A DNA stretch of 64,000 nt from an uncultured Opitutia bacterium (GTDB taxonomy: Bacteria > Verrucomicrobiota > Verrucomicrobiia > Opitutales > Opitutaceae). The position numbers were made by a program, and so were the translations under genes. The DNA lies in contig CAIQKV010000096.1 in assembly GCA_903872505.1 (NCBI GenBank), positions 52,532 through 116,531 of the forward strand, written 5' to 3'. Positions 1 through 64,000 of this stretch are shown here, one piece after another (position 1 is the stretch's first letter; every line of letters starts with the position of its first letter). Under the pieces are notes generated by a model, which saw only the letters and a list, made by a program, of their open reading frames with translations, was not told where the DNA came from and ran no database searches.

Positions 1-580
1 GCAGCTCGACGGCGAGTTCGAGGCGCGGGTTGATCTCCCGCCCGACCGCCACGCCGTAGAGCCATGCCTCCTCGCCGTGCTCGGGAAAGCTGCGGCCAAT
101 TTCCACGTTCCAGTCGAGCGGACCGAGCTTGCCCTGGATCTCGAGCGGCAGCACGAACGTGTTTCCGCCGTCCACGATCCCGCGCCGTTCCGACGAGGAC
201 AGGTTGCGGAACTCGACCTGGGGAGTGGCGGCGAGGGCGAGTCCGTCGTCCCCGCCGTCAAGAAAACGCCATTTGAATTCGATCTGCGAGTCGCCCAGCC
301 CGGCCCGGCTTCGCTGCCCCGCCTCATTCACCACCAGCCAGGCGACCTCATAGCCGAGCTCGCAACGATCGCCCAGGCCGTAGCCCACGTCCAGCAGGGG
401 AATCTCGGCGTGCCGGGCGCCGGCATGCGTCTGCTGGTTCGTGCAGGCGAGATTGATTTCCCAGCGGCCGGCTCCCGGCGTTTCGGTATCGTCGGTGATC
501 AGGGGCGCGCCGCCCTGCGCCAGGGCCGGGGCCGCGGGGCAGGCCAGGCCAGCGAGGAGGAGAAACAGCCGTGGAGTCAT
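1..580 (-). CDS. Secreted outer-membrane/transporter-like protein, truncated by window edge (MTPRLFLLLAGLACPAAPALAQGGAPLITDDTETPGAGRWEINLACTNQQ...)
   Basis: Not in ORF track because it has no stop inside the window; reverse complement from ATG at 580 reads open to position 1 with a signal peptide and 'PLITDDTETPGAGRWEIN', typical of the MetA-like/transporter beta-barrel family. Confidence 0.7.
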   Translation of the reverse strand, partial: MTPRLFLLLAGLACPAAPALAQGGAPLITDDTETPGAGRWEINLACTNQQTHAGARHAEIPLLDVGYGLGDRCELGYEVAWLVVNEAGQRSRAGLGDSQIEFKWRFLDGGDDGLALAATPQVEFRNLSSSERRGIVDGGNTFVLPLEIQGKLGPLDWNVEIGRSFPEHGEEAWLYGVAVGREINPRLELAVEL

Positions 581-612
581 GCGCCGCACGAGTACTGCCG
601 GAGCGGCCCGGC

Positions 613-1677
613 CTAGGGTTGAAACACCAGCACGCGGAATGAACCGGGCTCGATGGCGGGCCGGGCGGGCCGCTGGCCCGGAACCGACTTGGGCGCCGGG
701 AGGAAGCGGGCTGAGGAGAGCAAGACCCGGCCGGTAACCGGGTCGACGGCGTGCGTCCGGGCGCCGAGAGCCGTGTGGACGTTATCGACCGCGGTGTAGT
801 GGTCGGGATCGGCCTGATGGAAAATATTCAGGGAACCATCGCTGTTCGAAACGAACACCAGCGCCTTCCCCGGCAGAAGCGACACGGCGTCCACGCCGGC
901 GCCGATGGGGAGCGCGGCGACGATGGCCCCGGTGTCGGCGTTGAGGACGACGAGGCTGCCACTGCGGCAGCCGGCAAACAGCCGGCGGTGGGCTGGGTCG
1001 AAAGCCAGGGCGGTGGGGGTGTGGGCGGGGGCGAGTGGCCAGCGGGCCGTGATTGCCAGGGTGCGGGCGTCGAACCGCACGGTCTCGCCCCGGTCCTCGA
1101 TGTTCACATAGACCTGCCCCGTCCCGTCGCTGGCCGCGAATTCCGGCGTCCCACCGAGTGCGACCGTGCCGGCGAGCTTTCCCGTGGCGGCATCAAAGAT
1201 CGTGGCATCCGCGGACTCGCCGTTGAAGGAACACAGCCGTTTTGTCGCCGGGTCGTACAGAATGGCATCGGGCTTTTTCCCGCCCGCCGGCCACTGGCCG
1301 ACGATGGCCAGGGTCTTGAGGTCGAAGACCGTGATCGAGGAGGTCTTGCCATTGCTGATGAAGCCGCGGCCCAGTTCCGGGACCAGGGCGACGCCATGCG
1401 CGCCCGCCAGCGACGCGATCTCGCCCGCGGCGGCCAGCCGGTCGAGGTCGATCACCTGAACGCGGTCGCCATGGGTGACATAAAGCCGGCGGGCGCCGGC
1501 GTCCGTCGCGAGGTAGTCCCAGCCTCCGTCACCCGGGAGCGCAATGCTGCCCCGGGGCGTATAGCCGGCGGAAGCAAGCGGGACGAAAATGGCGCAAAGC
1601 GCGAGGGAAAGGAATCGTGGGCGGAAAGGGAGGCTGCGCATGCGGCCGAGCCCGGCGAATGCCGACAACCGAGGCAA
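613..1677 (-). CDS. YncE-like beta-propeller repeat protein, secreted
   Basis: 354 aa ORF; signal peptide; repeated blades (ARRLYVTHGDRVQVIDLDR, DPAHRRLFAGCRSGSLVVLNADTG). Confidence 0.8.
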   Translation of the reverse strand: MPRLSAFAGLGRMRSLPFRPRFLSLALCAIFVPLASAGYTPRGSIALPGDGGWDYLATDAGARRLYVTHGDRVQVIDLDRLAAAGEIASLAGAHGVALVPELGRGFISNGKTSSITVFDLKTLAIVGQWPAGGKKPDAILYDPATKRLCSFNGESADATIFDAATGKLAGTVALGGTPEFAASDGTGQVYVNIEDRGETVRFDARTLAITARWPLAPAHTPTALAFDPAHRRLFAGCRSGSLVVLNADTGAIVAALPIGAGVDAVSLLPGKALVFVSNSDGSLNIFHQADPDHYTAVDNVHTALGARTHAVDPVTGRVLLSSARFLPAPKSVPGQRPARPAIEPGSFRVLVFQP

Positions 1678-1743
1678 GCTTCGACTGCCGGCAGCCGGGG
1701 TTTTTGTCCGCGGCCGGACCCGTCCCGGAACCCGGAGGGGGCG

Positions 1744-4020
1744 TCAGGCCTTGGCGGGTGCCGCCGGCTCCGGCAGATGCTGGCGCACTGTCTTGAGCAG
1801 CGTTCCGACCGAAATCGGCTTCATCATGAACGCCCCCTGGAAGATTTCGGGCAGCGGATCGTTCGGGTGCTTCCCCGGGGCCATGCCGCTCATGGCGAGC
1901 AACCGCACCGCGGGGTCCAGCCGGCGCAGGACGACGGCGAGCGTGCCGCCCTCCAGGCCGGGCATGTGCAGGTCGGTGATGACAAGCTTGATTTCCCCGC
2001 TGCGGGGCGCGAACAGCGCCACGGCCTCGAGCCCGTCCCCCGCGACGAGGACGCGGTAGCCGTGGCCGGTCAGGGTGGCGGTGATGACCTCGCGGATATT
2101 GGGCTCGTCATCCACGACGAGGATCAGCTCCCCGTGGCCGCCGTACTCCATGGGCATGGGGGGCGTGGAGACACTGCCGGAGGAGGTGTCGATGGCCGGC
2201 AGGTAGACCCGGAACGTGGTCCCGTGGCCGGCCGTGGTCTGGAGGTCGATGAAGCCAAAATGTTTTTCCACGATGCCGCGGACCGTGGAAAGCCCCAGCC
2301 CGGTGCCGCTGCCGGCTGCCTTCGTGGTGAAAAAGGGCTCCCAGATGCGCTCCAGCACCTCCGGTGGGATGCCGGTGCCGGTGTCCCCGATCTCGAGCAT
2401 CAGATAGGAGCCGGGTTGCGCGCCCTTGAGGGCGGTGGCGGCCCGGTCGTCGAGCATGACATTCTCCGCCCGGAGGCGGAGCGTGCCGCCGCGCGGCATG
2501 GCGTCGCGGGCATTGACGCAGAGATTCAGCAGCACCTGGTGGATCTGGGTGGGATTGGCGTTGATGACCCACAGATTGGTCGGCACGTGGTACTCGAACG
2601 TGATCGTCTTGGGGAAAGTCTCTTCAACCACGGCAATGATGTCGCGCGCCACGTGCTTCAGTTGCACGGGCTGGGGCGGGCCGCCCACGCCGTGGGCAAA
2701 GCCGAGAATCTGCCGCACGAGGCCCGCCCCGCGCTCCGCGCTTTTTTCCATCGAGGCGAGCAGCTTGATGTCCGCGGGGTCCTTGACGTGCTGGCGCACC
2801 ATCGCCGATCCCATCAAGATCGGGGCCAGCATGTTGTTCAGGTCATGCGCGATGCCGGCCGCCAGCAGGCCGACGCTCTCCAGGCGCTGCACCCGGAGAA
2901 ACTGCTCCTCCAGGGCCTTGGTGGCCGTGATGTCGGTGCTGATGCCGAGGCGCGCCTTGGGCCGGCCGTCATCGTCCAGGATGGTCGTGAGATTGAGCCG
3001 GACGATGAGCGGCCGGCCCTGCCGGTTGTGGAGGCTCAGCTCGCCGCGCCAATCCCCGGCGGTGGCGGCCGCCCGGAACGCGTCCGTGAACGCCGCGGCC
3101 GTCTCCAGCCCGAACAACCCGGCGCTGGTCTGGCCGATGGCCTCGGCCGTGCTCCAGCCGTAGATCTTCTCCGCCCCGCGGTTCCACAGCGTGATCCGGC
3201 CCTCGAGGTCGGTGACCACGATGGCGTCGTGCGCGTGGTTCAGCAAATCCGCCTGCTCGCGGATCCGGCGCTCGGCGGCGTGGCGGCCCGTCAAATCCCG
3301 CATGATGCCCATGACCCGCCCGCCCGGCAGCACCCGGGTGCTGGTCTCGCCCACCAGGGAGGAGCCGTCCTTGCGGCGGAAATAGTACTCGTTCATCCCC
3401 GCGCCATCGGTGGCGAGCCGCGTCAGGCCCGCATGCATGCGCGCATGCTCCCACGGCATGATAAAATCCGCGAAATTTTTCCCCAAAAATTCCTCCCGCG
3501 AGTAGCCGAGCATTTCACAGGCGCGCTGGTTGACGTTGATCAGCCGGCCGTCGGCCTCGGCGATGCAGATGCCGTCGTAGGCCTGCTCGAAGAGCAGGCG
3601 GTAGATCTCCTCGCTGGCCCGGAGCGCGGTCTCGGCGGCCTGCCGTTGCGCCTGCTCGCGCTTCTCGCGCAGGACGCGCTGGACGGCCGGGATCAGCCGC
3701 TTCAGGTGCTTTTTGTGCACGCAGTCGGCCGCGCCCCCGCGCACCGCCTCGATCGCCCGCTCCTCGCCGATCGTGCCGGAGAGGAAAATGAACGGGACCG
3801 CGGGCGCGTGCTCCAGGGCCAGCTTCAGCGCGGCCAGTCCGTCGAACGCCGCAAGGGTGAAGGCCGACAGGATGAAATCGTGCCCGCCGGCCCGCAAGGC
3901 CTCGAGGTAGGTTGCCTGCGTGCTCGCGGCCAGAATCTGGCTGTCAGGCCATTCGCCGGTCAGCAACTCGCGCACACGCCCCGCATCCTGGGGGTTGTCC
4001 TCCAGGTGCAGGATCTTCAT
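1744..4020 (-). CDS. Hybrid sensor histidine kinase: receiver - PAS - PAS - HisKA - HATPase - receiver
   Basis: 758 aa; IAHDLNNMLAPI H-box, GTGLGLSTVRGIVEKHFG G-box, C-terminal receiver VVDDEPNIREV...VITDLHMPG. Confidence 0.9.
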   Translation of the reverse strand: MKILHLEDNPQDAGRVRELLTGEWPDSQILAASTQATYLEALRAGGHDFILSAFTLAAFDGLAALKLALEHAPAVPFIFLSGTIGEERAIEAVRGGAADCVHKKHLKRLIPAVQRVLREKREQAQRQAAETALRASEEIYRLLFEQAYDGICIAEADGRLINVNQRACEMLGYSREEFLGKNFADFIMPWEHARMHAGLTRLATDGAGMNEYYFRRKDGSSLVGETSTRVLPGGRVMGIMRDLTGRHAAERRIREQADLLNHAHDAIVVTDLEGRITLWNRGAEKIYGWSTAEAIGQTSAGLFGLETAAAFTDAFRAAATAGDWRGELSLHNRQGRPLIVRLNLTTILDDDGRPKARLGISTDITATKALEEQFLRVQRLESVGLLAAGIAHDLNNMLAPILMGSAMVRQHVKDPADIKLLASMEKSAERGAGLVRQILGFAHGVGGPPQPVQLKHVARDIIAVVEETFPKTITFEYHVPTNLWVINANPTQIHQVLLNLCVNARDAMPRGGTLRLRAENVMLDDRAATALKGAQPGSYLMLEIGDTGTGIPPEVLERIWEPFFTTKAAGSGTGLGLSTVRGIVEKHFGFIDLQTTAGHGTTFRVYLPAIDTSSGSVSTPPMPMEYGGHGELILVVDDEPNIREVITATLTGHGYRVLVAGDGLEAVALFAPRSGEIKLVITDLHMPGLEGGTLAVVLRRLDPAVRLLAMSGMAPGKHPNDPLPEIFQGAFMMKPISVGTLLKTVRQHLPEPAAPAKA

Positions 4021-4421
4021 GCGGCCGGGGAGGCGGGGGGCCGGGAGCCGCCCGGCGGCCGGGCGAGGATCTGGTCGATCGCCTGCCGGAGCTGCTGGAG
4101 GGTGAAGGGCTTCGTCAGCGTGCAGGCCGCGCCGAGCCGGCGGGTCAGGTCGAGGTACAGGGGCGAACCGTCCAGGCCGCCGGACATCGCGATGATCGGG
4201 GTCGAGGGAAAATCGCGGTGCAAAATCTTGATCGTCTCGATCCCCTCCTGCTCCGGCATGACGAGGTCGGTGACGACGAGGTCCGCGGGTTCGGCGCGAA
4301 ACAGGGCGACGCCCTTGCGCCCGTTGCTCGCCTGCGAGACCGTGTGGCCGGCATGCGTGAGGCTCTTGGTGATGATGCCGCGGAGCGTGTCGTCGTCGTC
4401 GATGATCAGGATGCGGGCCAT
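4017..4421 (-). CDS. Single-domain response regulator (CheY-like)
   Basis: MARILIIDDDDTLRGII...DLVVTDLVMPEQEG...TKPFTLQQL; ATGA overlap with the kinase gene. Confidence 0.9.
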   Translation of the reverse strand: MARILIIDDDDTLRGIITKSLTHAGHTVSQASNGRKGVALFRAEPADLVVTDLVMPEQEGIETIKILHRDFPSTPIIAMSGGLDGSPLYLDLTRRLGAACTLTKPFTLQQLRQAIDQILARPPGGSRPPASPAA

Positions 4422-4542
4422 GGCGGGGGCGGGAAAGGCGGGACGTGGGCTAAATCGCGGGGGCTAAGCGTGTGGCGCGTGACTGGTTCCAAGCAAAACT
4501 CATTCCAACGGCGGGGGCGATGCCTAATTGAGCGCCGGGCGC

Positions 4543-5157
4543 TCAGCGGTTGAGCAGGGCGGCGACGCGGGTGCGGCTGTGCACGCCGAGCTTGGCGAAC
4601 ACGGCGGCCAGCTGCGTCTTGATTGTCAGCGGGCTGCGGCGCAGCTCGGCGGCGATCTCGGCGGTGCGCAGGCCCTCGCGTACCCGCATCGCCACCTCGC
4701 GCTCGCGGCCGGACAGCCGGGCGAGCAGCGCCACCGCGCCGGGCGAGAGCGGCCGGTGCCTGTCTCCGCGCGGCCGCCGGTAATCGAGCTGCACATGGAA
4801 GGCCGGCGGCTGGCCCGCGCCCGGGGCGTGCCACTTGATGAGCGCATGCAGGCCGCGCGCGTGGTCGCTGACCACCTGCGGCGGAACGGCGGCCCCGTCC
4901 CCCGCGGCGCGCAGCTCCCGGCAGGCCTCGAGCAGCGGCGCGGGCACGCGGAACGCGCTCCGGGCGCGCAGCGCGGCGGCCCGGCGCTCCCCGTGGTTCC
5001 ACACCGCGCAGGCCCGGGCGGCCTCGGCGTTGAACCGCAGCGGCCGCAGCTCCTCGTCCAGCAGCAACAGGCCGACGGGCACCTCCTCCAGCATCGCCAT
5101 GGTGTGGGCGAGCAGGGCGGTGTCGCTCGGGGGAAAGGCGGACGAGCGGGCTGCCAT
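4543..5157 (-). CDS. LuxR-type HTH transcriptional regulator with PAS-like N-terminus
   Basis: SGREREVAMRVREGLRTAEIAAELRRSPLTIKTQLAAVFAKLGVHSR HTH; start placed at MAARSSAF (ATG 5157). Confidence 0.8.
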   Translation of the reverse strand: MAARSSAFPPSDTALLAHTMAMLEEVPVGLLLLDEELRPLRFNAEAARACAVWNHGERRAAALRARSAFRVPAPLLEACRELRAAGDGAAVPPQVVSDHARGLHALIKWHAPGAGQPPAFHVQLDYRRPRGDRHRPLSPGAVALLARLSGREREVAMRVREGLRTAEIAAELRRSPLTIKTQLAAVFAKLGVHSRTRVAALLNR

Positions 5158-5311
5158 GCGGGGAGGCTGGGGCCAGGGCCTGCCTGGGGCAAGGCGCCGG
5201 TTTAGTCCCTTTGGCCGATCGCTGCGCGGACGCGGGACCCGGCACGCCGTGATTGCGCATTGCGCCGGGGCGCCTAGGGTCACCGCGTTCCGCCGGCCTA
5301 TTCCCGACCTT

Positions 5312-5920
5312 ATGCGCCTCGATTTTTCCACGCTCGCCCCGCGCGACGCCTACCAGTGGATGATCAGCACGATCCTCCCGCGGCCGATCGCGTGGGTCTC
5401 GACCATCGCCCCGGACGGCACGACCAACCTCGCGCCGTTCAGTTTTTTCCAGGGGGTGTGCGCCAACCCGCCGACGCTCATGTTCGTCCCGGTCAACAAC
5501 CGCCAGGGGTTGAAAAAGGACACGGTGCGCAACATCGAGGCCGTGCCGGAGTTCGTCGTGAACCTCGTCCCGCGCCGCCTCGCGGACCAGATGAATTCCT
5601 GCGCCGCGCTGCTGCCCTACGGCGAGAGCGAGTTCGAGACCTTCGGCATCAAGCCCGCGCCGTCCGACCGCGTCCGGCCCCCGCGCGTGGCCGACGCGCC
5701 GGTGGCGTTCGAGTGCCGGCTCCACCAGATCGTGAACATCGGCGAGGGCCCGCTCGCAGCCCACGTCATCTTCGGGCGCATCCTCGCCGCCCATGTGCGC
5801 GACGACGTGCTCGGGGCTGATGGCAAGCCCGACGTCCGAAAGCTCGACCTCATTGGCCGGCTCGGGGGCGAGGAGTACACCACCACGCGGGATATTTTCA
5901 CCATCGAACGCCCCGACTAA
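5312..5920 (+). CDS. Flavin reductase family protein (FMN-binding split barrel)
   Basis: MRLDFSTLAPRDAYQWMISTILPRPIAWVSTIAPDGTTNLAPFSFFQGV; internal start of the 4835 ORF. Confidence 0.85.
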   Translation: MRLDFSTLAPRDAYQWMISTILPRPIAWVSTIAPDGTTNLAPFSFFQGVCANPPTLMFVPVNNRQGLKKDTVRNIEAVPEFVVNLVPRRLADQMNSCAALLPYGESEFETFGIKPAPSDRVRPPRVADAPVAFECRLHQIVNIGEGPLAAHVIFGRILAAHVRDDVLGADGKPDVRKLDLIGRLGGEEYTTTRDIFTIERPD

Positions 5921-5932
5921 CCCTCGTTCCCC

Positions 5933-7114
5933 ATGTCATCGTCCATCGTCATTCTCTCGGCCACCCGCACGCCCCTCGGCTCGTTCCAGGGCGCCCTCGC
6001 CGCGGTTCCCGCCTCGCGGCTTGGCGCCACCGCGATCAAGGGCGCGCTCGCGCAGGCCGGCGTCGCACCCACGGATGTGTCGGATGTGCTGCTGGGCAAC
6101 GTCCTCCAGGCCGGGCAGGGCCAGGCCCCAGCGCGGCAGGCGGCGCTCGCCGCCGGGCTCCCGCACTCGGCCCGCGCGGTCACGATTCACAAGGTCTGCG
6201 GCTCCGGTCTGCAGGCGATCATGCAGGGGGCCCACGCCCTCGCAGCCGACGCCGCGACCCTTGTCGTGGCGGGGGGCATGGAAAACATGAGTGCCGCCCC
6301 CTACCTGCTGCCGAAGGCGCGCGAGGGTTACCGGCTCGGCCACCAGCAGGTGATCGACTCGCTCATTCTCGACGGCCTGTGGGACCCGTATAACAACATT
6401 CACATGGGCAGCTGCGCGGAAAAGTGTGCGGCGAAGTACGGCTTCACGCGCGAGCAGCAGGACGCCTACGCCATCGCCTCGTTCCAGCGCGCCAACGCCG
6501 CGCAGAAGGACGGCCGCTTCGCCCAGGAGATTACGCCCGTCGAAATCACCGACTCCAAGGGCGGCGTCACCAAGGTCGAACTCGACGAGGGCCCGACGAA
6601 GGTAAAATACGACAAGGTGCCCACGCTGCGCCCGGCGTTCGACAAGGCCGGCACGATCACGCCGGCCAATGCCTCCACCATCAACGACGGCGCGGCGGCA
6701 CTGGTGCTGGCGACCGCGGCGACCGCGCAGGCGAAGAAACTGAAGCCAATCGCGCGCATCGTGGCGTTCGGCGGGCACGCGCAGGATCCGCTCTGGTTCA
6801 CGACCGCGCCGGTGGTCGCCACGCAAACCGCGCTGGCCCGAGCCGGCTGGCAGGTGGGCGACGTGGACCTCTGGGAGGTCAACGAGGCCTTCGCCGTCGT
6901 GCCCATGGCGTTCATGAAGGAACTCGGCGTTTCGCATGAGAAAATTAACGTCCGGGGCGGGGCGATCTCGCTGGGACATCCCATCGGCGCCAGCGGCGCG
7001 CGCATCGTGGTCACGCTGCTGGCCGCGCTGAAGGAACGCGGCCTCAGGCGCGGTGTCGCCGCCATCTGCATCGGCGGCGGCGAGGGCCTGGCGGTGTGCG
7101 TGGAACTGATTTAA
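5933..7114 (+). CDS. Acetyl-CoA acetyltransferase (thiolase)
   Basis: SSIVILSATRTPLGSFQGAL; VCGSGLQAIMQG active Cys; NEAFAVVPMAF; GGAISLGHPIGASGARI; CIGGGEGLAVCVELI C-terminus. Confidence 0.95.
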   Translation: MSSSIVILSATRTPLGSFQGALAAVPASRLGATAIKGALAQAGVAPTDVSDVLLGNVLQAGQGQAPARQAALAAGLPHSARAVTIHKVCGSGLQAIMQGAHALAADAATLVVAGGMENMSAAPYLLPKAREGYRLGHQQVIDSLILDGLWDPYNNIHMGSCAEKCAAKYGFTREQQDAYAIASFQRANAAQKDGRFAQEITPVEITDSKGGVTKVELDEGPTKVKYDKVPTLRPAFDKAGTITPANASTINDGAAALVLATAATAQAKKLKPIARIVAFGGHAQDPLWFTTAPVVATQTALARAGWQVGDVDLWEVNEAFAVVPMAFMKELGVSHEKINVRGGAISLGHPIGASGARIVVTLLAALKERGLRRGVAAICIGGGEGLAVCVELI

Positions 7115-7501
7115 GTGAAATATTTCTTATTCAAGGTTGCGAAAGCCAAGTCTGACTCCAAGCGCAACCGTCTCACCAAGATGGTTCAGAGTTCGGTCAT
7201 CTGGGTATTGGAGTCCCTCCCAATCCCTCAGGCTAATCCATATTGGAAGAATAGATATGAGGCTGCAGAAAATTGGTGGATTGAAGCGGATGCAGAAGGG
7301 CTACCTATTCGCGAAATAGGATTTACTGTAGATAATCGCCCAATCGTTATTGGTCCGCTTAGCCGAAACATGGGATTCATCATCGATTCGAATGTTACCT
7401 TTGAGCAGTTTCAGAACGACGAGAGTATTGAGCGAGAATTCGAACGCGTCTGGAACGAAGTGAAGCAAGAGATGCTTGCTGAAAATCCTCTGCCCCCATG
7501 A
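7115..7501 (+). CDS. Small orphan protein of unknown function (GTG start), low-GC insert
   Basis: 128 aa ORF starting directly after the thiolase stop; visibly AT-richer codon usage than flanks. Confidence 0.6.
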   Translation: MKYFLFKVAKAKSDSKRNRLTKMVQSSVIWVLESLPIPQANPYWKNRYEAAENWWIEADAEGLPIREIGFTVDNRPIVIGPLSRNMGFIIDSNVTFEQFQNDESIEREFERVWNEVKQEMLAENPLPP

Positions 7502-7563
7502 GCAAAATCTGCCCCCATGCCAGGGCAGCCTTCGACGGGTTACTCTATGGCTGCATTACTTTC

Positions 7564-7620
7564 GCTGCCATTTGCGTCGACGGCCATGAGGGCTTGGCGG
7601 ACTGCGTGAAATTGATATGA
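7564..7620 (+). pseudogene. Vestigial thiolase 3' end (AAICVDGHEGLADCVKLI*)
   Basis: 57 nt matching thiolase 3' end 7058-7114 at 43/57 positions, same reading phase; its stop overlaps the next start as ATGA. Confidence 0.7.
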
Positions 7621-9536
7621 GCTCTGTGGCAGAATTCATCTGGCGCCCCGAGGATCACGCGTGGACCCGCGATTCGCACCTGGCGCAGTTCATGGCGCGG
7701 CACGGGTTCGCCACCCAGGAGGAGTTGCACGCCGCGTCGGTGCGCGACACCGCGTGGTTTTGGGACGCCGCGATGAAGGACATGGGTGTCGAGTGGACCC
7801 GGCCCTACACGTCGGTGAAGGATGAGTCGCGGGGCTTCCCGTGGACGCGGTGGTTTGGCGGCGGGCAGGTCAACGTCGCCCACAACTGCGTCGACCGCCA
7901 CGTGCGCGACGGGCACGGGGACGAGACGGCGCTCTTCTACGAGTCCGATTCCGGCCGGGTGGGGGAGTCGTGCCGCGTGACGTTCGCCGAGCTGGCCACC
8001 CTCGTTAACCGCTGCGCCGGCGCGCTGCGGGCCGCGGGCGTGCAGGCGGGCGACAGCGTCGGGCTCTACGCGCCGATGCAGGTGCCGACGGTGGTGGTGC
8101 TGTTCGCGACGATGAAGCTCGGCGCGCGCTTCGTCCCGATCTTCTGCGGCTACGGCGAGGAGGCGCTGCGCGAGCGACTCGCCTCCTGCGAGGCGAAACT
8201 GCTGTTTGCGTGCGGCACGCTCACCCGCCGGGGCAAGCCGACCGACACCGCCGCCATTGCCCGTGCCGCCGCCGCGAAGGTCCCGTCGCTCACCCGCACG
8301 GTGTGGACTGACACGGGTGACTGGGACGCGTTTCTCGCTGCCGGCTCGCCGGTCACCGACTGCCAGCCGACCGCCGCCGAAGACGCGTGCCTGATCATCT
8401 ACACGAGCGGCACGACCGGCCGGCCGAAGGGCACCGTGCACACCCACGCGGGCTGCCTCGCGCAGATGGGCAAGGAGCTCCGGTACGCCTTCAACGTCCG
8501 GCCGGGCGAGCCGTTTTTCTGGGTCACCGACATCGGCTGGATGATGGGTCCGTGGGAAATCATCGGCTGCCTGCTGTACCGCACGCCCGTTGTGCTGTTC
8601 GACGGGGCGCCCAACTTTCCGACCAGCGACCGCATCTGGGAAATCTGCGAAAAACTGGGCGTCGTCACGCTCGGCTGCTCGCCGACGCTCATCCGGCTCC
8701 TCATGCGCGCCACCGACGGCCGCGGCCCGGCCGGCCACGACCTCGCCCGGTTGCGGGTGCTCGCCTCGACGGGGGAGCCGTGGGACGAGACCTCGTACCG
8801 CTGGTATTTCGAGCACGCCGGCGGCGGCCGCTGCCCGGTGATCAATATTTCGGGCGGCACCGAGATCGTCGGCTGCCTCCTTTCCGCCACGCCGCTCACG
8901 CCGCTGCGGCCCTGCTCGCTGGGCCGCGCCGCGCTCGGGATGGACGTGGACGTGTTCACCGAGGAGGGCCGGCCGGCGCCGCGCGGCACGGTCGGCCATC
9001 TCGTGTGCAAGCAACCCTCGCCGTCGATGACGAAGAGCTTCCTCCACGACGACGCGCGCTACCTCGAGACATACTTCAGCCAGTTTCCCAACGTGTGGTA
9101 TCACGGGGACTGGGCGCGGCAGGACGAGGACGGCACGTGGTTCGTGCTCGGGCGCAGCGACGACACGATCAAGGTCGCGGGCAAGCGCGTCGGCCCCGCC
9201 GAGGTCGAGGGCGTGCTGACCGCGCACCCGGCCGTGAGCGAGGCGGCGACGATCGGCGCGCCGGACGAGTTGAAGGGGCAGGTGCTGGTCTGCTTCGTGG
9301 TGCTCAAGCCCGGCCGGGCGGCGACGCCGGCCGAGCTCGTCGCCCATGTGGCCGCCCAGATGGGCAAGCCGCTCGCGCCAAAGGCCGTCCACCTGGTTGC
9401 CGCGCTGCCGAAGACCCGCAGCGGCAAGATCCTCCGCGGCACCATCCTGCGCGTCTACACCGGGTCGCCCGCCGGGGACCTGACGAGCGTGGACAATCCC
9501 GCCGCGCTCGAGGCGATCCGGGCCCTGCCGCGGTAG
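7617..9536 (+). CDS. Acyl-CoA/acetoacetyl-CoA synthetase-like, AMP-forming
   Basis: 639 aa; IIYTSGTTGRPKGTVHTHAGCL, YHGDWARQDEDG, GRSDDTIKVAGKRVGPAEVE, KTRSGKILRG. Confidence 0.9.
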   Translation: MSSVAEFIWRPEDHAWTRDSHLAQFMARHGFATQEELHAASVRDTAWFWDAAMKDMGVEWTRPYTSVKDESRGFPWTRWFGGGQVNVAHNCVDRHVRDGHGDETALFYESDSGRVGESCRVTFAELATLVNRCAGALRAAGVQAGDSVGLYAPMQVPTVVVLFATMKLGARFVPIFCGYGEEALRERLASCEAKLLFACGTLTRRGKPTDTAAIARAAAAKVPSLTRTVWTDTGDWDAFLAAGSPVTDCQPTAAEDACLIIYTSGTTGRPKGTVHTHAGCLAQMGKELRYAFNVRPGEPFFWVTDIGWMMGPWEIIGCLLYRTPVVLFDGAPNFPTSDRIWEICEKLGVVTLGCSPTLIRLLMRATDGRGPAGHDLARLRVLASTGEPWDETSYRWYFEHAGGGRCPVINISGGTEIVGCLLSATPLTPLRPCSLGRAALGMDVDVFTEEGRPAPRGTVGHLVCKQPSPSMTKSFLHDDARYLETYFSQFPNVWYHGDWARQDEDGTWFVLGRSDDTIKVAGKRVGPAEVEGVLTAHPAVSEAATIGAPDELKGQVLVCFVVLKPGRAATPAELVAHVAAQMGKPLAPKAVHLVAALPKTRSGKILRGTILRVYTGSPAGDLTSVDNPAALEAIRALPR

Positions 9537-9559
9537 CGCCAGGCCAGTCGCCCGCAACC

Positions 9560-9579
9560 TACGCCATTTGGCGTAAATG
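9560..9579. promoter_or_regulatory. Palindromic putative operator TACGCCATTTGGCGTA / CATTTGGCGTAAATG
   Basis: Perfect 7-bp inverted arms TACGCCA-TT-TGGCGTA at 9560-9575; overlapping CATTT-GGCGT-AAATG at 9565-9579; upstream of the oxidoreductase operon. Confidence 0.5.
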
Positions 9580-9678
9580 TCGGGCCCAAGTCCTGCGCAA
9601 TCTCCGCCAAGACATGCGCAGTTCCGCGCCGGGGTTGGGTTATCATGGAGCCAGTCAACCCCGGTCCGGTTTCCCGCC

Positions 9679-11085
9679 ATGCCCGCCCTCCTCCGCCCCA
9701 AGCCCTTCCTTGATCCGCAGTACTGCAAGGGCTGCCTGCGCTGCATCGAGGCCTGCCCGCGCGATTGCATCACCCCGGGCGACGCCATCAATCCCGCCAC
9801 CGGCCTCGTGCCGGTCGAGCTGAACCTGGAAAACTGCAACGGCTGCGCGCTCTGCCTGCAGGCCTGCCCCGAGCCCTACGGCCTGCGGCTCGAGACGGAC
9901 CGGCCCGGCCCCGAGGGCGACTTCGTGCTGGAGGACCCGGCCAAGCTGTTCGGCGAAAAATGCGTGCCCAACCATTCCGAGGGCGACCTGCCCGACGACC
10001 GCATCGCGCTCCCGGCCTGCGAGCCGATGGTGCTCAAGGGCACCTACGCGTCCGCGATCGGCGCGCTGCTCGCCGGCTGCCGGCATGTCTTCGGCTATCC
10101 CATCACCCCCAGCACCGAGGGCGCCGAGCTCATGGCCCGGATCCTGCCCAAGCTCAACGGCGCGTTCGTCCAGGCCGTCAGCGAGGTCGCCGCGGTCAAC
10201 ATGATGTACGGCGCCGGCGGCGCCGGGCTGCCCTGCATGACCTTCACCAGCAGCCCCGGCTTCAGCCTTATGTTGGAGGGCATCAGCTACATGATCGGCG
10301 CGGAGGTGCCGGGCGTCTTCGTCAACATCATGCGCGGCGGCCCGGGGCTCGGCAACATCGCCCCCGAGCAGGCCGACATCAAGCTGGCCTGCCGCGGCCT
10401 CGGCCACGGCAACACCCGCGCCATCGTCCTCGCCCCGAGCACGCCGCAGGAGATGCTCGACCTCACCTCCGAGGCGTTTGCGCTCTCCTTCCGCTACCGC
10501 AACCCCGTCGTGGTCCTCGGCGACGGCTACCTCGGCCAGATGACCGGCACCGTGCGACTGCCCGCGGCCATGGTGCGGCCCGGCCTCCCCGCCTGGGCCG
10601 TCTGGGGCGACCGCGCCCACCGCCACAATCTGATCAGTTCCATCGCCCTCGCCGAGGATGACCTCGAGGCGCACAACGAGCACCTCAACCGCAAGTATGC
10701 CGTCATCGCCGCCTGCGAGCAGCGCGTGGACTGCCACCTCTGCCGCGATGCCGAGGTGCTGGTCATCGCCTGCAACACCCCCGCCCGCATGGCCAAGGGC
10801 GCCGTCGAGGACGCCCGCGCGCAGGGCGTGAAGGCCGGGCTCTTCCGGCCCATCACGCTGTGGCCGTTCCCCATCGACGCCCTCGCGGAGATCATGCCCG
10901 GCGTGCGCCGCATCGTCGTGGTCGAGGCCGGCCCCGGCCAGCTGGAGGACGAGCTGCGGCTCGCGCTCAGCCATGCGGGGATCGCGCCGCCGCCCATCGA
11001 CCACGTGCGGCGTTGCGGCGGCAACCTGCCGCAGCAGGCCGAGATCCTGGCGGGAATTCTCGAACCCGAGGAGGTGCTGTCATGA
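9679..11085 (+). CDS. 2-oxoacid:ferredoxin oxidoreductase alpha subunit with N-terminal 2x[4Fe-4S] ferredoxin domain
   Basis: YCKGCLRCIEACPRDCI and NCNGCALCLQACP; GYPITPSTEGAELMARILPKL; start at MPALLRPK. Confidence 0.9.
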   Translation: MPALLRPKPFLDPQYCKGCLRCIEACPRDCITPGDAINPATGLVPVELNLENCNGCALCLQACPEPYGLRLETDRPGPEGDFVLEDPAKLFGEKCVPNHSEGDLPDDRIALPACEPMVLKGTYASAIGALLAGCRHVFGYPITPSTEGAELMARILPKLNGAFVQAVSEVAAVNMMYGAGGAGLPCMTFTSSPGFSLMLEGISYMIGAEVPGVFVNIMRGGPGLGNIAPEQADIKLACRGLGHGNTRAIVLAPSTPQEMLDLTSEAFALSFRYRNPVVVLGDGYLGQMTGTVRLPAAMVRPGLPAWAVWGDRAHRHNLISSIALAEDDLEAHNEHLNRKYAVIAACEQRVDCHLCRDAEVLVIACNTPARMAKGAVEDARAQGVKAGLFRPITLWPFPIDALAEIMPGVRRIVVVEAGPGQLEDELRLALSHAGIAPPPIDHVRRCGGNLPQQAEILAGILEPEEVLS

Positions 11086-12518
11086 GCGCCGCGTTTTACG
11101 ACCACTTCAGCCGCCACAGCCACGGCGAGGGCCTCAAGGCCCACAGCACGCACTACTGCCCCGGCTGCGGTCACGGCGTCGCGCACCGCGACCTGGCGGC
11201 CGCGATCGACGAGCTCGGCATCCAGGACCGCACCGTGCTCATCAGCCCGGTCGGCTGCGCCGTGTTCGCCCACTATTACTTCGACGTCGGCAACTCGCAG
11301 GCCGCGCACGGCCGCGCCCCCGCGGTGGCGCTCGGCCACAAGCTCGCGCATCCCGAGGCCATCGTGATCAGCTACCAGGGCGACGGCGACCTCGCGTCGA
11401 TCGGCCTCGCCGAGACCATCTCAATCGCGCAGATGGGCCTGCCCCTCACCGTCATCTTCATCAACAACGCCGTCTACGGCATGACCGGCGGCCAGCTTGC
11501 GCCCACCTCGCTGATGGGCCAGCGGACCACCACGAGCCCCGCGGGCCGCTCCCCCGCCATGGGCCAGCCGCTGCGGATGGCCGAGCTCATCGCCCAGCTC
11601 GACGGCCCCGTCTACGTCGAGCGCGTCGCCCTGTTCAGCGCCCGCGAGCGGGTCAAGGCCCGCAAGGCGATCCGCAAGGCGATCACCAACCAGATCGAGG
11701 GCCGCGGCTATTCCTTCATCGAGATCATCGCCGAGTGTCCCACGCACCTGAAGATGACGCCGCAGGAAGCCGAGGAGTGGGTGAAGACCCAGATGGAGCC
11801 GGTGTTCCCGCTCGGCGTGAAGAAGGATCTCACGGTCGAGCCGTGGTTCCGGCCCGGCACCCCCAGCTTTGAGCCGGAGGCCGTGCTCGGTCTCAGCGGG
11901 GCCGAGCCGCGCCGCGAGGACGAGGCGCGCGAGATTCCGGCGTGGCCGGCCCATCTGCCCGCGCGCGACATCGCCATCAAGCTCGCCGGCTCCGGCGGGG
12001 ACGGCGCCCAGACCGCCGCGCTGCTGCTCACCCGCGCCGCCATCGCCGAGGGCTATGACGCCACCGACATCCCGAGCTACGGGCCCGAGAGCCGCGGCGG
12101 CACCTCCTACGCCGACGTGCACATCGCCGAGCACGAGGTGCTCAACCCCGCCGCATCCGAGCCGCACGTGCTCATCGCCTTCAACGCCCCGAGCCTCGCC
12201 AAGTTCGCCGGCACCGTGCCGGCCGGCGGCCTGATCCTCTACGACAGCACCGTCATCACGGCGCCGCCCGCGCTGCCGGCCGACCGCCGCATCATCCCGG
12301 TGCCCTTCACCCGCATCGCGACCGAGCTCGGCCGGCCGATGGTCAAGAACGTGGTCGCGCTCGGCGCGCTGCAGGCCGCGCTCAACCTCCTGCCCGAGGG
12401 CAGCGTGCCCGCGACGCTGCACCATGTGCTGAAGGACAAGCCCGCCCTGCTGCCGCTCAACGAGGCGGCCTTCGCCGCCGGCCGCGCGGCAGTCGAGGCG
12501 GCCCTGGTGCCCGCATGA
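11082..12518 (+). CDS. 2-oxoacid:ferredoxin oxidoreductase beta-gamma fusion
   Basis: TPP domain YCPGCGHGVAHR, SYQGDGDLASIGLAE, NNAVYGMTGGQ; gamma domain IKLAGSGGDGAQTAALLLTRAA, PSYGPESRGGTSYADV; ATGA overlap. Confidence 0.9.
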   Translation: MSAAFYDHFSRHSHGEGLKAHSTHYCPGCGHGVAHRDLAAAIDELGIQDRTVLISPVGCAVFAHYYFDVGNSQAAHGRAPAVALGHKLAHPEAIVISYQGDGDLASIGLAETISIAQMGLPLTVIFINNAVYGMTGGQLAPTSLMGQRTTTSPAGRSPAMGQPLRMAELIAQLDGPVYVERVALFSARERVKARKAIRKAITNQIEGRGYSFIEIIAECPTHLKMTPQEAEEWVKTQMEPVFPLGVKKDLTVEPWFRPGTPSFEPEAVLGLSGAEPRREDEAREIPAWPAHLPARDIAIKLAGSGGDGAQTAALLLTRAAIAEGYDATDIPSYGPESRGGTSYADVHIAEHEVLNPAASEPHVLIAFNAPSLAKFAGTVPAGGLILYDSTVITAPPALPADRRIIPVPFTRIATELGRPMVKNVVALGALQAALNLLPEGSVPATLHHVLKDKPALLPLNEAAFAAGRAAVEAALVPA

Positions 12519-14668
12519 ACGCCGGGCTCGCGAGCGAGCCCGCCTTCCGGGCCGACGCCAAGTTTGTGGGCGAGGCCGAGGCGTACGCCCTGCTGACCCA
12601 TGCCGGGCTGGGCCCGCCCACCCACGGGATGGTCGGCGAACCGCTGCCGTTCACCGCCGGCGAGCCGGTCGTGCTCAAGGGCCTCGGTGAGGAACTCTGG
12701 CACAAGTCCGAGCTCGGCGCCGTCAAGTTTCTGCCGTTCGACGCCGCGGCCGTTGCCTCCGAGTCGGCCGCGATGCGCGGACGCGTCGAGGCCGCCGGGC
12801 ACCGGTGGCTCGGCGGGCTGGTCTGTGCGCGCGTTCCGATCGCGCACGCCGCGGGCCTGCCGTCCGAGGGTTTTGTTTCGCTCACGTGCGGCGAGGCCGG
12901 CTGGGTCGTGCTTTGCGGTTTCGGCGGACTGCAGGCGAACGCACTCGCGAAGCTCGCGCCGCCGCTGCGCTGGCCGCTGGCGCTGACCACGCCGCGCGCG
13001 GCGCTGGCCGAGCTCAAGGCGCACCTGCTGGGTCAAATCTGGCTCGGCCAGCTCCGCGGCACCGCACCCCTGACTTCGGAGCACCAGCTCGGTGAATTTC
13101 TCGATGCGCTCTGGCGGCTCGCCCCGCTGGCCGGAACCGCCGGGTTGACACTGCTCGAACTGAATCCCGTCGTGCTCGACGAGACCGGCCGGCCGCGTCC
13201 GCTCGACGCCGTGGGCCGCCGTGAGCCCCCGGCTCCGCTGCGCGTGCCGCCGCCACGCGGATTCCTCGAGGCGCTGCGGGCCCCGCGTCGCGTGGCGCTG
13301 GCGGGCGTTTCCGAGAAGGAGGGCGGGGTGGGGCGGACCATCCTCGAGAATCTCCGCCGCTGCCCGGCGCTGGCGGACGGCATCACCCTCATCAAGCCGG
13401 GACGGACGGAACTGCTCGGCCTCCCGTGTGTGCCGGATGTCGCGGCGCTGTGTGCGGCGCCCGTGGACCTGCTGTTGCTCGCCTTGCCCGCCCCGGTCGC
13501 GGCGCAGGCGCTCACCGCGCTCATCGCCCAGGGCGGTGGCGCCACGGTGGTGGGCCTCGTGGCGGGTGGCATCGGCGACGGCGCGGACACGGCGGGACTC
13601 GGCCGCGATCTCACCCGGCTGTTGCACGAAACCCGCGCCGCGGGCCGGTGGACGCCCGCCGTGCTCGGGCCGAATTTTCTCGGCCACTGGGTCCCGGCCG
13701 CGCAACTCGACACGTCCTTCATTCCCGCGGAGAAGCTCACTCCGCCCGGCCCGGCGGGCGGCGGGCTCACGCTGCTCAGCCAGAGCGGCGCGTTCCTGCT
13801 CTGCCGCCGCTCCCGCGCACCGCAGCTGCGTTTTGGCCTGGGCGTCGCGCTCGGCAACCAGATGGACGCCGCGTTGCCCGATTTGCTCCACGCGCTGGAG
13901 GATGATCCCGCGTGCCGCGCGGTGGCCGCCTATGTCGAGGGCTTCGGGCCGGGCCACCTGCTGGAGACGGCGCGGGCGGCCGACCGGCTGCGCCACCGCG
14001 GCGTGCCGTTGCTGATGCACCGTGCCGGGCAGACCTCGGCCGGGCAGAGCGCCGCCGCGAGCCACACGGGCGCGATGGCCGGCGATTGCGAGCTCGAGCG
14101 GGCGCTGCTGGAGCGCGCCGGCGTGAAATTTTCCGCTTCCATCGCCGCGTTCGACGCTGCGCTGGAATGGCTCGGGGCGTGGCCCGCGCCGCTGCCCGGC
14201 CCGGTGGCGCTGCTGACCAACGCGGGTTTCGAGAGCGTGAACGGCAGCGACCTGCTCACCGGCCCGCTGTCCGCGGCCGTGCTTGAACCGGCCGCGCGCG
14301 CGGCGCTCGCTGCCGTTCTCGCCCGGCACGAGCTGGCCGGGCTCGTGGCGCCGCAACTGCCGCTCGACCTTACGCCCATGGCCGGCGAGGACGCCTTTTT
14401 CGCGGCTGCGGAGGTTTTGATCGGCACGGCCGGCGTGCTGGTGGTCGGCGTCGTGCCCTTCACCCGCCGGCTCGGCACCGAACTCGCGGGCGCCGCCCGA
14501 TTTGCCGCCGCGCTGGCGAAGCTGCGCGACGCGCACCACAAGCCCGTCGCGGTGGCGGTGGACGCCGGCGTGGAATACGACGGCTACCGGCGCGCCTTCC
14601 GCGAGGCCGGCCTGCCCGTCTTCGACCGGATTGAGACGGCGCTGCTCGGCCTGCGCACGCTGGCGTGA
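12515..14668 (+). CDS. Acyl-CoA synthetase (ADP/NDP-forming), ATP-grasp first then CoA-binding domains
   Basis: 717 aa; ATP-grasp N-terminal (VVLKGLGEELWHKSELGAV), CoA-binding (RRVALAGVSEKEGGVGRTI), phospho-His motif ASHTGAMAG; ATGA overlap with upstream gene. Confidence 0.85.
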   Translation: MNAGLASEPAFRADAKFVGEAEAYALLTHAGLGPPTHGMVGEPLPFTAGEPVVLKGLGEELWHKSELGAVKFLPFDAAAVASESAAMRGRVEAAGHRWLGGLVCARVPIAHAAGLPSEGFVSLTCGEAGWVVLCGFGGLQANALAKLAPPLRWPLALTTPRAALAELKAHLLGQIWLGQLRGTAPLTSEHQLGEFLDALWRLAPLAGTAGLTLLELNPVVLDETGRPRPLDAVGRREPPAPLRVPPPRGFLEALRAPRRVALAGVSEKEGGVGRTILENLRRCPALADGITLIKPGRTELLGLPCVPDVAALCAAPVDLLLLALPAPVAAQALTALIAQGGGATVVGLVAGGIGDGADTAGLGRDLTRLLHETRAAGRWTPAVLGPNFLGHWVPAAQLDTSFIPAEKLTPPGPAGGGLTLLSQSGAFLLCRRSRAPQLRFGLGVALGNQMDAALPDLLHALEDDPACRAVAAYVEGFGPGHLLETARAADRLRHRGVPLLMHRAGQTSAGQSAAASHTGAMAGDCELERALLERAGVKFSASIAAFDAALEWLGAWPAPLPGPVALLTNAGFESVNGSDLLTGPLSAAVLEPAARAALAAVLARHELAGLVAPQLPLDLTPMAGEDAFFAAAEVLIGTAGVLVVGVVPFTRRLGTELAGAARFAAALAKLRDAHHKPVAVAVDAGVEYDGYRRAFREAGLPVFDRIETALLGLRTLA

Positions 14669-14720
14669 GGGCGGCGGGAATTTTCTCCCACGGGTCGGCG
14701 GGCAGTGCTAACCGTTGGCC

Positions 14721-16004
14721 ATGACGACGCGGCGCGACTTCGTGAAACTGATGGCGGCGGCGGGTGCGGTGGGGGCGACGCCCCTCTTGGAGGCCGGCGT
14801 TCCGGCGATGCCAACCGGTGATGCTGATCGCGCCCAGTGGCTGCGCTGGGCAGAGCAGCTCGCCGCCCCGCTGCTGCCAGCCCTGGCCCGGCGCCGGCTC
14901 AAGGCGAGCCTGCCGGTCGAGGCGGCGGATCCCGCCGAGCGGCGCGCCTTTGTGCGCCTCGAGGCCTTCGCCCGGCTGCTGTGTGGGCTCGCGCCCTGGC
15001 TGGAGCGCGGCGAGGACTGCGGCCGATGGGCGGAGGTGGCCCGCGAGGCGCTGGATGCGGCCACGGATCCCGCGTCACCCGACTGCGTGAATTTTACCGC
15101 GGGCCAGCAGCCGCTGGTGGACGCCGCGTTTCTCGCGCAGGCCCTGCTGCGGGCGCCGCGGACGCTGTGGGCCCCGCTGCCGGCGCGGGTCAAGGCGAAC
15201 CTCCTCGCCGGCTTGAAGGCCACCCGGCCGATCCAGCCCGGCGAAAACAACTGGGTGCTGTTCGCCTCCATGGTGGAGGCCGCCCTGCACCGGTTCGGGG
15301 AGCGGCGGGACGACGCGCGGTTGTTTTACGGGCTGCGCCGGCAGCGCGAGTGGTATGTCGGGGACGGCTGGTACGGGGACGGTCCGGAGTTTCACACCGA
15401 CTACTACAATTCCTACGTGATCCAGCCGATGCTCGTCGAGGTGCTCGATGTGATTGCCGCCGAGTCGGAGGAATGGAGAGCGTTTCAGGCCGAGGCGGGG
15501 GCGAGACTGGCGCGGTTTGCCGCGGTTCAGGAACGGCTGATCTCGCCCGATGGATCCTACCCGGTGTTGGGCCGTTCCAGTGCGTACCGCGCCGGGGCGT
15601 TCCAAGGGCTGGCCCTGGCGGCCTGGCGGAAACAACTGCCCGCCGGGGTGAAGCCGGCGCAAGTGCGGCGGGCCCTCGGCGCGGTGCTGCGCCGGACGCT
15701 GGAGGCCCCGGGCACCTTCGACGCCCAGGGCTGGCTGCGCATCGGACTGGCTGGCGCCCAGCCGTCGCTGGCGGAGCATTACATCTCCACCGGCAGCCTC
15801 TATCTGTGCAGCACGGCGCTGCTGCCCCTGGGCCTCGCCGCGACCGATCCGTTTTGGACGGACCCGGCGGCGCCCACCACCTGGGAGCAGGCATGGTCAG
15901 GACAGGACCTGCCGGCGGATCACGCGCTGAGTGCCCGGCGGCAGGCCGGCGCTCATCAGACGGCAGGCCGCCTAGCTCGTGCCGACTTGATTCCTTCGGG
16001 CTAG
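14721..16004 (+). CDS. DUF2264-family protein (possible glycoside hydrolase), Tat signal
   Basis: MTTRRDFVKLMAAAGAVG Tat-like; GENNWVLFASMVEAAL, YVGDGWYGDGPEFHTDYYNSYVIQPM. Confidence 0.8.
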   Translation: MTTRRDFVKLMAAAGAVGATPLLEAGVPAMPTGDADRAQWLRWAEQLAAPLLPALARRRLKASLPVEAADPAERRAFVRLEAFARLLCGLAPWLERGEDCGRWAEVAREALDAATDPASPDCVNFTAGQQPLVDAAFLAQALLRAPRTLWAPLPARVKANLLAGLKATRPIQPGENNWVLFASMVEAALHRFGERRDDARLFYGLRRQREWYVGDGWYGDGPEFHTDYYNSYVIQPMLVEVLDVIAAESEEWRAFQAEAGARLARFAAVQERLISPDGSYPVLGRSSAYRAGAFQGLALAAWRKQLPAGVKPAQVRRALGAVLRRTLEAPGTFDAQGWLRIGLAGAQPSLAEHYISTGSLYLCSTALLPLGLAATDPFWTDPAAPTTWEQAWSGQDLPADHALSARRQAGAHQTAGRLARADLIPSG

Positions 16005-16054
16005 GGGCGCGGACTCGACTCCCGGGGGCATTGCGATTGACTGGGGGCACCCCG

Positions 16055-17452
16055 ATGCACTCGCCGTTCAAGACCATCATCGAGCCCTTCCGGATCAAGT
16101 CGGTCGAGCCCATCCGCTTCACCACCCGCGAGCAGCGGGTCGCCGCCCTCGAGCAGGCGGGCTACAACCTCTTCCTGCTCCACGCCGAGGACGTGCTGAT
16201 CGACCTGCTGACCGACTCCGGCACCGGCGCGATGTCAAAATACCAATGGGCCGGCATGATGCGCGGCGACGAGTCCTACGCGGGCGCCGACTCCTTTTAC
16301 CGCTTCGAAGCCGCGGTCCGCGACATCACCGGCCTGAAGCACATCCTGCCCACCCACCAGGGCCGCGCCGCCGAGCGCGTGCTGTTCACGACCGTGCTGG
16401 CGGCCGGCGACATCGTGCCGAGCAACACCCATTTCGACACCACCCGCGCCAACATCGAGGCGCGGGGCGCGACGGCGCTCGACCTGCCGGTGCCCGAGGG
16501 CCGCCAGCCGCAGCTGCGCGCGCCGTTCAAGGGCAACCTCGACCTCGCCGCGCTCGAGCGCTGCCTGACCGAAAACCAGGGGCGGGTGCCGCTGGCGATG
16601 ATCACCATCACGAACAACTCCGGCGGCGGCCAGCCGGTGTCGCTGGCGAACATCCGCGGCGCGCGCGCCATCTGCCAAAAACACGGCGTGCCGCTGTTCC
16701 TCGACAGCTGCCGGTTCGCCGAGAACGCGTGGTTCATCAAGCAGCGCGAGCCGGGCATGGCGGAAAAAACGCCGCTGGAGATCGCCCGCGCCATGTTCGC
16801 CTGCGCCGACGGCGCAACCATGAGCGCCAAGAAGGACGGCATGGCCAACATCGGCGGCTTCCTCGCGGTGAACGACGACGCCTGGGCGGAGCGCGCGCGC
16901 AACAACCTCATCCTCACCGAGGGGTTCCCGACCTACGGCGGGCTCGCGGGCTACGACCTGGAGGCGATCGCGGTGGGGTTCTACGAGGCGCTGGACGAGG
17001 ATTACCTGCGCTACCGCATCCGCTCGATCGAGTACCTCGGCGACGTGCTCACGGCGGCCGGCGTGCCGATCGTGCAGCCGACGGGCGGCCATGCGGTGTA
17101 CATCGACGCGAAGGCGATGCTGCCGCACATCCCGCCGCACGAGTTTCCGGCGTGGGCGCTGTCCTGCGCGCTCTACCTGGAGGGCGGGGTGCGCGGCGTG
17201 GAGATCGGCTCGGTGATGTTCGGCCGGCAGCCCGACGGCTCGGAAAAACCCGCGGCGATGGAGCTGGTGCGGCTGGCGTTTCCCCGGCGCGTCTACACCC
17301 AAAGCCACGTGGACTACCTCGGCGAGGTCATCCGGCACGTGCATGCGCGGAAGGAAAAGATCCGCGGCCTGAAACTGGTCTCCGCCCCGAAGGTGCTGCG
17401 GCATTTCACGGCGCGGTTCGCCCCGGCGCAGGGGGCGCTGATCGCGCCCTGA
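16055..17452 (+). CDS. tnaA: Tryptophanase (beta-eliminating PLP lyase)
   Basis: SAKKDGMANIGGFL PLP Lys; GHAVYIDAKAMLPHIP; GVEIGSVMFGRQ; RRVYTQSHVDYL; PKVLRHFTARFAP. Confidence 0.85.
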   Translation: MHSPFKTIIEPFRIKSVEPIRFTTREQRVAALEQAGYNLFLLHAEDVLIDLLTDSGTGAMSKYQWAGMMRGDESYAGADSFYRFEAAVRDITGLKHILPTHQGRAAERVLFTTVLAAGDIVPSNTHFDTTRANIEARGATALDLPVPEGRQPQLRAPFKGNLDLAALERCLTENQGRVPLAMITITNNSGGGQPVSLANIRGARAICQKHGVPLFLDSCRFAENAWFIKQREPGMAEKTPLEIARAMFACADGATMSAKKDGMANIGGFLAVNDDAWAERARNNLILTEGFPTYGGLAGYDLEAIAVGFYEALDEDYLRYRIRSIEYLGDVLTAAGVPIVQPTGGHAVYIDAKAMLPHIPPHEFPAWALSCALYLEGGVRGVEIGSVMFGRQPDGSEKPAAMELVRLAFPRRVYTQSHVDYLGEVIRHVHARKEKIRGLKLVSAPKVLRHFTARFAPAQGALIAP

Positions 17453-17500
17453 GCCGGGCGGGCTAGACAACGCGCCGGGTTCCGGCCAGCCTGCGGGGCG

Positions 17501-19006
17501 ATGCATCCCCTCATCCCGGCTGGCTGGCGTGGCGTCATTCTCTGGCTGGCGGCGGTGACCGCGCTGCCGCTGGTGGCGGCGGACGCCCCGACCCGGCAGC
17601 GCCGGCTGCTGATCGACCACGACGGGCACCTGCTGTTTTCCACGCTTACGGCCAACTACCGCGCCGATGTCGACGAGGAGGTGCGGGAGCTGCCGGCCAA
17701 CGTGACGACCTTCCTGCTCTGCTGCGGCGCCGGCCGGATGTACTTTCCCACGAAGGTCGGGCTCGTGGACCCGAACCTGAAGCAGCTGATCGCCGAGCAT
17801 GCCAAGGGCAACGATCCGCTCGGGTATTTCCTGGCCAAACTCAAGGCATCGGGCCGCGAGACGTTCATCGAGTTCCGGATGAATGACGTGCACAATCCCA
17901 CCGACGCGAACCACTGGAACCTGCCGCTGGTGCGCGAGCAGCATCCCGAGGTTATCGCCCGGCCCGAGGCGGCGGCGCGCGGCGACCCGGAGTGGATGAA
18001 CTGGAGCCTCGATTTTTCCCAGCCGAAGGCGGCGGAGTATGTGACGGCGATGCTGCACGAGGTGGTGGAGAGGTACGCGCCCGTGATGGACGGGCTGCAG
18101 CTGGACTGGATGCGGTTTCCGCGGCACCTGTCGGGCGTGGGCGACGAGGTGTGGGCGAAGCGGGAGCACCTCACCCGCATCGTGGAGATGGCCCGCGCGC
18201 TGACCCTGGCGCGCGGGTTGAAGCTGGCGGTGCGCGTGCCGAGCACGCCGCGCGGCTGCCGGGTGCTGGGCCTGGATGTGGCGGACTGGGTGAAGCGCGG
18301 CCTCGTCGATTTTGTGGTGGTGTCGGAGTTTCTCGACACGGACTACACGATGCCGATCGGGGAGTTTCGAAAAATGTTCGGGCCGGCGATGCCGATCTAT
18401 GCCTCGATGGAAATCGAGCACGGCTGGCAGGCCCACTGCCCCGAGTCGCTGCGCGCGTTTGCCACCGGCCTTTACGACAGCGGCGCGGATGGGATCAGCC
18501 TGTTCAACTTTGTCGGGCGCTACCCGTTCGGCGCGCCGCCCTACGACTGGCTGGCGGGACTCGAGTCGCCCGCCACGGCGGCGCGCAAACCGCTGCTGTA
18601 CTCGCTGCCGGTGAATAAATACCGGAAGGAGATGGACCAGCCGGCCGTGCTGCCGGTGGCGGTGCCTGCGCACAGCACGGTGACGCTGCCGCTGCCCGTC
18701 CCGGGTCTGGCGCTGCCGGCGTGGCGCGCGCGGTTGCTGCTGGCGGCGGACGCCCCGCTCGCGGTGTCGCTGAACGGCCAGGCGGTCGAGCTCGTCCCGA
18801 CGCTCCATCCCACCGAGATGTTTGTGGAGTTCATCCCGCCGGCCAACAGCTTCTCCAACATCGGGAGCCATCGCCCGGGCAAGGAACAGTCGCATTTCTA
18901 CCGCTTCGACTCCGCGCTGCTGCGGGCGGGCGCCAATACCCTCGAGTTGCGGAACGAGACCGACAACCCGGTCGAGGTGTCGCGCATCAACCTCGGGCTG
19001 TGGTGA
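17501..19006 (+). CDS. Secreted glycosidase-like TIM-barrel protein
   Basis: 501 aa; signal peptide; DGLQLDWMRFP, GADGISLFNFVGRYPF; C-terminal beta-sandwich-like region. Confidence 0.6.
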   Translation: MHPLIPAGWRGVILWLAAVTALPLVAADAPTRQRRLLIDHDGHLLFSTLTANYRADVDEEVRELPANVTTFLLCCGAGRMYFPTKVGLVDPNLKQLIAEHAKGNDPLGYFLAKLKASGRETFIEFRMNDVHNPTDANHWNLPLVREQHPEVIARPEAAARGDPEWMNWSLDFSQPKAAEYVTAMLHEVVERYAPVMDGLQLDWMRFPRHLSGVGDEVWAKREHLTRIVEMARALTLARGLKLAVRVPSTPRGCRVLGLDVADWVKRGLVDFVVVSEFLDTDYTMPIGEFRKMFGPAMPIYASMEIEHGWQAHCPESLRAFATGLYDSGADGISLFNFVGRYPFGAPPYDWLAGLESPATAARKPLLYSLPVNKYRKEMDQPAVLPVAVPAHSTVTLPLPVPGLALPAWRARLLLAADAPLAVSLNGQAVELVPTLHPTEMFVEFIPPANSFSNIGSHRPGKEQSHFYRFDSALLRAGANTLELRNETDNPVEVSRINLGLW

Positions 19007-19009
19007 GCC

Positions 19010-19792
19010 TCAGCGCGCGGTCCAGCCGCCGTCGATCGGAATGGCGGCGCCGGTGATCGACTTGGCCGCGTCGCCGCAGAGGAAGAGCGCGAGGGCGGCG
19101 ACGTCGGCGGTTGCCACGAAGCGCTTGGACGGCTGGGCGGCGAGGATGACCTCCCGGATGACCCGGTCGCGCGGCAGGTTGTGCGTCTTGGCCTGGCTCT
19201 CGATCTGCCCCTCCACCAGCGGCGTCAGCACGTAGCCGGGGCAGATGGCGTTGCAGGTGATGCCGGTCTCCGCCACCTCGAGGGCGACGGACTTGGTCAG
19301 GCCGATCTGGCCGTGCTTGGCGGCGACGTAGGCGGACTTGAACGGCGAGGCGACGAGTCCGTGGGCGGAGGCGACATTGATGATGCGGCCCCAGTTGCGG
19401 CGCTTCATCCCCGGCAGCGCGGCGCGGATGGTGTAGAAGCTCGCGTTGAGGATGACGTCCTGGATGGCGGCCCAGCGCTCGAGAGGAAACTCCTCGACCG
19501 GCGCGACGAACTGGATGCCGGCGTTGTTGATCAGGATGTCCACGGCGCCGAAGGCCTGCTCCGCCGCCGCGATCATCGCCGCCACCTCGCCCGGCTGGCT
19601 GACGTCCGCGCCATGGTGCAGGACGCGCGCGCCGGTCTCCTTCGCCAGCTCGCGCCGGATCTTTTCGATCGTCGCGGTGAGGCCAAAGCCATTGAGCATC
19701 ACGTTGGCCCCGGCGCGGGCCAAAGCCTGCGCCATTCCCAGCCCGATCCCGCTGGTGGAGCCGGTCACGACGGCGGATTTGTTCTTGAGCAT
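19010..19792 (-). CDS. 3-hydroxybutyrate dehydrogenase (SDR)
   Basis: VVTGSTSGIGLGMAQALA; INNAGIQFVAPVEEFP; SAYVAAKHG; CNAICPGYVLTPLVEGQI; ITGAAIPIDGGWTAR. Confidence 0.9.
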   Translation of the reverse strand: MLKNKSAVVTGSTSGIGLGMAQALARAGANVMLNGFGLTATIEKIRRELAKETGARVLHHGADVSQPGEVAAMIAAAEQAFGAVDILINNAGIQFVAPVEEFPLERWAAIQDVILNASFYTIRAALPGMKRRNWGRIINVASAHGLVASPFKSAYVAAKHGQIGLTKSVALEVAETGITCNAICPGYVLTPLVEGQIESQAKTHNLPRDRVIREVILAAQPSKRFVATADVAALALFLCGDAAKSITGAAIPIDGGWTAR

Positions 19793-19814
19793 AGGGTGGG
19801 TGGGCGCGGCTCGC

Positions 19815-20846
19815 CTAGGGTTTCACCGTGGCCAGCCAGGCCGCGAGTTGCGGCCACACAGTATCGACCCCGATGCCGGTGAGGCAATGCGGCTCGGCGT
19901 AGCGGCAGCGGTCAAAGCAGGGCTTGTACGGGCAGGGCCGTCCCTCGATCCACGCCGCCTGGGGATGGCCGGGCGCGAACAGTTCCGGTACCTGCGGGCC
20001 GAAAATCGTGAACGTCGCCACGCCGCACAGCGCGGCGATGTGGCCGGGTCCGGAATCGTTGCCCAAAAACGCCGCGCCGCCCGCGATGACGTCGACCAGC
20101 TCGTCCATGCCGCCGGCGGTGCTCGCGGAGGGCTCCCCGAGCGCGTGCCAGTCGGCCAGCTGGGCGCGATCGCAGAGCACGACCGGGTCCCAGCCCTGCG
20201 CACGCAGCCGGCGCAGCAGCTCGGCGTAGCGGGCGAGCGGCCAGATGCGCAGCGCTTGCGAGGCGCCGGAATGCAGGACGACGCGGCGGGAGGACACGGG
20301 CGGCTGCAGCCGGGGTGACGCCGCCGGTACGCGTGGCAGGTTGAGGGCCCCCGCCAGCCGCCGCCAGGCCTCCGGCCGGTGGAGGTGGGGCCCGTCCGCG
20401 AGATTCTCATCGAGCAGCCAGCCCGCGCCGCGCCGCCCGTAGCCCAGCAGACGCCCGGGTCGCGCCAGCCGCAGAAACAGATGGTCCGAGGCGAGCGGCC
20501 AGATCGACACCGCGGCCGCGAACCGGCGGGAACGCAGTTCCCGCAGCACACGCCCCAGCGTGCGCCAGGGCCAGCGGGGCAGGTTGCGTCCGCCGGAAAA
20601 CAGCGCCCACGGCGCGACGCAGGGGATCAGCTCGACGTCGGGCGTGAACCGGCGCAGCAGCCCGGCGGCATTGGGCGTGGCGAGCAGGGTGACGTCGTAG
20701 TGCGTCAGCGCGGCCCGCAGGAAAGGGATGAGGATGGCAATGTCGCCCATGCCGCGAAATTCCGCGACCAGCAGCGCGGGCCGGGTGCCGGGGCGAACCC
20801 GGGGGACGGGCGGACTGAAGGCGGCCGATGGCGCGACCGAACTCAT
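19815..20846 (-). CDS. Glycosyltransferase family 9 (heptosyltransferase-like)
   Basis: FRGMGDIAILIPFLRAAL; GNDSGPGHIAALCGVATFTIFGP; start MSSVAPS at 20846. Confidence 0.85.
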   Translation of the reverse strand: MSSVAPSAAFSPPVPRVRPGTRPALLVAEFRGMGDIAILIPFLRAALTHYDVTLLATPNAAGLLRRFTPDVELIPCVAPWALFSGGRNLPRWPWRTLGRVLRELRSRRFAAAVSIWPLASDHLFLRLARPGRLLGYGRRGAGWLLDENLADGPHLHRPEAWRRLAGALNLPRVPAASPRLQPPVSSRRVVLHSGASQALRIWPLARYAELLRRLRAQGWDPVVLCDRAQLADWHALGEPSASTAGGMDELVDVIAGGAAFLGNDSGPGHIAALCGVATFTIFGPQVPELFAPGHPQAAWIEGRPCPYKPCFDRCRYAEPHCLTGIGVDTVWPQLAAWLATVKP

Positions 20847-21862
20847 GGCAGCAGGAGCTGGCGAATGTCCGGCACGCACGCCACCCCGGTGGTCCCGAGC
20901 TGGTGGATGACGACGGAAGCGGCGGCCTGGCTGAGCTGCATGGCCTCGCCGAGCGTGGCGCCCGCGGCCAGCGCGAGCGTCAGTGTGGCGGTCACGGCAT
21001 CGCCGGCCCCCACGATGTCGATGACGCCGCGGACGGGCAGGGCGGGCACGTGCGCCGCCGGCTCGCCCGGCGCCGCGCCGATGATGCCGCGCTCCGCCAG
21101 CGTGATGAACACGGCGCGCCGGCTGGCGGCCGCGAGCCGCTCGGCGCCGGCCATGATTGCGGCATCCGCCGCACCCGCGCGCGTGCCGGTGAGCACCGCG
21201 AACTCGGCGGCGTTCATCTTGAAGACGAGCGGTGGGAACCGTCCCAGCCCGTGCCGGCTGTCGGCGACGACCACCAGCCGCGGGTGGGCGACCGTGAGCT
21301 CGCGCACCGTGGCCAGCATGGTTTTGGAAATCACGCCCGTGCCGGGGACGCCGGCCTGGTCCATCACGATGAGCGCATCGAACTGCGGGGCGAGGTCACG
21401 CAGGGCGGAACGAAGCTCGTCCTCCACGTCGGCCGGGGTGGGAGCCCAGTTCTTGATGTCGAGCCGCGACAACTCGGCGGGCGGCTGGCCCGGGGTGTGC
21501 ACCAGCGGCTTGGTGTAGGTGAACGTGCGCCGGTCCGGGGTGCGCAGGAAATTGTCGAGCGACACGCCCGGCACGGCGCGCAGCGCCCGGAGCAGCTCGA
21601 AGCCCTCGCCGTCGTCGCCGCAGAAGCCGACGGGCCAGAGCCGGCCGGTCCCGAGCCCGCCGAGGTTCTGCACGATGTTGCCGGCGGCGCCCGGCGAACA
21701 GCGCACGCCGGTGACGTTATGCACCGGCAGGCCGGTCTCGAGCGAGGTCTCGGTCTTGGCCGGGTTGATGTCGAAATAGCGGTCGAGCGAAAAATCGCCC
21801 ACCACTCCGACGCACAGCTGCGCAAAGCGGGTGGTGAGGGCATCGAAGCGCGCCGGGGTCAT
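20843..21862 (-). CDS. PfkB-family carbohydrate kinase (heptose-7-P kinase-like)
   Basis: VGVVGDFSLDRYFDINP; GAAGNIVQNLGGLG; VIDIVGAGDAVTATLTLAL; ATGA overlap with GT9. Confidence 0.85.
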   Translation of the reverse strand: MTPARFDALTTRFAQLCVGVVGDFSLDRYFDINPAKTETSLETGLPVHNVTGVRCSPGAAGNIVQNLGGLGTGRLWPVGFCGDDGEGFELLRALRAVPGVSLDNFLRTPDRRTFTYTKPLVHTPGQPPAELSRLDIKNWAPTPADVEDELRSALRDLAPQFDALIVMDQAGVPGTGVISKTMLATVRELTVAHPRLVVVADSRHGLGRFPPLVFKMNAAEFAVLTGTRAGAADAAIMAGAERLAAASRRAVFITLAERGIIGAAPGEPAAHVPALPVRGVIDIVGAGDAVTATLTLALAAGATLGEAMQLSQAAASVVIHQLGTTGVACVPDIRQLLLP

Positions 21863-21940
21863 GTCCGCTGACGCAAACCCATCCGGTGCCGCGCGGCAAT
21901 CGCGCTTTGCAAATGCACCGCCGGCTGCCAGCCTCGCGGC

Positions 21941-23121
21941 CCATGGCGCAGACCCTCGACGCCCCGCAGGATTTCCGGCCCGGGACCGGGCGCGGCGTTG
22001 CGGGCTATTTTCGCACCGGCCAGACGCCGGCGGGCCAATGGTGGCTGCTGGATCCGGCCGGCCGTCCGATTTTCCTGCAGGCGGTCAACGAAGTGCGCGG
22101 CGCCGAGGGCTCGCCGCACGACCCGGTGGCGCGGCTGCGGGCGTGGGGCTTCAACGCCCTGGGCGCGGCCGCCGATGCGGCCCTGCACGAGGCGAGCCTG
22201 CCCTGGGTGGGGACGGTGGACTTCTGCGCGGTGGGGGCGCTCATCCACACGGGTGGCGCCCGGCTGCCGGACGTGTTCGACCCGGAGTGGCCGCGGGTGG
22301 CGGCGGCGCGCGCGGGCGAAATTTGCCTGCCGCATTGCGAGCGGCCCGAGCTCCTCGGCTGGATCACCGACGACCGCCCGGGCTGGGCGCAGCCGGGACC
22401 GGCGGGGCGGCCGGCGCTGCTGCAAATCTGCCTGAGCCTGGAGCCGGGCTTCGCGGCCTACCATGCCGCGTGGGAGTTCGTGCTCGCGCTGCACGGCGGC
22501 CGGCTGGAGGCGCTGGCCAAGGCGTGGGCGCAGCCGGCGATCACGAACAAGGAGACGGTGCGCGAGCTCACGCGCGCGGAGCAGGGCATCACGACCCGCG
22601 GCTACCTGCGCGACGACGCGCGCTGGACGCAGGAATTTGCGCGGCGGTATTTTGCCCTGACGGCGGCGGCGATCCGGGCGCATGACCCGCACCATCTGGT
22701 TTTCGGCTGCCGGTTTAGCGTCCGCCCGGGCGCGGCGGTGCTGGCGCAGTGCGGCGGCCCGGCGGTGGACGTGCCGTGGATCGATCCCGAGGATGTGCCG
22801 CTGGTGCCGCCGGGGCCGGTGCTGGCGGGCGACTTTACCTGGGTGGACGCGCGGTACTTCGGCGCGCCGGGCGCGCGGCGCCTGCGCGGGCTGACCTCGG
22901 TTGAGCGGATGCTCCGCCGCGGCCGCGTGGCGCTGGAGCGGGCGGCCCGGAATCCGGCCGTGGTCGGCTACGCCTGGAGCCGGTGGCGGGACGAAGCCGG
23001 CGAGCAGCCGCCGTTCGCCGGCGGGCTGGTGCACGGGAACGACGCCGAGGCCCGCGAACACACGGAGCTGCTGGCCGACCTCAACACCCGGCTGACCGCC
23101 CTGAGGAACCCGTTTCCATGA
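21941..23121 (+). CDS. Agarase/GH-like TIM-barrel glycosidase
   Basis: GQWWLLDPAGRPIFLQAVNEVRG; LLGWITDDRPGWAQPG; HDPHHLVFGCRF; VVGYAWSRWRDE; start uncertain (21911 also ATG). Confidence 0.55.
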
Positions 23122-24089
23122 GCCTGACGATCTGGTGTAATGCCAAGTTCAACGCCGCGGTCACGAAGCTGCTGACCGAGGGCACGCGCGCCCACCGGCT
23201 GGTCTTTTCCCGCCAGGCCTCGGCCAACGTGCTCGCGGCGGGCGCCCCCGACCCGGCGCTCGGGACGGCGGATATCGCCTTCGGCCAGCCCGATGCGGCG
23301 GAATGCCTGCGGTGGAAAAGGCTGCGCTGGGTCGAGGTGACGACGGCGGGCTACACGCGCTACGACACGCCGGAATTCCGGGAGGCCTTCCGGGCCCGCG
23401 GCGCGATGCTGACGACGGCCTCCGGCGTGTTTGCCGACCCCTGCGCCCAGCACGTGCTCGCGATGATGCTCGCCCTCGGCCGCAACCTGCTGCCTTCGCA
23501 CCGGGACCAGCTGACGGACCATTCCTGGCATTACGAGCAGCGGCGCTACGACTCGCGCCTGCTGACGGGCCAGACGGTGGTGCTGCTCGGCTTCGGAGCG
23601 ATCGGGCGGCGGCTGGCGGAACTCCTGGCGCCGTTTGGGATGAAAATCTACGCGGTGCGCCGCTCGGTCCGCAGCGAAACCGGCGTGCACGTGATCCCGG
23701 AGGAGAAGATCAGCGCCGTGCTGCCGCTGGCCGACCACGTCGTCAACATCCTGCCGGACAACGCGGAGACGCGGAACTACGTGAACGCCCGGCGGCTCGC
23801 CTGCTTCCGGCCGGGGGCGAGGTTCTACAATGTCGGCCGCGGCACCACGGTGGACCAGGTGGCGCTGCTTGAGGCGCTGAACTCGGGCCGGCTGGGCGCG
23901 GCGTACCTCGATGTGTTTGATCCCGAGCCGCTGCCGCCGGGGCACCCGCTGTGGACGGCGCCACGCTGCTACGTGACGCCGCACACGGCCGGCGGACGCT
24001 TCGACCAGGACGAGGCCATCGTGAAGCATTTTCTGGGAAACCTCGCAGCCTTCGAGCAGGGCGGGGCGCTGGCCGACCAGGTGGTGTAG
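23118..24089 (+). CDS. D-isomer-specific 2-hydroxyacid dehydrogenase
   Basis: VVLLGFGAIGRRLAELLAPFGMKIYAVRRS; FYNVGRGTTVDQVALLEAL; LDVFDPEPLPPGHPLW. Confidence 0.9.
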   Translation: MSLTIWCNAKFNAAVTKLLTEGTRAHRLVFSRQASANVLAAGAPDPALGTADIAFGQPDAAECLRWKRLRWVEVTTAGYTRYDTPEFREAFRARGAMLTTASGVFADPCAQHVLAMMLALGRNLLPSHRDQLTDHSWHYEQRRYDSRLLTGQTVVLLGFGAIGRRLAELLAPFGMKIYAVRRSVRSETGVHVIPEEKISAVLPLADHVVNILPDNAETRNYVNARRLACFRPGARFYNVGRGTTVDQVALLEALNSGRLGAAYLDVFDPEPLPPGHPLWTAPRCYVTPHTAGGRFDQDEAIVKHFLGNLAAFEQGGALADQVV

Positions 24090-24148
24090 GCCGGGATCGG
24101 GCCCACCCCGGCGGCATTTTGGTGCGGGGCCGCCCAAACCCGTCCCAC

Positions 24149-24197
24149 TGCGCAAATATTGCGTTGCGCATATTTTGCGTACGAGGGGAATATCCCC
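24149..24197. promoter_or_regulatory. Putative operator region upstream of the bufferin-type precursor: two 16-bp direct repeats plus GGGGAATATCCCC
   Basis: TGCGCAAATATTGCGT (24149-24164) / TGCGCATATTTTGCGT (24165-24180), 14/16 identical, each with inverted arms; GGGGA-ATA-TCCCC at 24185-24197. Confidence 0.5.
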
Positions 24198-24287
24198 GCG
24201 CGCAGTTGCTCCTATCCCTGACCAGTCTGGGCCGGCCGAGGGGCCGGGGCCCGGAGGTCAATCAACCCAAAACTCCCAGATATCGCT

Positions 24288-24635
24288 ATGAACAAATCCA
24301 CGCGTCTCATCATCACGGCCGCCGCCATGGCGGGCCTCTATGCCGGTTCACTCGCGGTCCGCGCCAACGCGGCCGACGACAAGGCCGGCACCCCCGCCGT
24401 CAAGGACACCTCCAAGGACAAGAGCTCCTGCAAGGGCAAGGACGGCTGTAAAGGCAAGGACAGCTGCAAGGGCAAGGATGGGTGCAAAGGCACCGCCTCC
24501 TGCAAGGGCCACAACGACTGCAAGGGCAAGGGTGGCTGCAAGTCCTCCGACAACGGCTGCAAGGGCAAAAACTCCTGCAAGGGCAAGGGTGGCTGCGGCG
24601 CCATGGACAAGCCCGCCGACGCGCCCAAGGCGTAA
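24288..24635 (+). CDS. bufA: Bufferin-type (MNIO-modified) Cys-rich RiPP precursor with signal peptide
   Basis: 115 aa; N-terminal signal sequence ending ...VRANA; ten Cys in repeats CKGKDG CKGKDS CKGKDG CKGTAS CKGHND CKGKGG CKSSDNG CKGKNS CKGKGG C; adjacent to MNIO/DUF2063 genes. Confidence 0.85.
   Translation: MNKSTRLIITAAAMAGLYAGSLAVRANAADDKAGTPAVKDTSKDKSSCKGKDGCKGKDSCKGKDGCKGTASCKGHNDCKGKGGCKSSDNGCKGKNSCKGKGGCGAMDKPADAPKA
24429..24596 (+). repeat. 18-bp tandem coding repeats (TGCAAGGGCAAGGAYGGC-like) encoding the CKGKxx core
   Basis: Nine degenerate units, one of 21 bp, all in frame. Confidence 0.9.
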
Positions 24636-24649
24636 GGCTCGCATCTCCC

Positions 24650-24684
24650 ACGCGGCCGGCGCCTGTCGTCGGCCGCGTTTTTTT
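24650..24684 (+). terminator. Intrinsic terminator between precursor and MNIO genes
   Basis: CGCGGCCG-GCGCCTGTCGT-CGGCCGCG (perfect 8-bp stem, 24651-24677) followed by T7 (24678-24684). Confidence 0.85.
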
Positions 24685-24696
24685 CACTGTTTAACG

Positions 24697-24715
24697 GGGC
24701 AGGTCTGACCTGCCC
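24697..24715. repeat. REP-like hairpin GGGCAGGT-CTG-ACCTGCCC
   Basis: Perfect 8-bp inverted arms; related hairpin at 29350. Confidence 0.6.
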
Positions 24716-24725
24716 AAATTCTCCC

Positions 24726-25604
24726 ATGCCCGCCAACGCCTTCAACGGCCGCACCGACTACGGGATCGGCATCGGCCTGCGGGTGCCGCACTACGCGCAC
24801 ATCCTGGAGCAAAAGCCCGTCGTCGGCTGGTTTGAGATCATCTCGGAGAATTTCATGGGCGGCGGCGGCCGGCCGCTGGAGGTGCTGGACCGGATTCTCG
24901 AGCAGTACCGCGTCGTGCAGCACGGCGTCTCGCTGTACCTCGGCTCGGCGGACCGACCCGACCGCGAGCATCTCCGCCGGCTCAAGGCGCTGGTGAAGCG
25001 CACCCGGACGCCCTGGCTGTCCGACCATCTTTGCTGGGGCAGCGTCGACGGCACCTACACCCACGACCTGCTGCCGATGCCCTACACCCGGGCCGCCGCG
25101 AAGCACACCGCCGCCAAGATCCGGCAGGTGCGCGACTACCTTGAGGTGCCCCTGTGCGTGGAGAACGTCAGCAGCTACGCGGAGTTCCACGCCTCCGAGA
25201 TGACGGAGTGGGAGTTTCTCACCGAGGTCGTCGAACAGGCCGACTGCGGAATCCTCCTCGACGTGAACAACATCTACGTCTCGTCGAAAAACCATGGCTT
25301 CAACCCCTACGATTACCTCGACGGCATCCCGCACCACCGCGTCGGCCAGATGCACATCGCGGGCCACACCAAGTTCGAAAAGTACCTGCTCGACACCCAC
25401 GACCACCCGGTGCTCGACCCGGTGTGGCAGCTCTACGCCCACGCCACCCGCCGCTGCGGGGTGACGGCCACGCTCCTCGAGTGGGACGACCGCATCCCGT
25501 CGTTCGACGAGGTGCACGACGAGGCGCTCAAGGCCAACCACTTCATCGCCGGGGCAAAGGCCGCCCCGAAGAAAATCGCCGCCGCCCATGCCCGCGCGTC
25601 TTGA
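24726..25604 (+). CDS. bufB: MNIO (DUF692) multinuclear non-heme iron oxidase
   Basis: GIGIGLRVPHYAHILE; QHGVSLYLGS; WLSDHLCWG; CVENVSSY; LLDVNNIYVSS; MHIAGHTKFEKYLLDTHDHPV; LLEWDDRIPSFDEV. Confidence 0.95.
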   Translation: MPANAFNGRTDYGIGIGLRVPHYAHILEQKPVVGWFEIISENFMGGGGRPLEVLDRILEQYRVVQHGVSLYLGSADRPDREHLRRLKALVKRTRTPWLSDHLCWGSVDGTYTHDLLPMPYTRAAAKHTAAKIRQVRDYLEVPLCVENVSSYAEFHASEMTEWEFLTEVVEQADCGILLDVNNIYVSSKNHGFNPYDYLDGIPHHRVGQMHIAGHTKFEKYLLDTHDHPVLDPVWQLYAHATRRCGVTATLLEWDDRIPSFDEVHDEALKANHFIAGAKAAPKKIAAAHARAS

Positions 25605-26475
25605 TTCCACCCGGGCCCTGCGGGCCTTCCAGCGCCGGATGAAGGACGCCGTGGTGCGCCCGCTGGCGGCCGGCGACCGCATGCAGCGCCGCGGGCGCGA
25701 CGGCCGGCCGATGGCCGAGGTCGCGGCGGAGTTCATCAAGCCCAACGACCGGCTGACCGCCTTTGAGCGGCTCGAGATCTACAACCGGATGTACTGGTTC
25801 CGGATCATCGACTGCTTCTACGACGACTGCCCCGGTCTGCGGGCCGCGCTCGGCGAGCGGAAGTTTGCCCGCCTCGCGGTGGCCTACCTGGCGAAGCATC
25901 CCTCCCGCTCGTTCACGCTGCGCAACCTCTGCTCGCGCCTGGAGCACTTCATCCGCGCCGAGCCGCGCTGGACCGCGCCCCGCACCGCGCTCGCCCGCGA
26001 GATCGCCCGCTTCGAATGGGCGCAGACCGTGGCGTTTGACGAGGCCGCGCGCCCGGTGCTGGGCCCGGCCGAACTGGGCCGCGCCCAGCCCGCGCGCCTG
26101 CGGCTCGGCCTGCAGCCGTATGTGACGCTGCTCGCGCTCGGGCATCCGATCGACACCTACGTCATCGCGGTGAAAAAGCGCGACACGCTCCGGGCCGAGG
26201 CGAGCAATGCCCCCGCGGCCACCCGGCACGCCGCCCGGCGCCACCGGGTCCCGCGGCCGCGGCGCGAGCGCATCTGGGTCGCCGTTCACCGCGTGGACAA
26301 CCGGCTCTACTACAAGCGGCTCGAGGCCCCGGCCTTTCGGATCCTGGCGGCCCTGCGCGACGGGCAGACGCTGGCCCGCGCCGTGGCCGCGGCGGGCCGC
26401 GGCGTGACGGCGGAGCAGGTGCAGGGTTGGTTTGCCCTCTGGGCCGAGCTCGGCTGGCTCTGCCGCCGGAAATAA
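25588..26475 (+). CDS. bufC: DUF2063 partner protein of MNIO
   Basis: RLEIYNRMYWFRIIDCFYDDCPGLRAALGERKFARLAVAYLAKHPSRSFTLRNL; overlaps the MNIO gene end by 17 nt. Confidence 0.85.
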   Translation: MPARLDSTRALRAFQRRMKDAVVRPLAAGDRMQRRGRDGRPMAEVAAEFIKPNDRLTAFERLEIYNRMYWFRIIDCFYDDCPGLRAALGERKFARLAVAYLAKHPSRSFTLRNLCSRLEHFIRAEPRWTAPRTALAREIARFEWAQTVAFDEAARPVLGPAELGRAQPARLRLGLQPYVTLLALGHPIDTYVIAVKKRDTLRAEASNAPAATRHAARRHRVPRPRRERIWVAVHRVDNRLYYKRLEAPAFRILAALRDGQTLARAVAAAGRGVTAEQVQGWFALWAELGWLCRRK

Positions 26476-26502
26476 AACCGCCGCCCGGCCCTCTTACCCG
26501 CC

Positions 26503-26976
26503 ATGAACCCTGCCTCCCTCTATCACAAGTTGAACGACCTGCTCGGCCTGCTCGGCGGCTGGCTGCGCTCGCCCCTGCTGCTGGTCATCCGCCTCTACTG
26601 GGGCTGGCAGTTCTTCCTTACCGGCAAGGGCAAGCTCGCACACCTCGGCCGCACGACGGAATATTTCGCGAGCCTCAATCTCCCGGCGCCGAAGCTGAAC
26701 GCCATCCTGGCCGGCTCGACCGAGTGCGTGTTCGGGCTGCTGCTCCTGGCCGGCCTCGGCGGGCGCGTGGTCCCGCTGCCACTGATCGGCCTGCTGACGG
26801 TCGCCTATGCCACGACGGAGCAGGAGGCGTTGCACTCGATCTTCAGCAATCCCGACAAGTTCGTGACCGCCGATCCCTTCCTCTTCCTGCTCGCGGCCGT
26901 CGTCATCCTGGTCTTCGGCCCCGGCAAGCTCTCGCTTGACGCGCTGCTGGGGAAAAAGACCTCGTCGGGCGACTAA
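26503..26976 (+). CDS. DoxX-family membrane protein
   Basis: IRLYWGWQFFLTGKGKLAHLGRTTEYFASLNLPAPKLNAILAGSTECVFGLLLLAGLGGR. Confidence 0.85.
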   Translation: MNPASLYHKLNDLLGLLGGWLRSPLLLVIRLYWGWQFFLTGKGKLAHLGRTTEYFASLNLPAPKLNAILAGSTECVFGLLLLAGLGGRVVPLPLIGLLTVAYATTEQEALHSIFSNPDKFVTADPFLFLLAAVVILVFGPGKLSLDALLGKKTSSGD

Positions 26977-27000
26977 GCCCGGCGAGAGACCCCGGCGGCC

Positions 27001-27954
27001 TCAGGCCTTGGGCGGGGGATTGCAGAGCCGCTCGTAGGCGCAGATCAGGGCGCCGAACATCAGCGGGAGGGTGAAGATGACGCCGATGATGAGGGCGATG
27101 AAACCGAGCATGGCCAGGATCGCCCCGATGAGCACGACCACAAACACCCGGAACCACTGCCGGGCCACCACGCGGCGGCTCACCTCCATCGCGGTCCAGG
27201 GCTTCAAGCCCTGGTCCATCACCAGCGGAAAGGTGAAGATCCAGGAAATCGACAGGAACATCACGATCAGGAACCCGACCAGCATGCCGATGACAGCCAG
27301 GCCGCTGAAGGCCGGCATGGTGTTGATGTGCTGCGCCTGGTGCATCGCCGTTTTGATGAAGAAAATGAACAGCGGGGCGCAGAACAGCAGCAGCAGGCCG
27401 AGGACGATCAGCGACGTGATCAGCGTGGCGAGCATCAGGGGCACGAATGCCTGCGTGAAGCCGGCGAACCCGTCGCCGACGTCGCGGGGTTCGCCCCGGA
27501 GCTTGCCGAGGTAGTAGTAGTAGAGCCCGCCGTAGAAGACGCCGTTGAGGCAAAGGCTGCTGACCATGCCGACCAGCGGGATCATGTTCACGATGCCCTG
27601 CGCCAGCAGGACCAGGAACGTGACGCCGACGAGCGGGAAGAAATTGGATTTCCAGAGGTCGAAGCTCGCGCCGATGCAGGCGCCGATGTCCAGCGGCGCC
27701 GCGCGGGCGATCAGGTCGTCGGCGAACGCCTTGGCGGCCACGTCCCCGGCTTGCGCCGGCCGGGAGGAGAGCGGCGGCGGGGAGGCCGGGTCGCCGACGA
27801 ATTCGGTGTAGTCGCCCAGCGTGTGCCAATCCTCGGTGCCGGCATACTTGGCCTTGGTGCTGAGATTGGCCCGTCCGCCCGCCAGCCAGGCCCGCACCTG
27901 CTCCGCGGACACCGGCCCGTATTCCTTCCCATCCCCGCCAATGATGATGAACAT
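27001..27954 (-). CDS. GYF_2-domain multi-pass membrane protein
   Basis: N-term IGGDGKEYGPVSAEQVRAWLAGGRANLSTKAKYAGTEDW; several TM helices. Confidence 0.8.
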   Translation of the reverse strand: MFIIIGGDGKEYGPVSAEQVRAWLAGGRANLSTKAKYAGTEDWHTLGDYTEFVGDPASPPPLSSRPAQAGDVAAKAFADDLIARAAPLDIGACIGASFDLWKSNFFPLVGVTFLVLLAQGIVNMIPLVGMVSSLCLNGVFYGGLYYYYLGKLRGEPRDVGDGFAGFTQAFVPLMLATLITSLIVLGLLLLFCAPLFIFFIKTAMHQAQHINTMPAFSGLAVIGMLVGFLIVMFLSISWIFTFPLVMDQGLKPWTAMEVSRRVVARQWFRVFVVVLIGAILAMLGFIALIIGVIFTLPLMFGALICAYERLCNPPPKA

Positions 27955-28003
27955 GGGCGCAGAGCTAAACTTCCCGGACGGAAAGCGTCAACTTCGCAGG
28001 GGG

Positions 28004-29293
28004 CTAGGGCTGATAGACCACGCCGCCCTTCATCACGAAGCTCACCTGCCGCACCAGTTTGATGTCGGCGAGCGGGTCGCCGGGGACGGCCACGAGGTCG
28101 GCGAACTTGCCGGCCTCGACGGTGCCCAGGTTCTTCTCCTGGCCGAGGAGCTTGGCGGCCTCGGCCGTGGCGGACTGGATGGCCTGCATGGGGGGCATGC
28201 CGGCCTCGACCATGTAGATGAATTCCTGCGCGTTTTCCCCGTGCGCGCTCACGGCGGTGTCGGTGCCGAAGGCGATCTTCACCCCGGCCTGGTACGCGCG
28301 CTGGAACGTGGCCTGGATCAGGGGTCCGATCAGCAGCGCCTTGGGCACCACCACCGCCGGAAGATAACCCGGCACCCGGGCCTTTTCCGACACGAATTTT
28401 CCGGCGCTAATGGTCGGCACGTAGTAGGTGCCGTGCTGTTTCATCAGCGCCACGACCTCGTCGGTCATGAACGTGCCGTGCTCAATCGAGTCGACGCCCG
28501 CCTCGACCGCCCGCTTCATGCCCTCGGTGCCGTGGGCGTGCGCGGCGACCTTCAGCCCGTAGTCGTGCGCCGTCGCGACGATCGCGCGCAACTCTTCGGG
28601 GGTGAACTGCGCATTCATGCCGTTGGTGGCGAGGGACAGCACGCCGCCGGTCGCGGTGATCTTGATCAGGTCCACGCCGTCCTTGTAGTGCTGGCGCACG
28701 GCCTTGCGCGCCTCGTCGGCGCCGTTGATCACGCCCTCCATCGGGCCCGGGTCGCCCATGAGCCGGGAATTCACGCCGTTGGTCGGGTCGGCGTGGCCGC
28801 CGGTCGTGGCGATCGACTTGCCGGCGGTGAAAATCCGCGGACCCACGACCCAGCCGGCGTTGACGGCCTTGCGCAGGGCCAGCGTGGAATTGTCGTGATC
28901 GCCGACGTTGCGCACGGTGGTGAACCCGGCGAGGAGGGTTTTCTTCGCGTAAAAGGCCGCCTGCAGCGCCCAGTCGCCGGTGTTCATTGAAAACCGGTCG
29001 CTGTAACTCGTCGCCGAAGTCTGCTGGTCGAGGTGCACATGGCAGTCGATCCAGCCGGGCATGACCGTGGCGGACTTCAGGTCGATGACCGTGTCGCCGG
29101 CCGCCGGCGCGGTGTAGCCCGGCGACACGGCGGCGATGCGGTCGCCGTCGATGACGACGGTCATTTCCTTCCTCGGCGTGGCGGCGAGGCCGTCGATGAG
29201 GGCGCCGGCGTGGACGAGAGTGCGGGCGGGGGACAGCGTGGCCGCCGTGCAGAAGATGAGCGCGGCCAGGGTGGAAACGGCGTGGCGATTCAT
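28004..29293 (-). CDS. Secreted amidohydrolase (imidazolonepropionase/Xaa-Pro dipeptidase-like)
   Basis: [53 protein letters not shown]; signal peptide. Confidence 0.9.
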
Positions 29294-29349
29294 GGCGCGA
29301 CGGTATTGCCGCGACTGCTGCAGGCAATCGCCGAGTGGGAACCGCAGTA

Positions 29350-29409
29350 GGGCAAGGTCTTTGACCTGCCCGGCTTGGTGGATTCGAGGGCGGGTCGGAG
29401 ACCCGGCCC
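29350..29409. repeat. Pair of REP-like imperfect hairpins GGGCAAGGTCTTTGACCTGCCC and GGGCGGGTCGGAGACCCGGCCC
   Basis: Inverted arms with one-base bulges at 29350-29371 and 29388-29409; similar to 24697-24715. Confidence 0.6.
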
Positions 29410-29413
29410 TGCC

Positions 29414-29722
29414 TCAGGGCAGGGTGATCTGCCGGCCGGCGGGCTCCGGGTGCTGCCGGTAGAACAGCGCGGTGTGGCCGACGGCGCCGACGCACACGCA
29501 GCGGCCCTCGTCGGCGATCTGCGCGCAGAGCACCGCGCGCTCGGCGCGCTCCGCCCCGAGGAAGCGCAGCTTTACCAGCTCGTGCGTGCGCAGGAACTTT
29601 TGCAGCTCGGCGAAGAACGCCGGCGTGAGCCCGCCCTTGCCGAGTTTCAGCGCCGGCTCGAGCGTCTGGCCGAGCCCGCGAAGGTGGGCCTTTTGCGCGC
29701 CGGTGAGGGGAAAGTCATACAT
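29414..29722 (-). CDS. yhbY: YhbY-family (CRM domain) RNA-binding protein
   Basis: LTGAQKAHLRGLGQTLEPALKLGKGGLTPAFFAELQKFLRTHELVKLRFL. Confidence 0.9.
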   Translation of the reverse strand: MYDFPLTGAQKAHLRGLGQTLEPALKLGKGGLTPAFFAELQKFLRTHELVKLRFLGAERAERAVLCAQIADEGRCVCVGAVGHTALFYRQHPEPAGRQITLP

Positions 29723-29779
29723 GCGGGATCACGGATGGCACGGATGCCCCCGGATGGGAAATCCATAATCCGCGCCCGC

Positions 29780-30487
29780 CTAGGCGCCGAAGCGGTCCGG
29801 CGGCAGCTCGCGCCACTGGCCCGCGGGCAGGTCGCCGAGTTCCAAGTCGCCGAACCGCGCGCGGTGCAGTGTGAGTACGGTCGATCCCGTGGCGGCAAAC
29901 ATGCGCCGCACCTGGTGATAGCGGCCCTCGGTGAGGGTCAGCTCGGCCTCGCGCGGCGCCAGCAGCTTCAGGGTGGCCGGCGCGCAGGGGGTGTCTTCCT
30001 GGTCGAGCCGCAGCGTGCCGCTGGCGAACAGCTCGGCGAGGCCGGGCGCGGGGTCGCGGTCGAGGGTGGCGCGGTAGACCTTCGGCACCTTGTGCTTCGG
30101 GGAGGTGAGCCGGTGAACCAGGGGCGACAGGTCGGTGAGCAGCAGCAGGCCGCTGGTGTCCTTGTCGAGCCGGCCGATGCTGGTGACGGGCGGGTTGCGC
30201 CGGCGCCAGCGCTCGGGGAGGAGCGAGTAGATGTCCGGCCCCTCGCGTCCGTCGTGCGAGCAGACGAGGCCCACGGGCTTGTGCAGCAGGAGCAGCAGGC
30301 CGCCGGGATGGTCGAGCGGCTCGCCGTCCACGCGCACGTCCGCGGGATCCGCCTTCGCGCCGAAATCGTCCGCCACCGCGCCCTGCACGGTCACGCGGCC
30401 GTCGGCGACCCAGGCCCGCGCCTCGCGGCGGGAGCAGTAGCCGAGGTTGGCGAGGAGCTGGTCGAGCCGGCGCATGGCGGAACTCAA
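29780..30487 (-). CDS. RsuA-family pseudouridine synthase
   Basis: MRRLDQLLANLGYCSRREARAWVADGRVTVQG S4; IGRLDKDTSGLLLLTD; EGRYHQVRRMFAA. Confidence 0.9.
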   Translation of the reverse strand: MSSAMRRLDQLLANLGYCSRREARAWVADGRVTVQGAVADDFGAKADPADVRVDGEPLDHPGGLLLLLHKPVGLVCSHDGREGPDIYSLLPERWRRRNPPVTSIGRLDKDTSGLLLLTDLSPLVHRLTSPKHKVPKVYRATLDRDPAPGLAELFASGTLRLDQEDTPCAPATLKLLAPREAELTLTEGRYHQVRRMFAATGSTVLTLHRARFGDLELGDLPAGQWRELPPDRFGA

Positions 30488-30555
30488 CCACGCCGGCCCC
30501 GAAGGACACGAAGAAAGTGATTCAATTCCGGGCGAAGTTCGCCCGTAGTGGGCGC

Positions 30556-31710
30556 GTGTCCCACTCCCTGCTCCTGATTCCGGCCCTCGTGCTGGCGGCC
30601 GTCTCGCTGCTGACGGTGGTCCGCGCGCCGGGCTGGATGTGGGCGTGGAAGCTGACGATCCTCGTCGGCGAGTTCGGCCACTGGCTGGCGCTGCTGGCGC
30701 TGGTCCTCGGGTGGCGCGCCTGGGTTGAGCCGGCCGGCCCGGTCCGGGACCTCACGCTGGTGCTGGCGGCGCTGGCGTTCGCCTGCCTGCTGCGGCCGGT
30801 GTTCCGCGCCCGGCGCGTCGGAGAACGGCTGCCGGCGGAAATCGCGGCGGCGTTCGGCGGCGGGGCCGGGCCCGGTCCCGCGGTGGACCTGCGCCGGTTG
30901 TTTCGCCAGCGCGCTCCCGCCCCCGCCGCGGTGCTCACGGAGGTTTTCGCCCGGCCGGACGGGCAGGAGCTGAAGATTGATTTCTACGCGCCGCCCCTGG
31001 CCCGGGACCCGGCGCGGCGTCCGCCCTGCCTCGTGGTGATCCACGGCGGGGGCTGGGACGGCGGTGACCGCAAGCAGCTGGCCGCCTGGAACTCGCGCTG
31101 GGCGGCGCGCGGCTACGCGGTGGCGGCCATCAGTTACCGGCTCGCCCCGCGCTGGATCTGGCCGGCGCAGCGGGACGACGTCCTGGCGGCGATCGCCTGG
31201 CTCAAGGCCAATGCGGGGCGGCTCGGGCTGGACCCGGCACGGCTGGTCCTGTTGGGGCGCTCCGCCGGCGGCCAGCTGGCCACCGCGGTGGGCTACGGCG
31301 CCGAGGACCCCGCCATCCGCGGCGTGATCGCGCTCTACGCGCCGCACGACATGCCGTTCATGTGGACGGTGGTGCGGGAGGATGACGCCCTCAACTCCAC
31401 CAAGCTCACGCTGCAGTATTTCGGCGGGGCGTTCGAGGGCGAGCGCCGCACCGCGTACGAGTCCGCCAGCGGCCAGCTGCTGGCGCGGGCGGGTTCCCCC
31501 GCCACGCTGCTGGTGCACGGCAACCTCGACACGCTCTCCTGGGACCGGCACAGCGAGCGGCTCGCCACCCGGCTCGCGGAGCTGGAGGTGCCGCATTACT
31601 ACCTGCGGCTGCCCTGGGCCACGCACGGGTTCGACTTCAACCCGGACGGCCCCGGCGGGCAGCTGGCCGACTACGCCATCGCCCGGTTTCTCGCGGCGGT
31701 GACGGCCTAG
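30556..31710 (+). CDS. Alpha/beta hydrolase with N-terminal TM segments
   Basis: LVVIHGGGWDGGDRKQL; LLGRSAGGQLATAVGY; WATHGFDFNPDGPGGQL; start uncertain (30517 or 30556 GTG). Confidence 0.8.
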   Translation: MSHSLLLIPALVLAAVSLLTVVRAPGWMWAWKLTILVGEFGHWLALLALVLGWRAWVEPAGPVRDLTLVLAALAFACLLRPVFRARRVGERLPAEIAAAFGGGAGPGPAVDLRRLFRQRAPAPAAVLTEVFARPDGQELKIDFYAPPLARDPARRPPCLVVIHGGGWDGGDRKQLAAWNSRWAARGYAVAAISYRLAPRWIWPAQRDDVLAAIAWLKANAGRLGLDPARLVLLGRSAGGQLATAVGYGAEDPAIRGVIALYAPHDMPFMWTVVREDDALNSTKLTLQYFGGAFEGERRTAYESASGQLLARAGSPATLLVHGNLDTLSWDRHSERLATRLAELEVPHYYLRLPWATHGFDFNPDGPGGQLADYAIARFLAAVTA

Positions 31711-31815
31711 GCGGCGCCCGGCCGCCCGCCGCCCCGGGGCGGGGCGCACGATTTGGCTCGGCAAGGGTACCGGCATTTGGGATGCCTTGGGTTCCAGCGC
31801 ATCCAACCATCTTTT

Positions 31816-33363
31816 ATGTCACTCTGGGAATACAAGGTCATCACCAGCGGCAAGGGCGGCTTCGCGTCGCCCGCGCTGCTGGAAAAATATCTGAACGATC
31901 TCGGCCGCGAGGAGTGGGAGATCGTCACCTTCCAGCCGCAGCCGGACAACTTGCTCGCCTTCAGCGGGCTCGTGCGCCGCTCGACGCAGCGCGACTGGTC
32001 GCTCGAGGACGCGATCACCACGGCCGCGAAGGCCGAGGCGGAGAAACTGCGCGCGGAGTTCGCCGCCAAGTTCCAGGCGGCCACGGCCCCGGCCCCGGCG
32101 GCCGAGGAGCGGCCGGCCAGCTTCCTCGAGGAGAAGGCCGCGCCGGACGACGGTTTCCGCAAGCCGATCGACACGTCGAGCGACGCCGACCCGGACGCGC
32201 CCGAGGAGGAAAAGGACGAGTGGGACAAGCTGACCGAGGAGAACGAGCTGCCGACCTTCTTTGACGCGCTCAAGCCGCACATGCGCCGCAACCAGCGCGG
32301 CCCGGGCATGTCGGTGGGCGTCGATTTTCTCGCCAAGCGCTGGGAGCTGTCCGAGGAGGACGTGAAGGGCGCGCTGGTCGAGTGCGGGATGCAGATTCCC
32401 GCCGACGAGAACGCGCCGCCGGTCTACGTGGAGTACGACGGCGACCTTTTCTGGGTGAACATCAACCGCCGCGGCGAGCTGTGGATCAACACCCGCGAGA
32501 AGCCGCGCCCGGTGTTCCGGGTGGTGCAGGGCACGCGGGTCGCCAGCGACGCGGCGCCTGCCTCCGCCGAGCCTGCGGCGGGCAAACCCGCCAACGAGGG
32601 GACCCCGGCGGCCCCGGCGGAAGCCACCGGCACCGAGGCGGCGCCCGCCGAGCATCCGACCCATCGCAAGCACAAGGCGGCCACGGCCGGCGAGCCGCTG
32701 CCGTCCGGTCCCGCGCTGCTGGACCGGATCCGCCCGCACATGCGCCGCAACCGCCGCGAACCCGGCGGCTCGGGCAGCACCAGCTTCCTCTCGCGCGCGC
32801 TCCGCTGCACCGAGGCCGACCTCGTGGCGGCGTTCAAGACGCTGGGTCTGGTGGTGCCGGAGGCGGCGGCCGACCAGCCGGTGTATGTCGAGATCGGCCC
32901 GGACCTCTGGTGGCTCAATCTCGATTCGCGGGGCGGCCTGTGGATCAACGGCAAGGAAAAGCCGGCCGGCGAATCCGCCGCGCCCGCGCCCACGGCGGCC
33001 CAGCTGGCGCCGGCCCCGGCTTCGGCCGCGGCTCCCGCCCCGGTCCTCGCCGCGGTGCGGTTGCTCCTGCAGGAGACCAAGACCGGCGCCGTGGCCGGCC
33101 GGACCGACCGTGTAGCCGAAAAACTCGGCAAACCGGTGGAAGAGTTCATCGCGGCGCTGGTGGGCGCCGGACTCAAGGTGCCCGAGAAGGCGCGCGAGAA
33201 ACCGGTGTTCGTGGAGCATGCCGGCGAGATCTTCTGGCTGAACAAGAACGCCAAGGACGAGCTCTGGCTCAACGCCAAGGCCTCGAAGTACGCGGACAAG
33301 GCTGAACCCGGCGAAAAGAAGCCGGCCGGCCGCGGGAAAAAGAAGCCGGAGCCGAAGGAGTAG
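31816..33363 (+). CDS. Protein with DUF4177-like N-terminus and three tandem copies of an unrecognised ~80-aa domain
   Basis: Copies share PVYVExxGDLFWxNxNxRGELWINxKEKP; alanine/proline-rich linkers between. Confidence 0.8.
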   Translation: MSLWEYKVITSGKGGFASPALLEKYLNDLGREEWEIVTFQPQPDNLLAFSGLVRRSTQRDWSLEDAITTAAKAEAEKLRAEFAAKFQAATAPAPAAEERPASFLEEKAAPDDGFRKPIDTSSDADPDAPEEEKDEWDKLTEENELPTFFDALKPHMRRNQRGPGMSVGVDFLAKRWELSEEDVKGALVECGMQIPADENAPPVYVEYDGDLFWVNINRRGELWINTREKPRPVFRVVQGTRVASDAAPASAEPAAGKPANEGTPAAPAEATGTEAAPAEHPTHRKHKAATAGEPLPSGPALLDRIRPHMRRNRREPGGSGSTSFLSRALRCTEADLVAAFKTLGLVVPEAAADQPVYVEIGPDLWWLNLDSRGGLWINGKEKPAGESAAPAPTAAQLAPAPASAAAPAPVLAAVRLLLQETKTGAVAGRTDRVAEKLGKPVEEFIAALVGAGLKVPEKAREKPVFVEHAGEIFWLNKNAKDELWLNAKASKYADKAEPGEKKPAGRGKKKPEPKE

Positions 33364-33365
33364 GA

Positions 33366-33498
33366 TTTTTTAGCCGGAAGCCAGGAAACCAGGAACCAAG
33401 CAAATCGCGGAAGCAACCAGCGGTCTGTCGTTTCGCGTTTCCGCGATCCGGATTGGAAACCTTGTCCGTTCCTGGATTCCTGGCTTCCGGCTAAAAAA
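33366..33498. repeat. Long inverted repeat (31-bp arms, 30/31 matched) with nested 9-bp inverted repeat
   Basis: TTTTTTAGCCGGAAGCCAGGAAACCAGGAAC (33366-33396) vs reverse complement of 33468-33498; inner ATCGCGGAA/TTCCGCGAT at 33404-33412/33439-33447. Confidence 0.9.
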
Positions 33499-33511
33499 CC
33501 GGTTTTCCCAC

Positions 33512-34153
33512 TCAGGCCTGGATCAGGCCCTTGCGGATGGCGAAGCGCACGAGGTCCGTCTGGGACTGCAGGTTCAGCTTGCGCATCAGGTTGGTGCGGT
33601 GCGTCTCGGTCGTGCGCGGGCTGAGGAAGAGTTTTTCGGCGATCTCGGTATTGCCCAGGCCCTCGGCAGCGTACTGCAGCACCTCGCGTTCGCGCGGGGA
33701 CAGGGTGGCCAGGGGATCGGCGGCCTCGGCCGGCTTGCTCACCAGCGCGCTGATGGCCCAGTCCGACAGCGGCGCGCTCAGGAAGCGGCGCCCCGCAAGC
33801 ACCTCGTGCGCGGCGTGGAGGATTTCCGCGGTGTCCGAGCCCTTGAGCAGGTAGGCCATCGCGCCGCCGCGCAGCGCCTCGATCACGTAGGGCTCGTCGT
33901 TGTGCATGGAGAGCACGAGCACGCGGGTGCCGGGGCTTGCCACCCGCACCTGGCGCAGGACCTCGATGCCGTGGAGCCGCGGCAGGCTGAGGTCGAGGAA
34001 GAGCAGGGCGGGCCGGTGTTTTTCCACGGCCGCGACGGCGGCGAGGCCGTCCGCCACCTCGGCCACGACCGAGAAGGTTTTCTCCGCCTCCAGGACGCTG
34101 CGCACGCCCTTGCGCACGATCTCGTGGTCATCGGCCAGCACGACGGTGGTCAT
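33512..34153 (-). CDS. NarL/FixJ-type response regulator
   Basis: VVLADDHEIVRKGVRSVLE; LLFLDLSLPRLHG; LSPREREVLQYAAEGLGNTEIAEKLFLSPRTTETH. Confidence 0.92.
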   Translation of the reverse strand: MTTVVLADDHEIVRKGVRSVLEAEKTFSVVAEVADGLAAVAAVEKHRPALLFLDLSLPRLHGIEVLRQVRVASPGTRVLVLSMHNDEPYVIEALRGGAMAYLLKGSDTAEILHAAHEVLAGRRFLSAPLSDWAISALVSKPAEAADPLATLSPREREVLQYAAEGLGNTEIAEKLFLSPRTTETHRTNLMRKLNLQSQTDLVRFAIRKGLIQA

Positions 34154-35802
34154 GGGTGGCCTCCGGGCGGCGGCAGGGCGAGGCCGGCGCCGAGCGGGAA
34201 CTCGGCGTGGATCCGCGTGCCTTGGTTGATGCGCGAGAAGATTTCCACGGTGCCGCCGGCGAGCGTGACGCGCTCGGTCAGGCCGGTCAGGCCGATGGAA
34301 TTACGGGAGGCCAGCACGGTGTCGAGGTCGAAGCCGCGCCCGCGGTCCGTGATCTCGATCAGCAGCCGCGCCCCGTCGGGCGACGGCCCGGTGGCCGGGG
34401 CATGGGTCACCGTCACCGACGCTTCCTTGCAGCCGGCATGGCGGGCGATGTTGGTGAGGGCCTCCTGCACGATGCGGAAGACCGCGATCTCCAGCTCGAT
34501 CGGCAGGCGCTCCTGCGGCAGGGAGACGTCCACGGTCGCCGTCACGCCGGTCTGGCGCTGAAAAAGCCGGGCGTGCCACTCCAGGGCGGCGCGGAGGCCC
34601 AGGTCGTCGAGGATGCGCGGGCGGAACTGCTGCGTGAGCTCGCGCACGTGGGCCATGAGCTCGGTGGCCAGCGCGAGGGATTCCCCCAGCTTTTCCGGCA
34701 GGGACGCCGCCGCCGTGCCGGTCCGGTCGCCGGAGTTTTTCACCAGTGCCTCCAGCTGGAGCCGGAGGCCGGTGAGCATCTGGCCGACCTGGTCGTGCAA
34801 TTCGCGGGCGATGGCGCGGCGCTCGTCCTCCTGGATCTTGAAGAGGCGCTTGGAGAGGATCCGCAGCCGCGCGGCGTGCTCCGCGGCATCGTGCTCCGCC
34901 TTCTGCCGCACGGCCACCTCGGCCGACAACTCCTTGGTGCGGGCGGCGACCTGGGCCTCGAGCGAGCGGTTGAGCTCCGCCAGGTCGCGGGCCAGGCGCT
35001 GGTTGAGCCGGTCGGTCTCGGCGAGGCGCAGCAGGCTGTTGAGCGAGAAGACGAGTTCGGAAAGATAACCCTCCTGCTGGAGGATATAATCCTGGGCGCC
35101 GAGCTTGAAGGCCGCGATGGCCGTCTCCCCGTCGCTGCGCGCGGCGAGGACGACCACGGGGGCGTCGGCGAAATGGGAGTGGAGGCTGCGCAGGGCGTCG
35201 AGCGGGCCGGGCGACCCGGGATCGGGGCCGAGCACAATGGCGTCGAAGGCCACCCGGCTGGCGACGGCGCGCTCCAGGCCGGCGAGGGAGGGAATGGCGG
35301 TCAACGTGATCTGCGGGGCGTTGCGGGCGAGGAAATCGGTGAGCGTCCGCCGCAGGTCGGGCGAGGCCTCGATCAGCAGCACATGGTACTTCGTCCCCGC
35401 CGGGGCGGCGGGCTGGCCGTGAAATTTCTCCTGATGCCGCGCATGGGCTTGTTGGACGATGGCCGGGAGCTCGAGGAATTGGGGCGTCGCCTTGTCGACG
35501 CAGTCCACCGCGCCGGCCCGCAGGGCCTGGACGGCCAGCTTGGTCTGGCCCCGGCCGCTGACCATGATCACGGGCGTGGTGTCGCCCCGCGCGGCCAGCT
35601 CGCTGAGGATATGCAGGCCGTCGATGTCCGGGAGTTCGAGATCGAGCAGCAGCACGTCCACGCCGCCGCGGCGCATGCGGTCGAGGCAGGCACGGCCATC
35701 GGGCACCACCTCCACCGTGCAGTCCGGGGCGTTGCTCGCAAAGTAAGTCTGGACCACGACGGCGATCTGCGGGTCGTCGTCGGCATAGAGCACGCGGATC
35801 AT
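34150..35802 (-). CDS. NarX-type sensor kinase with N-terminal receiver, second degenerate receiver, HisKA_3, HATPase
   Basis: YADDDPQIAVVV...LLLDLELPDIDG; RRAIARELHDQVGQMLTGLRLQLE; ATGA overlap with the regulator gene. Confidence 0.9.
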   Translation of the reverse strand: MIRVLYADDDPQIAVVVQTYFASNAPDCTVEVVPDGRACLDRMRRGGVDVLLLDLELPDIDGLHILSELAARGDTTPVIMVSGRGQTKLAVQALRAGAVDCVDKATPQFLELPAIVQQAHARHQEKFHGQPAAPAGTKYHVLLIEASPDLRRTLTDFLARNAPQITLTAIPSLAGLERAVASRVAFDAIVLGPDPGSPGPLDALRSLHSHFADAPVVVLAARSDGETAIAAFKLGAQDYILQQEGYLSELVFSLNSLLRLAETDRLNQRLARDLAELNRSLEAQVAARTKELSAEVAVRQKAEHDAAEHAARLRILSKRLFKIQEDERRAIARELHDQVGQMLTGLRLQLEALVKNSGDRTGTAAASLPEKLGESLALATELMAHVRELTQQFRPRILDDLGLRAALEWHARLFQRQTGVTATVDVSLPQERLPIELEIAVFRIVQEALTNIARHAGCKEASVTVTHAPATGPSPDGARLLIEITDRGRGFDLDTVLASRNSIGLTGLTERVTLAGGTVEIFSRINQGTRIHAEFPLGAGLALPPPGGHP

Positions 35803-35928
35803 CAGGCGGGTGGGTTCTGGCTCATCGGCGCATGGCCAATCGGGGATTTAATCGGGCCTAAATCCGGTTCGGATCGGGCCCACTATCACCCCGTGGGACA
35901 GGGTGTTGCAATAGCCATCCGCGGGAGA

Positions 35929-35942
35929 GGGGAATAATCCCC
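35929..35942. promoter_or_regulatory. Palindrome GGGGAATAATCCCC in the divergent kinase/lipoprotein intergenic region
   Basis: Preceded by GAG; near-identical to GAGGGGAATATCCCC at 24183-24197. Confidence 0.4.
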
Positions 35943-36036
35943 ATGTGCCTAGGTAAACCCCCCAGCGTATTTTACGACGGGCGAACGAGGGCCGGCACGG
36001 ATGTTTGAAAAGCCCGTTAAAAGCTAGAGTCGGGGC

Positions 36037-36639
36037 ATGAAATTTAACCCCGCCATCTTCCAAGCCCGCCCGGTGACCCTCACGGCCCGGCTGGCGGCCT
36101 TGGCGGCCCTGGCGGCCTGGGCCCTGCTCTGCACGGGTTGCACGTCGCTGTCGGTCCGCCCGGATCTCGACACCATCGTGGCGCTGGCGCCGGTGCCGGT
36201 GATCGTGACCCAGGGGCAGGAACTCCGGACGGCCGAGGCGGCTGCGGCGCACGTGGACGGCGCGCAGGCCTTCATCGGCGCCGGTGATTCGATGGAGCCG
36301 GTCTATGCGAACGGCACCGCGATCGTCGTCTTGCCCAGTGACTACCAACTGCTCCGCCCGGGCATGCCGGTGGTCTATGTCAACCAGGACGGCCGGGGTG
36401 TCGCGCATGTGCTGGTGCAGGAAACGCGCGAGGGCTGGATTGCCCAGGGCGTCAACAACCCGGAACGCGATCCGGACTTGGTCACGGCGCGCAACCTGGT
36501 CGGCGTCATCACGCAGGCCTACTCCTCGTCGGACACGCCGCTGCGCCGCGAGATCGCCGGCCGCGCCGCGCTGAAGGCGGCCAACGCCGCGCCGACGCGG
36601 GTGGCGCTGAATTTTCCCAAGGCCGGCTCTGGTGCATGA
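36037..36639 (+). CDS. Putative lipoprotein with S24/S26-like fold
   Basis: Signal/lipobox ALLCTGC; GAGDSMEPVYANGTAIVV and GMPVVYVN; no clear catalytic Lys. Confidence 0.6.
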   Translation: MKFNPAIFQARPVTLTARLAALAALAAWALLCTGCTSLSVRPDLDTIVALAPVPVIVTQGQELRTAEAAAAHVDGAQAFIGAGDSMEPVYANGTAIVVLPSDYQLLRPGMPVVYVNQDGRGVAHVLVQETREGWIAQGVNNPERDPDLVTARNLVGVITQAYSSSDTPLRREIAGRAALKAANAAPTRVALNFPKAGSGA

Positions 36640-36689
36640 GCCTGGCTTGGCTATAACGACCCGCTCACCGGGTTGGGCGCCGGGTTAGA

Positions 36690-37460
36690 CTACGGCGCCC
36701 AATTCGGCGGGCGCTTGTCCAGAAACGCCGACACGCCTTCCTGCGCCTCGGCCGAGTTGCGCGCCGAGAGATGGTACTTGTGCGCGTGATGGAGATCGGT
36801 CGCGACCGGCACCGGCCAGAGTTCGGCGAGGAGCCGCTTGGTCTCGGCCATGGCCTCGGGCGCGCCCTGCAGCAGCGAGCTGATCAGCGCGCTCACCTCG
36901 GTCGCCAGATAGGCCTCGTCGGCGACCACCCGGTTCACCAGCCCGATGGCGTGGGCGTGGGTCCCGTCGATGAGCTTGCCGAGCAGGAGCAGCTCGCGGG
37001 CGTCGCGCTCGCGCAGCTGGCGGCGGAGGAACGTCATGATCAGCGCCGGCACTAGCCCGCGGCGGACCTCCGGGTAGCCGAACTTGGCATCGCGGGTCGT
37101 GACCGCGAAGTCGCAGGCGCTCATCAGGCCTGCGCCGCCGGCGATGGCGGCGCCCTGCACGACTGCGATCGTGATCAGCCGCGTGGCCGCGATCGCCCGC
37201 AGGGCCTGGGCGACGAGGTCGGCCGAGGCGTGCGCTTGGCCCGGTTTGGACGCTTCCTCGAGGTCGAGTCCGGAGCAGAAGACCTTGCCGGCGCCGCGCA
37301 GGACGAAGATGCGCTGCGTGGGGGACGCCTCGGCCCCGGCGAGCGCGGTGCAGAGCTGCTCGAGGAGGCCGGTGTTGAGCGCGTTGCGTTTCTCCGGGCG
37401 GTTGAGCGTCACGGTGGTCACGGGGCCGGCGCGTTCGACGAGGACGAGGGAGGTGGACAT
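36690..37460 (-). CDS. Enoyl-CoA hydratase/isomerase family
   Basis: TVTLNRPEKRNALN; VFCSGLDLEEA; AAIAGGAGLMSACDFAV; KFGYPEVRRGLVPALI. Confidence 0.92.
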   Translation of the reverse strand: MSTSLVLVERAGPVTTVTLNRPEKRNALNTGLLEQLCTALAGAEASPTQRIFVLRGAGKVFCSGLDLEEASKPGQAHASADLVAQALRAIAATRLITIAVVQGAAIAGGAGLMSACDFAVTTRDAKFGYPEVRRGLVPALIMTFLRRQLRERDARELLLLGKLIDGTHAHAIGLVNRVVADEAYLATEVSALISSLLQGAPEAMAETKRLLAELWPVPVATDLHHAHKYHLSARNSAEAQEGVSAFLDKRPPNWAP

Positions 37461-37480
37461 GGGGGTGGGGCGGGAGGCGT

Positions 37481-37825
37481 TTAACCCGCCGGTTTGAGTA
37501 TGGCGGCCGCGACCGGCATTTCGAGCAAAGCCATGCCGAGGGTCTTGCCCTGGGAATCGATCCGCAGCGAGCGGCTGCCACCGCCGGCGAGGATCTCGGG
37601 GAGGATGAAATTGAGCGCCTCGAGGTTGGGCACCTCGTAACGGGTGACGGTGCCGACACCGAGCGGCTTGAAGAACGTCTCGACGCTGGCGGCGGTCAGG
37701 TGGTCGCGCAGCCAGGCGTAGGCGGCGGGCGTGCGGGCGAACACCGCGACGTTGGCGGAGTTGCCCTTGTCGCCGCTGCGGGCGAAGGCGATCTCGCGGA
37801 GGGGAATGGTGGCGGGGGCGGCCAT
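37481..37825 (-). CDS. AtuA C-terminal-like small protein
   Basis: PLREIAFARSGDKGNSANVAVFARTPAAYAWLRDHLT; adjacent to AtuA N-terminal protein. Confidence 0.75.
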   Translation of the reverse strand: MAAPATIPLREIAFARSGDKGNSANVAVFARTPAAYAWLRDHLTAASVETFFKPLGVGTVTRYEVPNLEALNFILPEILAGGGSRSLRIDSQGKTLGMALLEMPVAAAILKPAG

Positions 37826-37827
37826 GG

Positions 37828-39231
37828 TCAGGCGAGCAGCTGCACGGTGGGTTTCACGAGCGACTTGGCGATCAGGCACGGCCAGTAGCCGAAGATCGGC
37901 AGGACCTTCGGTCGGCCGGTCGCGTAGCCGGTCACGCCCTGCGGGCCGCAGGTGACGAGCGGCGCGATCTCCTTGGTGAAGCGCTCGACGGGCTCCTTCG
38001 TGTCGGCGGCGACACTCACGCGCAGCACGGTCTCGACGAGGTGGGTGTCGCTCATCCGGCTGGCGAGCCCGCGTACGCTGGCGCCGGTGCCGAGGCATTC
38101 GATCAGCGTCTCGCGGTAGGTGCAGCCGCGGTCTTGGAGCCGGCGCAGGATGCCCTCACCGGCGCGGCGGGCCTTGCGCACGGCGTCGTGGCCGAAAACG
38201 GTGAGCATCCCATGGGCCTTGTAGCCGTCGCGGTAGGTGGCGGAGACCTTGTAGCTGTTCGTCGGGGCGCGGCCGGTGGCGCCGGCGACGCGCACGCGGT
38301 TTTCACCCGCCGCCTCGACGCGCAGGGTGAGGAACGAGACGGTGACGTCGGGCGAGAGATAGTTTGCCGGGTCGCCGATCTCGTAGAGCAGCTGCTCCTT
38401 CACGGTGGGCACGGTGACGGCGCCGCCGGTGCCGGCGGGCTTGGTGACGACGCAGGAACCGTCCGCGGCCACCTCGACGATCGGGAAACCGATGTCGTGG
38501 TTGTCCGGCAGGTCGAGCCAGTCGGTCGAAAACCCGCCGCAGGCCTGGGTGCCGCACTCGATCAGGTGGCCGGCGACGGTCGCGCCGGTGAGCCGGTCGT
38601 AGTCGGTGGGTTTCCAGCCGAAGTGCGCGAGGCAGGGGCCGACAGTGAGCGACGGGTCGGCGACGCGGCCGGTGATGACGATGTCGGCGCCCGCGCGGAG
38701 CGCCTCGGCAATGGGCTCCGCGCCGAGATAGGCGTTGGCCGTGACGAGCCGCGAGGCGATCGCGGAAAGGGGTGCCCCGGTATCCAGATTCGCGAACCCG
38801 GCCTTCGCGCCATCATAACCTATTGGGTTATGCTTCGCGGGGGTGGGCGGTGACGATCGCAGGAGGGGCAGCACGTCGTCGCCGCTGACGACGGCGATCT
38901 TGAGGCGGGAGAGGTTCGCGGCGCGGAGGACCTCCGCGCAGGCACGGGCGCAGCTCGCGGGGTCGAGCCCGCCGGCATTGGTGACGATCTTCGTTTTCCC
39001 GCCGGCCTGGTAGAACGGGATGAGCGAGCGAAGGACGTCGACGAAGTCGCGCGCGTAGCCCGCGGCGGGATCCTTCGCGCGAATGATCGCCATGATCGAG
39101 AGCGAGACCTCGGCGAGGTAGTCGAGGGTGAGGAAATCGAGGTCGGGCTGGGCCGCGACCAGCCGCGCCGCCGCATCCGGCTGGTCTCCCCAGAAGCCGG
39201 AGGCGTTGGCGATCTTGAGCGGGCGGGGCAT
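37828..39231 (-). CDS. AtuA-like (DUF1446, acyclic terpene utilisation family) protein
   Basis: IANASGFWGDQPDAAARLVAAQPDLDFLTLDYLAEVSLSIMA; GADIVITGRVADPSLTVGP; IECGTQACGGFSTDW. Confidence 0.85.
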   Translation of the reverse strand: MPRPLKIANASGFWGDQPDAAARLVAAQPDLDFLTLDYLAEVSLSIMAIIRAKDPAAGYARDFVDVLRSLIPFYQAGGKTKIVTNAGGLDPASCARACAEVLRAANLSRLKIAVVSGDDVLPLLRSSPPTPAKHNPIGYDGAKAGFANLDTGAPLSAIASRLVTANAYLGAEPIAEALRAGADIVITGRVADPSLTVGPCLAHFGWKPTDYDRLTGATVAGHLIECGTQACGGFSTDWLDLPDNHDIGFPIVEVAADGSCVVTKPAGTGGAVTVPTVKEQLLYEIGDPANYLSPDVTVSFLTLRVEAAGENRVRVAGATGRAPTNSYKVSATYRDGYKAHGMLTVFGHDAVRKARRAGEGILRRLQDRGCTYRETLIECLGTGASVRGLASRMSDTHLVETVLRVSVAADTKEPVERFTKEIAPLVTCGPQGVTGYATGRPKVLPIFGYWPCLIAKSLVKPTVQLLA

Positions 39232-39310
39232 GGGGTGGATCACGCAGAGTCGCGAAGGCGCAAAGAAAAGAGAAGTGGCTTGGCGGCCTAGCGGCTTGGC
39301 GGGAGAAAAC

Positions 39311-40936
39311 TCAGACTTGGAGGACGCCGGTGTGGAAGCCGGGCTTGGGTACGGCGCGGGTGGCGAGGGCGAAGGCGCGGAGGAGCACCGCGCGCGTGTC
39401 GTGCGGCTGGAGGATGGCGTCGACCCAGCCTCGGGCGGCGCCGTAGCGGATGTCGGTCTGCTCGGTGTAGTCGGCCTTCACCTTGGCGCGGAGGGCGTCG
39501 AGCTCCTCGGGCGTCTTGTCCTTGGCACTGCGGGTGAGGATGTTGAAGACCACGTCGCTCGCCTGCGCGGCGCCCATCACGGCGTACCGGGCGTGCGGCC
39601 AGGCGAAGATGAAACGCGGGTCGAAGGCCTTGCCGCACATCGCGTAGTTGCCCGCGCCGAACGAGCCGCCGGTGATGACGGTGATCTTCGGCACGGTGGA
39701 GTTGCTGAGCGCGTTCACCATCTTCGCGCCGGAGCGAATGATGCCGGTCTGCTCGGCGTCCTTGCCGACCATGAAGCCCGAGACGTCCTGCAGGAAGAGG
39801 AGCGGCAGGTGCGTCTGGTTGCAGTCCATGATGAACCGCGCGCCCTTGTCGGCGCTGTCGGCGTAGATCACGCCGGGCATCTGCAGGCCGGCGGCGCCGG
39901 ATGACTTCGACTGCACGCGCTGGCGCTGGTTGGCGACGATGCCAACCGGCCGGCCGCCGAGCCGGGCGAACGCGCAGACGGTGCTCTTGCCGTAGTCGGC
40001 CTTGTACTCGTCGATGCTGCCGGCATCCACGAGGCACTTCATCAGCTCGCGCACGTCGTATTCCTTCCGGCCGTCGAGGGAAACTAGCTCGTAGATTTTC
40101 GACGCCGGAAATTCTGGATCCTTGCCGTTTGTCACTTGCGACTTGGCACTTTCCTCGGGCAGCAGGCCGATGAGCGACTTCAGCCGAGCGAGCGCCGCCG
40201 GGTCGTCCTTCTCCTTGAAATCCACCGTGCCGGAAATCTCGGCGTGCATCGCGGCGCCGCCGAGGGTCTCGGTATCGGTCTCCTGGCCGATCGCGGCCTT
40301 CACGAGCTGCGGGCCGGCGAGGTAGAGGCCGCTGCCTTCGGTCATGAGGATCTTGTCGCAGAGGACCGGCAGGTAGGCGCCGCCGGCGACGCAGTTGCCC
40401 ATGATGGCGGCATACTGCGGGATGCCCGCGGCGGAGATGACGGCGTTGTTGCGGAAGATGCGGCCGAAGTCGTCCTCGTCCGGGAAAATCTCGTCCTGCA
40501 TCGGCAAAAAAACGCCGGCGGAGTCCACGAGGTAGACCAGCGGCAGGTTGCACTCGAAGGCGATCCGCTGCGCGCGGAGCAGCTTCTTGCACGTCATCGG
40601 GACAAACGCGCCCGCCTTTACCGTGGCGTCATTGGCGACAATCATGCACGGGTGCCCGGCGACGTCGCCGATGCCCGTGACGACGCCCGCCGCGGGAAAC
40701 TTGCCCCAGTCGAGGTACATGCCGTTCGCCGCCCAGAGTCCGGTTTCGAGGAAGGAGTTAGGATCGTCGATCAACCCGGCGATCCGCTCGCGGGCAAACA
40801 GGCGGCCAAGCTTGTGCTGGCGGGCGAGCCCGTCGGGACCGCCGCCTTCGCGCAGCACGGCTTCCTGCTGCGCGACTTCGTGGCAGCGATCGAGGAGGGG
40901 ATTGGCGGGAGACGAACTTGAAGATGAAGTATTCAC
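39311..40936 (-). CDS. Acyl-CoA carboxylase beta (carboxyltransferase) subunit, MCC/GCC type
   Basis: YLVDSAGVFLPMQDEIFPDEDDFGRIFRNNAVISAAGIPQ; DVSGFMVGKDAEQTGIIRSGAKMV; GAGNYAMCGKAFDPRFIFAWP. Confidence 0.92.
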   Translation of the reverse strand: MNTSSSSSSPANPLLDRCHEVAQQEAVLREGGGPDGLARQHKLGRLFARERIAGLIDDPNSFLETGLWAANGMYLDWGKFPAAGVVTGIGDVAGHPCMIVANDATVKAGAFVPMTCKKLLRAQRIAFECNLPLVYLVDSAGVFLPMQDEIFPDEDDFGRIFRNNAVISAAGIPQYAAIMGNCVAGGAYLPVLCDKILMTEGSGLYLAGPQLVKAAIGQETDTETLGGAAMHAEISGTVDFKEKDDPAALARLKSLIGLLPEESAKSQVTNGKDPEFPASKIYELVSLDGRKEYDVRELMKCLVDAGSIDEYKADYGKSTVCAFARLGGRPVGIVANQRQRVQSKSSGAAGLQMPGVIYADSADKGARFIMDCNQTHLPLLFLQDVSGFMVGKDAEQTGIIRSGAKMVNALSNSTVPKITVITGGSFGAGNYAMCGKAFDPRFIFAWPHARYAVMGAAQASDVVFNILTRSAKDKTPEELDALRAKVKADYTEQTDIRYGAARGWVDAILQPHDTRAVLLRAFALATRAVPKPGFHTGVLQV

Positions 40937-40992
40937 TTTGAGTCGGTGTCAGAGGCCCCATCTTTGTTAAGCTACCACTTCGGTGTTTTTTC

Positions 40993-41415
40993 CTATGCTT
41001 TGTTCCTCGCTCTTGGGTCGTATCGCATCGGATAGGGTGCAGGCCTCCAGAAGTCGAGTGGACGATCTGGAGCCCAAGTGAACGGTAAGATTTCTTCGCT
41101 GTTCTTTGCACCGAGCAGCGCAACGAGCGCATCTTCATCCCACTTATACCAAAGACCATCGAGATATACGATGACCGAGCCTAGGACGATGAAATCGAAA
41201 CCTGACGTATCTATGGCAAATTTTGCTGGGAGCGACCTCCCGTTTTTAAAATGTACGATACCGTGAACACTATACTTTCGTCCATCGGTGGGGATTTTCT
41301 CTCCTGAGAATGTTTTCACGGAGCACGGGCCAACGAACACATCGACAGACCCCGGGCTTGGGCCGCCAATCTTGTCGTAGGCATATTCCTTATCGATTGG
41401 CATGGTTGGCTTCAC
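40993..41415 (-). CDS. Small orphan protein of unknown function, low-GC insert
   Basis: 140 aa ORF (possible start 41403) beginning at the mutase stop; AT-rich relative to flanks. Confidence 0.55.
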   Translation of the reverse strand: MKPTMPIDKEYAYDKIGGPSPGSVDVFVGPCSVKTFSGEKIPTDGRKYSVHGIVHFKNGRSLPAKFAIDTSGFDFIVLGSVIVYLDGLWYKWDEDALVALLGAKNSEEILPFTWAPDRPLDFWRPAPYPMRYDPRARNKA

Positions 41416-43178
41416 ACCATCGGCCGGAACTTACCGACGACGTTGGTCAGACAGGCGGTGATCTGACCCAGCGAGCAGACTTCGACGGTGTTCACGAGCT
41501 CGGCGAAGACGTTGCCCTTGCCGCGGGCGACGTTTTCGAGCCGGTGCAGCGCGTCGGGGGCCTGCTTGGCGTGCTTCTTTTTGAAGGCCTGCAGCCGCTC
41601 GACCTGCAGGCGCTGTTTTTTCGGGGAAGTGCGGGCGAGCGGGACGCTCGGCATCGGCTCGTCCGACTTGTATTTGTTGAGCCCGATGATGGGGCGCGCG
41701 CCGGAGTAGATCTGCTTTTCGTAGTTGTGGCCGGCCTCCTGGATCTTGCTGCGCTGGTAGCGCTGCTCCTGCGCGGCGAGGACGCCGCCGAGCGTGTCCA
41801 TCTCCCGGAACACCTCGAGGATGGACTTCTCGACCTGCTTTTCCAAAATGAGCAGGCCGGGCGCGCCGCCGAACATGTTCATCATGTGCTTAAACACGCC
41901 GGACTCCTCCATGATGATCGACTGGCCGTGCGAAGCGAGGGTGGCGTATTTCGCGGTGGGCGTGGTGAAGGGCTCGTCGGCGGAGTTGGAGTGGCAGGAA
42001 TTGGTGTAATTCAGGTAGGCCAGCATCAGCTCGACGGCGGTGCGGGTGAGGTTGTTCTGGAACTCGGCGGCGACGAGCGAGCGGCCGCTCGTCTGCGAGT
42101 GGAGCTTGAGGACCTGCGCCTTGGCGTTCGCGCCGAACACGTCGCGCATGCCGATGGCCCAGAGCCGCCGGCAGACGCGGCCGAGGACGAGGTATTCCAC
42201 GTCGAGGCCGCAATCGAGAAAGAAGGACAGGCGCGGGCCGATGTGGTTGACGTCGGCGCCGCGCGCGCGGAGCAGCTCCACGTAGGTGAAGCCGTTGGAG
42301 AGCGTGAAGGCGGCCTGCTGCACGGGCGTGGCCCCGGCCTCGGCAATGTGGTAGCCGGAGATGCTGACGGGGTACCAGCGTGGCATGTGCGGCACGCACC
42401 ACTCGATCATGTCGCAGAGGAAGCGCAGCGAGGCGTCGATCGGGAAGATGACCTCGTTCTGCGCCTGCACCTCCTTGAGCATGTCGGCCTGGATGGTGCC
42501 GCGGAGGTTGGGCACGCAGTCATGGCCGAAGCGGCGCTGCGCGGCGGCGATGAACATCGCGAGGATGATGGGCGCGGGGGCGTTCATCGTCATCGAGACC
42601 GAGGCGTCCTTGCGCGTGAGGTCGAAACCGGCGAAGAGCCGGACCATGTCCTCGACAGTGTCGATGGCGACGCCGCCCTCGCCGACCTTGCCGAGCACGC
42701 CCTCGTGGTCGGAGTCGAGCCCGTAGAGCGTGGGACCGTCGAAGGCGGTGGAGAGGCGGAGGCTCTTCTGGTGCTTGCCGAGGTAGTGGAAGCGGGCGTT
42801 GGTGTCCTCGGCGAGCCCGAGGCCGGCGAACAGCCGCATTGGCTCCTCCCCCGTGGTGGCGGGGCCACCGCCACTCCCGGACTCGCGGTCGAGGTACATC
42901 TCGCGGTAGGCGGCGTTGGCGTAGGGAAACTCGCCGGGCACGCCCTGGCCGAGCAGGTATTCGGCGATGGCGCCGGGGTCGTCGGTCGGCGGGAGCGCGA
43001 GGCGCGGGAGCGGCGTGCCGGTGGGCGAGACGGTCCAGTCCACCGTCTCGTGGATCTTGGCCCAGCGCTCGCGGAGCTCGGCGGCGAACTTTTGGTCGGT
43101 GCGGGCGCGGGCGACCTCGGCGGCAACGTGGGCGTTGTAGGCGTCGACCGAGTCGGCGATTTTGCCGAGCGAGCTCAT
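41412..43178 (-). CDS. Acyl-CoA mutase large subunit, IcmF/isobutyryl-CoA mutase type
   Basis: RLSTAFDGPTLYGLDSDHEGVLGKVGEGGVAIDTVEDM; VSMTMNAPAPIILAMFIAAA; YPVSISGYHIAEAGATPVQQAAFTLSNGFTYVE. Confidence 0.9.
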   Translation of the reverse strand: MSSLGKIADSVDAYNAHVAAEVARARTDQKFAAELRERWAKIHETVDWTVSPTGTPLPRLALPPTDDPGAIAEYLLGQGVPGEFPYANAAYREMYLDRESGSGGGPATTGEEPMRLFAGLGLAEDTNARFHYLGKHQKSLRLSTAFDGPTLYGLDSDHEGVLGKVGEGGVAIDTVEDMVRLFAGFDLTRKDASVSMTMNAPAPIILAMFIAAAQRRFGHDCVPNLRGTIQADMLKEVQAQNEVIFPIDASLRFLCDMIEWCVPHMPRWYPVSISGYHIAEAGATPVQQAAFTLSNGFTYVELLRARGADVNHIGPRLSFFLDCGLDVEYLVLGRVCRRLWAIGMRDVFGANAKAQVLKLHSQTSGRSLVAAEFQNNLTRTAVELMLAYLNYTNSCHSNSADEPFTTPTAKYATLASHGQSIIMEESGVFKHMMNMFGGAPGLLILEKQVEKSILEVFREMDTLGGVLAAQEQRYQRSKIQEAGHNYEKQIYSGARPIIGLNKYKSDEPMPSVPLARTSPKKQRLQVERLQAFKKKHAKQAPDALHRLENVARGKGNVFAELVNTVEVCSLGQITACLTNVVGKFRPMV

Positions 43179-44353
43179 GGTGAGACCTCCAGGCTGCCGA
43201 GCTGGGCGAGGGCATCGTAGAGCGTGTTCACGCCGGGGTCGTGGTGCTTCGCGGCGACGGTGCCGAAGAGGCGCTGGCCCTTGCCGTTGGCCTCGAGGCG
43301 GGCGGTGATCTCGGCGCGGGCGGTGTGGGCCATGGTGTGGTCGCACTTGTTGAGCACGACGAGGTCGGCGCCGTTGAGCAGGCCGATCTTCTGGAGCTGG
43401 AGCCGTCCGCCGTAATGGGGCGCGAGGACGAAGAGCATGGCGTCCACCAGCCGGCGTTTCTTGGAGAACAGTCCAAAAGGGTCGCTCTCCTGGCCGATGC
43501 CGACGGACTCGACAAGGATGAGGTCGAACTCGCCCGAGTGCTTCAAAATCTCGATGGCGGCGGGGGTGGCGGCGGAGATGCCGGTGAGGCCGCCGCGGGT
43601 GGCGAGCGAGCGGAAGAACACGCGGTCGTCCTGGGCATAGATCATCGAGACGCGGTCGCCGAGGATGGCGCCGCCGGTGTCGGGGTGCGACGGATCGTTG
43701 GCGAGGATGGCGATGCGGCCGGCGGGGCTCTTCCGGAGAAAACGCGACGTGAGCTCGTCGATCAGCGTGGACTTGCCGGCGCCGCCGGGGCCGGCGACAC
43801 CGACCACGAAACCGCTGCCGCGGCGCTTCGCCGTGGCGCGGGACCCGCGATGCCCGGACCCCTGCTCGGCCAGCGTGATGGCCCGGGCGAGGGCGCGGTC
43901 GCCGCGGAGTTTGGCGTTGGGCTTCAGGACGCGGCCGTACTCGCGCTGGATGAGCGCCATGATGTCGTTGAGCGGAGTGCCGGCGTGGAAGATGCGGTCG
44001 GTGCCCTGGCGCTGCATGACGCGCTCGTCGGCCTTGGTGATCGTGCCGCCGCCGCCACCGAAGACGGGAATGTCGCCCGCGCCGAGCGCGCGGAGCCGGT
44101 CCACGACCTCCTTGAAGAAGACGATGTGGCCGCCGTTGTAGGAGCTGAGGCCGACGACGTGCACGTCTTCCTGGATCGCGGCCCGGACGATGGTGCTTAC
44201 CGGGCAATGATAGCCGAGGTAGATGACCTCGAGGCCGTGGCGGGCGAGCTCGAGGTTGATGGTGCTGACGGCGCTATCATGGCCGTCGCAGATGGGCACG
44301 GCGGTCAGGATGCGGAGCGGAGCCGAAGACAGGGGTTTCTTGGCGGCAGCCAT
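43175..44353 (-). CDS. B12-binding domain fused to MeaB/ArgK-type GTPase (split IcmF N-terminal half)
   Basis: PICDGHDSAVSTINLELARHGLEVIYLG; FVVGVAGPGGAGKSTLIDEL; DLILVESVGIGQESD; ADLVVLNKCDH; ATGA overlap with the mutase gene. Confidence 0.9.
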   Translation of the reverse strand: MAAAKKPLSSAPLRILTAVPICDGHDSAVSTINLELARHGLEVIYLGYHCPVSTIVRAAIQEDVHVVGLSSYNGGHIVFFKEVVDRLRALGAGDIPVFGGGGGTITKADERVMQRQGTDRIFHAGTPLNDIMALIQREYGRVLKPNAKLRGDRALARAITLAEQGSGHRGSRATAKRRGSGFVVGVAGPGGAGKSTLIDELTSRFLRKSPAGRIAILANDPSHPDTGGAILGDRVSMIYAQDDRVFFRSLATRGGLTGISAATPAAIEILKHSGEFDLILVESVGIGQESDPFGLFSKKRRLVDAMLFVLAPHYGGRLQLQKIGLLNGADLVVLNKCDHTMAHTARAEITARLEANGKGQRLFGTVAAKHHDPGVNTLYDALAQLGSLEVSP

Positions 44354-44431
44354 GCACCGGAATACCAACGCGGGAATCGGCCGGGCGCAACCGCCGAGCG
44401 GCCGGAATGGCTGGTGACAGCCGATTTCCCT

Positions 44432-44446
44432 CTTTTGGCGTAAAAG
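44432..44446. promoter_or_regulatory. CTTTT-GGCGT-AAAAG palindromic motif in divergent intergenic region
   Basis: Perfect 5-bp arms around GGCGT; same architecture as 9565-9579. Confidence 0.45.
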
Positions 44447-44509
44447 TGGGCGCGGGGCGGGGGCGGCTTGCGCGGCGGAAACTCCGGCATATTAGCTAAC
44501 GGCACCCCC

Positions 44510-45709
44510 ATGCTACACCCCAACTCGCTGTATTACGATTTTCTGAAACCCGAGGAACTCACCTTCCTGAAAAAGGCGGCCGACTTCTGCCAACGGGAGA
44601 TCGCCCCGCACGCCGCCGAGTGGGAGGAGAAGGAGGAGCTGCCGCGCGCGCTATTCACCGCGGCGGGCCGGGCCGGCCTGATGGGCATGCTCGCGCCGAA
44701 GACCGTCGGCGGACAGGAGCTGTCGATGCTCTGCTTCTGTCTCGTGATCGAGGAGATCGCCGGGCACTGCGGCGCGTTCGCGATGAACATGGCGGCGCAC
44801 AACGCGCTCTGCGTCGGCCATCCGCTCGGCTACGCGAGCGACGAACTGAAAAAGAAGGTTTTCCCCGGCGTGCTGAACGGGGACTGGATGGTGGCCTGGG
44901 CGCTGACTGAGCCAAACGCCGGTTCGGACACCGGCGGCGTCGAGACGACCGCCACGCCGTTGCCTGATGGCACCTGGGAGCTGAACGGCCAGAAGATTTA
45001 CATCACGATGGGCAACCACTCGGACCGGATGATCGTGATGGCGGTCACGGGCAAGGATGAGAAGGGCAAGAAGGAGTTTACGGCGTTCTGGATCAACAGC
45101 GCGGACACCACGAAGGTACGGAAGGTCAAGACGTCCGGCGTGCGGGCGAGCAACACGAGCGAGTTCCACCTCAAGCAGGTGAAGGGCGAGTTGGTCGGCC
45201 AGCGCGGCAAGGGCCAGCACGCCGCCCTGGCGTGCCTCGACGGCGGCCGGCTCGGCATCGCGGCGATGGCGATCGGGCTCGGCCGCAGCGCGGTGGAGAT
45301 CGCCAAGCAGCGGATGCTCTCGCGCCGGCAGTTCGGCAAGCGGATCGCCGAGTTTCAGGCGCTGCAGTTCATGCTCGCCGACTGTGAGGTCGAGTTGCGC
45401 GCCGCGGAGGCGCTGCTGCTCCAGCCCTGCATCATGCAGGCGCGGGGCCAGCGCTTCAGCCTCGAGGCGTCGTTTGCCAAGCTGTACGCGTCCGAGGCCG
45501 CCTCCCGTGCCTGCAACAGCGCCCTGCAGATCTGCGGCGGCTGGGGCTACACGCGGGACACGTCCGTCGAGCGGATGTGGCGCGATGCGCGGCTGACCGA
45601 AATCGGCGAGGGCTCGAGCGAGATCCAGCGGTTGATCATCAGCCGGGCGCTGCTCAAGGCGGCCGAGGAGAAATACGGCCTGGCCGAGCCGCCACCGGCG
45701 AAGAAATAG
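44510..45709 (+). CDS. Acyl-CoA dehydrogenase
   Basis: WALTEPNAGSDTGGVETTA; RQFGKRIAEFQALQFMLAD; RDARLTEIGEGSSEIQRLIISRALL. Confidence 0.93.
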   Translation: MLHPNSLYYDFLKPEELTFLKKAADFCQREIAPHAAEWEEKEELPRALFTAAGRAGLMGMLAPKTVGGQELSMLCFCLVIEEIAGHCGAFAMNMAAHNALCVGHPLGYASDELKKKVFPGVLNGDWMVAWALTEPNAGSDTGGVETTATPLPDGTWELNGQKIYITMGNHSDRMIVMAVTGKDEKGKKEFTAFWINSADTTKVRKVKTSGVRASNTSEFHLKQVKGELVGQRGKGQHAALACLDGGRLGIAAMAIGLGRSAVEIAKQRMLSRRQFGKRIAEFQALQFMLADCEVELRAAEALLLQPCIMQARGQRFSLEASFAKLYASEAASRACNSALQICGGWGYTRDTSVERMWRDARLTEIGEGSSEIQRLIISRALLKAAEEKYGLAEPPPAKK

Positions 45710-45719
45710 CGCCCCGTGC

Positions 45720-47114
<1,395 letters not shown>

Positions 47115-47117
<3 letters not shown>

Positions 47118-47171
47118 GGTGGACAAGCCGTCAGCCAAGCCACCCTGCCGCCGGCTGGCAAATCCGGAAAC
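47115..47171. repeat. 57-bp dispersed repeat, copy 1 (over asnS start)
   Basis: 47/57 ungapped identity to 50391-50447. Confidence 0.85.
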
Positions 47172-47350
47172 CGACCGGGGGCCGGGCCCAAAACCGGCCG
47201 TGCTGCCCCTGGCCCCGATCCGACGGGCAATTTCCTGGGCAAGGATCGGCATGTTTTTGGCAAGAAGTGCCGCGTGACCGGCGGGGTGATCGCCTATGCT
47301 CACGGGTACCGTTCCCGGGCACCGTTCGCCTTCCGCCCCTTTGCTCCGCC

Positions 47351-48292
47351 ATGAACACCCGTCGTGAATTCCTCAAAACCGGCCTCGCGTTTGGGGCCGC
47401 GGTCTCACTCGCCCCCTGGTCCCGGCTCGCTGCCGCCACCACCGCGACCACCCCGGTTGCACCCGCTCCGGCCGCGCCCGCCCGCTCGGTCCTCGTCGCC
47501 GTCCGGGACGGCAGCCGCTCGGCCATGGCCGACCAGGCTTTCGCCGCCCTTGGGGGTGTGGGCGCGTGGGTGAAGCCCGGGCAGACTGTCTGCCTCAAAC
47601 CCAACATCGGCTGGGATGCCCCGCCGGAGCGCGGCGCCAACACGCATCCCGAGCTGGTCGGACACCTCGTCCGGCTATGCCTCGGGGCCGGCGCCAAGTC
47701 GGTCAGCGTCTTCGACAACACCTGCGACCAGTGGCAGCTCACCTACGAGCACAGCGGCATTGAAAAGGCGGCGCGGGACGCCGGTGCGCACGTGGTCAAC
47801 GGCAAGGACCAGAGCCTGTACCGCGAGGTCGAGATTCCCGGCGGCGTGAAGCTCAAGCGCGCCCTGGTGCACTCACTGGTGCTCGACAGCGACGTCCTGC
47901 TCAACGTGCCCGTGCTCAAGCACCACAGCGGCACCGGCATGACGGCCGCGATGAAGAACCTCATGGGCGTGGTCTGGGACCGCAAATTTTACCATCAGAC
48001 CGACCTGCATCAGATCATCGCCGACTTCCTCACGTTGCGGAAACCGACGCTCAACATCCTCGATGCGTATCATCCGATGGTCCGGCACGGGCCGCGCGGC
48101 AAGTCGGCGGACGATCTGGTCGAGATGCGCACCCTGCTGGCCTCGGCCGACCCCGTCGCCCTCGATGCCGCCGCCGCGAAACTGCTCGGACTGGAGCCGG
48201 CCAAGGTCGCCTACATCAAAATCGCCGACGCGATGAAGCTCGGCACGATGGACCTTTCCCAGGTCGAGATCCGTCGCTTCAGCCTGGCCTGA
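47351..48292 (+). CDS. DUF362 domain protein with Tat signal
   Basis: [74 protein letters not shown]. Confidence 0.88.
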
Positions 48293-48296
48293 CGGG

Positions 48297-49937
48297 ATGC
48301 GCCAACGCGGGCTGAAAATCCTCCGCGTCGCCGGCGCGGCCGCGGTCTTCGCCGGGCTGACAGCGGCGCTGGTCGATTTCCGGGGTGCGGTCCCGCCGGT
48401 GGTCGGCCAGGGGCTCGCCTCCATCCAGTTCGTTCCGTCCGCGGTCGCGCTGGCCACCGGGGCGGGCGTCGCGCTGGCCTGCCTCGTCATCCTCGTGGTG
48501 ACGCTGGCTGCCGGGAGAATTTATTGCTCGGCTATCTGTCCCCTGGGCATTTTCCAGGACATCGTGGCGCGGCTGGCGGGGTGGGTGAGGGGAAAGAAAG
48601 CGTTGCTGCCCTACCGGCCGGCGCGGACCTGGATCCGGCAGCTGTTTCTCTGGGGCGGCGTGGCCGGCATGGTCGCCGGCGGGGCGGGACTCACGCTCTC
48701 CCTCCTCGATCCCTACAGTATTTACGGGCGGATCGCCTCCGGCCTGTTTCGCCCGGTCGTCACGCTGGCCAACAATGCGCTGGTCGACCTGATCCGGGCG
48801 CTCGGCGGCGAGAGTCTCTATCGCGTCATCCCGCCCTGGGCCGGCGTTGCCGCCCTCGCCGTGCCGGCTGTCATGCTGGCGCTGGTCGCCGGGCTCGCGG
48901 CGTGGCGGGGCCGGATTTATTGCAACACGGTCTGCCCGGTGGGGACGCTCCTCGGCCTCGTTTCCGCCCGGAGCGCGTGGCAACTCTCCCTTGACCCGGG
49001 AGCGTGCCGCAAATGCGGCGACTGCCTGCGCGACTGCAAGGCGCAGTGCATTGATCTCCGCTCCGGCACGATCGATTCCTCGCGCTGCGTCGCCTGCTAC
49101 AACTGCCTCGATGCCTGTCGTGAAGCCGGCATCGGTTACCGCTGGACCTGGCGGAAGCGGAGCGCGAAGCCCGCGTCGCCGCCGGTACCCGGGGCGAACC
49201 ACGCGGCTTCCGCGGCCGACCCGCAGCGCCGCGCGTTCATCGCCACCGCGGTGCTCTCGCTCACCACCATCGCCGGGGCGGACCGGTTGCTGGCTGTCAC
49301 GGCAGCGGGCAACGATCCGTCCGCCCGTCCGGGCGCGAAGGATGAAAAGTCCCCCACCGGAAGCCGCCGGCCCAATTACAGCCGAGCGATCTGTCCGCCG
49401 GGCGCCGGGAGCGTGGATCGTTTCCTGGATACCTGCACCGCCTGCCACCTGTGCGTCAGCGCCTGCCCGACCCACGTGCTGCAACCGGCGTTCCTCGAAT
49501 ACGGGTTCCTGGGACTGCTCAAGCCGCGGCTCGATTACACGGACGCCTTCTGCAATTTCGACTGCCGGCGCTGCGCCGAAGTTTGTCCCGACGGCGCGCT
49601 GGGCCTGCTCCCGTTGGCGCAGAAACAAGTGACCCGGATCGGGGTGGCGGAGTTCGACGTGGAGCGCTGCATCGTGAAGACGAAAGGCACGGACTGCGCC
49701 GCGTGCTCGGAGCACTGTCCCACCAAGGCCGTCGATACCATTCCCTACGGTGACAATCTCCGGCTGCCCCAGGTCAACCAGGAGCTGTGCATCGGCTGCG
49801 GCGCCTGCGAATTTGCCTGCCCCTCCAAGCCGGACAAGGCCATCACCGTCGCGGGCCAGCGCCGGCACGACCAGGCAAAACGCGGCAAGGAGGAGAAGGC
49901 CCGGGATCCCCGGCGGGGAAATGCCTTTCCGTTCTAA
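48297..49937 (+). CDS. Membrane polyferredoxin (NapH-like plus NapG-like fusion)
   Basis: YCSAICPLGIFQD, YCNTVCPVGTLLG, CRKCGDCLRDCKAQC, CTACHLCVSACPTHVL, CIGCGACEFACPS; TM helices; internal RRAFIATAVLSL segment. Confidence 0.88.
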   Translation: MRQRGLKILRVAGAAAVFAGLTAALVDFRGAVPPVVGQGLASIQFVPSAVALATGAGVALACLVILVVTLAAGRIYCSAICPLGIFQDIVARLAGWVRGKKALLPYRPARTWIRQLFLWGGVAGMVAGGAGLTLSLLDPYSIYGRIASGLFRPVVTLANNALVDLIRALGGESLYRVIPPWAGVAALAVPAVMLALVAGLAAWRGRIYCNTVCPVGTLLGLVSARSAWQLSLDPGACRKCGDCLRDCKAQCIDLRSGTIDSSRCVACYNCLDACREAGIGYRWTWRKRSAKPASPPVPGANHAASAADPQRRAFIATAVLSLTTIAGADRLLAVTAAGNDPSARPGAKDEKSPTGSRRPNYSRAICPPGAGSVDRFLDTCTACHLCVSACPTHVLQPAFLEYGFLGLLKPRLDYTDAFCNFDCRRCAEVCPDGALGLLPLAQKQVTRIGVAEFDVERCIVKTKGTDCAACSEHCPTKAVDTIPYGDNLRLPQVNQELCIGCGACEFACPSKPDKAITVAGQRRHDQAKRGKEEKARDPRRGNAFPF

Positions 49938-49970
49938 CCGGGGATGGGGCGACGGATCCGGGCGGTTCGC

Positions 49971-50393
49971 TCAGCCGGCGGTGCCGTCCTTGCGCGAGTG
50001 CAGGCAGATCCGGTTGCCGGCGGGGTCGGCGATCCAGGCCATCCAGCAGACGCGGGTCTCGACAGGCGGGATCAGGATTTTCACGCCGCGTTTCCGGCAC
50101 TTGGCGATGGCGCCGGGCACATCGTCAATGGCGAGGGCGACGCAGGGCGTGCCCATCCAGTTCCACTCGGGGCGGATGGTTTTCGAGGTGCCGTTGAGGC
50201 AGAGGGTGAGCGGCTCGGTGGCGAACTCGCTCCAGAATTCGGTCCACTCGGCGCCGCGCCGGAATCCAAAGAGTTTCTGGTAGAACGCGCGGGTTTTGCG
50301 GACGTCCTTCGCGTTGTACATCACGAAGTCGAGCGCGCGGACAGGGATGACGGCCTTGCGAGTGGAGAGGGATTTCTTCCGGGGGCGGGGCAT
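49971..50393 (-). CDS. VOC/glyoxalase-family protein
   Basis: VRALDFVMYNAKDVRKTRAFYQKLFGF; VCWMAWIADPAGNRICLHSRK. Confidence 0.85.
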   Translation of the reverse strand: MPRPRKKSLSTRKAVIPVRALDFVMYNAKDVRKTRAFYQKLFGFRRGAEWTEFWSEFATEPLTLCLNGTSKTIRPEWNWMGTPCVALAIDDVPGAIAKCRKRGVKILIPPVETRVCWMAWIADPAGNRICLHSRKDGTAG

Positions 50394-50447
50394 GGTGGGC
50401 GAGCCGCCAGCGAAGCTTTCCCGGCGGCGGCTGGCAAATCCGGAAAC
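50391..50447. repeat. 57-bp dispersed repeat, copy 2 (over VOC gene start)
   Basis: 47/57 ungapped identity to 47115-47171. Confidence 0.85.
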
Positions 50448-50569
50448 TTCACACCGAATTAACGCTCCAGGCGGGTCCGCGGCCCTCCCCGCCCTTGCTT
50501 CGGGACTGCGGATTTTCAAGCTCAGCGGCGTCCGTTGGAATCTTCGTTCAACCCCAACCCCTGATCATC

Positions 50570-51379
50570 ATGGCCATAAAAATCTTCTCGAATCGTTTTG
50601 GCTGGGTCCCGGATCTTCCCGATCACCGCGACCACGTTTACGCGGCGCCGCAGAAAGTCGTCTCGCAACTGCCGCCGACCGCCGACCTGCGCAGGCAGTG
50701 CCCGGCCATTTACAACCAGGGCAACATCAGCTCCTGCACCGCGAACGCGATCGGAGCGGCGGTGCAGTTCACTCGCCGGAAGGAAAAACACCGGCCGGAT
50801 TTTGCGCCCTCGCGGCTGTTCATCTATTGGAACGAACGCAACATGGAGCACACGGTGCCCATCGACTGCGGCGCCCAGATTCGCAATGGCATCAAGGTCG
50901 TCAACAAGCTCGGCGTCTGTCCGGAGACCGCGTGGAGCTATGACGACACCCCGTCGGACCCGAAGACCTATCTCTGGCCGGCTGGCGCCAAGCCGACGGT
51001 CCAGCCGCCGAAGGAGTGCTTTGCCGCGGCGGTGAACTACCAGGCGATTGCCTACCAGCGCGTGGATCGTTCGCTCTCGCAGATGAAGGGCTGCCTGGCC
51101 TCGGGTTATCCCTTCGTCTTCGGTTTCACCGTGTATGAGTCGTTCCAGAGCGCCGCCGTGGCCAAGACCGGGGTGCTCCCGATGCCGCTGCCGAATGAAA
51201 AGATGGATGGCGGGCATGCCGTCCTCGCGGTGGGCTACAACGACGCCAAGCAGGTTTTCATTGTGCGCAACTCCTGGGGCGCCGACTGGGGTCAAAAGGG
51301 GCATTTCACCATTCCCTACGCGTACCTGCTCGACTCCAATCTGTCGGACGACTTCTGGACGATTCGCGTCGTGGAGTAA
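50570..51379 (+). CDS. C1 (papain-like) peptidase, no signal peptide
   Basis: YNQGNISSCTANAIGAAVQF; GGHAVLAVGYND; VRNSWGADWGQKGHFTIPYAYL. Confidence 0.88.
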   Translation: MAIKIFSNRFGWVPDLPDHRDHVYAAPQKVVSQLPPTADLRRQCPAIYNQGNISSCTANAIGAAVQFTRRKEKHRPDFAPSRLFIYWNERNMEHTVPIDCGAQIRNGIKVVNKLGVCPETAWSYDDTPSDPKTYLWPAGAKPTVQPPKECFAAAVNYQAIAYQRVDRSLSQMKGCLASGYPFVFGFTVYESFQSAAVAKTGVLPMPLPNEKMDGGHAVLAVGYNDAKQVFIVRNSWGADWGQKGHFTIPYAYLLDSNLSDDFWTIRVVE

Positions 51380-51522
51380 GCGGGAGCGCGGGATAAACTC
51401 TCGGTACCATCCGGCGGCTGGCTCGCCGGATGGCACTGCCGCGGGCTTGTTTCGGGGGCGGGTTTTCGCCATTTTCGGTTGTCCGCCAACCCCGGCGGGC
51501 ATCACCCCAATCCCACTACCCC

Positions 51523-51936
51523 ATGAACAAGCAAGTTCTGATCTCGATCCTCGTTCTCTTCGTCGCCTCGCAGGCGTTTGATTTCGTCGTGCACGCCGTG
51601 CTCCTGCAGAAGGACTATGCGGCGCAGCCGGCGCTGATGCGCACCGAAGCCGGCCAGCAGCGGCATTTTCCCGCGATGCTGCTGGCGCACCTGTTGATCG
51701 CGGCCGGCGTCACCGCCATTTATCGGCGCGGTCGCGAGGCCGGCAAGGACTGGTTCGGCCAGGGCCTGCGCTTCGGGCTGTGGTTTGCGGTGGCGGCCAT
51801 CGTGCCGGGCTTTCTGATCTACTATGCGGTGCAGCCCGTCGGGCTGACGGTGGCGGTGAAGCAGGTCTGCTTCGGCGGCGTGGCGACGGTGCTGCTCGGC
51901 ATCGTGGCCGCGGCGCTGAACAAGCAGGCCGCCTGA
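51523..51936 (+). CDS. Small multi-pass membrane protein
   Basis: 138 aa; four hydrophobic segments. Confidence 0.7.
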   Translation: MNKQVLISILVLFVASQAFDFVVHAVLLQKDYAAQPALMRTEAGQQRHFPAMLLAHLLIAAGVTAIYRRGREAGKDWFGQGLRFGLWFAVAAIVPGFLIYYAVQPVGLTVAVKQVCFGGVATVLLGIVAAALNKQAA

Positions 51937-51972
51937 CGCCCGGGCCGTGATCCCGCCGCGAGCTGGGCGGGA

Positions 51973-52335
51973 TCAGGCCTTCGCCGGTGCACGCAGCGCC
52001 AGCGCGGTCCAGATCGCGGCGGCCAGATCCACCGCGCCCAACAGGGCCAGCGTCGCCGGGGCCAGCCCGAGCAGCACGAAGGCGGTGAAGACAACGAAGA
52101 CCATCACGCGCGCCGTGACCGTCCACCGGAAGAAGACGGTCAACTCCGAGCGCGCCGCCTGAATGTAATAGTACGCCAGGACGAGGGTGACCACGCCGAG
52201 GACGCGGGGCCAGATCTCCGCGCTGGCCGGGAGCCGAAGCATGCCAAACAGGATGTTGGGGGAGGCGATCAAGCCAATACCCATGCCGGTCAGATAGAGG
52301 CCAAAGGTGAGGATACTACGGGCGGCGCGGGTCAT
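51973..52335 (-). CDS. Small multi-pass membrane protein
   Basis: 120 aa; hydrophobic segments ILTFGLYLTGMGIGLIAS, VLGVVTLVLAYYYIQA. Confidence 0.7.
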   Translation of the reverse strand: MTRAARSILTFGLYLTGMGIGLIASPNILFGMLRLPASAEIWPRVLGVVTLVLAYYYIQAARSELTVFFRWTVTARVMVFVVFTAFVLLGLAPATLALLGAVDLAAAIWTALALRAPAKA

Positions 52336-52462
52336 GGGAATGGGTTATTTGATGAACGGCGTGACGGACTCATACACGGCATGGTTTCGAGTTTGGTGCG
52401 GTTGGCGAAGTGGGCTGAGTTGCGGTGACCGGGCCTGCCGCCGGGCGCAGCGCCGGCGGCGG

Positions 52463-53662
52463 CTAGTATTCGCGCAGGGCGGCGGCGATCGGCAGGCGGG
52501 CGGCGCGGATCGCGGGCAGCAGCCCGCCGATGAGCCCGATCAGGGTCGCCCAGACCACGCCCTGCAGGAGCAGTTGCGGCGTGACGGCGAACGCGAATGC
52601 CACCTGGCTGAAGCTCTGCCAGTTCATGGTCGCGGCGTGGAGGTTGTTGAAGGCCAGGTAGGCCAGGCCGCCGCCGACCGTCCCGCCGAGCAGCGCCAGC
52701 AGGAGCGACTCGATCATCAGCGCGGCGATGACGGCGCCGTTCCCGAACCCCAGCGCGCGCAGCGTGCCGATCTCCCGCGTGCGGACCGCGACGGCGCTGT
52801 ACATCGTGTTGAGCGCGCCGAACACCGCGCCGATGGCCATCAGGAACGCGATCAGGAAGCCCAGCGTCGTGATCAGCCGGGTGATGGCCTCCGACTGCTC
52901 GGCATAGTGCTCGGACTGGCGCAGCACCTTCACGCTGAGCTGCGGGTTCGAGGTCAGCGCGTCCTTGAACTGCGCGAACGCCGCCGCCGAATTCAGCCGC
53001 GCATAGACCGACTGGAACGAGTCGCCGCGGTGGTACGCATCCTGGAGCACCCGGGCGTCGGTCCAGATTTCCGACTCCGCGACGCCGCCGTTGGCGGTGA
53101 ACACGCCGACGACCGGCCAGGACTCGCGCCCCACCTTGATCGTCCCGCCGACCTCGAGGCCGGCGAACTCACGGGCGGCCCCGGCGCCCACCACGACCTC
53201 GTTCCGGCCCCAGGCAAACATGCGCCCCGCGGTGAGCGTCAGGTGGTCGCGCACGGCCAGCGCCGCGGCTTCCACGCCGCGCAGCGGCACGTTGGCGTCG
53301 GTGTGCGTCGAGCGCTTCGGGAGGTTGATGATGACAAACAGCTCGGCGGAGGCGAGCGGGCCCGCCGCGTTGCGCGCCACGCCCGGGGCATCGGCGATGA
53401 GCCGCGCCTCGTTGCGGCCGAAGCCGCTGACCATCTCGGAGTCGGCGCCGCTGCGCAGGACGATGGCGGCATCCGGCGAGCCCGAGGCCAGCATCGTCCG
53501 CCGGAAGCCGGCGGCGATCGACAGCACGCCCACCAGCACCAGCACGACGCCGGCGATGCCGATGATCGTGGCGGAGACCGCGCCGCGGCGCTGCGGGATG
53601 CTCATCAGCCCGAACTTCGCGATCGCGCCGACCTGGGAGAACCAGTTGAGGAGGCCGGCCAT
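52463..53662 (-). CDS. ABC transporter permease (FtsX/MacB)
   Basis: GAVFGALNTMYSAVAVRTREIGTLRALGFGNGAVIAALMIESLLLALLGG. Confidence 0.9.
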   Translation of the reverse strand: MAGLLNWFSQVGAIAKFGLMSIPQRRGAVSATIIGIAGVVLVLVGVLSIAAGFRRTMLASGSPDAAIVLRSGADSEMVSGFGRNEARLIADAPGVARNAAGPLASAELFVIINLPKRSTHTDANVPLRGVEAAALAVRDHLTLTAGRMFAWGRNEVVVGAGAAREFAGLEVGGTIKVGRESWPVVGVFTANGGVAESEIWTDARVLQDAYHRGDSFQSVYARLNSAAAFAQFKDALTSNPQLSVKVLRQSEHYAEQSEAITRLITTLGFLIAFLMAIGAVFGALNTMYSAVAVRTREIGTLRALGFGNGAVIAALMIESLLLALLGGTVGGGLAYLAFNNLHAATMNWQSFSQVAFAFAVTPQLLLQGVVWATLIGLIGGLLPAIRAARLPIAAALREY

Positions 53663-53663
53663 G

Positions 53664-54811
53664 TCAGAGTCTCCTCAGGGCGTCCGCGACGCGCAGGCGG
53701 GTGGCCTGCCGCGCGGGCAGGAGGCCGGTGACCAGGCCGAGGGCGAGGCTGAGGCCGAAGCCGAGCAGCAGATCGCGCCCCGGGAGGAAGAACATCGGCA
53801 AGAGGCCGCCGGTGGGATCGCCGCGGGCGATGATCAGCCAGGCCAGGCCCAGCCCGAGCCCGCCGCCGAGGACGGTGAGCAGGCATGATTCCGCCAGCAC
53901 CAGGCCGAGGACCTGGCCGTTGGTGAAGCCGATCGCCTTCAGCACGCCCAGCTCGCCGATGCGCTCGCGCACCGCCTGGGACATGGTGCTGCCCGTGACC
54001 AGCAGGATGGTGAAGAACACGGCGCCGAGAATGCCGGCGACAATCAGGGTGATGTTGCCGACCTGGTTCGCCCAGGCCTGGACGAAGGCGCCCTCGGGCT
54101 CGGTCTTGGTCTCCGCCGGCGAGTTCGCGAACTCCTCGTCCACCCGCCGGGCGGTGTCCGCCGCCTGCGCCGGATCCTTCACCCGGATCGTGTACCAGCC
54201 GACCAGGCCCTGGCCCCAGTTCTGGGTCTGCCGGACCTCGTCAAAATAATCGTAGCGGAAGTACAACGCGGTCGTGTCGGTGCCCTTGTCCCGGCCGTCG
54301 AAGATGCCGACGAGATCGAACTCCCAGGTCTTGCGCATCCAGATGGGCGACATGATGGGGATCCGGTCCCCGATCTTCCAGTGGAAGCGCTCGGCCGTCT
54401 TGCGGCCGACGATGGCGCCGGTCCGGGTCGCGAGCCACGCCCGCATCTGCTCCGGCGGCAGGATGAATTCCGGGTACATCGCCATGAACTCGGCGGGCAC
54501 CACGGGGCTTTGCATGAAGAAATTCTTCGGATCCTGGTAGATGCCGCCGAACCACGTCTGGTGCACCGCGGCGGCGACGCCGGGGATGCGCTCCATCCGC
54601 GCCTGGTAGGCCACGGGCAGCAGCTGGATGATGGAAACCTTGTGGCGCACGATCAGCCGGTCCGCGCCGGCCAGCTCGACGCCCCCGACCAGCGCCTGCC
54701 GGATCGCGGACAGGAACCCGAACAGGACGAACGCCACGAGCACGGTGAGCAGCGTCAGCGCCGTGCGGAGCTTCTTGCGGGTCAGGTTGCCCCAGATGAG
54801 GTGCAGGAATC

Positions 54812-54815
<4 letters not shown>
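53664..54815 (-). CDS. ABC transporter permease (FtsX/MacB)
   Basis: MRFLHLIWGNLTRKKLRTALTLLTVLVAFVLFG; TMSQAVRERIGELGVLKAIGFTNGQVLGLVLAESCLL. Confidence 0.9.
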
Positions 54816-55515
<700 letters not shown>

Positions 55516-55519
<4 letters not shown>

Positions 55520-56727
55520 AATTTCCTTGCGACGGCCGCGGCCCCGTCGGCCAGGCCGGCGGGCGGATCGACGACGACCTGCTCCCCGGCGGACAGCCCG
55601 GCGTTCAGCAGCACGTCGCCGTCGTGGTTGCCGGCGATGGTGACGGCGCGGCGCTCGACCCGGCGGTCCCGGAGCACGAACACGACATCGTGGCCGTCCA
55701 CGCTGCGGACAGACTCCCGGGGCACGAGCACGGCGCGGGCGGCCCCGGCGGCCTCGGCGTCGCGGAAGCCCACCTTCACCGACATTTCCGGCAGGATGCG
55801 CGGGTCGGGCTGGTTGAAACCCACCCGCACGCGGACCGTGGATTTCTGCCGGTCGGCGGTCGGGATGATGGCGATCACGTGGCAGGGGATCTTCCAGTCG
55901 GGATAGGCGTCGAGCGTCGCCTCGACCGGCTGGCCCGCCGCGACGCGGTTGATGTAGCTCTCGTTGACGTCGATCTCGATCTCCAGCGAGTCCATGTCCA
56001 CGACGGTGCAGATGCCGGTGCGGGTAAAGCCGCCGGAGGACATCGGGGAGATCATCTCGCCCGGCTGCGCGTTCTTGGAAGTGACCACGCCCGCAAAGGG
56101 CGCGCGGATGACGGTGTCCTCGAGTTGCTGCTGCCAGACGGCCAGGGTGCGCTCGCTCACGGTGACGTCGGTCTGCTGCTGGGCGAGGCGCGCGCGCAGG
56201 GCGAGCACGGCGGCCTCGGCGTGGTCGTAATCGGACTGGGTCGCGACGGTCGCCGTGATCAGGGCCTTTTGGCGCTGCCATTCCTGCTCGGCCTCGCGGA
56301 GGCGCACGCGGGTCTCCTCCAGGGCGGCCTTGGCGGCCTCCACCTGCGCGCTGGCGAGGTGCAGGCTGGCCTGACCGTTCGTGTCGTCGAGCCGGGCGAG
56401 CACCTGGCCTTCGGTCACCTTCACGCCCTCCTCGATGAGCACCTCGGTGACCTTGCCGGTGATTTTCGAGGAGACCGTGGCCTCGCGGCGGGCGGTGACG
56501 TAACCGGAGGCATTCAGCACGGTGAGTCCGGGGCCGGGCGCCGCCTCGCGGGCGGCGGCGGTGCGAACCTCGATCGCCTTGGGACGCAGCACCTGCCAGG
56601 CCACGCCCGCCACGGCCAGGATCAGCACGACAATCACGATGGCGACGGGTGCCAGCTTCCGGGATGAATCAACGGGGTCGCCTCGCTTGATGCGCAGGTC
56701 GTCCAACCGCGGTGCGGGCGTGCTCAT
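55516..56727 (-). CDS. Efflux periplasmic adaptor (HlyD/MFP) subunit
   Basis: GKVTEVLIEEGVKVTEGQVLARLDDTNGQA; DTVIRAPFAGVVTSKNAQPGEMISPMSSGG. Confidence 0.9.
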
Positions 56728-56799
56728 GATGGGCGACTCATGTAAAAAACCGCCGGCGGGTCAATGGTCTTGGAACGGAGTGGCCGGGGTGCCGCCGGG

Positions 56800-58278
56800 C
56801 TACCTGACGAAAGCACCCACGAACTCGTGCACGGGCATGGCCTCGAGCTTGGCGCGGTCGGCAAAGAGGGACATGAGCTGCGCCGATCGCGCCTTGCCGT
56901 AGTGCGTCGTGAACGCGGCGGCGGCTTTCTGCTGCAGGAGCGGGATGCCCTCCTGGCGGCGGCGGCGGTGGCCGAGCGGATACTCCACCTCGACCCGGGC
57001 GGTCTTGGTGCCGTCCTTGAAGAACACCTGCACGGCGTTCGCGATGGAGCGCTTTTCCGGGTCGAGGTAGTCCTGCGAATACTGCCCGTTCTCAGTGACG
57101 GTCATCTTGGCGCGGAGGGCGTCGATGCGCGGGTCGGCGGCGGCCCCGTCCTCATAGTGGCCGGCGTGGAGCGTGCCATGGATGAGGCCGATGGCGGTCA
57201 TGTACTGGAGGCAGTGGTCGCGGTCGGCGGGGTTGTGGAGCGGGCCGGTCTTGTCGATGATGCGAATGGCCGACTCGTGCGTGGTCAGCTCGACGCGGGC
57301 GATCTGGGCGAGGCGGTCCTTCACGAGCGGATGGAGCTGCACGGCGCATTCGACGGTGGTTTGCGCATGAAACTCGGCGGGGAAGGAAATCTTGAAGAGG
57401 ACGTTTTCCATCACGTAGCTGCCGAGCGGGCGGGCGAGCCTGACCGGGTTGCCCTGGAAACAGGCGTCCTGGAACCCCCAGGTTTTGGCGGTGAGGACGG
57501 AGGGGTAGCCCATCTCGCCGGTCAGCGCGATGAGCGCGAGGCGGACGGCGCGGCTGGTGGCGTCGCCCGCGGCCCAGGACTTGCGCGAGCCGGTGTTGGG
57601 CGCGTGGCGGTAGGTGCGCAGCGCCGAGCCGTCGAGCCAGGCGTGGGAGAGGGCGTTGATGACCTGCCCGCGGTCGCCGCCCAGCAGGGCGGTGGTGACG
57701 GCGGTGGAGGCGACGCGCACCAGCAGGACGTGGTCGAGGCCGATGCAGTTGAAGGAGTTTTCGAGGGCGAGCACGCCCTGGATCTCATGGGCCTTCACCA
57801 TCGCGCCGAGGACGTCCCCCATCGTGAATTTCGATTTTCGATGGGGGATTTTCGATTGGAAGGCGGCGGGTTCGAGGCCGGCTGCCTGATGGCGCGAGAG
57901 CCAGTCGGCGGTGGCGAGGATGGCGCCGAGGTTGTCGGACGGATGGCCCCATTCGGCGGCGAGCCAGGTGTCGTTGAAGTCGAGCCAGCGGACGATCGTG
58001 CCGAGGTTGAAGGCGGCCTGCACGGGGTCGAGTTCGTGGCCGGTCCCGGGCACGCGCGCGCCGCAGGCGATGGTGGTGCCGGGCACGACGGGGCCGAGGA
58101 GCTTGGTGCAGGCGGGGTAGGCGAGCGCCATGATGCCGCAGGCCAGCGTGTCGGCGAGGCACCAGCGGGCCGTGTCGAGGGCCTCGTCGCTGGTGATCCG
58201 GGCGCCGAGCGCGTAGTCGGCGAGATCGGTGAGGAGCTTATCCGGCGCGGGGCGGACGTTGGAGATGGGGGAAGACAT
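56800..58278 (-). CDS. prpD: 2-methylcitrate dehydratase (MmgE/PrpD family)
   Basis: [69 protein letters not shown]. Confidence 0.9.
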
Positions 58279-58363
58279 CGAGATTAACCGCTGGGGCACT
58301 GGGAACACGGAGCGCAGGTCATGAGTTTGAACCCGATCCCGGTGAACACGGTGCCGCGGAAGC

Positions 58364-59533
58364 TCAGGTTCGGGATGCGAGGGGGATGAACGGGCGGGGC
58401 TCCGGCCCGGTGTAGTTGGCGCCGGGGCGGATGATCTTGCCGTCGACGCGCTGCTCGACGACGTGCGCGGCCCAGCCGGCGGTGCGCGCCATCACAAAGA
58501 GCGGCGTGAACATCAGTTTCGGCACGCCAAGGCGGTGGTAGGCGACGGCGCTGTACCAGTCGAGGTTGGGGAACATCGCCTTCTCCGCCCACATAAGCGT
58601 TTCGATCCGCTCGGCGACGGCAAAGAGCGCCAGGTCGCGGTCATCCTCGGAGAGCTTGCGGGCGATCGCCTTGATGATCGGGTTGCGCGGGTCGCCGATG
58701 GTGTAAACGGGATGGCCGAAGCCGAGGATGATTTCCTTGCGGGCCAGGCGGGCGCGAATGTCGGCCTCGGCCTCCTCCGGCGTGCGGTAGCGCTGCTGGA
58801 TGTCGAGCGCGACCTCGTTGGCGCCGCCGTGCTTGGGGCCGCGCAGGGCGCCGATGGCGCCGGTGATGCAGGAATAGAGGTCGGACCCGGTGCCGGCGAT
58901 GACGCGGGCGGTGAAGGTGGACGCGTTGAACTCGTGCTCGGCGTACAGGATGAGCGACCGGTCCAGCGCGCGGACCTGGTTGGGGGACGGCGGCCGCTGG
59001 TGCAGCAGGTGGAGAAAATGCGCGGCGAGGGACGGGTCGTCGGTTTCCACGTCGATCCGTCTCCCGCTCCTGGTGAAATGATGCCAGTAGAGCAGCATCG
59101 ACGGGAAGGCGGCGAGGAGCCGGTCGGCGATGGCCCGGGCGTGGTCGACGGTGGCGGCGTTGCCGCCGGCGGCGGGCAACGTTTCCGGCTCGAGCGTGCC
59201 GAGCATGGAGCAGCCGGTGCGGAGGACGTCCATCGGGTGGGCCCCGGCCGGAATCTGCTCGAGGACGGAGCGCAGCGCCCGCGGGAGCCCGCGGTGCCGG
59301 ACCAGCCGGGCCCGGTACACGCCCAGTTCCACATGATTGGGCAGCCGCTCGTGGATCAGCAGGTGCGCGACCTCCTCGTAGGTGGCCTGGGCGGCGATCT
59401 CCGCGATGTCGTAGCCGCGATAATGGAGGTCATTGCCGGTGTGCCCGACGGTGCAGACGGCGGTGTTGCCCGCGACGATGCCGGAAAGGGCGACGGACTT
59501 CTTGGCCTTGGGGGCGGGTTGGTCGGGGGACAT
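58364..59533 (-). CDS. prpC: Citrate/2-methylcitrate synthase
   Basis: [82 protein letters not shown]. Confidence 0.9.
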
Positions 59534-59535
59534 GG

Positions 59536-60369
59536 TTACTTGGGCGGCGCGTAGCCGAGGATGTCGTAGAGTTCGGCCCGGGGCTGCATTTTGCCGACCA
59601 CGGACTGCTGGGTGCCGTCCCGCCGGATCGCCTGGTAAACCTCCCATGAGGCGGCGGCGGCCGCCCGGGAGGCGGAAAGCGGATAGAGCGCCATGGCGAC
59701 GCCGGCGCCGCGCAGCTCGGCCAAGGTGAACAATGGCGTGCGGCCGAACTCGGTGAGGTTGGCGAGCACCGGGACTTTCAGGGCGGCGGTGAACTGGCGG
59801 TAGTCGTCGAGGGTCGGCAGCGCCTCGGCGAAGATCATGTCGGCGCCGGCGGCGACGTAGGCCTGGGCGCGGGCGATGGCCGCGGGCACGCCCTCGCCGG
59901 CAGCGGCGTCGGTCCGGGCCATGATGACAAAGTCGCGGTCGGGCCGGCCCTGAACCGCGGCTTGCACGCGCGCGACCATCTCGGCGGTGGGGACGAGCTG
60001 CTTGCCCGGGAGGTGGCCGCAGAGCTTGGCCGGGATCTGGTCCTCCAGATGCACGCCCGCCGCGCCGGCGCCGGCGATCGCATGCACGGCGGCCGCGGGG
60101 TTGCTCCAGCCCGTGTCGATATCCACCAGCAGGGGAAGATCCACGCGGCGGACAATGCGGTGAACATCAGGCAGGACGTCGCTGAGGTCGGTTTCACCGT
60201 TGTCGGGAATCCCGTAGGAGTGGTTGGCGATGCCGGCGCCGGAGAGATAGAGGGCGCGAAAGCCGGCGCGGGCGGCGAGCAGTGCGGCATAGGCGTTGAT
60301 GACCCCGGCGATCTGGAGGGGGCGTTCTTCGGCGAGCGCGAGCCGGAAAAGGGAACCGGGGGTGGCCAT
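59536..60369 (-). CDS. prpB: Methylisocitrate lyase (PEP mutase/isocitrate lyase family)
   Basis: [78 protein letters not shown]. Confidence 0.92.
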
Positions 60370-60537
60370 GGGCGGGCGGGTCAGTCGTGCCGGCTCACTG
60401 AACTCTGCGCGGCGGCGGGTGCAAGGCTGGGAACCGGGATTTCATGGGGAAGGAGGGAAAGGCAGACCGGGCCGGACCAGCCGGGGGCGGTGACAAAAAG
60501 CAGGTTGGCGCGCGGGGTGCGCGGTGTCGAGTGCCAG

Positions 60538-60567
60538 GCCGGCAGGAGGCGACGCCTCCCCGCCGGC
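60538..60567. repeat. REP-like palindrome GCCGGCAGGAGGCGACGCCTCCCCGCCGGC
   Basis: Nested inverted arms GGAGGC-GAC-GCCTCC and GCCGGC...GCCGGC. Confidence 0.6.
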
Positions 60568-60618
60568 CGCGGCCCCGGCCGGGCGCCGCCGTGAAGGCGG
60601 TCCGCCCGGGACAAAGAA

Positions 60619-60648
60619 AAAGGGCGGAGACTTTCGTCTCCGCCCTTT
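60619..60648. terminator. Terminator hairpin downstream of the TonB receptor gene, GGGCGGAGAC-TTTC-GTCTCCGCCC
   Basis: Perfect 10-bp stem (60622-60645) flanked by A-run on + (T-run on -). Confidence 0.85.
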
Positions 60649-60679
60649 GAAGAAAGGCGCTGGTTAAGCGTCGATCCGA

Positions 60680-63600
60680 TTAGAAGCTCAGCTTGTTCGT
60701 GATGAAGAGCTGGCGGCCGGGCGAAGCCACGACGCCACCTTCGAAGTACAGCGTGTCGGTCAAGTTCTGCACGCTGATCTGGGTGTTGATCTTGTAGCCG
60801 ACCAACTCCCAAGGATAGCTCACGAGGGCGTCGAACACGAAGTAATTGCCGGACTGGAAGCCGCCGTTGAGCGGATTCCACGTAACGTCACGGGAAATTA
60901 CCATCTTGGACGAGTAGCGGGTACCGAGGCCGAGGGACAGGCCGTGAAGCACGCCATCGGTGATCGTGTACTTGCTGAACGTGTTCAACCGGAACTCAGG
61001 CACGTTCTCGAGGCGGGCGCCGTAGTAGATGTCCGAGGCGACCTTCGAGTTGTTGCCCGCGACCGTGGTGAGATCCAAGGCGTTGTACGCGGCCGAACCG
61101 GGCTTGTTGATGGTCGGGGCGTTGTCCGTCTTGGCCGTCCACAGCCAGGCGCCGTTGACCAGCATCTGGAAGTTGCGGATCGGGGACCAGATGGTCTCGA
61201 AGTCAGCACCCTCGACGACGTCTTTCTGACCAACGGTGCGCCAGCGGAGCAGACGCGCGTTGATGTAGTTGAAGCCGCTGGGGTTGACGAAGCCCGGAGG
61301 CCCGAAGTACTGCTGATTGTTCGTGTAGTTCAGCGGGTCGTTGAGCTGGCGGGTGCCGTCGTCCACGCGCCGGTTGACGCGGAACATGTGGAACAGCGAC
61401 AACGTGCCGACGAGCTTGTCATCCCAGAGGGAGGTCTTCACACCGATTTCGGTGTTACGACCGGTCTCGGGCTTGATCAGGGTGTCCGCGCCCTCGTTGT
61501 GCAGGGCGGTGGTCAGGTCGGCCACCGACTTGATGTTCACCCCATTGTAGATGAACGGATTGGCTGCGAAGCCACCCGGCAGGGAGCTCAGATAACCCAC
61601 GGCGGAGTTGTACCAATTCGGAACATCGAGCGTGGAATAACCGCCCGCGTTCGTCGCGCCGTTGCGGTTGTAGATCTTGCTCGACGAGATGTAGACGTTG
61701 ACGTCCTTCCTGACCTGGTACGAGAGACCAGCCATCCACGACGTGCCGGCGACGCGCGAGTGATTACCGTCGCGGTCACCCGAGTAAGAGGCGCTGTAGC
61801 CGTACTGATTCTCGGGATAGGTCACCGTGTCGTAGTAAACGGTCGGCGGGGGGGAGTACCACGGGAAGTTGTCCGTGAGGTACTGGCCGCTGTCCCGGTG
61901 CATTTCGCGGCGGACGCCGGCGAGGATGGTCAGCTTGTCGTCAAACGCCTGACCCTGGTAGTTCACGTAACCGGCCTGCTCCTGGTAGTAGTAACCGTCC
62001 AACTCATTGCGGTCGACGGCGAACAGGGGCTTGATGTCCGGCTGGATTTCATAACCCGGATCCCACTGCGTGTAGATCTGCTGGACGGTCTTGATCACGC
62101 CGAAGCGGTCGCGGATGACCTGATTGGGCGGGACGTGGCCGGGGTTCGCGCCACCACCTTGACCGGTGGTGCCACCGGTGAAGACGTAACCGGGATTGGC
62201 GATCGCATTGGTGGCGCCGGGAATCTGGCTGTAGTTCAGGAACGCCTGGGCGTTGTATTGCTGCAGGGACTCGCGGAAGGTACCGCCGATCAGCAGCTTG
62301 TTCTTCAGGCCCCAGAAGTCCTTCTTGAGGATCAAGTCGAACTGGTGGTCCATCGAATGGAGGTAGTAGCCGGCGCTGTTGCCGCCGACGCCGCCAAACG
62401 AGCTGAACGTGCGACCGTCAGCGTAGGGCGAGTAGCCACCCTCGATGGAGTCGTAGCGGTTGTTGTCGTGCGTGACGACGTAGCGGAAGTCCGCCCAGTC
62501 GGTCGGCGAGACTTCGACGGTCATGTCAATCGTGTTGACCATGTCGTGCGACATCGAACCACGGGCATCCCAGTTGAACGCCTCGTCGTGGATCTTGTTG
62601 CCGTTGGCGTCGAGGTAGTAGGCGCCGCGCTCGATCTTGGTGTAATTCGGCGTGGTGTAGAGACCCGTGGCAGCACGGTAGTCATTACCCCAGTTACCGT
62701 AGCCACCAATGATGTTGTACCGACCGGCCATGGCCGTGGCGGCACCGGCGGTGCCGGGCAGATTACCACCCAGAGCAAAGCCGTTCTTGAGGGCACCGGC
62801 CTCGAGCACGAGGAGGCTCGAGTCAGTCGGATTGGTCTGCGTGTTCTTGTACGCGTCGAACCAAGCCTGCGGGTAGAACCACTCCGTCGAGCGGGTCACA
62901 GAGTACTTGTTGTCGTCATACTCCGCCTTGGTCGTGATGCGCAGCTTGCCGCTGGAGAACGGCACGAGGGTCAGGCCCACGGTCGCGTTGTTGTTCTTCG
63001 TATACTCGAACCGGCGCTGGCCGCCGCTGTTCTCGGAGGCGGCGATGATGCGCAGCGCGGCCTTCGGGGAGAAGAACTGGTTGGTGTCGATGCGGAACTT
63101 CTGCTTCTGGTCCGTGCCGGTGATGTACTCGATGGTGGTCGGGATCCGGGCGAACACGGGAACCTTGGAGATGTAGTTGATAACGCCACCGGGGGCGCCG
63201 TTGCCGAAGAAGAGGGCGGCGGGGCCCTTGACGATTTCAACGCGCTCGGTGTTATCGAGGTTGAACGAGGTGTAGCGCTTCACGCCGTCACGCAGCATCG
63301 TGTTGATCTGGAAGCCGCGCATGGTGAAGTTACCCACCGGGGTCGCCCCGTTGGCCGGACGGGCCATGGCGAACGAGTTGTCACCGGAGCCCGACGACGT
63401 GTAACGCAGGATGTCGGTGATGCTCTGGGTGTTCGTGTCCTGGAGGAACTCGGCGCTCTTGATTTCGATCGCGAGCGGGGTGCGCTGGACCTCCATCCCG
63501 ATACGGGTGGCGGTGGCGGAGTTGGTCTTCAGGTACCCTTTGTCCTTCTCGGAGCTGACTTGGAACTTGGACATGGTCTGCACGCCCTCATCCGTGGCGA

Positions 63601-63850
63601 GCGACGTTGCGGCGGGCGCAGCGGCGGCCTTGGTGGTGGTCGTGGTGGTGGTCGTGGTCGCCGCCTGGGCGGCCTGACCCTCGAGTTCCGCGAGGCGCTT
63701 ACGCAGCGTCGCGTTCTCTTCCTGTAGCTTTTGGACGTCGTCGGCAGCAACGGCCCTCAAGGAGGGGACCGAAACCGCGACCAACGCTGCCAAACAGGCG
63801 ACCAGATATTTACTGGCCCTGTGCATTTGGTAGCTGGGTACTGAGTTCAT
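60680..63850 (-). CDS. TonB-dependent receptor with N-terminal coiled-coil and poly-Thr linker
   Basis: 1056 aa; plug domain (NFTMRGFQINTMLRDGVKRYTSFNLDNTERVEIVKGPAALFFGNGAPGGVINYISK); C-terminal NKLSF barrel end; LQEENATLRKRLAELEG and T9. Confidence 0.93.
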   Translation of the reverse strand: MNSVPSYQMHRASKYLVACLAALVAVSVPSLRAVAADDVQKLQEENATLRKRLAELEGQAAQAATTTTTTTTTKAAAAPAATSLATDEGVQTMSKFQVSSEKDKGYLKTNSATATRIGMEVQRTPLAIEIKSAEFLQDTNTQSITDILRYTSSGSGDNSFAMARPANGATPVGNFTMRGFQINTMLRDGVKRYTSFNLDNTERVEIVKGPAALFFGNGAPGGVINYISKVPVFARIPTTIEYITGTDQKQKFRIDTNQFFSPKAALRIIAASENSGGQRRFEYTKNNNATVGLTLVPFSSGKLRITTKAEYDDNKYSVTRSTEWFYPQAWFDAYKNTQTNPTDSSLLVLEAGALKNGFALGGNLPGTAGAATAMAGRYNIIGGYGNWGNDYRAATGLYTTPNYTKIERGAYYLDANGNKIHDEAFNWDARGSMSHDMVNTIDMTVEVSPTDWADFRYVVTHDNNRYDSIEGGYSPYADGRTFSSFGGVGGNSAGYYLHSMDHQFDLILKKDFWGLKNKLLIGGTFRESLQQYNAQAFLNYSQIPGATNAIANPGYVFTGGTTGQGGGANPGHVPPNQVIRDRFGVIKTVQQIYTQWDPGYEIQPDIKPLFAVDRNELDGYYYQEQAGYVNYQGQAFDDKLTILAGVRREMHRDSGQYLTDNFPWYSPPPTVYYDTVTYPENQYGYSASYSGDRDGNHSRVAGTSWMAGLSYQVRKDVNVYISSSKIYNRNGATNAGGYSTLDVPNWYNSAVGYLSSLPGGFAANPFIYNGVNIKSVADLTTALHNEGADTLIKPETGRNTEIGVKTSLWDDKLVGTLSLFHMFRVNRRVDDGTRQLNDPLNYTNNQQYFGPPGFVNPSGFNYINARLLRWRTVGQKDVVEGADFETIWSPIRNFQMLVNGAWLWTAKTDNAPTINKPGSAAYNALDLTTVAGNNSKVASDIYYGARLENVPEFRLNTFSKYTITDGVLHGLSLGLGTRYSSKMVISRDVTWNPLNGGFQSGNYFVFDALVSYPWELVGYKINTQISVQNLTDTLYFEGGVVASPGRQLFITNKLSF

Positions 63851-64000
63851 TCGTGTGTGGGTTGGTTTGTAGTTTCCGGTTTTGGCCCGGGTGACCGGGA
63901 CAAAAGTCGGGAAAGGGGGAAATCAATCAGGGGCAAAGCCTCTTCACCAAGCAGGCGAAAGGCGTGGCAGGGGGGTTACCGATCATGGGGGTGATATACC

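Follow-up and report, generated by a model that had tools for sequence, protein, structure and literature searches.

The locus examined here raises the question of whether two neighbouring genes that share out the domains of IcmF, an acyl-CoA mutase with its B12-binding, MeaB-like G and mutase domains in one chain, are a genuine two-subunit enzyme or a damaged fused gene, and of what they do. They lie in a stretch of 64,000 nucleotides (the window) from an uncultured Opitutia bacterium of the family Opitutaceae. A preliminary description had placed the B12-binding and GTPase domains on a 392-aa frame (ORF1) and the mutase domain on a 588-aa frame (ORF2), joined by ATGA; coordinates, Pfam matches and the junction sequence, CTGGAGGTCTCACCATGA, all agree with it (Table 1), and ORF2 has its own perfect GGAGG 7 nt before its ATG. 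Upstream of ORF2 the same frame is open to position 44207 (931 codons), so that a frameshifted fusion would be possible from the window sequence alone.

Table 1. Positions in the window of the two genes, their domains and the neighbouring features discussed in the text
Feature	Position	Strand	Basis
ORF1, B12-binding and MeaB-type GTPase subunit	43175..44353	-	ATG start, 392 aa; PDB, Pfam, Foldseek matches
B12-binding domain, residues 15-122, base-off motif DGHDSA with H25	43988..44311	-	PF02310 E 3.8e-15
MeaB-like GTPase domain, residues 155-357	43283..43891	-	PF03308 E 4.4e-40
ATGA, overlap of ORF1 stop (TGA) and ORF2 start (ATG)	43175..43178	-	sequence
GGAGG ribosome-binding site for ORF2, within last codons of ORF1	43186..43190	-	sequence
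ORF2, acyl-CoA mutase (substrate-binding) subunit	41412..43178	-	ATG start, 588 aa; PDB, Pfam, Foldseek matches
N-terminal helices, residues 4-45 (H4-27, H29-45)	43044..43169	-	predicted, pLDDT 77-95
MM_CoA_mutase domain, residues 75-582, with F117, Q240, H277, R366	41433..42956	-	PF01642 E 8.3e-115
Divergent acyl-CoA dehydrogenase, short-chain/butyryl type	44468..45709	+	context
Carboxyltransferase, methylcrotonyl-CoA carboxylase beta type	39311..40936	-	context
AtuA family protein	37828..39243	-	PF07287 E 3e-148; context
Enoyl-CoA hydratase family	36690..37460	-	context
prpB-prpC-prpD, 2-methylcitrate cycle	56800..60369	-	PrpD, PrpC above NCBIfam cut-offs; PrpB above PRK11320 cut-off

Two proteins, their active site and a predicted activity

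The closest PDB entry to ORF1 is IcmF of Cupriavidus metallidurans (CmIcmF; residues 12-383 against 46-432, E 9.9e-60, 206 bits), with the best MeaB-family chain at 108 bits. Its GTPase domain carries the P-loop GPGGAGKST, the switch II motif ESVGIGQE, Q319 and K322 in switch III, and NKxD. Among 36 ORF1 homologues, D23, G24, H25, D26 and S27 are invariant, as are the P-loop, the switch II glutamine and both switch III residues. Q319 and K322 align with Q341 and K344 of CmIcmF, so that ORF1 has the switch III feature of IcmF; mutation of either residue in CmIcmF lowers GTPase activity (PMC10481361). AlphaFold models of ORF1 and ORF2, made without templates (pLDDT 84 and 73), match IcmF entries first, with Foldseek TM scores by query length of 0.85 to 4xc8 for ORF1 and 0.86-0.87 to the top entries for ORF2.

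ORF2 likewise finds CmIcmF as its best PDB match (47-585 against 563-1110, E 5e-123, 415 bits), ahead of HCM (286 bits) and human MCM (267 bits), and it contains the STAFDGPTLYG and KVGEGGVAI signatures that had first suggested an IcmF-like mutase. Its N-terminal helices align with LAEIADGVRGYK of fused IcmF and form a shortened counterpart of the linker that follows the G domain. F117 and Q240, both invariant in homologues, align with F598 and Q742 of CmIcmF. We take the positions that set substrate specificity to be Phe598/Gln742 in IcmF, Tyr89/Arg207 in MCM and Ile90/Gln208 in HCM. In an alignment of 47 mutases, the F/Q pair occurs in 17 of 17 two-gene rows and in all six fused IcmF rows that cover the region, MCM rows have Y/R and HCM rows I/Q, and the arginine of TSGRSL is restricted to two-gene and fused IcmF rows; F/Q is found also in one Deinococcus and one Natrinema mutase outside the IcmF clade. 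The insert that IcmF carries before RGTVQAD is missing from ORF2, which also has a longer loop directly ahead of its F117 segment (EEPxRLF), so its specificity could differ from that of IcmF, and the F/Q pair alone does not fix the substrate.

These features suggest that ORF1 and ORF2 are likely to form an isobutyryl-CoA mutase that belongs to the IcmF lineage and has two subunits, an activity predicted from sequence comparison. ORF2 would be the substrate-binding TIM-barrel subunit and ORF1 the cofactor-loading subunit, whose Rossmann domain would use H25 to bind AdoCbl base-off, while the GTPase domain would control both the entry of AdoCbl handed over by the adenosyltransferase of the cell and the exit of damaged cofactor. 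The two proteins would associate without a covalent link, held by contacts and bound AdoCbl instead of a linker. Through a radical mechanism they would convert isobutyryl-CoA to n-butyryl-CoA and back, probably so that branched acyl-CoA, derived from valine or otherwise, enters butyryl-CoA oxidation. We infer the ORF1-ORF2 complex, its substrate, GTP-gated loading and the pathway; what the data show directly is how the genes are arranged and conserved, where they fall in the trees, which catalytic and switch residues they keep, how the proteins are predicted to fold and which related families were detected in the genome. In the window's genome, which is 94.8% complete, the mutase, MeaB and PF01923 adenosyltransferase families have a single match apiece, and no second mutase or second MeaB was detected.

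Cryo-EM density of IcmF has been fitted with two rigid bodies: the B12 and G domains (residues 22-442) formed one, and the linker with the substrate-binding domain (443-1093) the other (PMC10481361). Similarity of ORF1 to fused IcmF stops at about residue 411 and the first helix of ORF2 starts at about 447; judged by these alignments, the gene boundary coincides with the rigid-body division around 442/443. ORF1 would then correspond to the moving, cofactor-loading body and ORF2 to the other rigid body.

The same enzyme might act mainly on another branched acyl-CoA (isovaleryl-CoA, pivalyl-CoA or an unknown one) in leucine or isoprenoid catabolism. The methylcrotonyl-CoA-carboxylase-type carboxyltransferase, AtuA and enoyl-CoA hydratase of the window speak for this reading, as do the loop ahead of the F117 segment and the titles of PDB entries 5cjv and 5cjw, which report IcmF solved with isovaleryl- and pivalyl-CoA; the window's neighbours suggest leucine or terpene catabolism just as readily. 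The equivalents of F598 and Q742 are, however, unchanged, and this neighbour set is shared by some Opitutaceae loci only and is absent from Chthoniobacterales, where an SDR resembling 3-oxoacyl/acetoacetyl-CoA reductase lies beside ORF1 at 52 of 62 loci. Overall, the context, which includes the butyryl-type acyl-CoA dehydrogenase beside the pair, favours metabolism from branched acyl-CoA to butyryl-CoA, with isovaleryl- or pivalyl-CoA as the main alternative, and we regard such another branched acyl-CoA as an unlikely main substrate.

Placement among B12-dependent acyl-CoA mutases

In the mutase tree, two-gene sequences form one clade (support 100/99) and one-chain IcmF another (100/100); the two are sisters, joined by a long, fully supported branch and placed away from MCM, HCM and three-gene systems. 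Addition of five further fused IcmFs (11 fused in all) leaves both clades at 100/100 and the sister relation intact, and a tree of the GTPase domain agrees, with support of 98/96 and 100/99 for the two clades. The two-gene clade is thus sister to all sampled fused IcmF and lies outside them. Grouping of the two-gene clade with single one-chain lineages is rejected by three approximately unbiased (AU) tests (p 0.0008 to 4e-09), and further AU tests reject a grouping with MCM (p 3.75e-05) or HCM (p 1.5e-68). The tree program warns that the IcmF side sits on a long branch; the shared active-site and switch residues therefore serve as independent support for the join. The preliminary description had proposed such phylogenies of the mutase and G domains, with a clading of the mutase beside MCM or HCM as the outcome that would overturn it; both domains fall beside IcmF.

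These results bear on whether the pair could be a methylmalonyl-CoA or 2-hydroxyisobutyryl-CoA mutase whose small subunit is fused to MeaB. The Pfam names of the two proteins are common to these mutases, and B12-MeaB one-ORF fusions exist outside the IcmF lineage: one (locus L216) follows a mutase with an MCM-like Y/R pair and another (L223) has no mutase within the 8-kb stretch examined, which means that a B12-MeaB fusion is by itself not unique. Against this, the active site is neither Y/R nor I/Q, and active-site residues, trees and AU tests together rule out membership of ORF2 in MCM or HCM. With prpBCD present, moreover, propionyl-CoA has its own route and need not pass via methylmalonyl-CoA mutase, and we consider either activity very improbable for the pair.

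Distribution and origin of the two-gene form

A search through one genome per species recovered 114 ORF1 relatives. Among the best 80 (L037-L116), all but one carry a Verrucomicrobia label, at 70-86% in Opitutae and 49-56% in Chthoniobacterales/Spartobacteria; of 200 genomes from the family to which the window belongs, about 30 have close relatives (62-87%), and the hosts include many soil and freshwater Verrucomicrobia. The spacing between the genes varies from ORF2 starting 4 nt before the ORF1 stop to 1.8 kb after it. It could be measured at 74 two-gene loci: 31 have the ORF2 start 4 nt ahead of the ORF1 stop, 37 have it 0-150 nt beyond the stop and six have it farther than 150 nt beyond; one of these six (L097) may have a mis-measured ORF1. 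A toxin-antitoxin-like pair, named by reading its translations, lies between the genes in L062, and two genes separate them in L116. In L058 and L096 the mutase is on a different contig from ORF1, so strict co-expression of the two is not required. Wherever the 3' end of ORF1 is covered in Opitutaceae loci, ORF1 ends at its own stop, and the pair is present in a single-contig genome (G071).

Three apparent exceptions were set aside. Long open frames around ORF1 in some genomes, 1011 aa in G071 for example, run upstream and not into ORF2, and are not natural one-chain fusions. Two Opitutaceae MAGs (G133 and G192), whose ORF1 homologues lie in frames of about 750-770 aa, are not intermediates: the G-domain tree places them with the ordinary fused IcmFs, and the frames run off contig ends. 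A split locus labelled Phycisphaerales (L107) stands alone as a clear split when the best matches in 246 genomes of its phylum are compared; dozens of these genomes carry one-chain frames of IcmF size, and L107 likely reflects contamination or transfer.

The two-gene IcmF-type mutase is a real, clade-wide architectural variant and not an artefact. Even with the ORF2 frame open into ORF1 for 931 codons, we give next to no probability to the idea that an ordinary fused IcmF was divided by a frameshift in sequencing or assembly or by recent pseudogene fission, because about 110 homologous loci keep separate stops and starts, some with intergenic gaps or intervening genes, the pair stands in a one-contig genome and nesting beside three one-chain lineages is rejected. 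The frameshift that the preliminary description had thought resequencing might reveal is thereby excluded. Its term "split IcmF" holds for the lineage and for the two frames, but is to be used with caution where it implies the breakage of a fused gene, since the two-gene clade is the sister of the fused one.

Sister clades and rejected nesting mean that the two-gene form is not a recent break of one fused gene, and either state could have come first. The outgroups have separate genes, several of them in the order B12-MeaB-mutase (L150, L152, L164), and two successive fusions take no more steps than a triple fusion followed by fission. From sequence relationships, the two-gene state may equally be older than the one-chain state and predate the second fusion. 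More speculatively, the two-gene form could be a surviving intermediate of IcmF, in which the B12 and MeaB domains were fused first and the mutase later, and at the same time a living exchangeable cartridge whose GTPase-bearing B12 subunit departs from the mutase for reloading or repair and then returns; we hold this combined reading to be possible but doubtful. If it were true, the cofactor subunit could be exchanged, which one-chain IcmF cannot do.

A third layout compared with known systems

In current structural work, the G-protein chaperone of a B12 mutase is regarded as either a free protein (MeaB) or a part of the complete fused enzyme (IcmF) (PMC10481361). The two-gene form, widespread in Verrucomicrobia, is a third layout in which the chaperone goes with the B12 domain and not with the active site; no earlier report of it was found in the literature searched, which excluded the founding IcmF papers (2010, 2015). 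It offers a natural, separable version of the IcmF rigid bodies, whose movement against each other is proposed to load and unload B12, and with the two bodies on separate proteins B12 hand-over becomes testable by mixing the two proteins. There is also a consequence for annotation: genes for two-gene mutases could pass as methylmalonyl-CoA mutase, even though the window's genome has prpBCD for propionyl-CoA.

The closest known system is IcmF of C. metallidurans (PDB 4XC6), which the pair resembles in domain content and order, the active-site F/Q, the switch III Q/K, the GGGGG and SYxGGH motifs of the B12 domain and the helical start of the linker. It differs in being encoded by two genes and not as one polypeptide, in its shortened linker, missing RGTVQAD insert and longer EEPxRLF loop, and in an insert after switch II (GQESDPF). 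Against the NCBIfam IcmF model NF045497, the two ORFs score 273 and 524 bits, below the cut-off of 1500. In three-gene systems of ICM/HCM type (Sinorhizobium K101, L164; Ilyobacter, L162; an Opitutaceae locus, L152), the mutase gene is separate as it is here, and L150, L152 and L164 share the order B12-MeaB-mutase; their B12 domain and MeaB are, however, separate genes where ours are fused, and their mutases fall outside the IcmF clade with various active-site pairs. The lone B12 small subunit with free MeaB that marks two-subunit ICM/HCM systems is likewise not what ORF1 provides, and the genome has no other detected MeaB. MeaB-MCM systems (Methylobacterium; human MMAA-MMUT) also keep the GTPase chaperone apart from the substrate-binding domain, but their B12 domain belongs to the mutase chain and their chaperone is a free protein, whereas in the two-gene form the B12 domain is on the chaperone chain.

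Surroundings of the gene pair in the window

ORF2, the mutase gene, overlaps at its end with a small ORF that returned no matches in Pfam and NCBIfam searches or by tblastn against the other loci; this ORF could be an orphan gene belonging to the operon, or no gene at all. AtuA and the short AtuA-C-like ORF after it adjoin a carboxyltransferase of the methylcrotonyl-CoA-carboxylase type and form with it a leucine/terpene-like cluster, beside which no biotin carboxylase was seen.

Features and their coordinates
Feature	Location	Strand	Details
AtuA, then short AtuA-C-like ORF	window 37481-39243	-	
140-aa ORF	window 40993-41415	-	GTG start, 4-nt overlap with ORF2 end
Toxin-antitoxin-like pair	L062 7137-8226		separates ORF1 (B12-MeaB) from ORF2
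Two other genes	L116 4925-6713		separate ORF1 from ORF2
Separate mutase, then B12-MeaB fusion as a single ORF	L216 2917-5515 (G577)		fusion ORF of 367 aa, immediately 3' of the mutase
B12-MeaB protein, one ORF	L223 3695-4903 (G562)		402 aa or shorter, MCM-type DGHDRG motif

Other mutase systems in the family

Fragments of one-chain IcmF are present in two MAGs from the window's family: L148 in G133 and L149 in G192. G133 also has a partial two-gene ORF1; both forms may coexist there, or one may be contamination. L147 and L152, also from this family, are clusters in which B12, MeaB and mutase are three separate genes and the active site is Y/R; their genomes (G074 and G122) additionally contain the two-gene IcmF form.

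B12-MeaB fusions elsewhere

Single-ORF matches like that of L223, around which no mutase was found within the surrounding 8 kb, occur also in G594, G732 and G655. The B12-MeaB fusion at L216 is an independent one; the mutase preceding it has the MCM-like Y/R pair, and gene order is reversed relative to the window, with the mutase first and B12-MeaB second.
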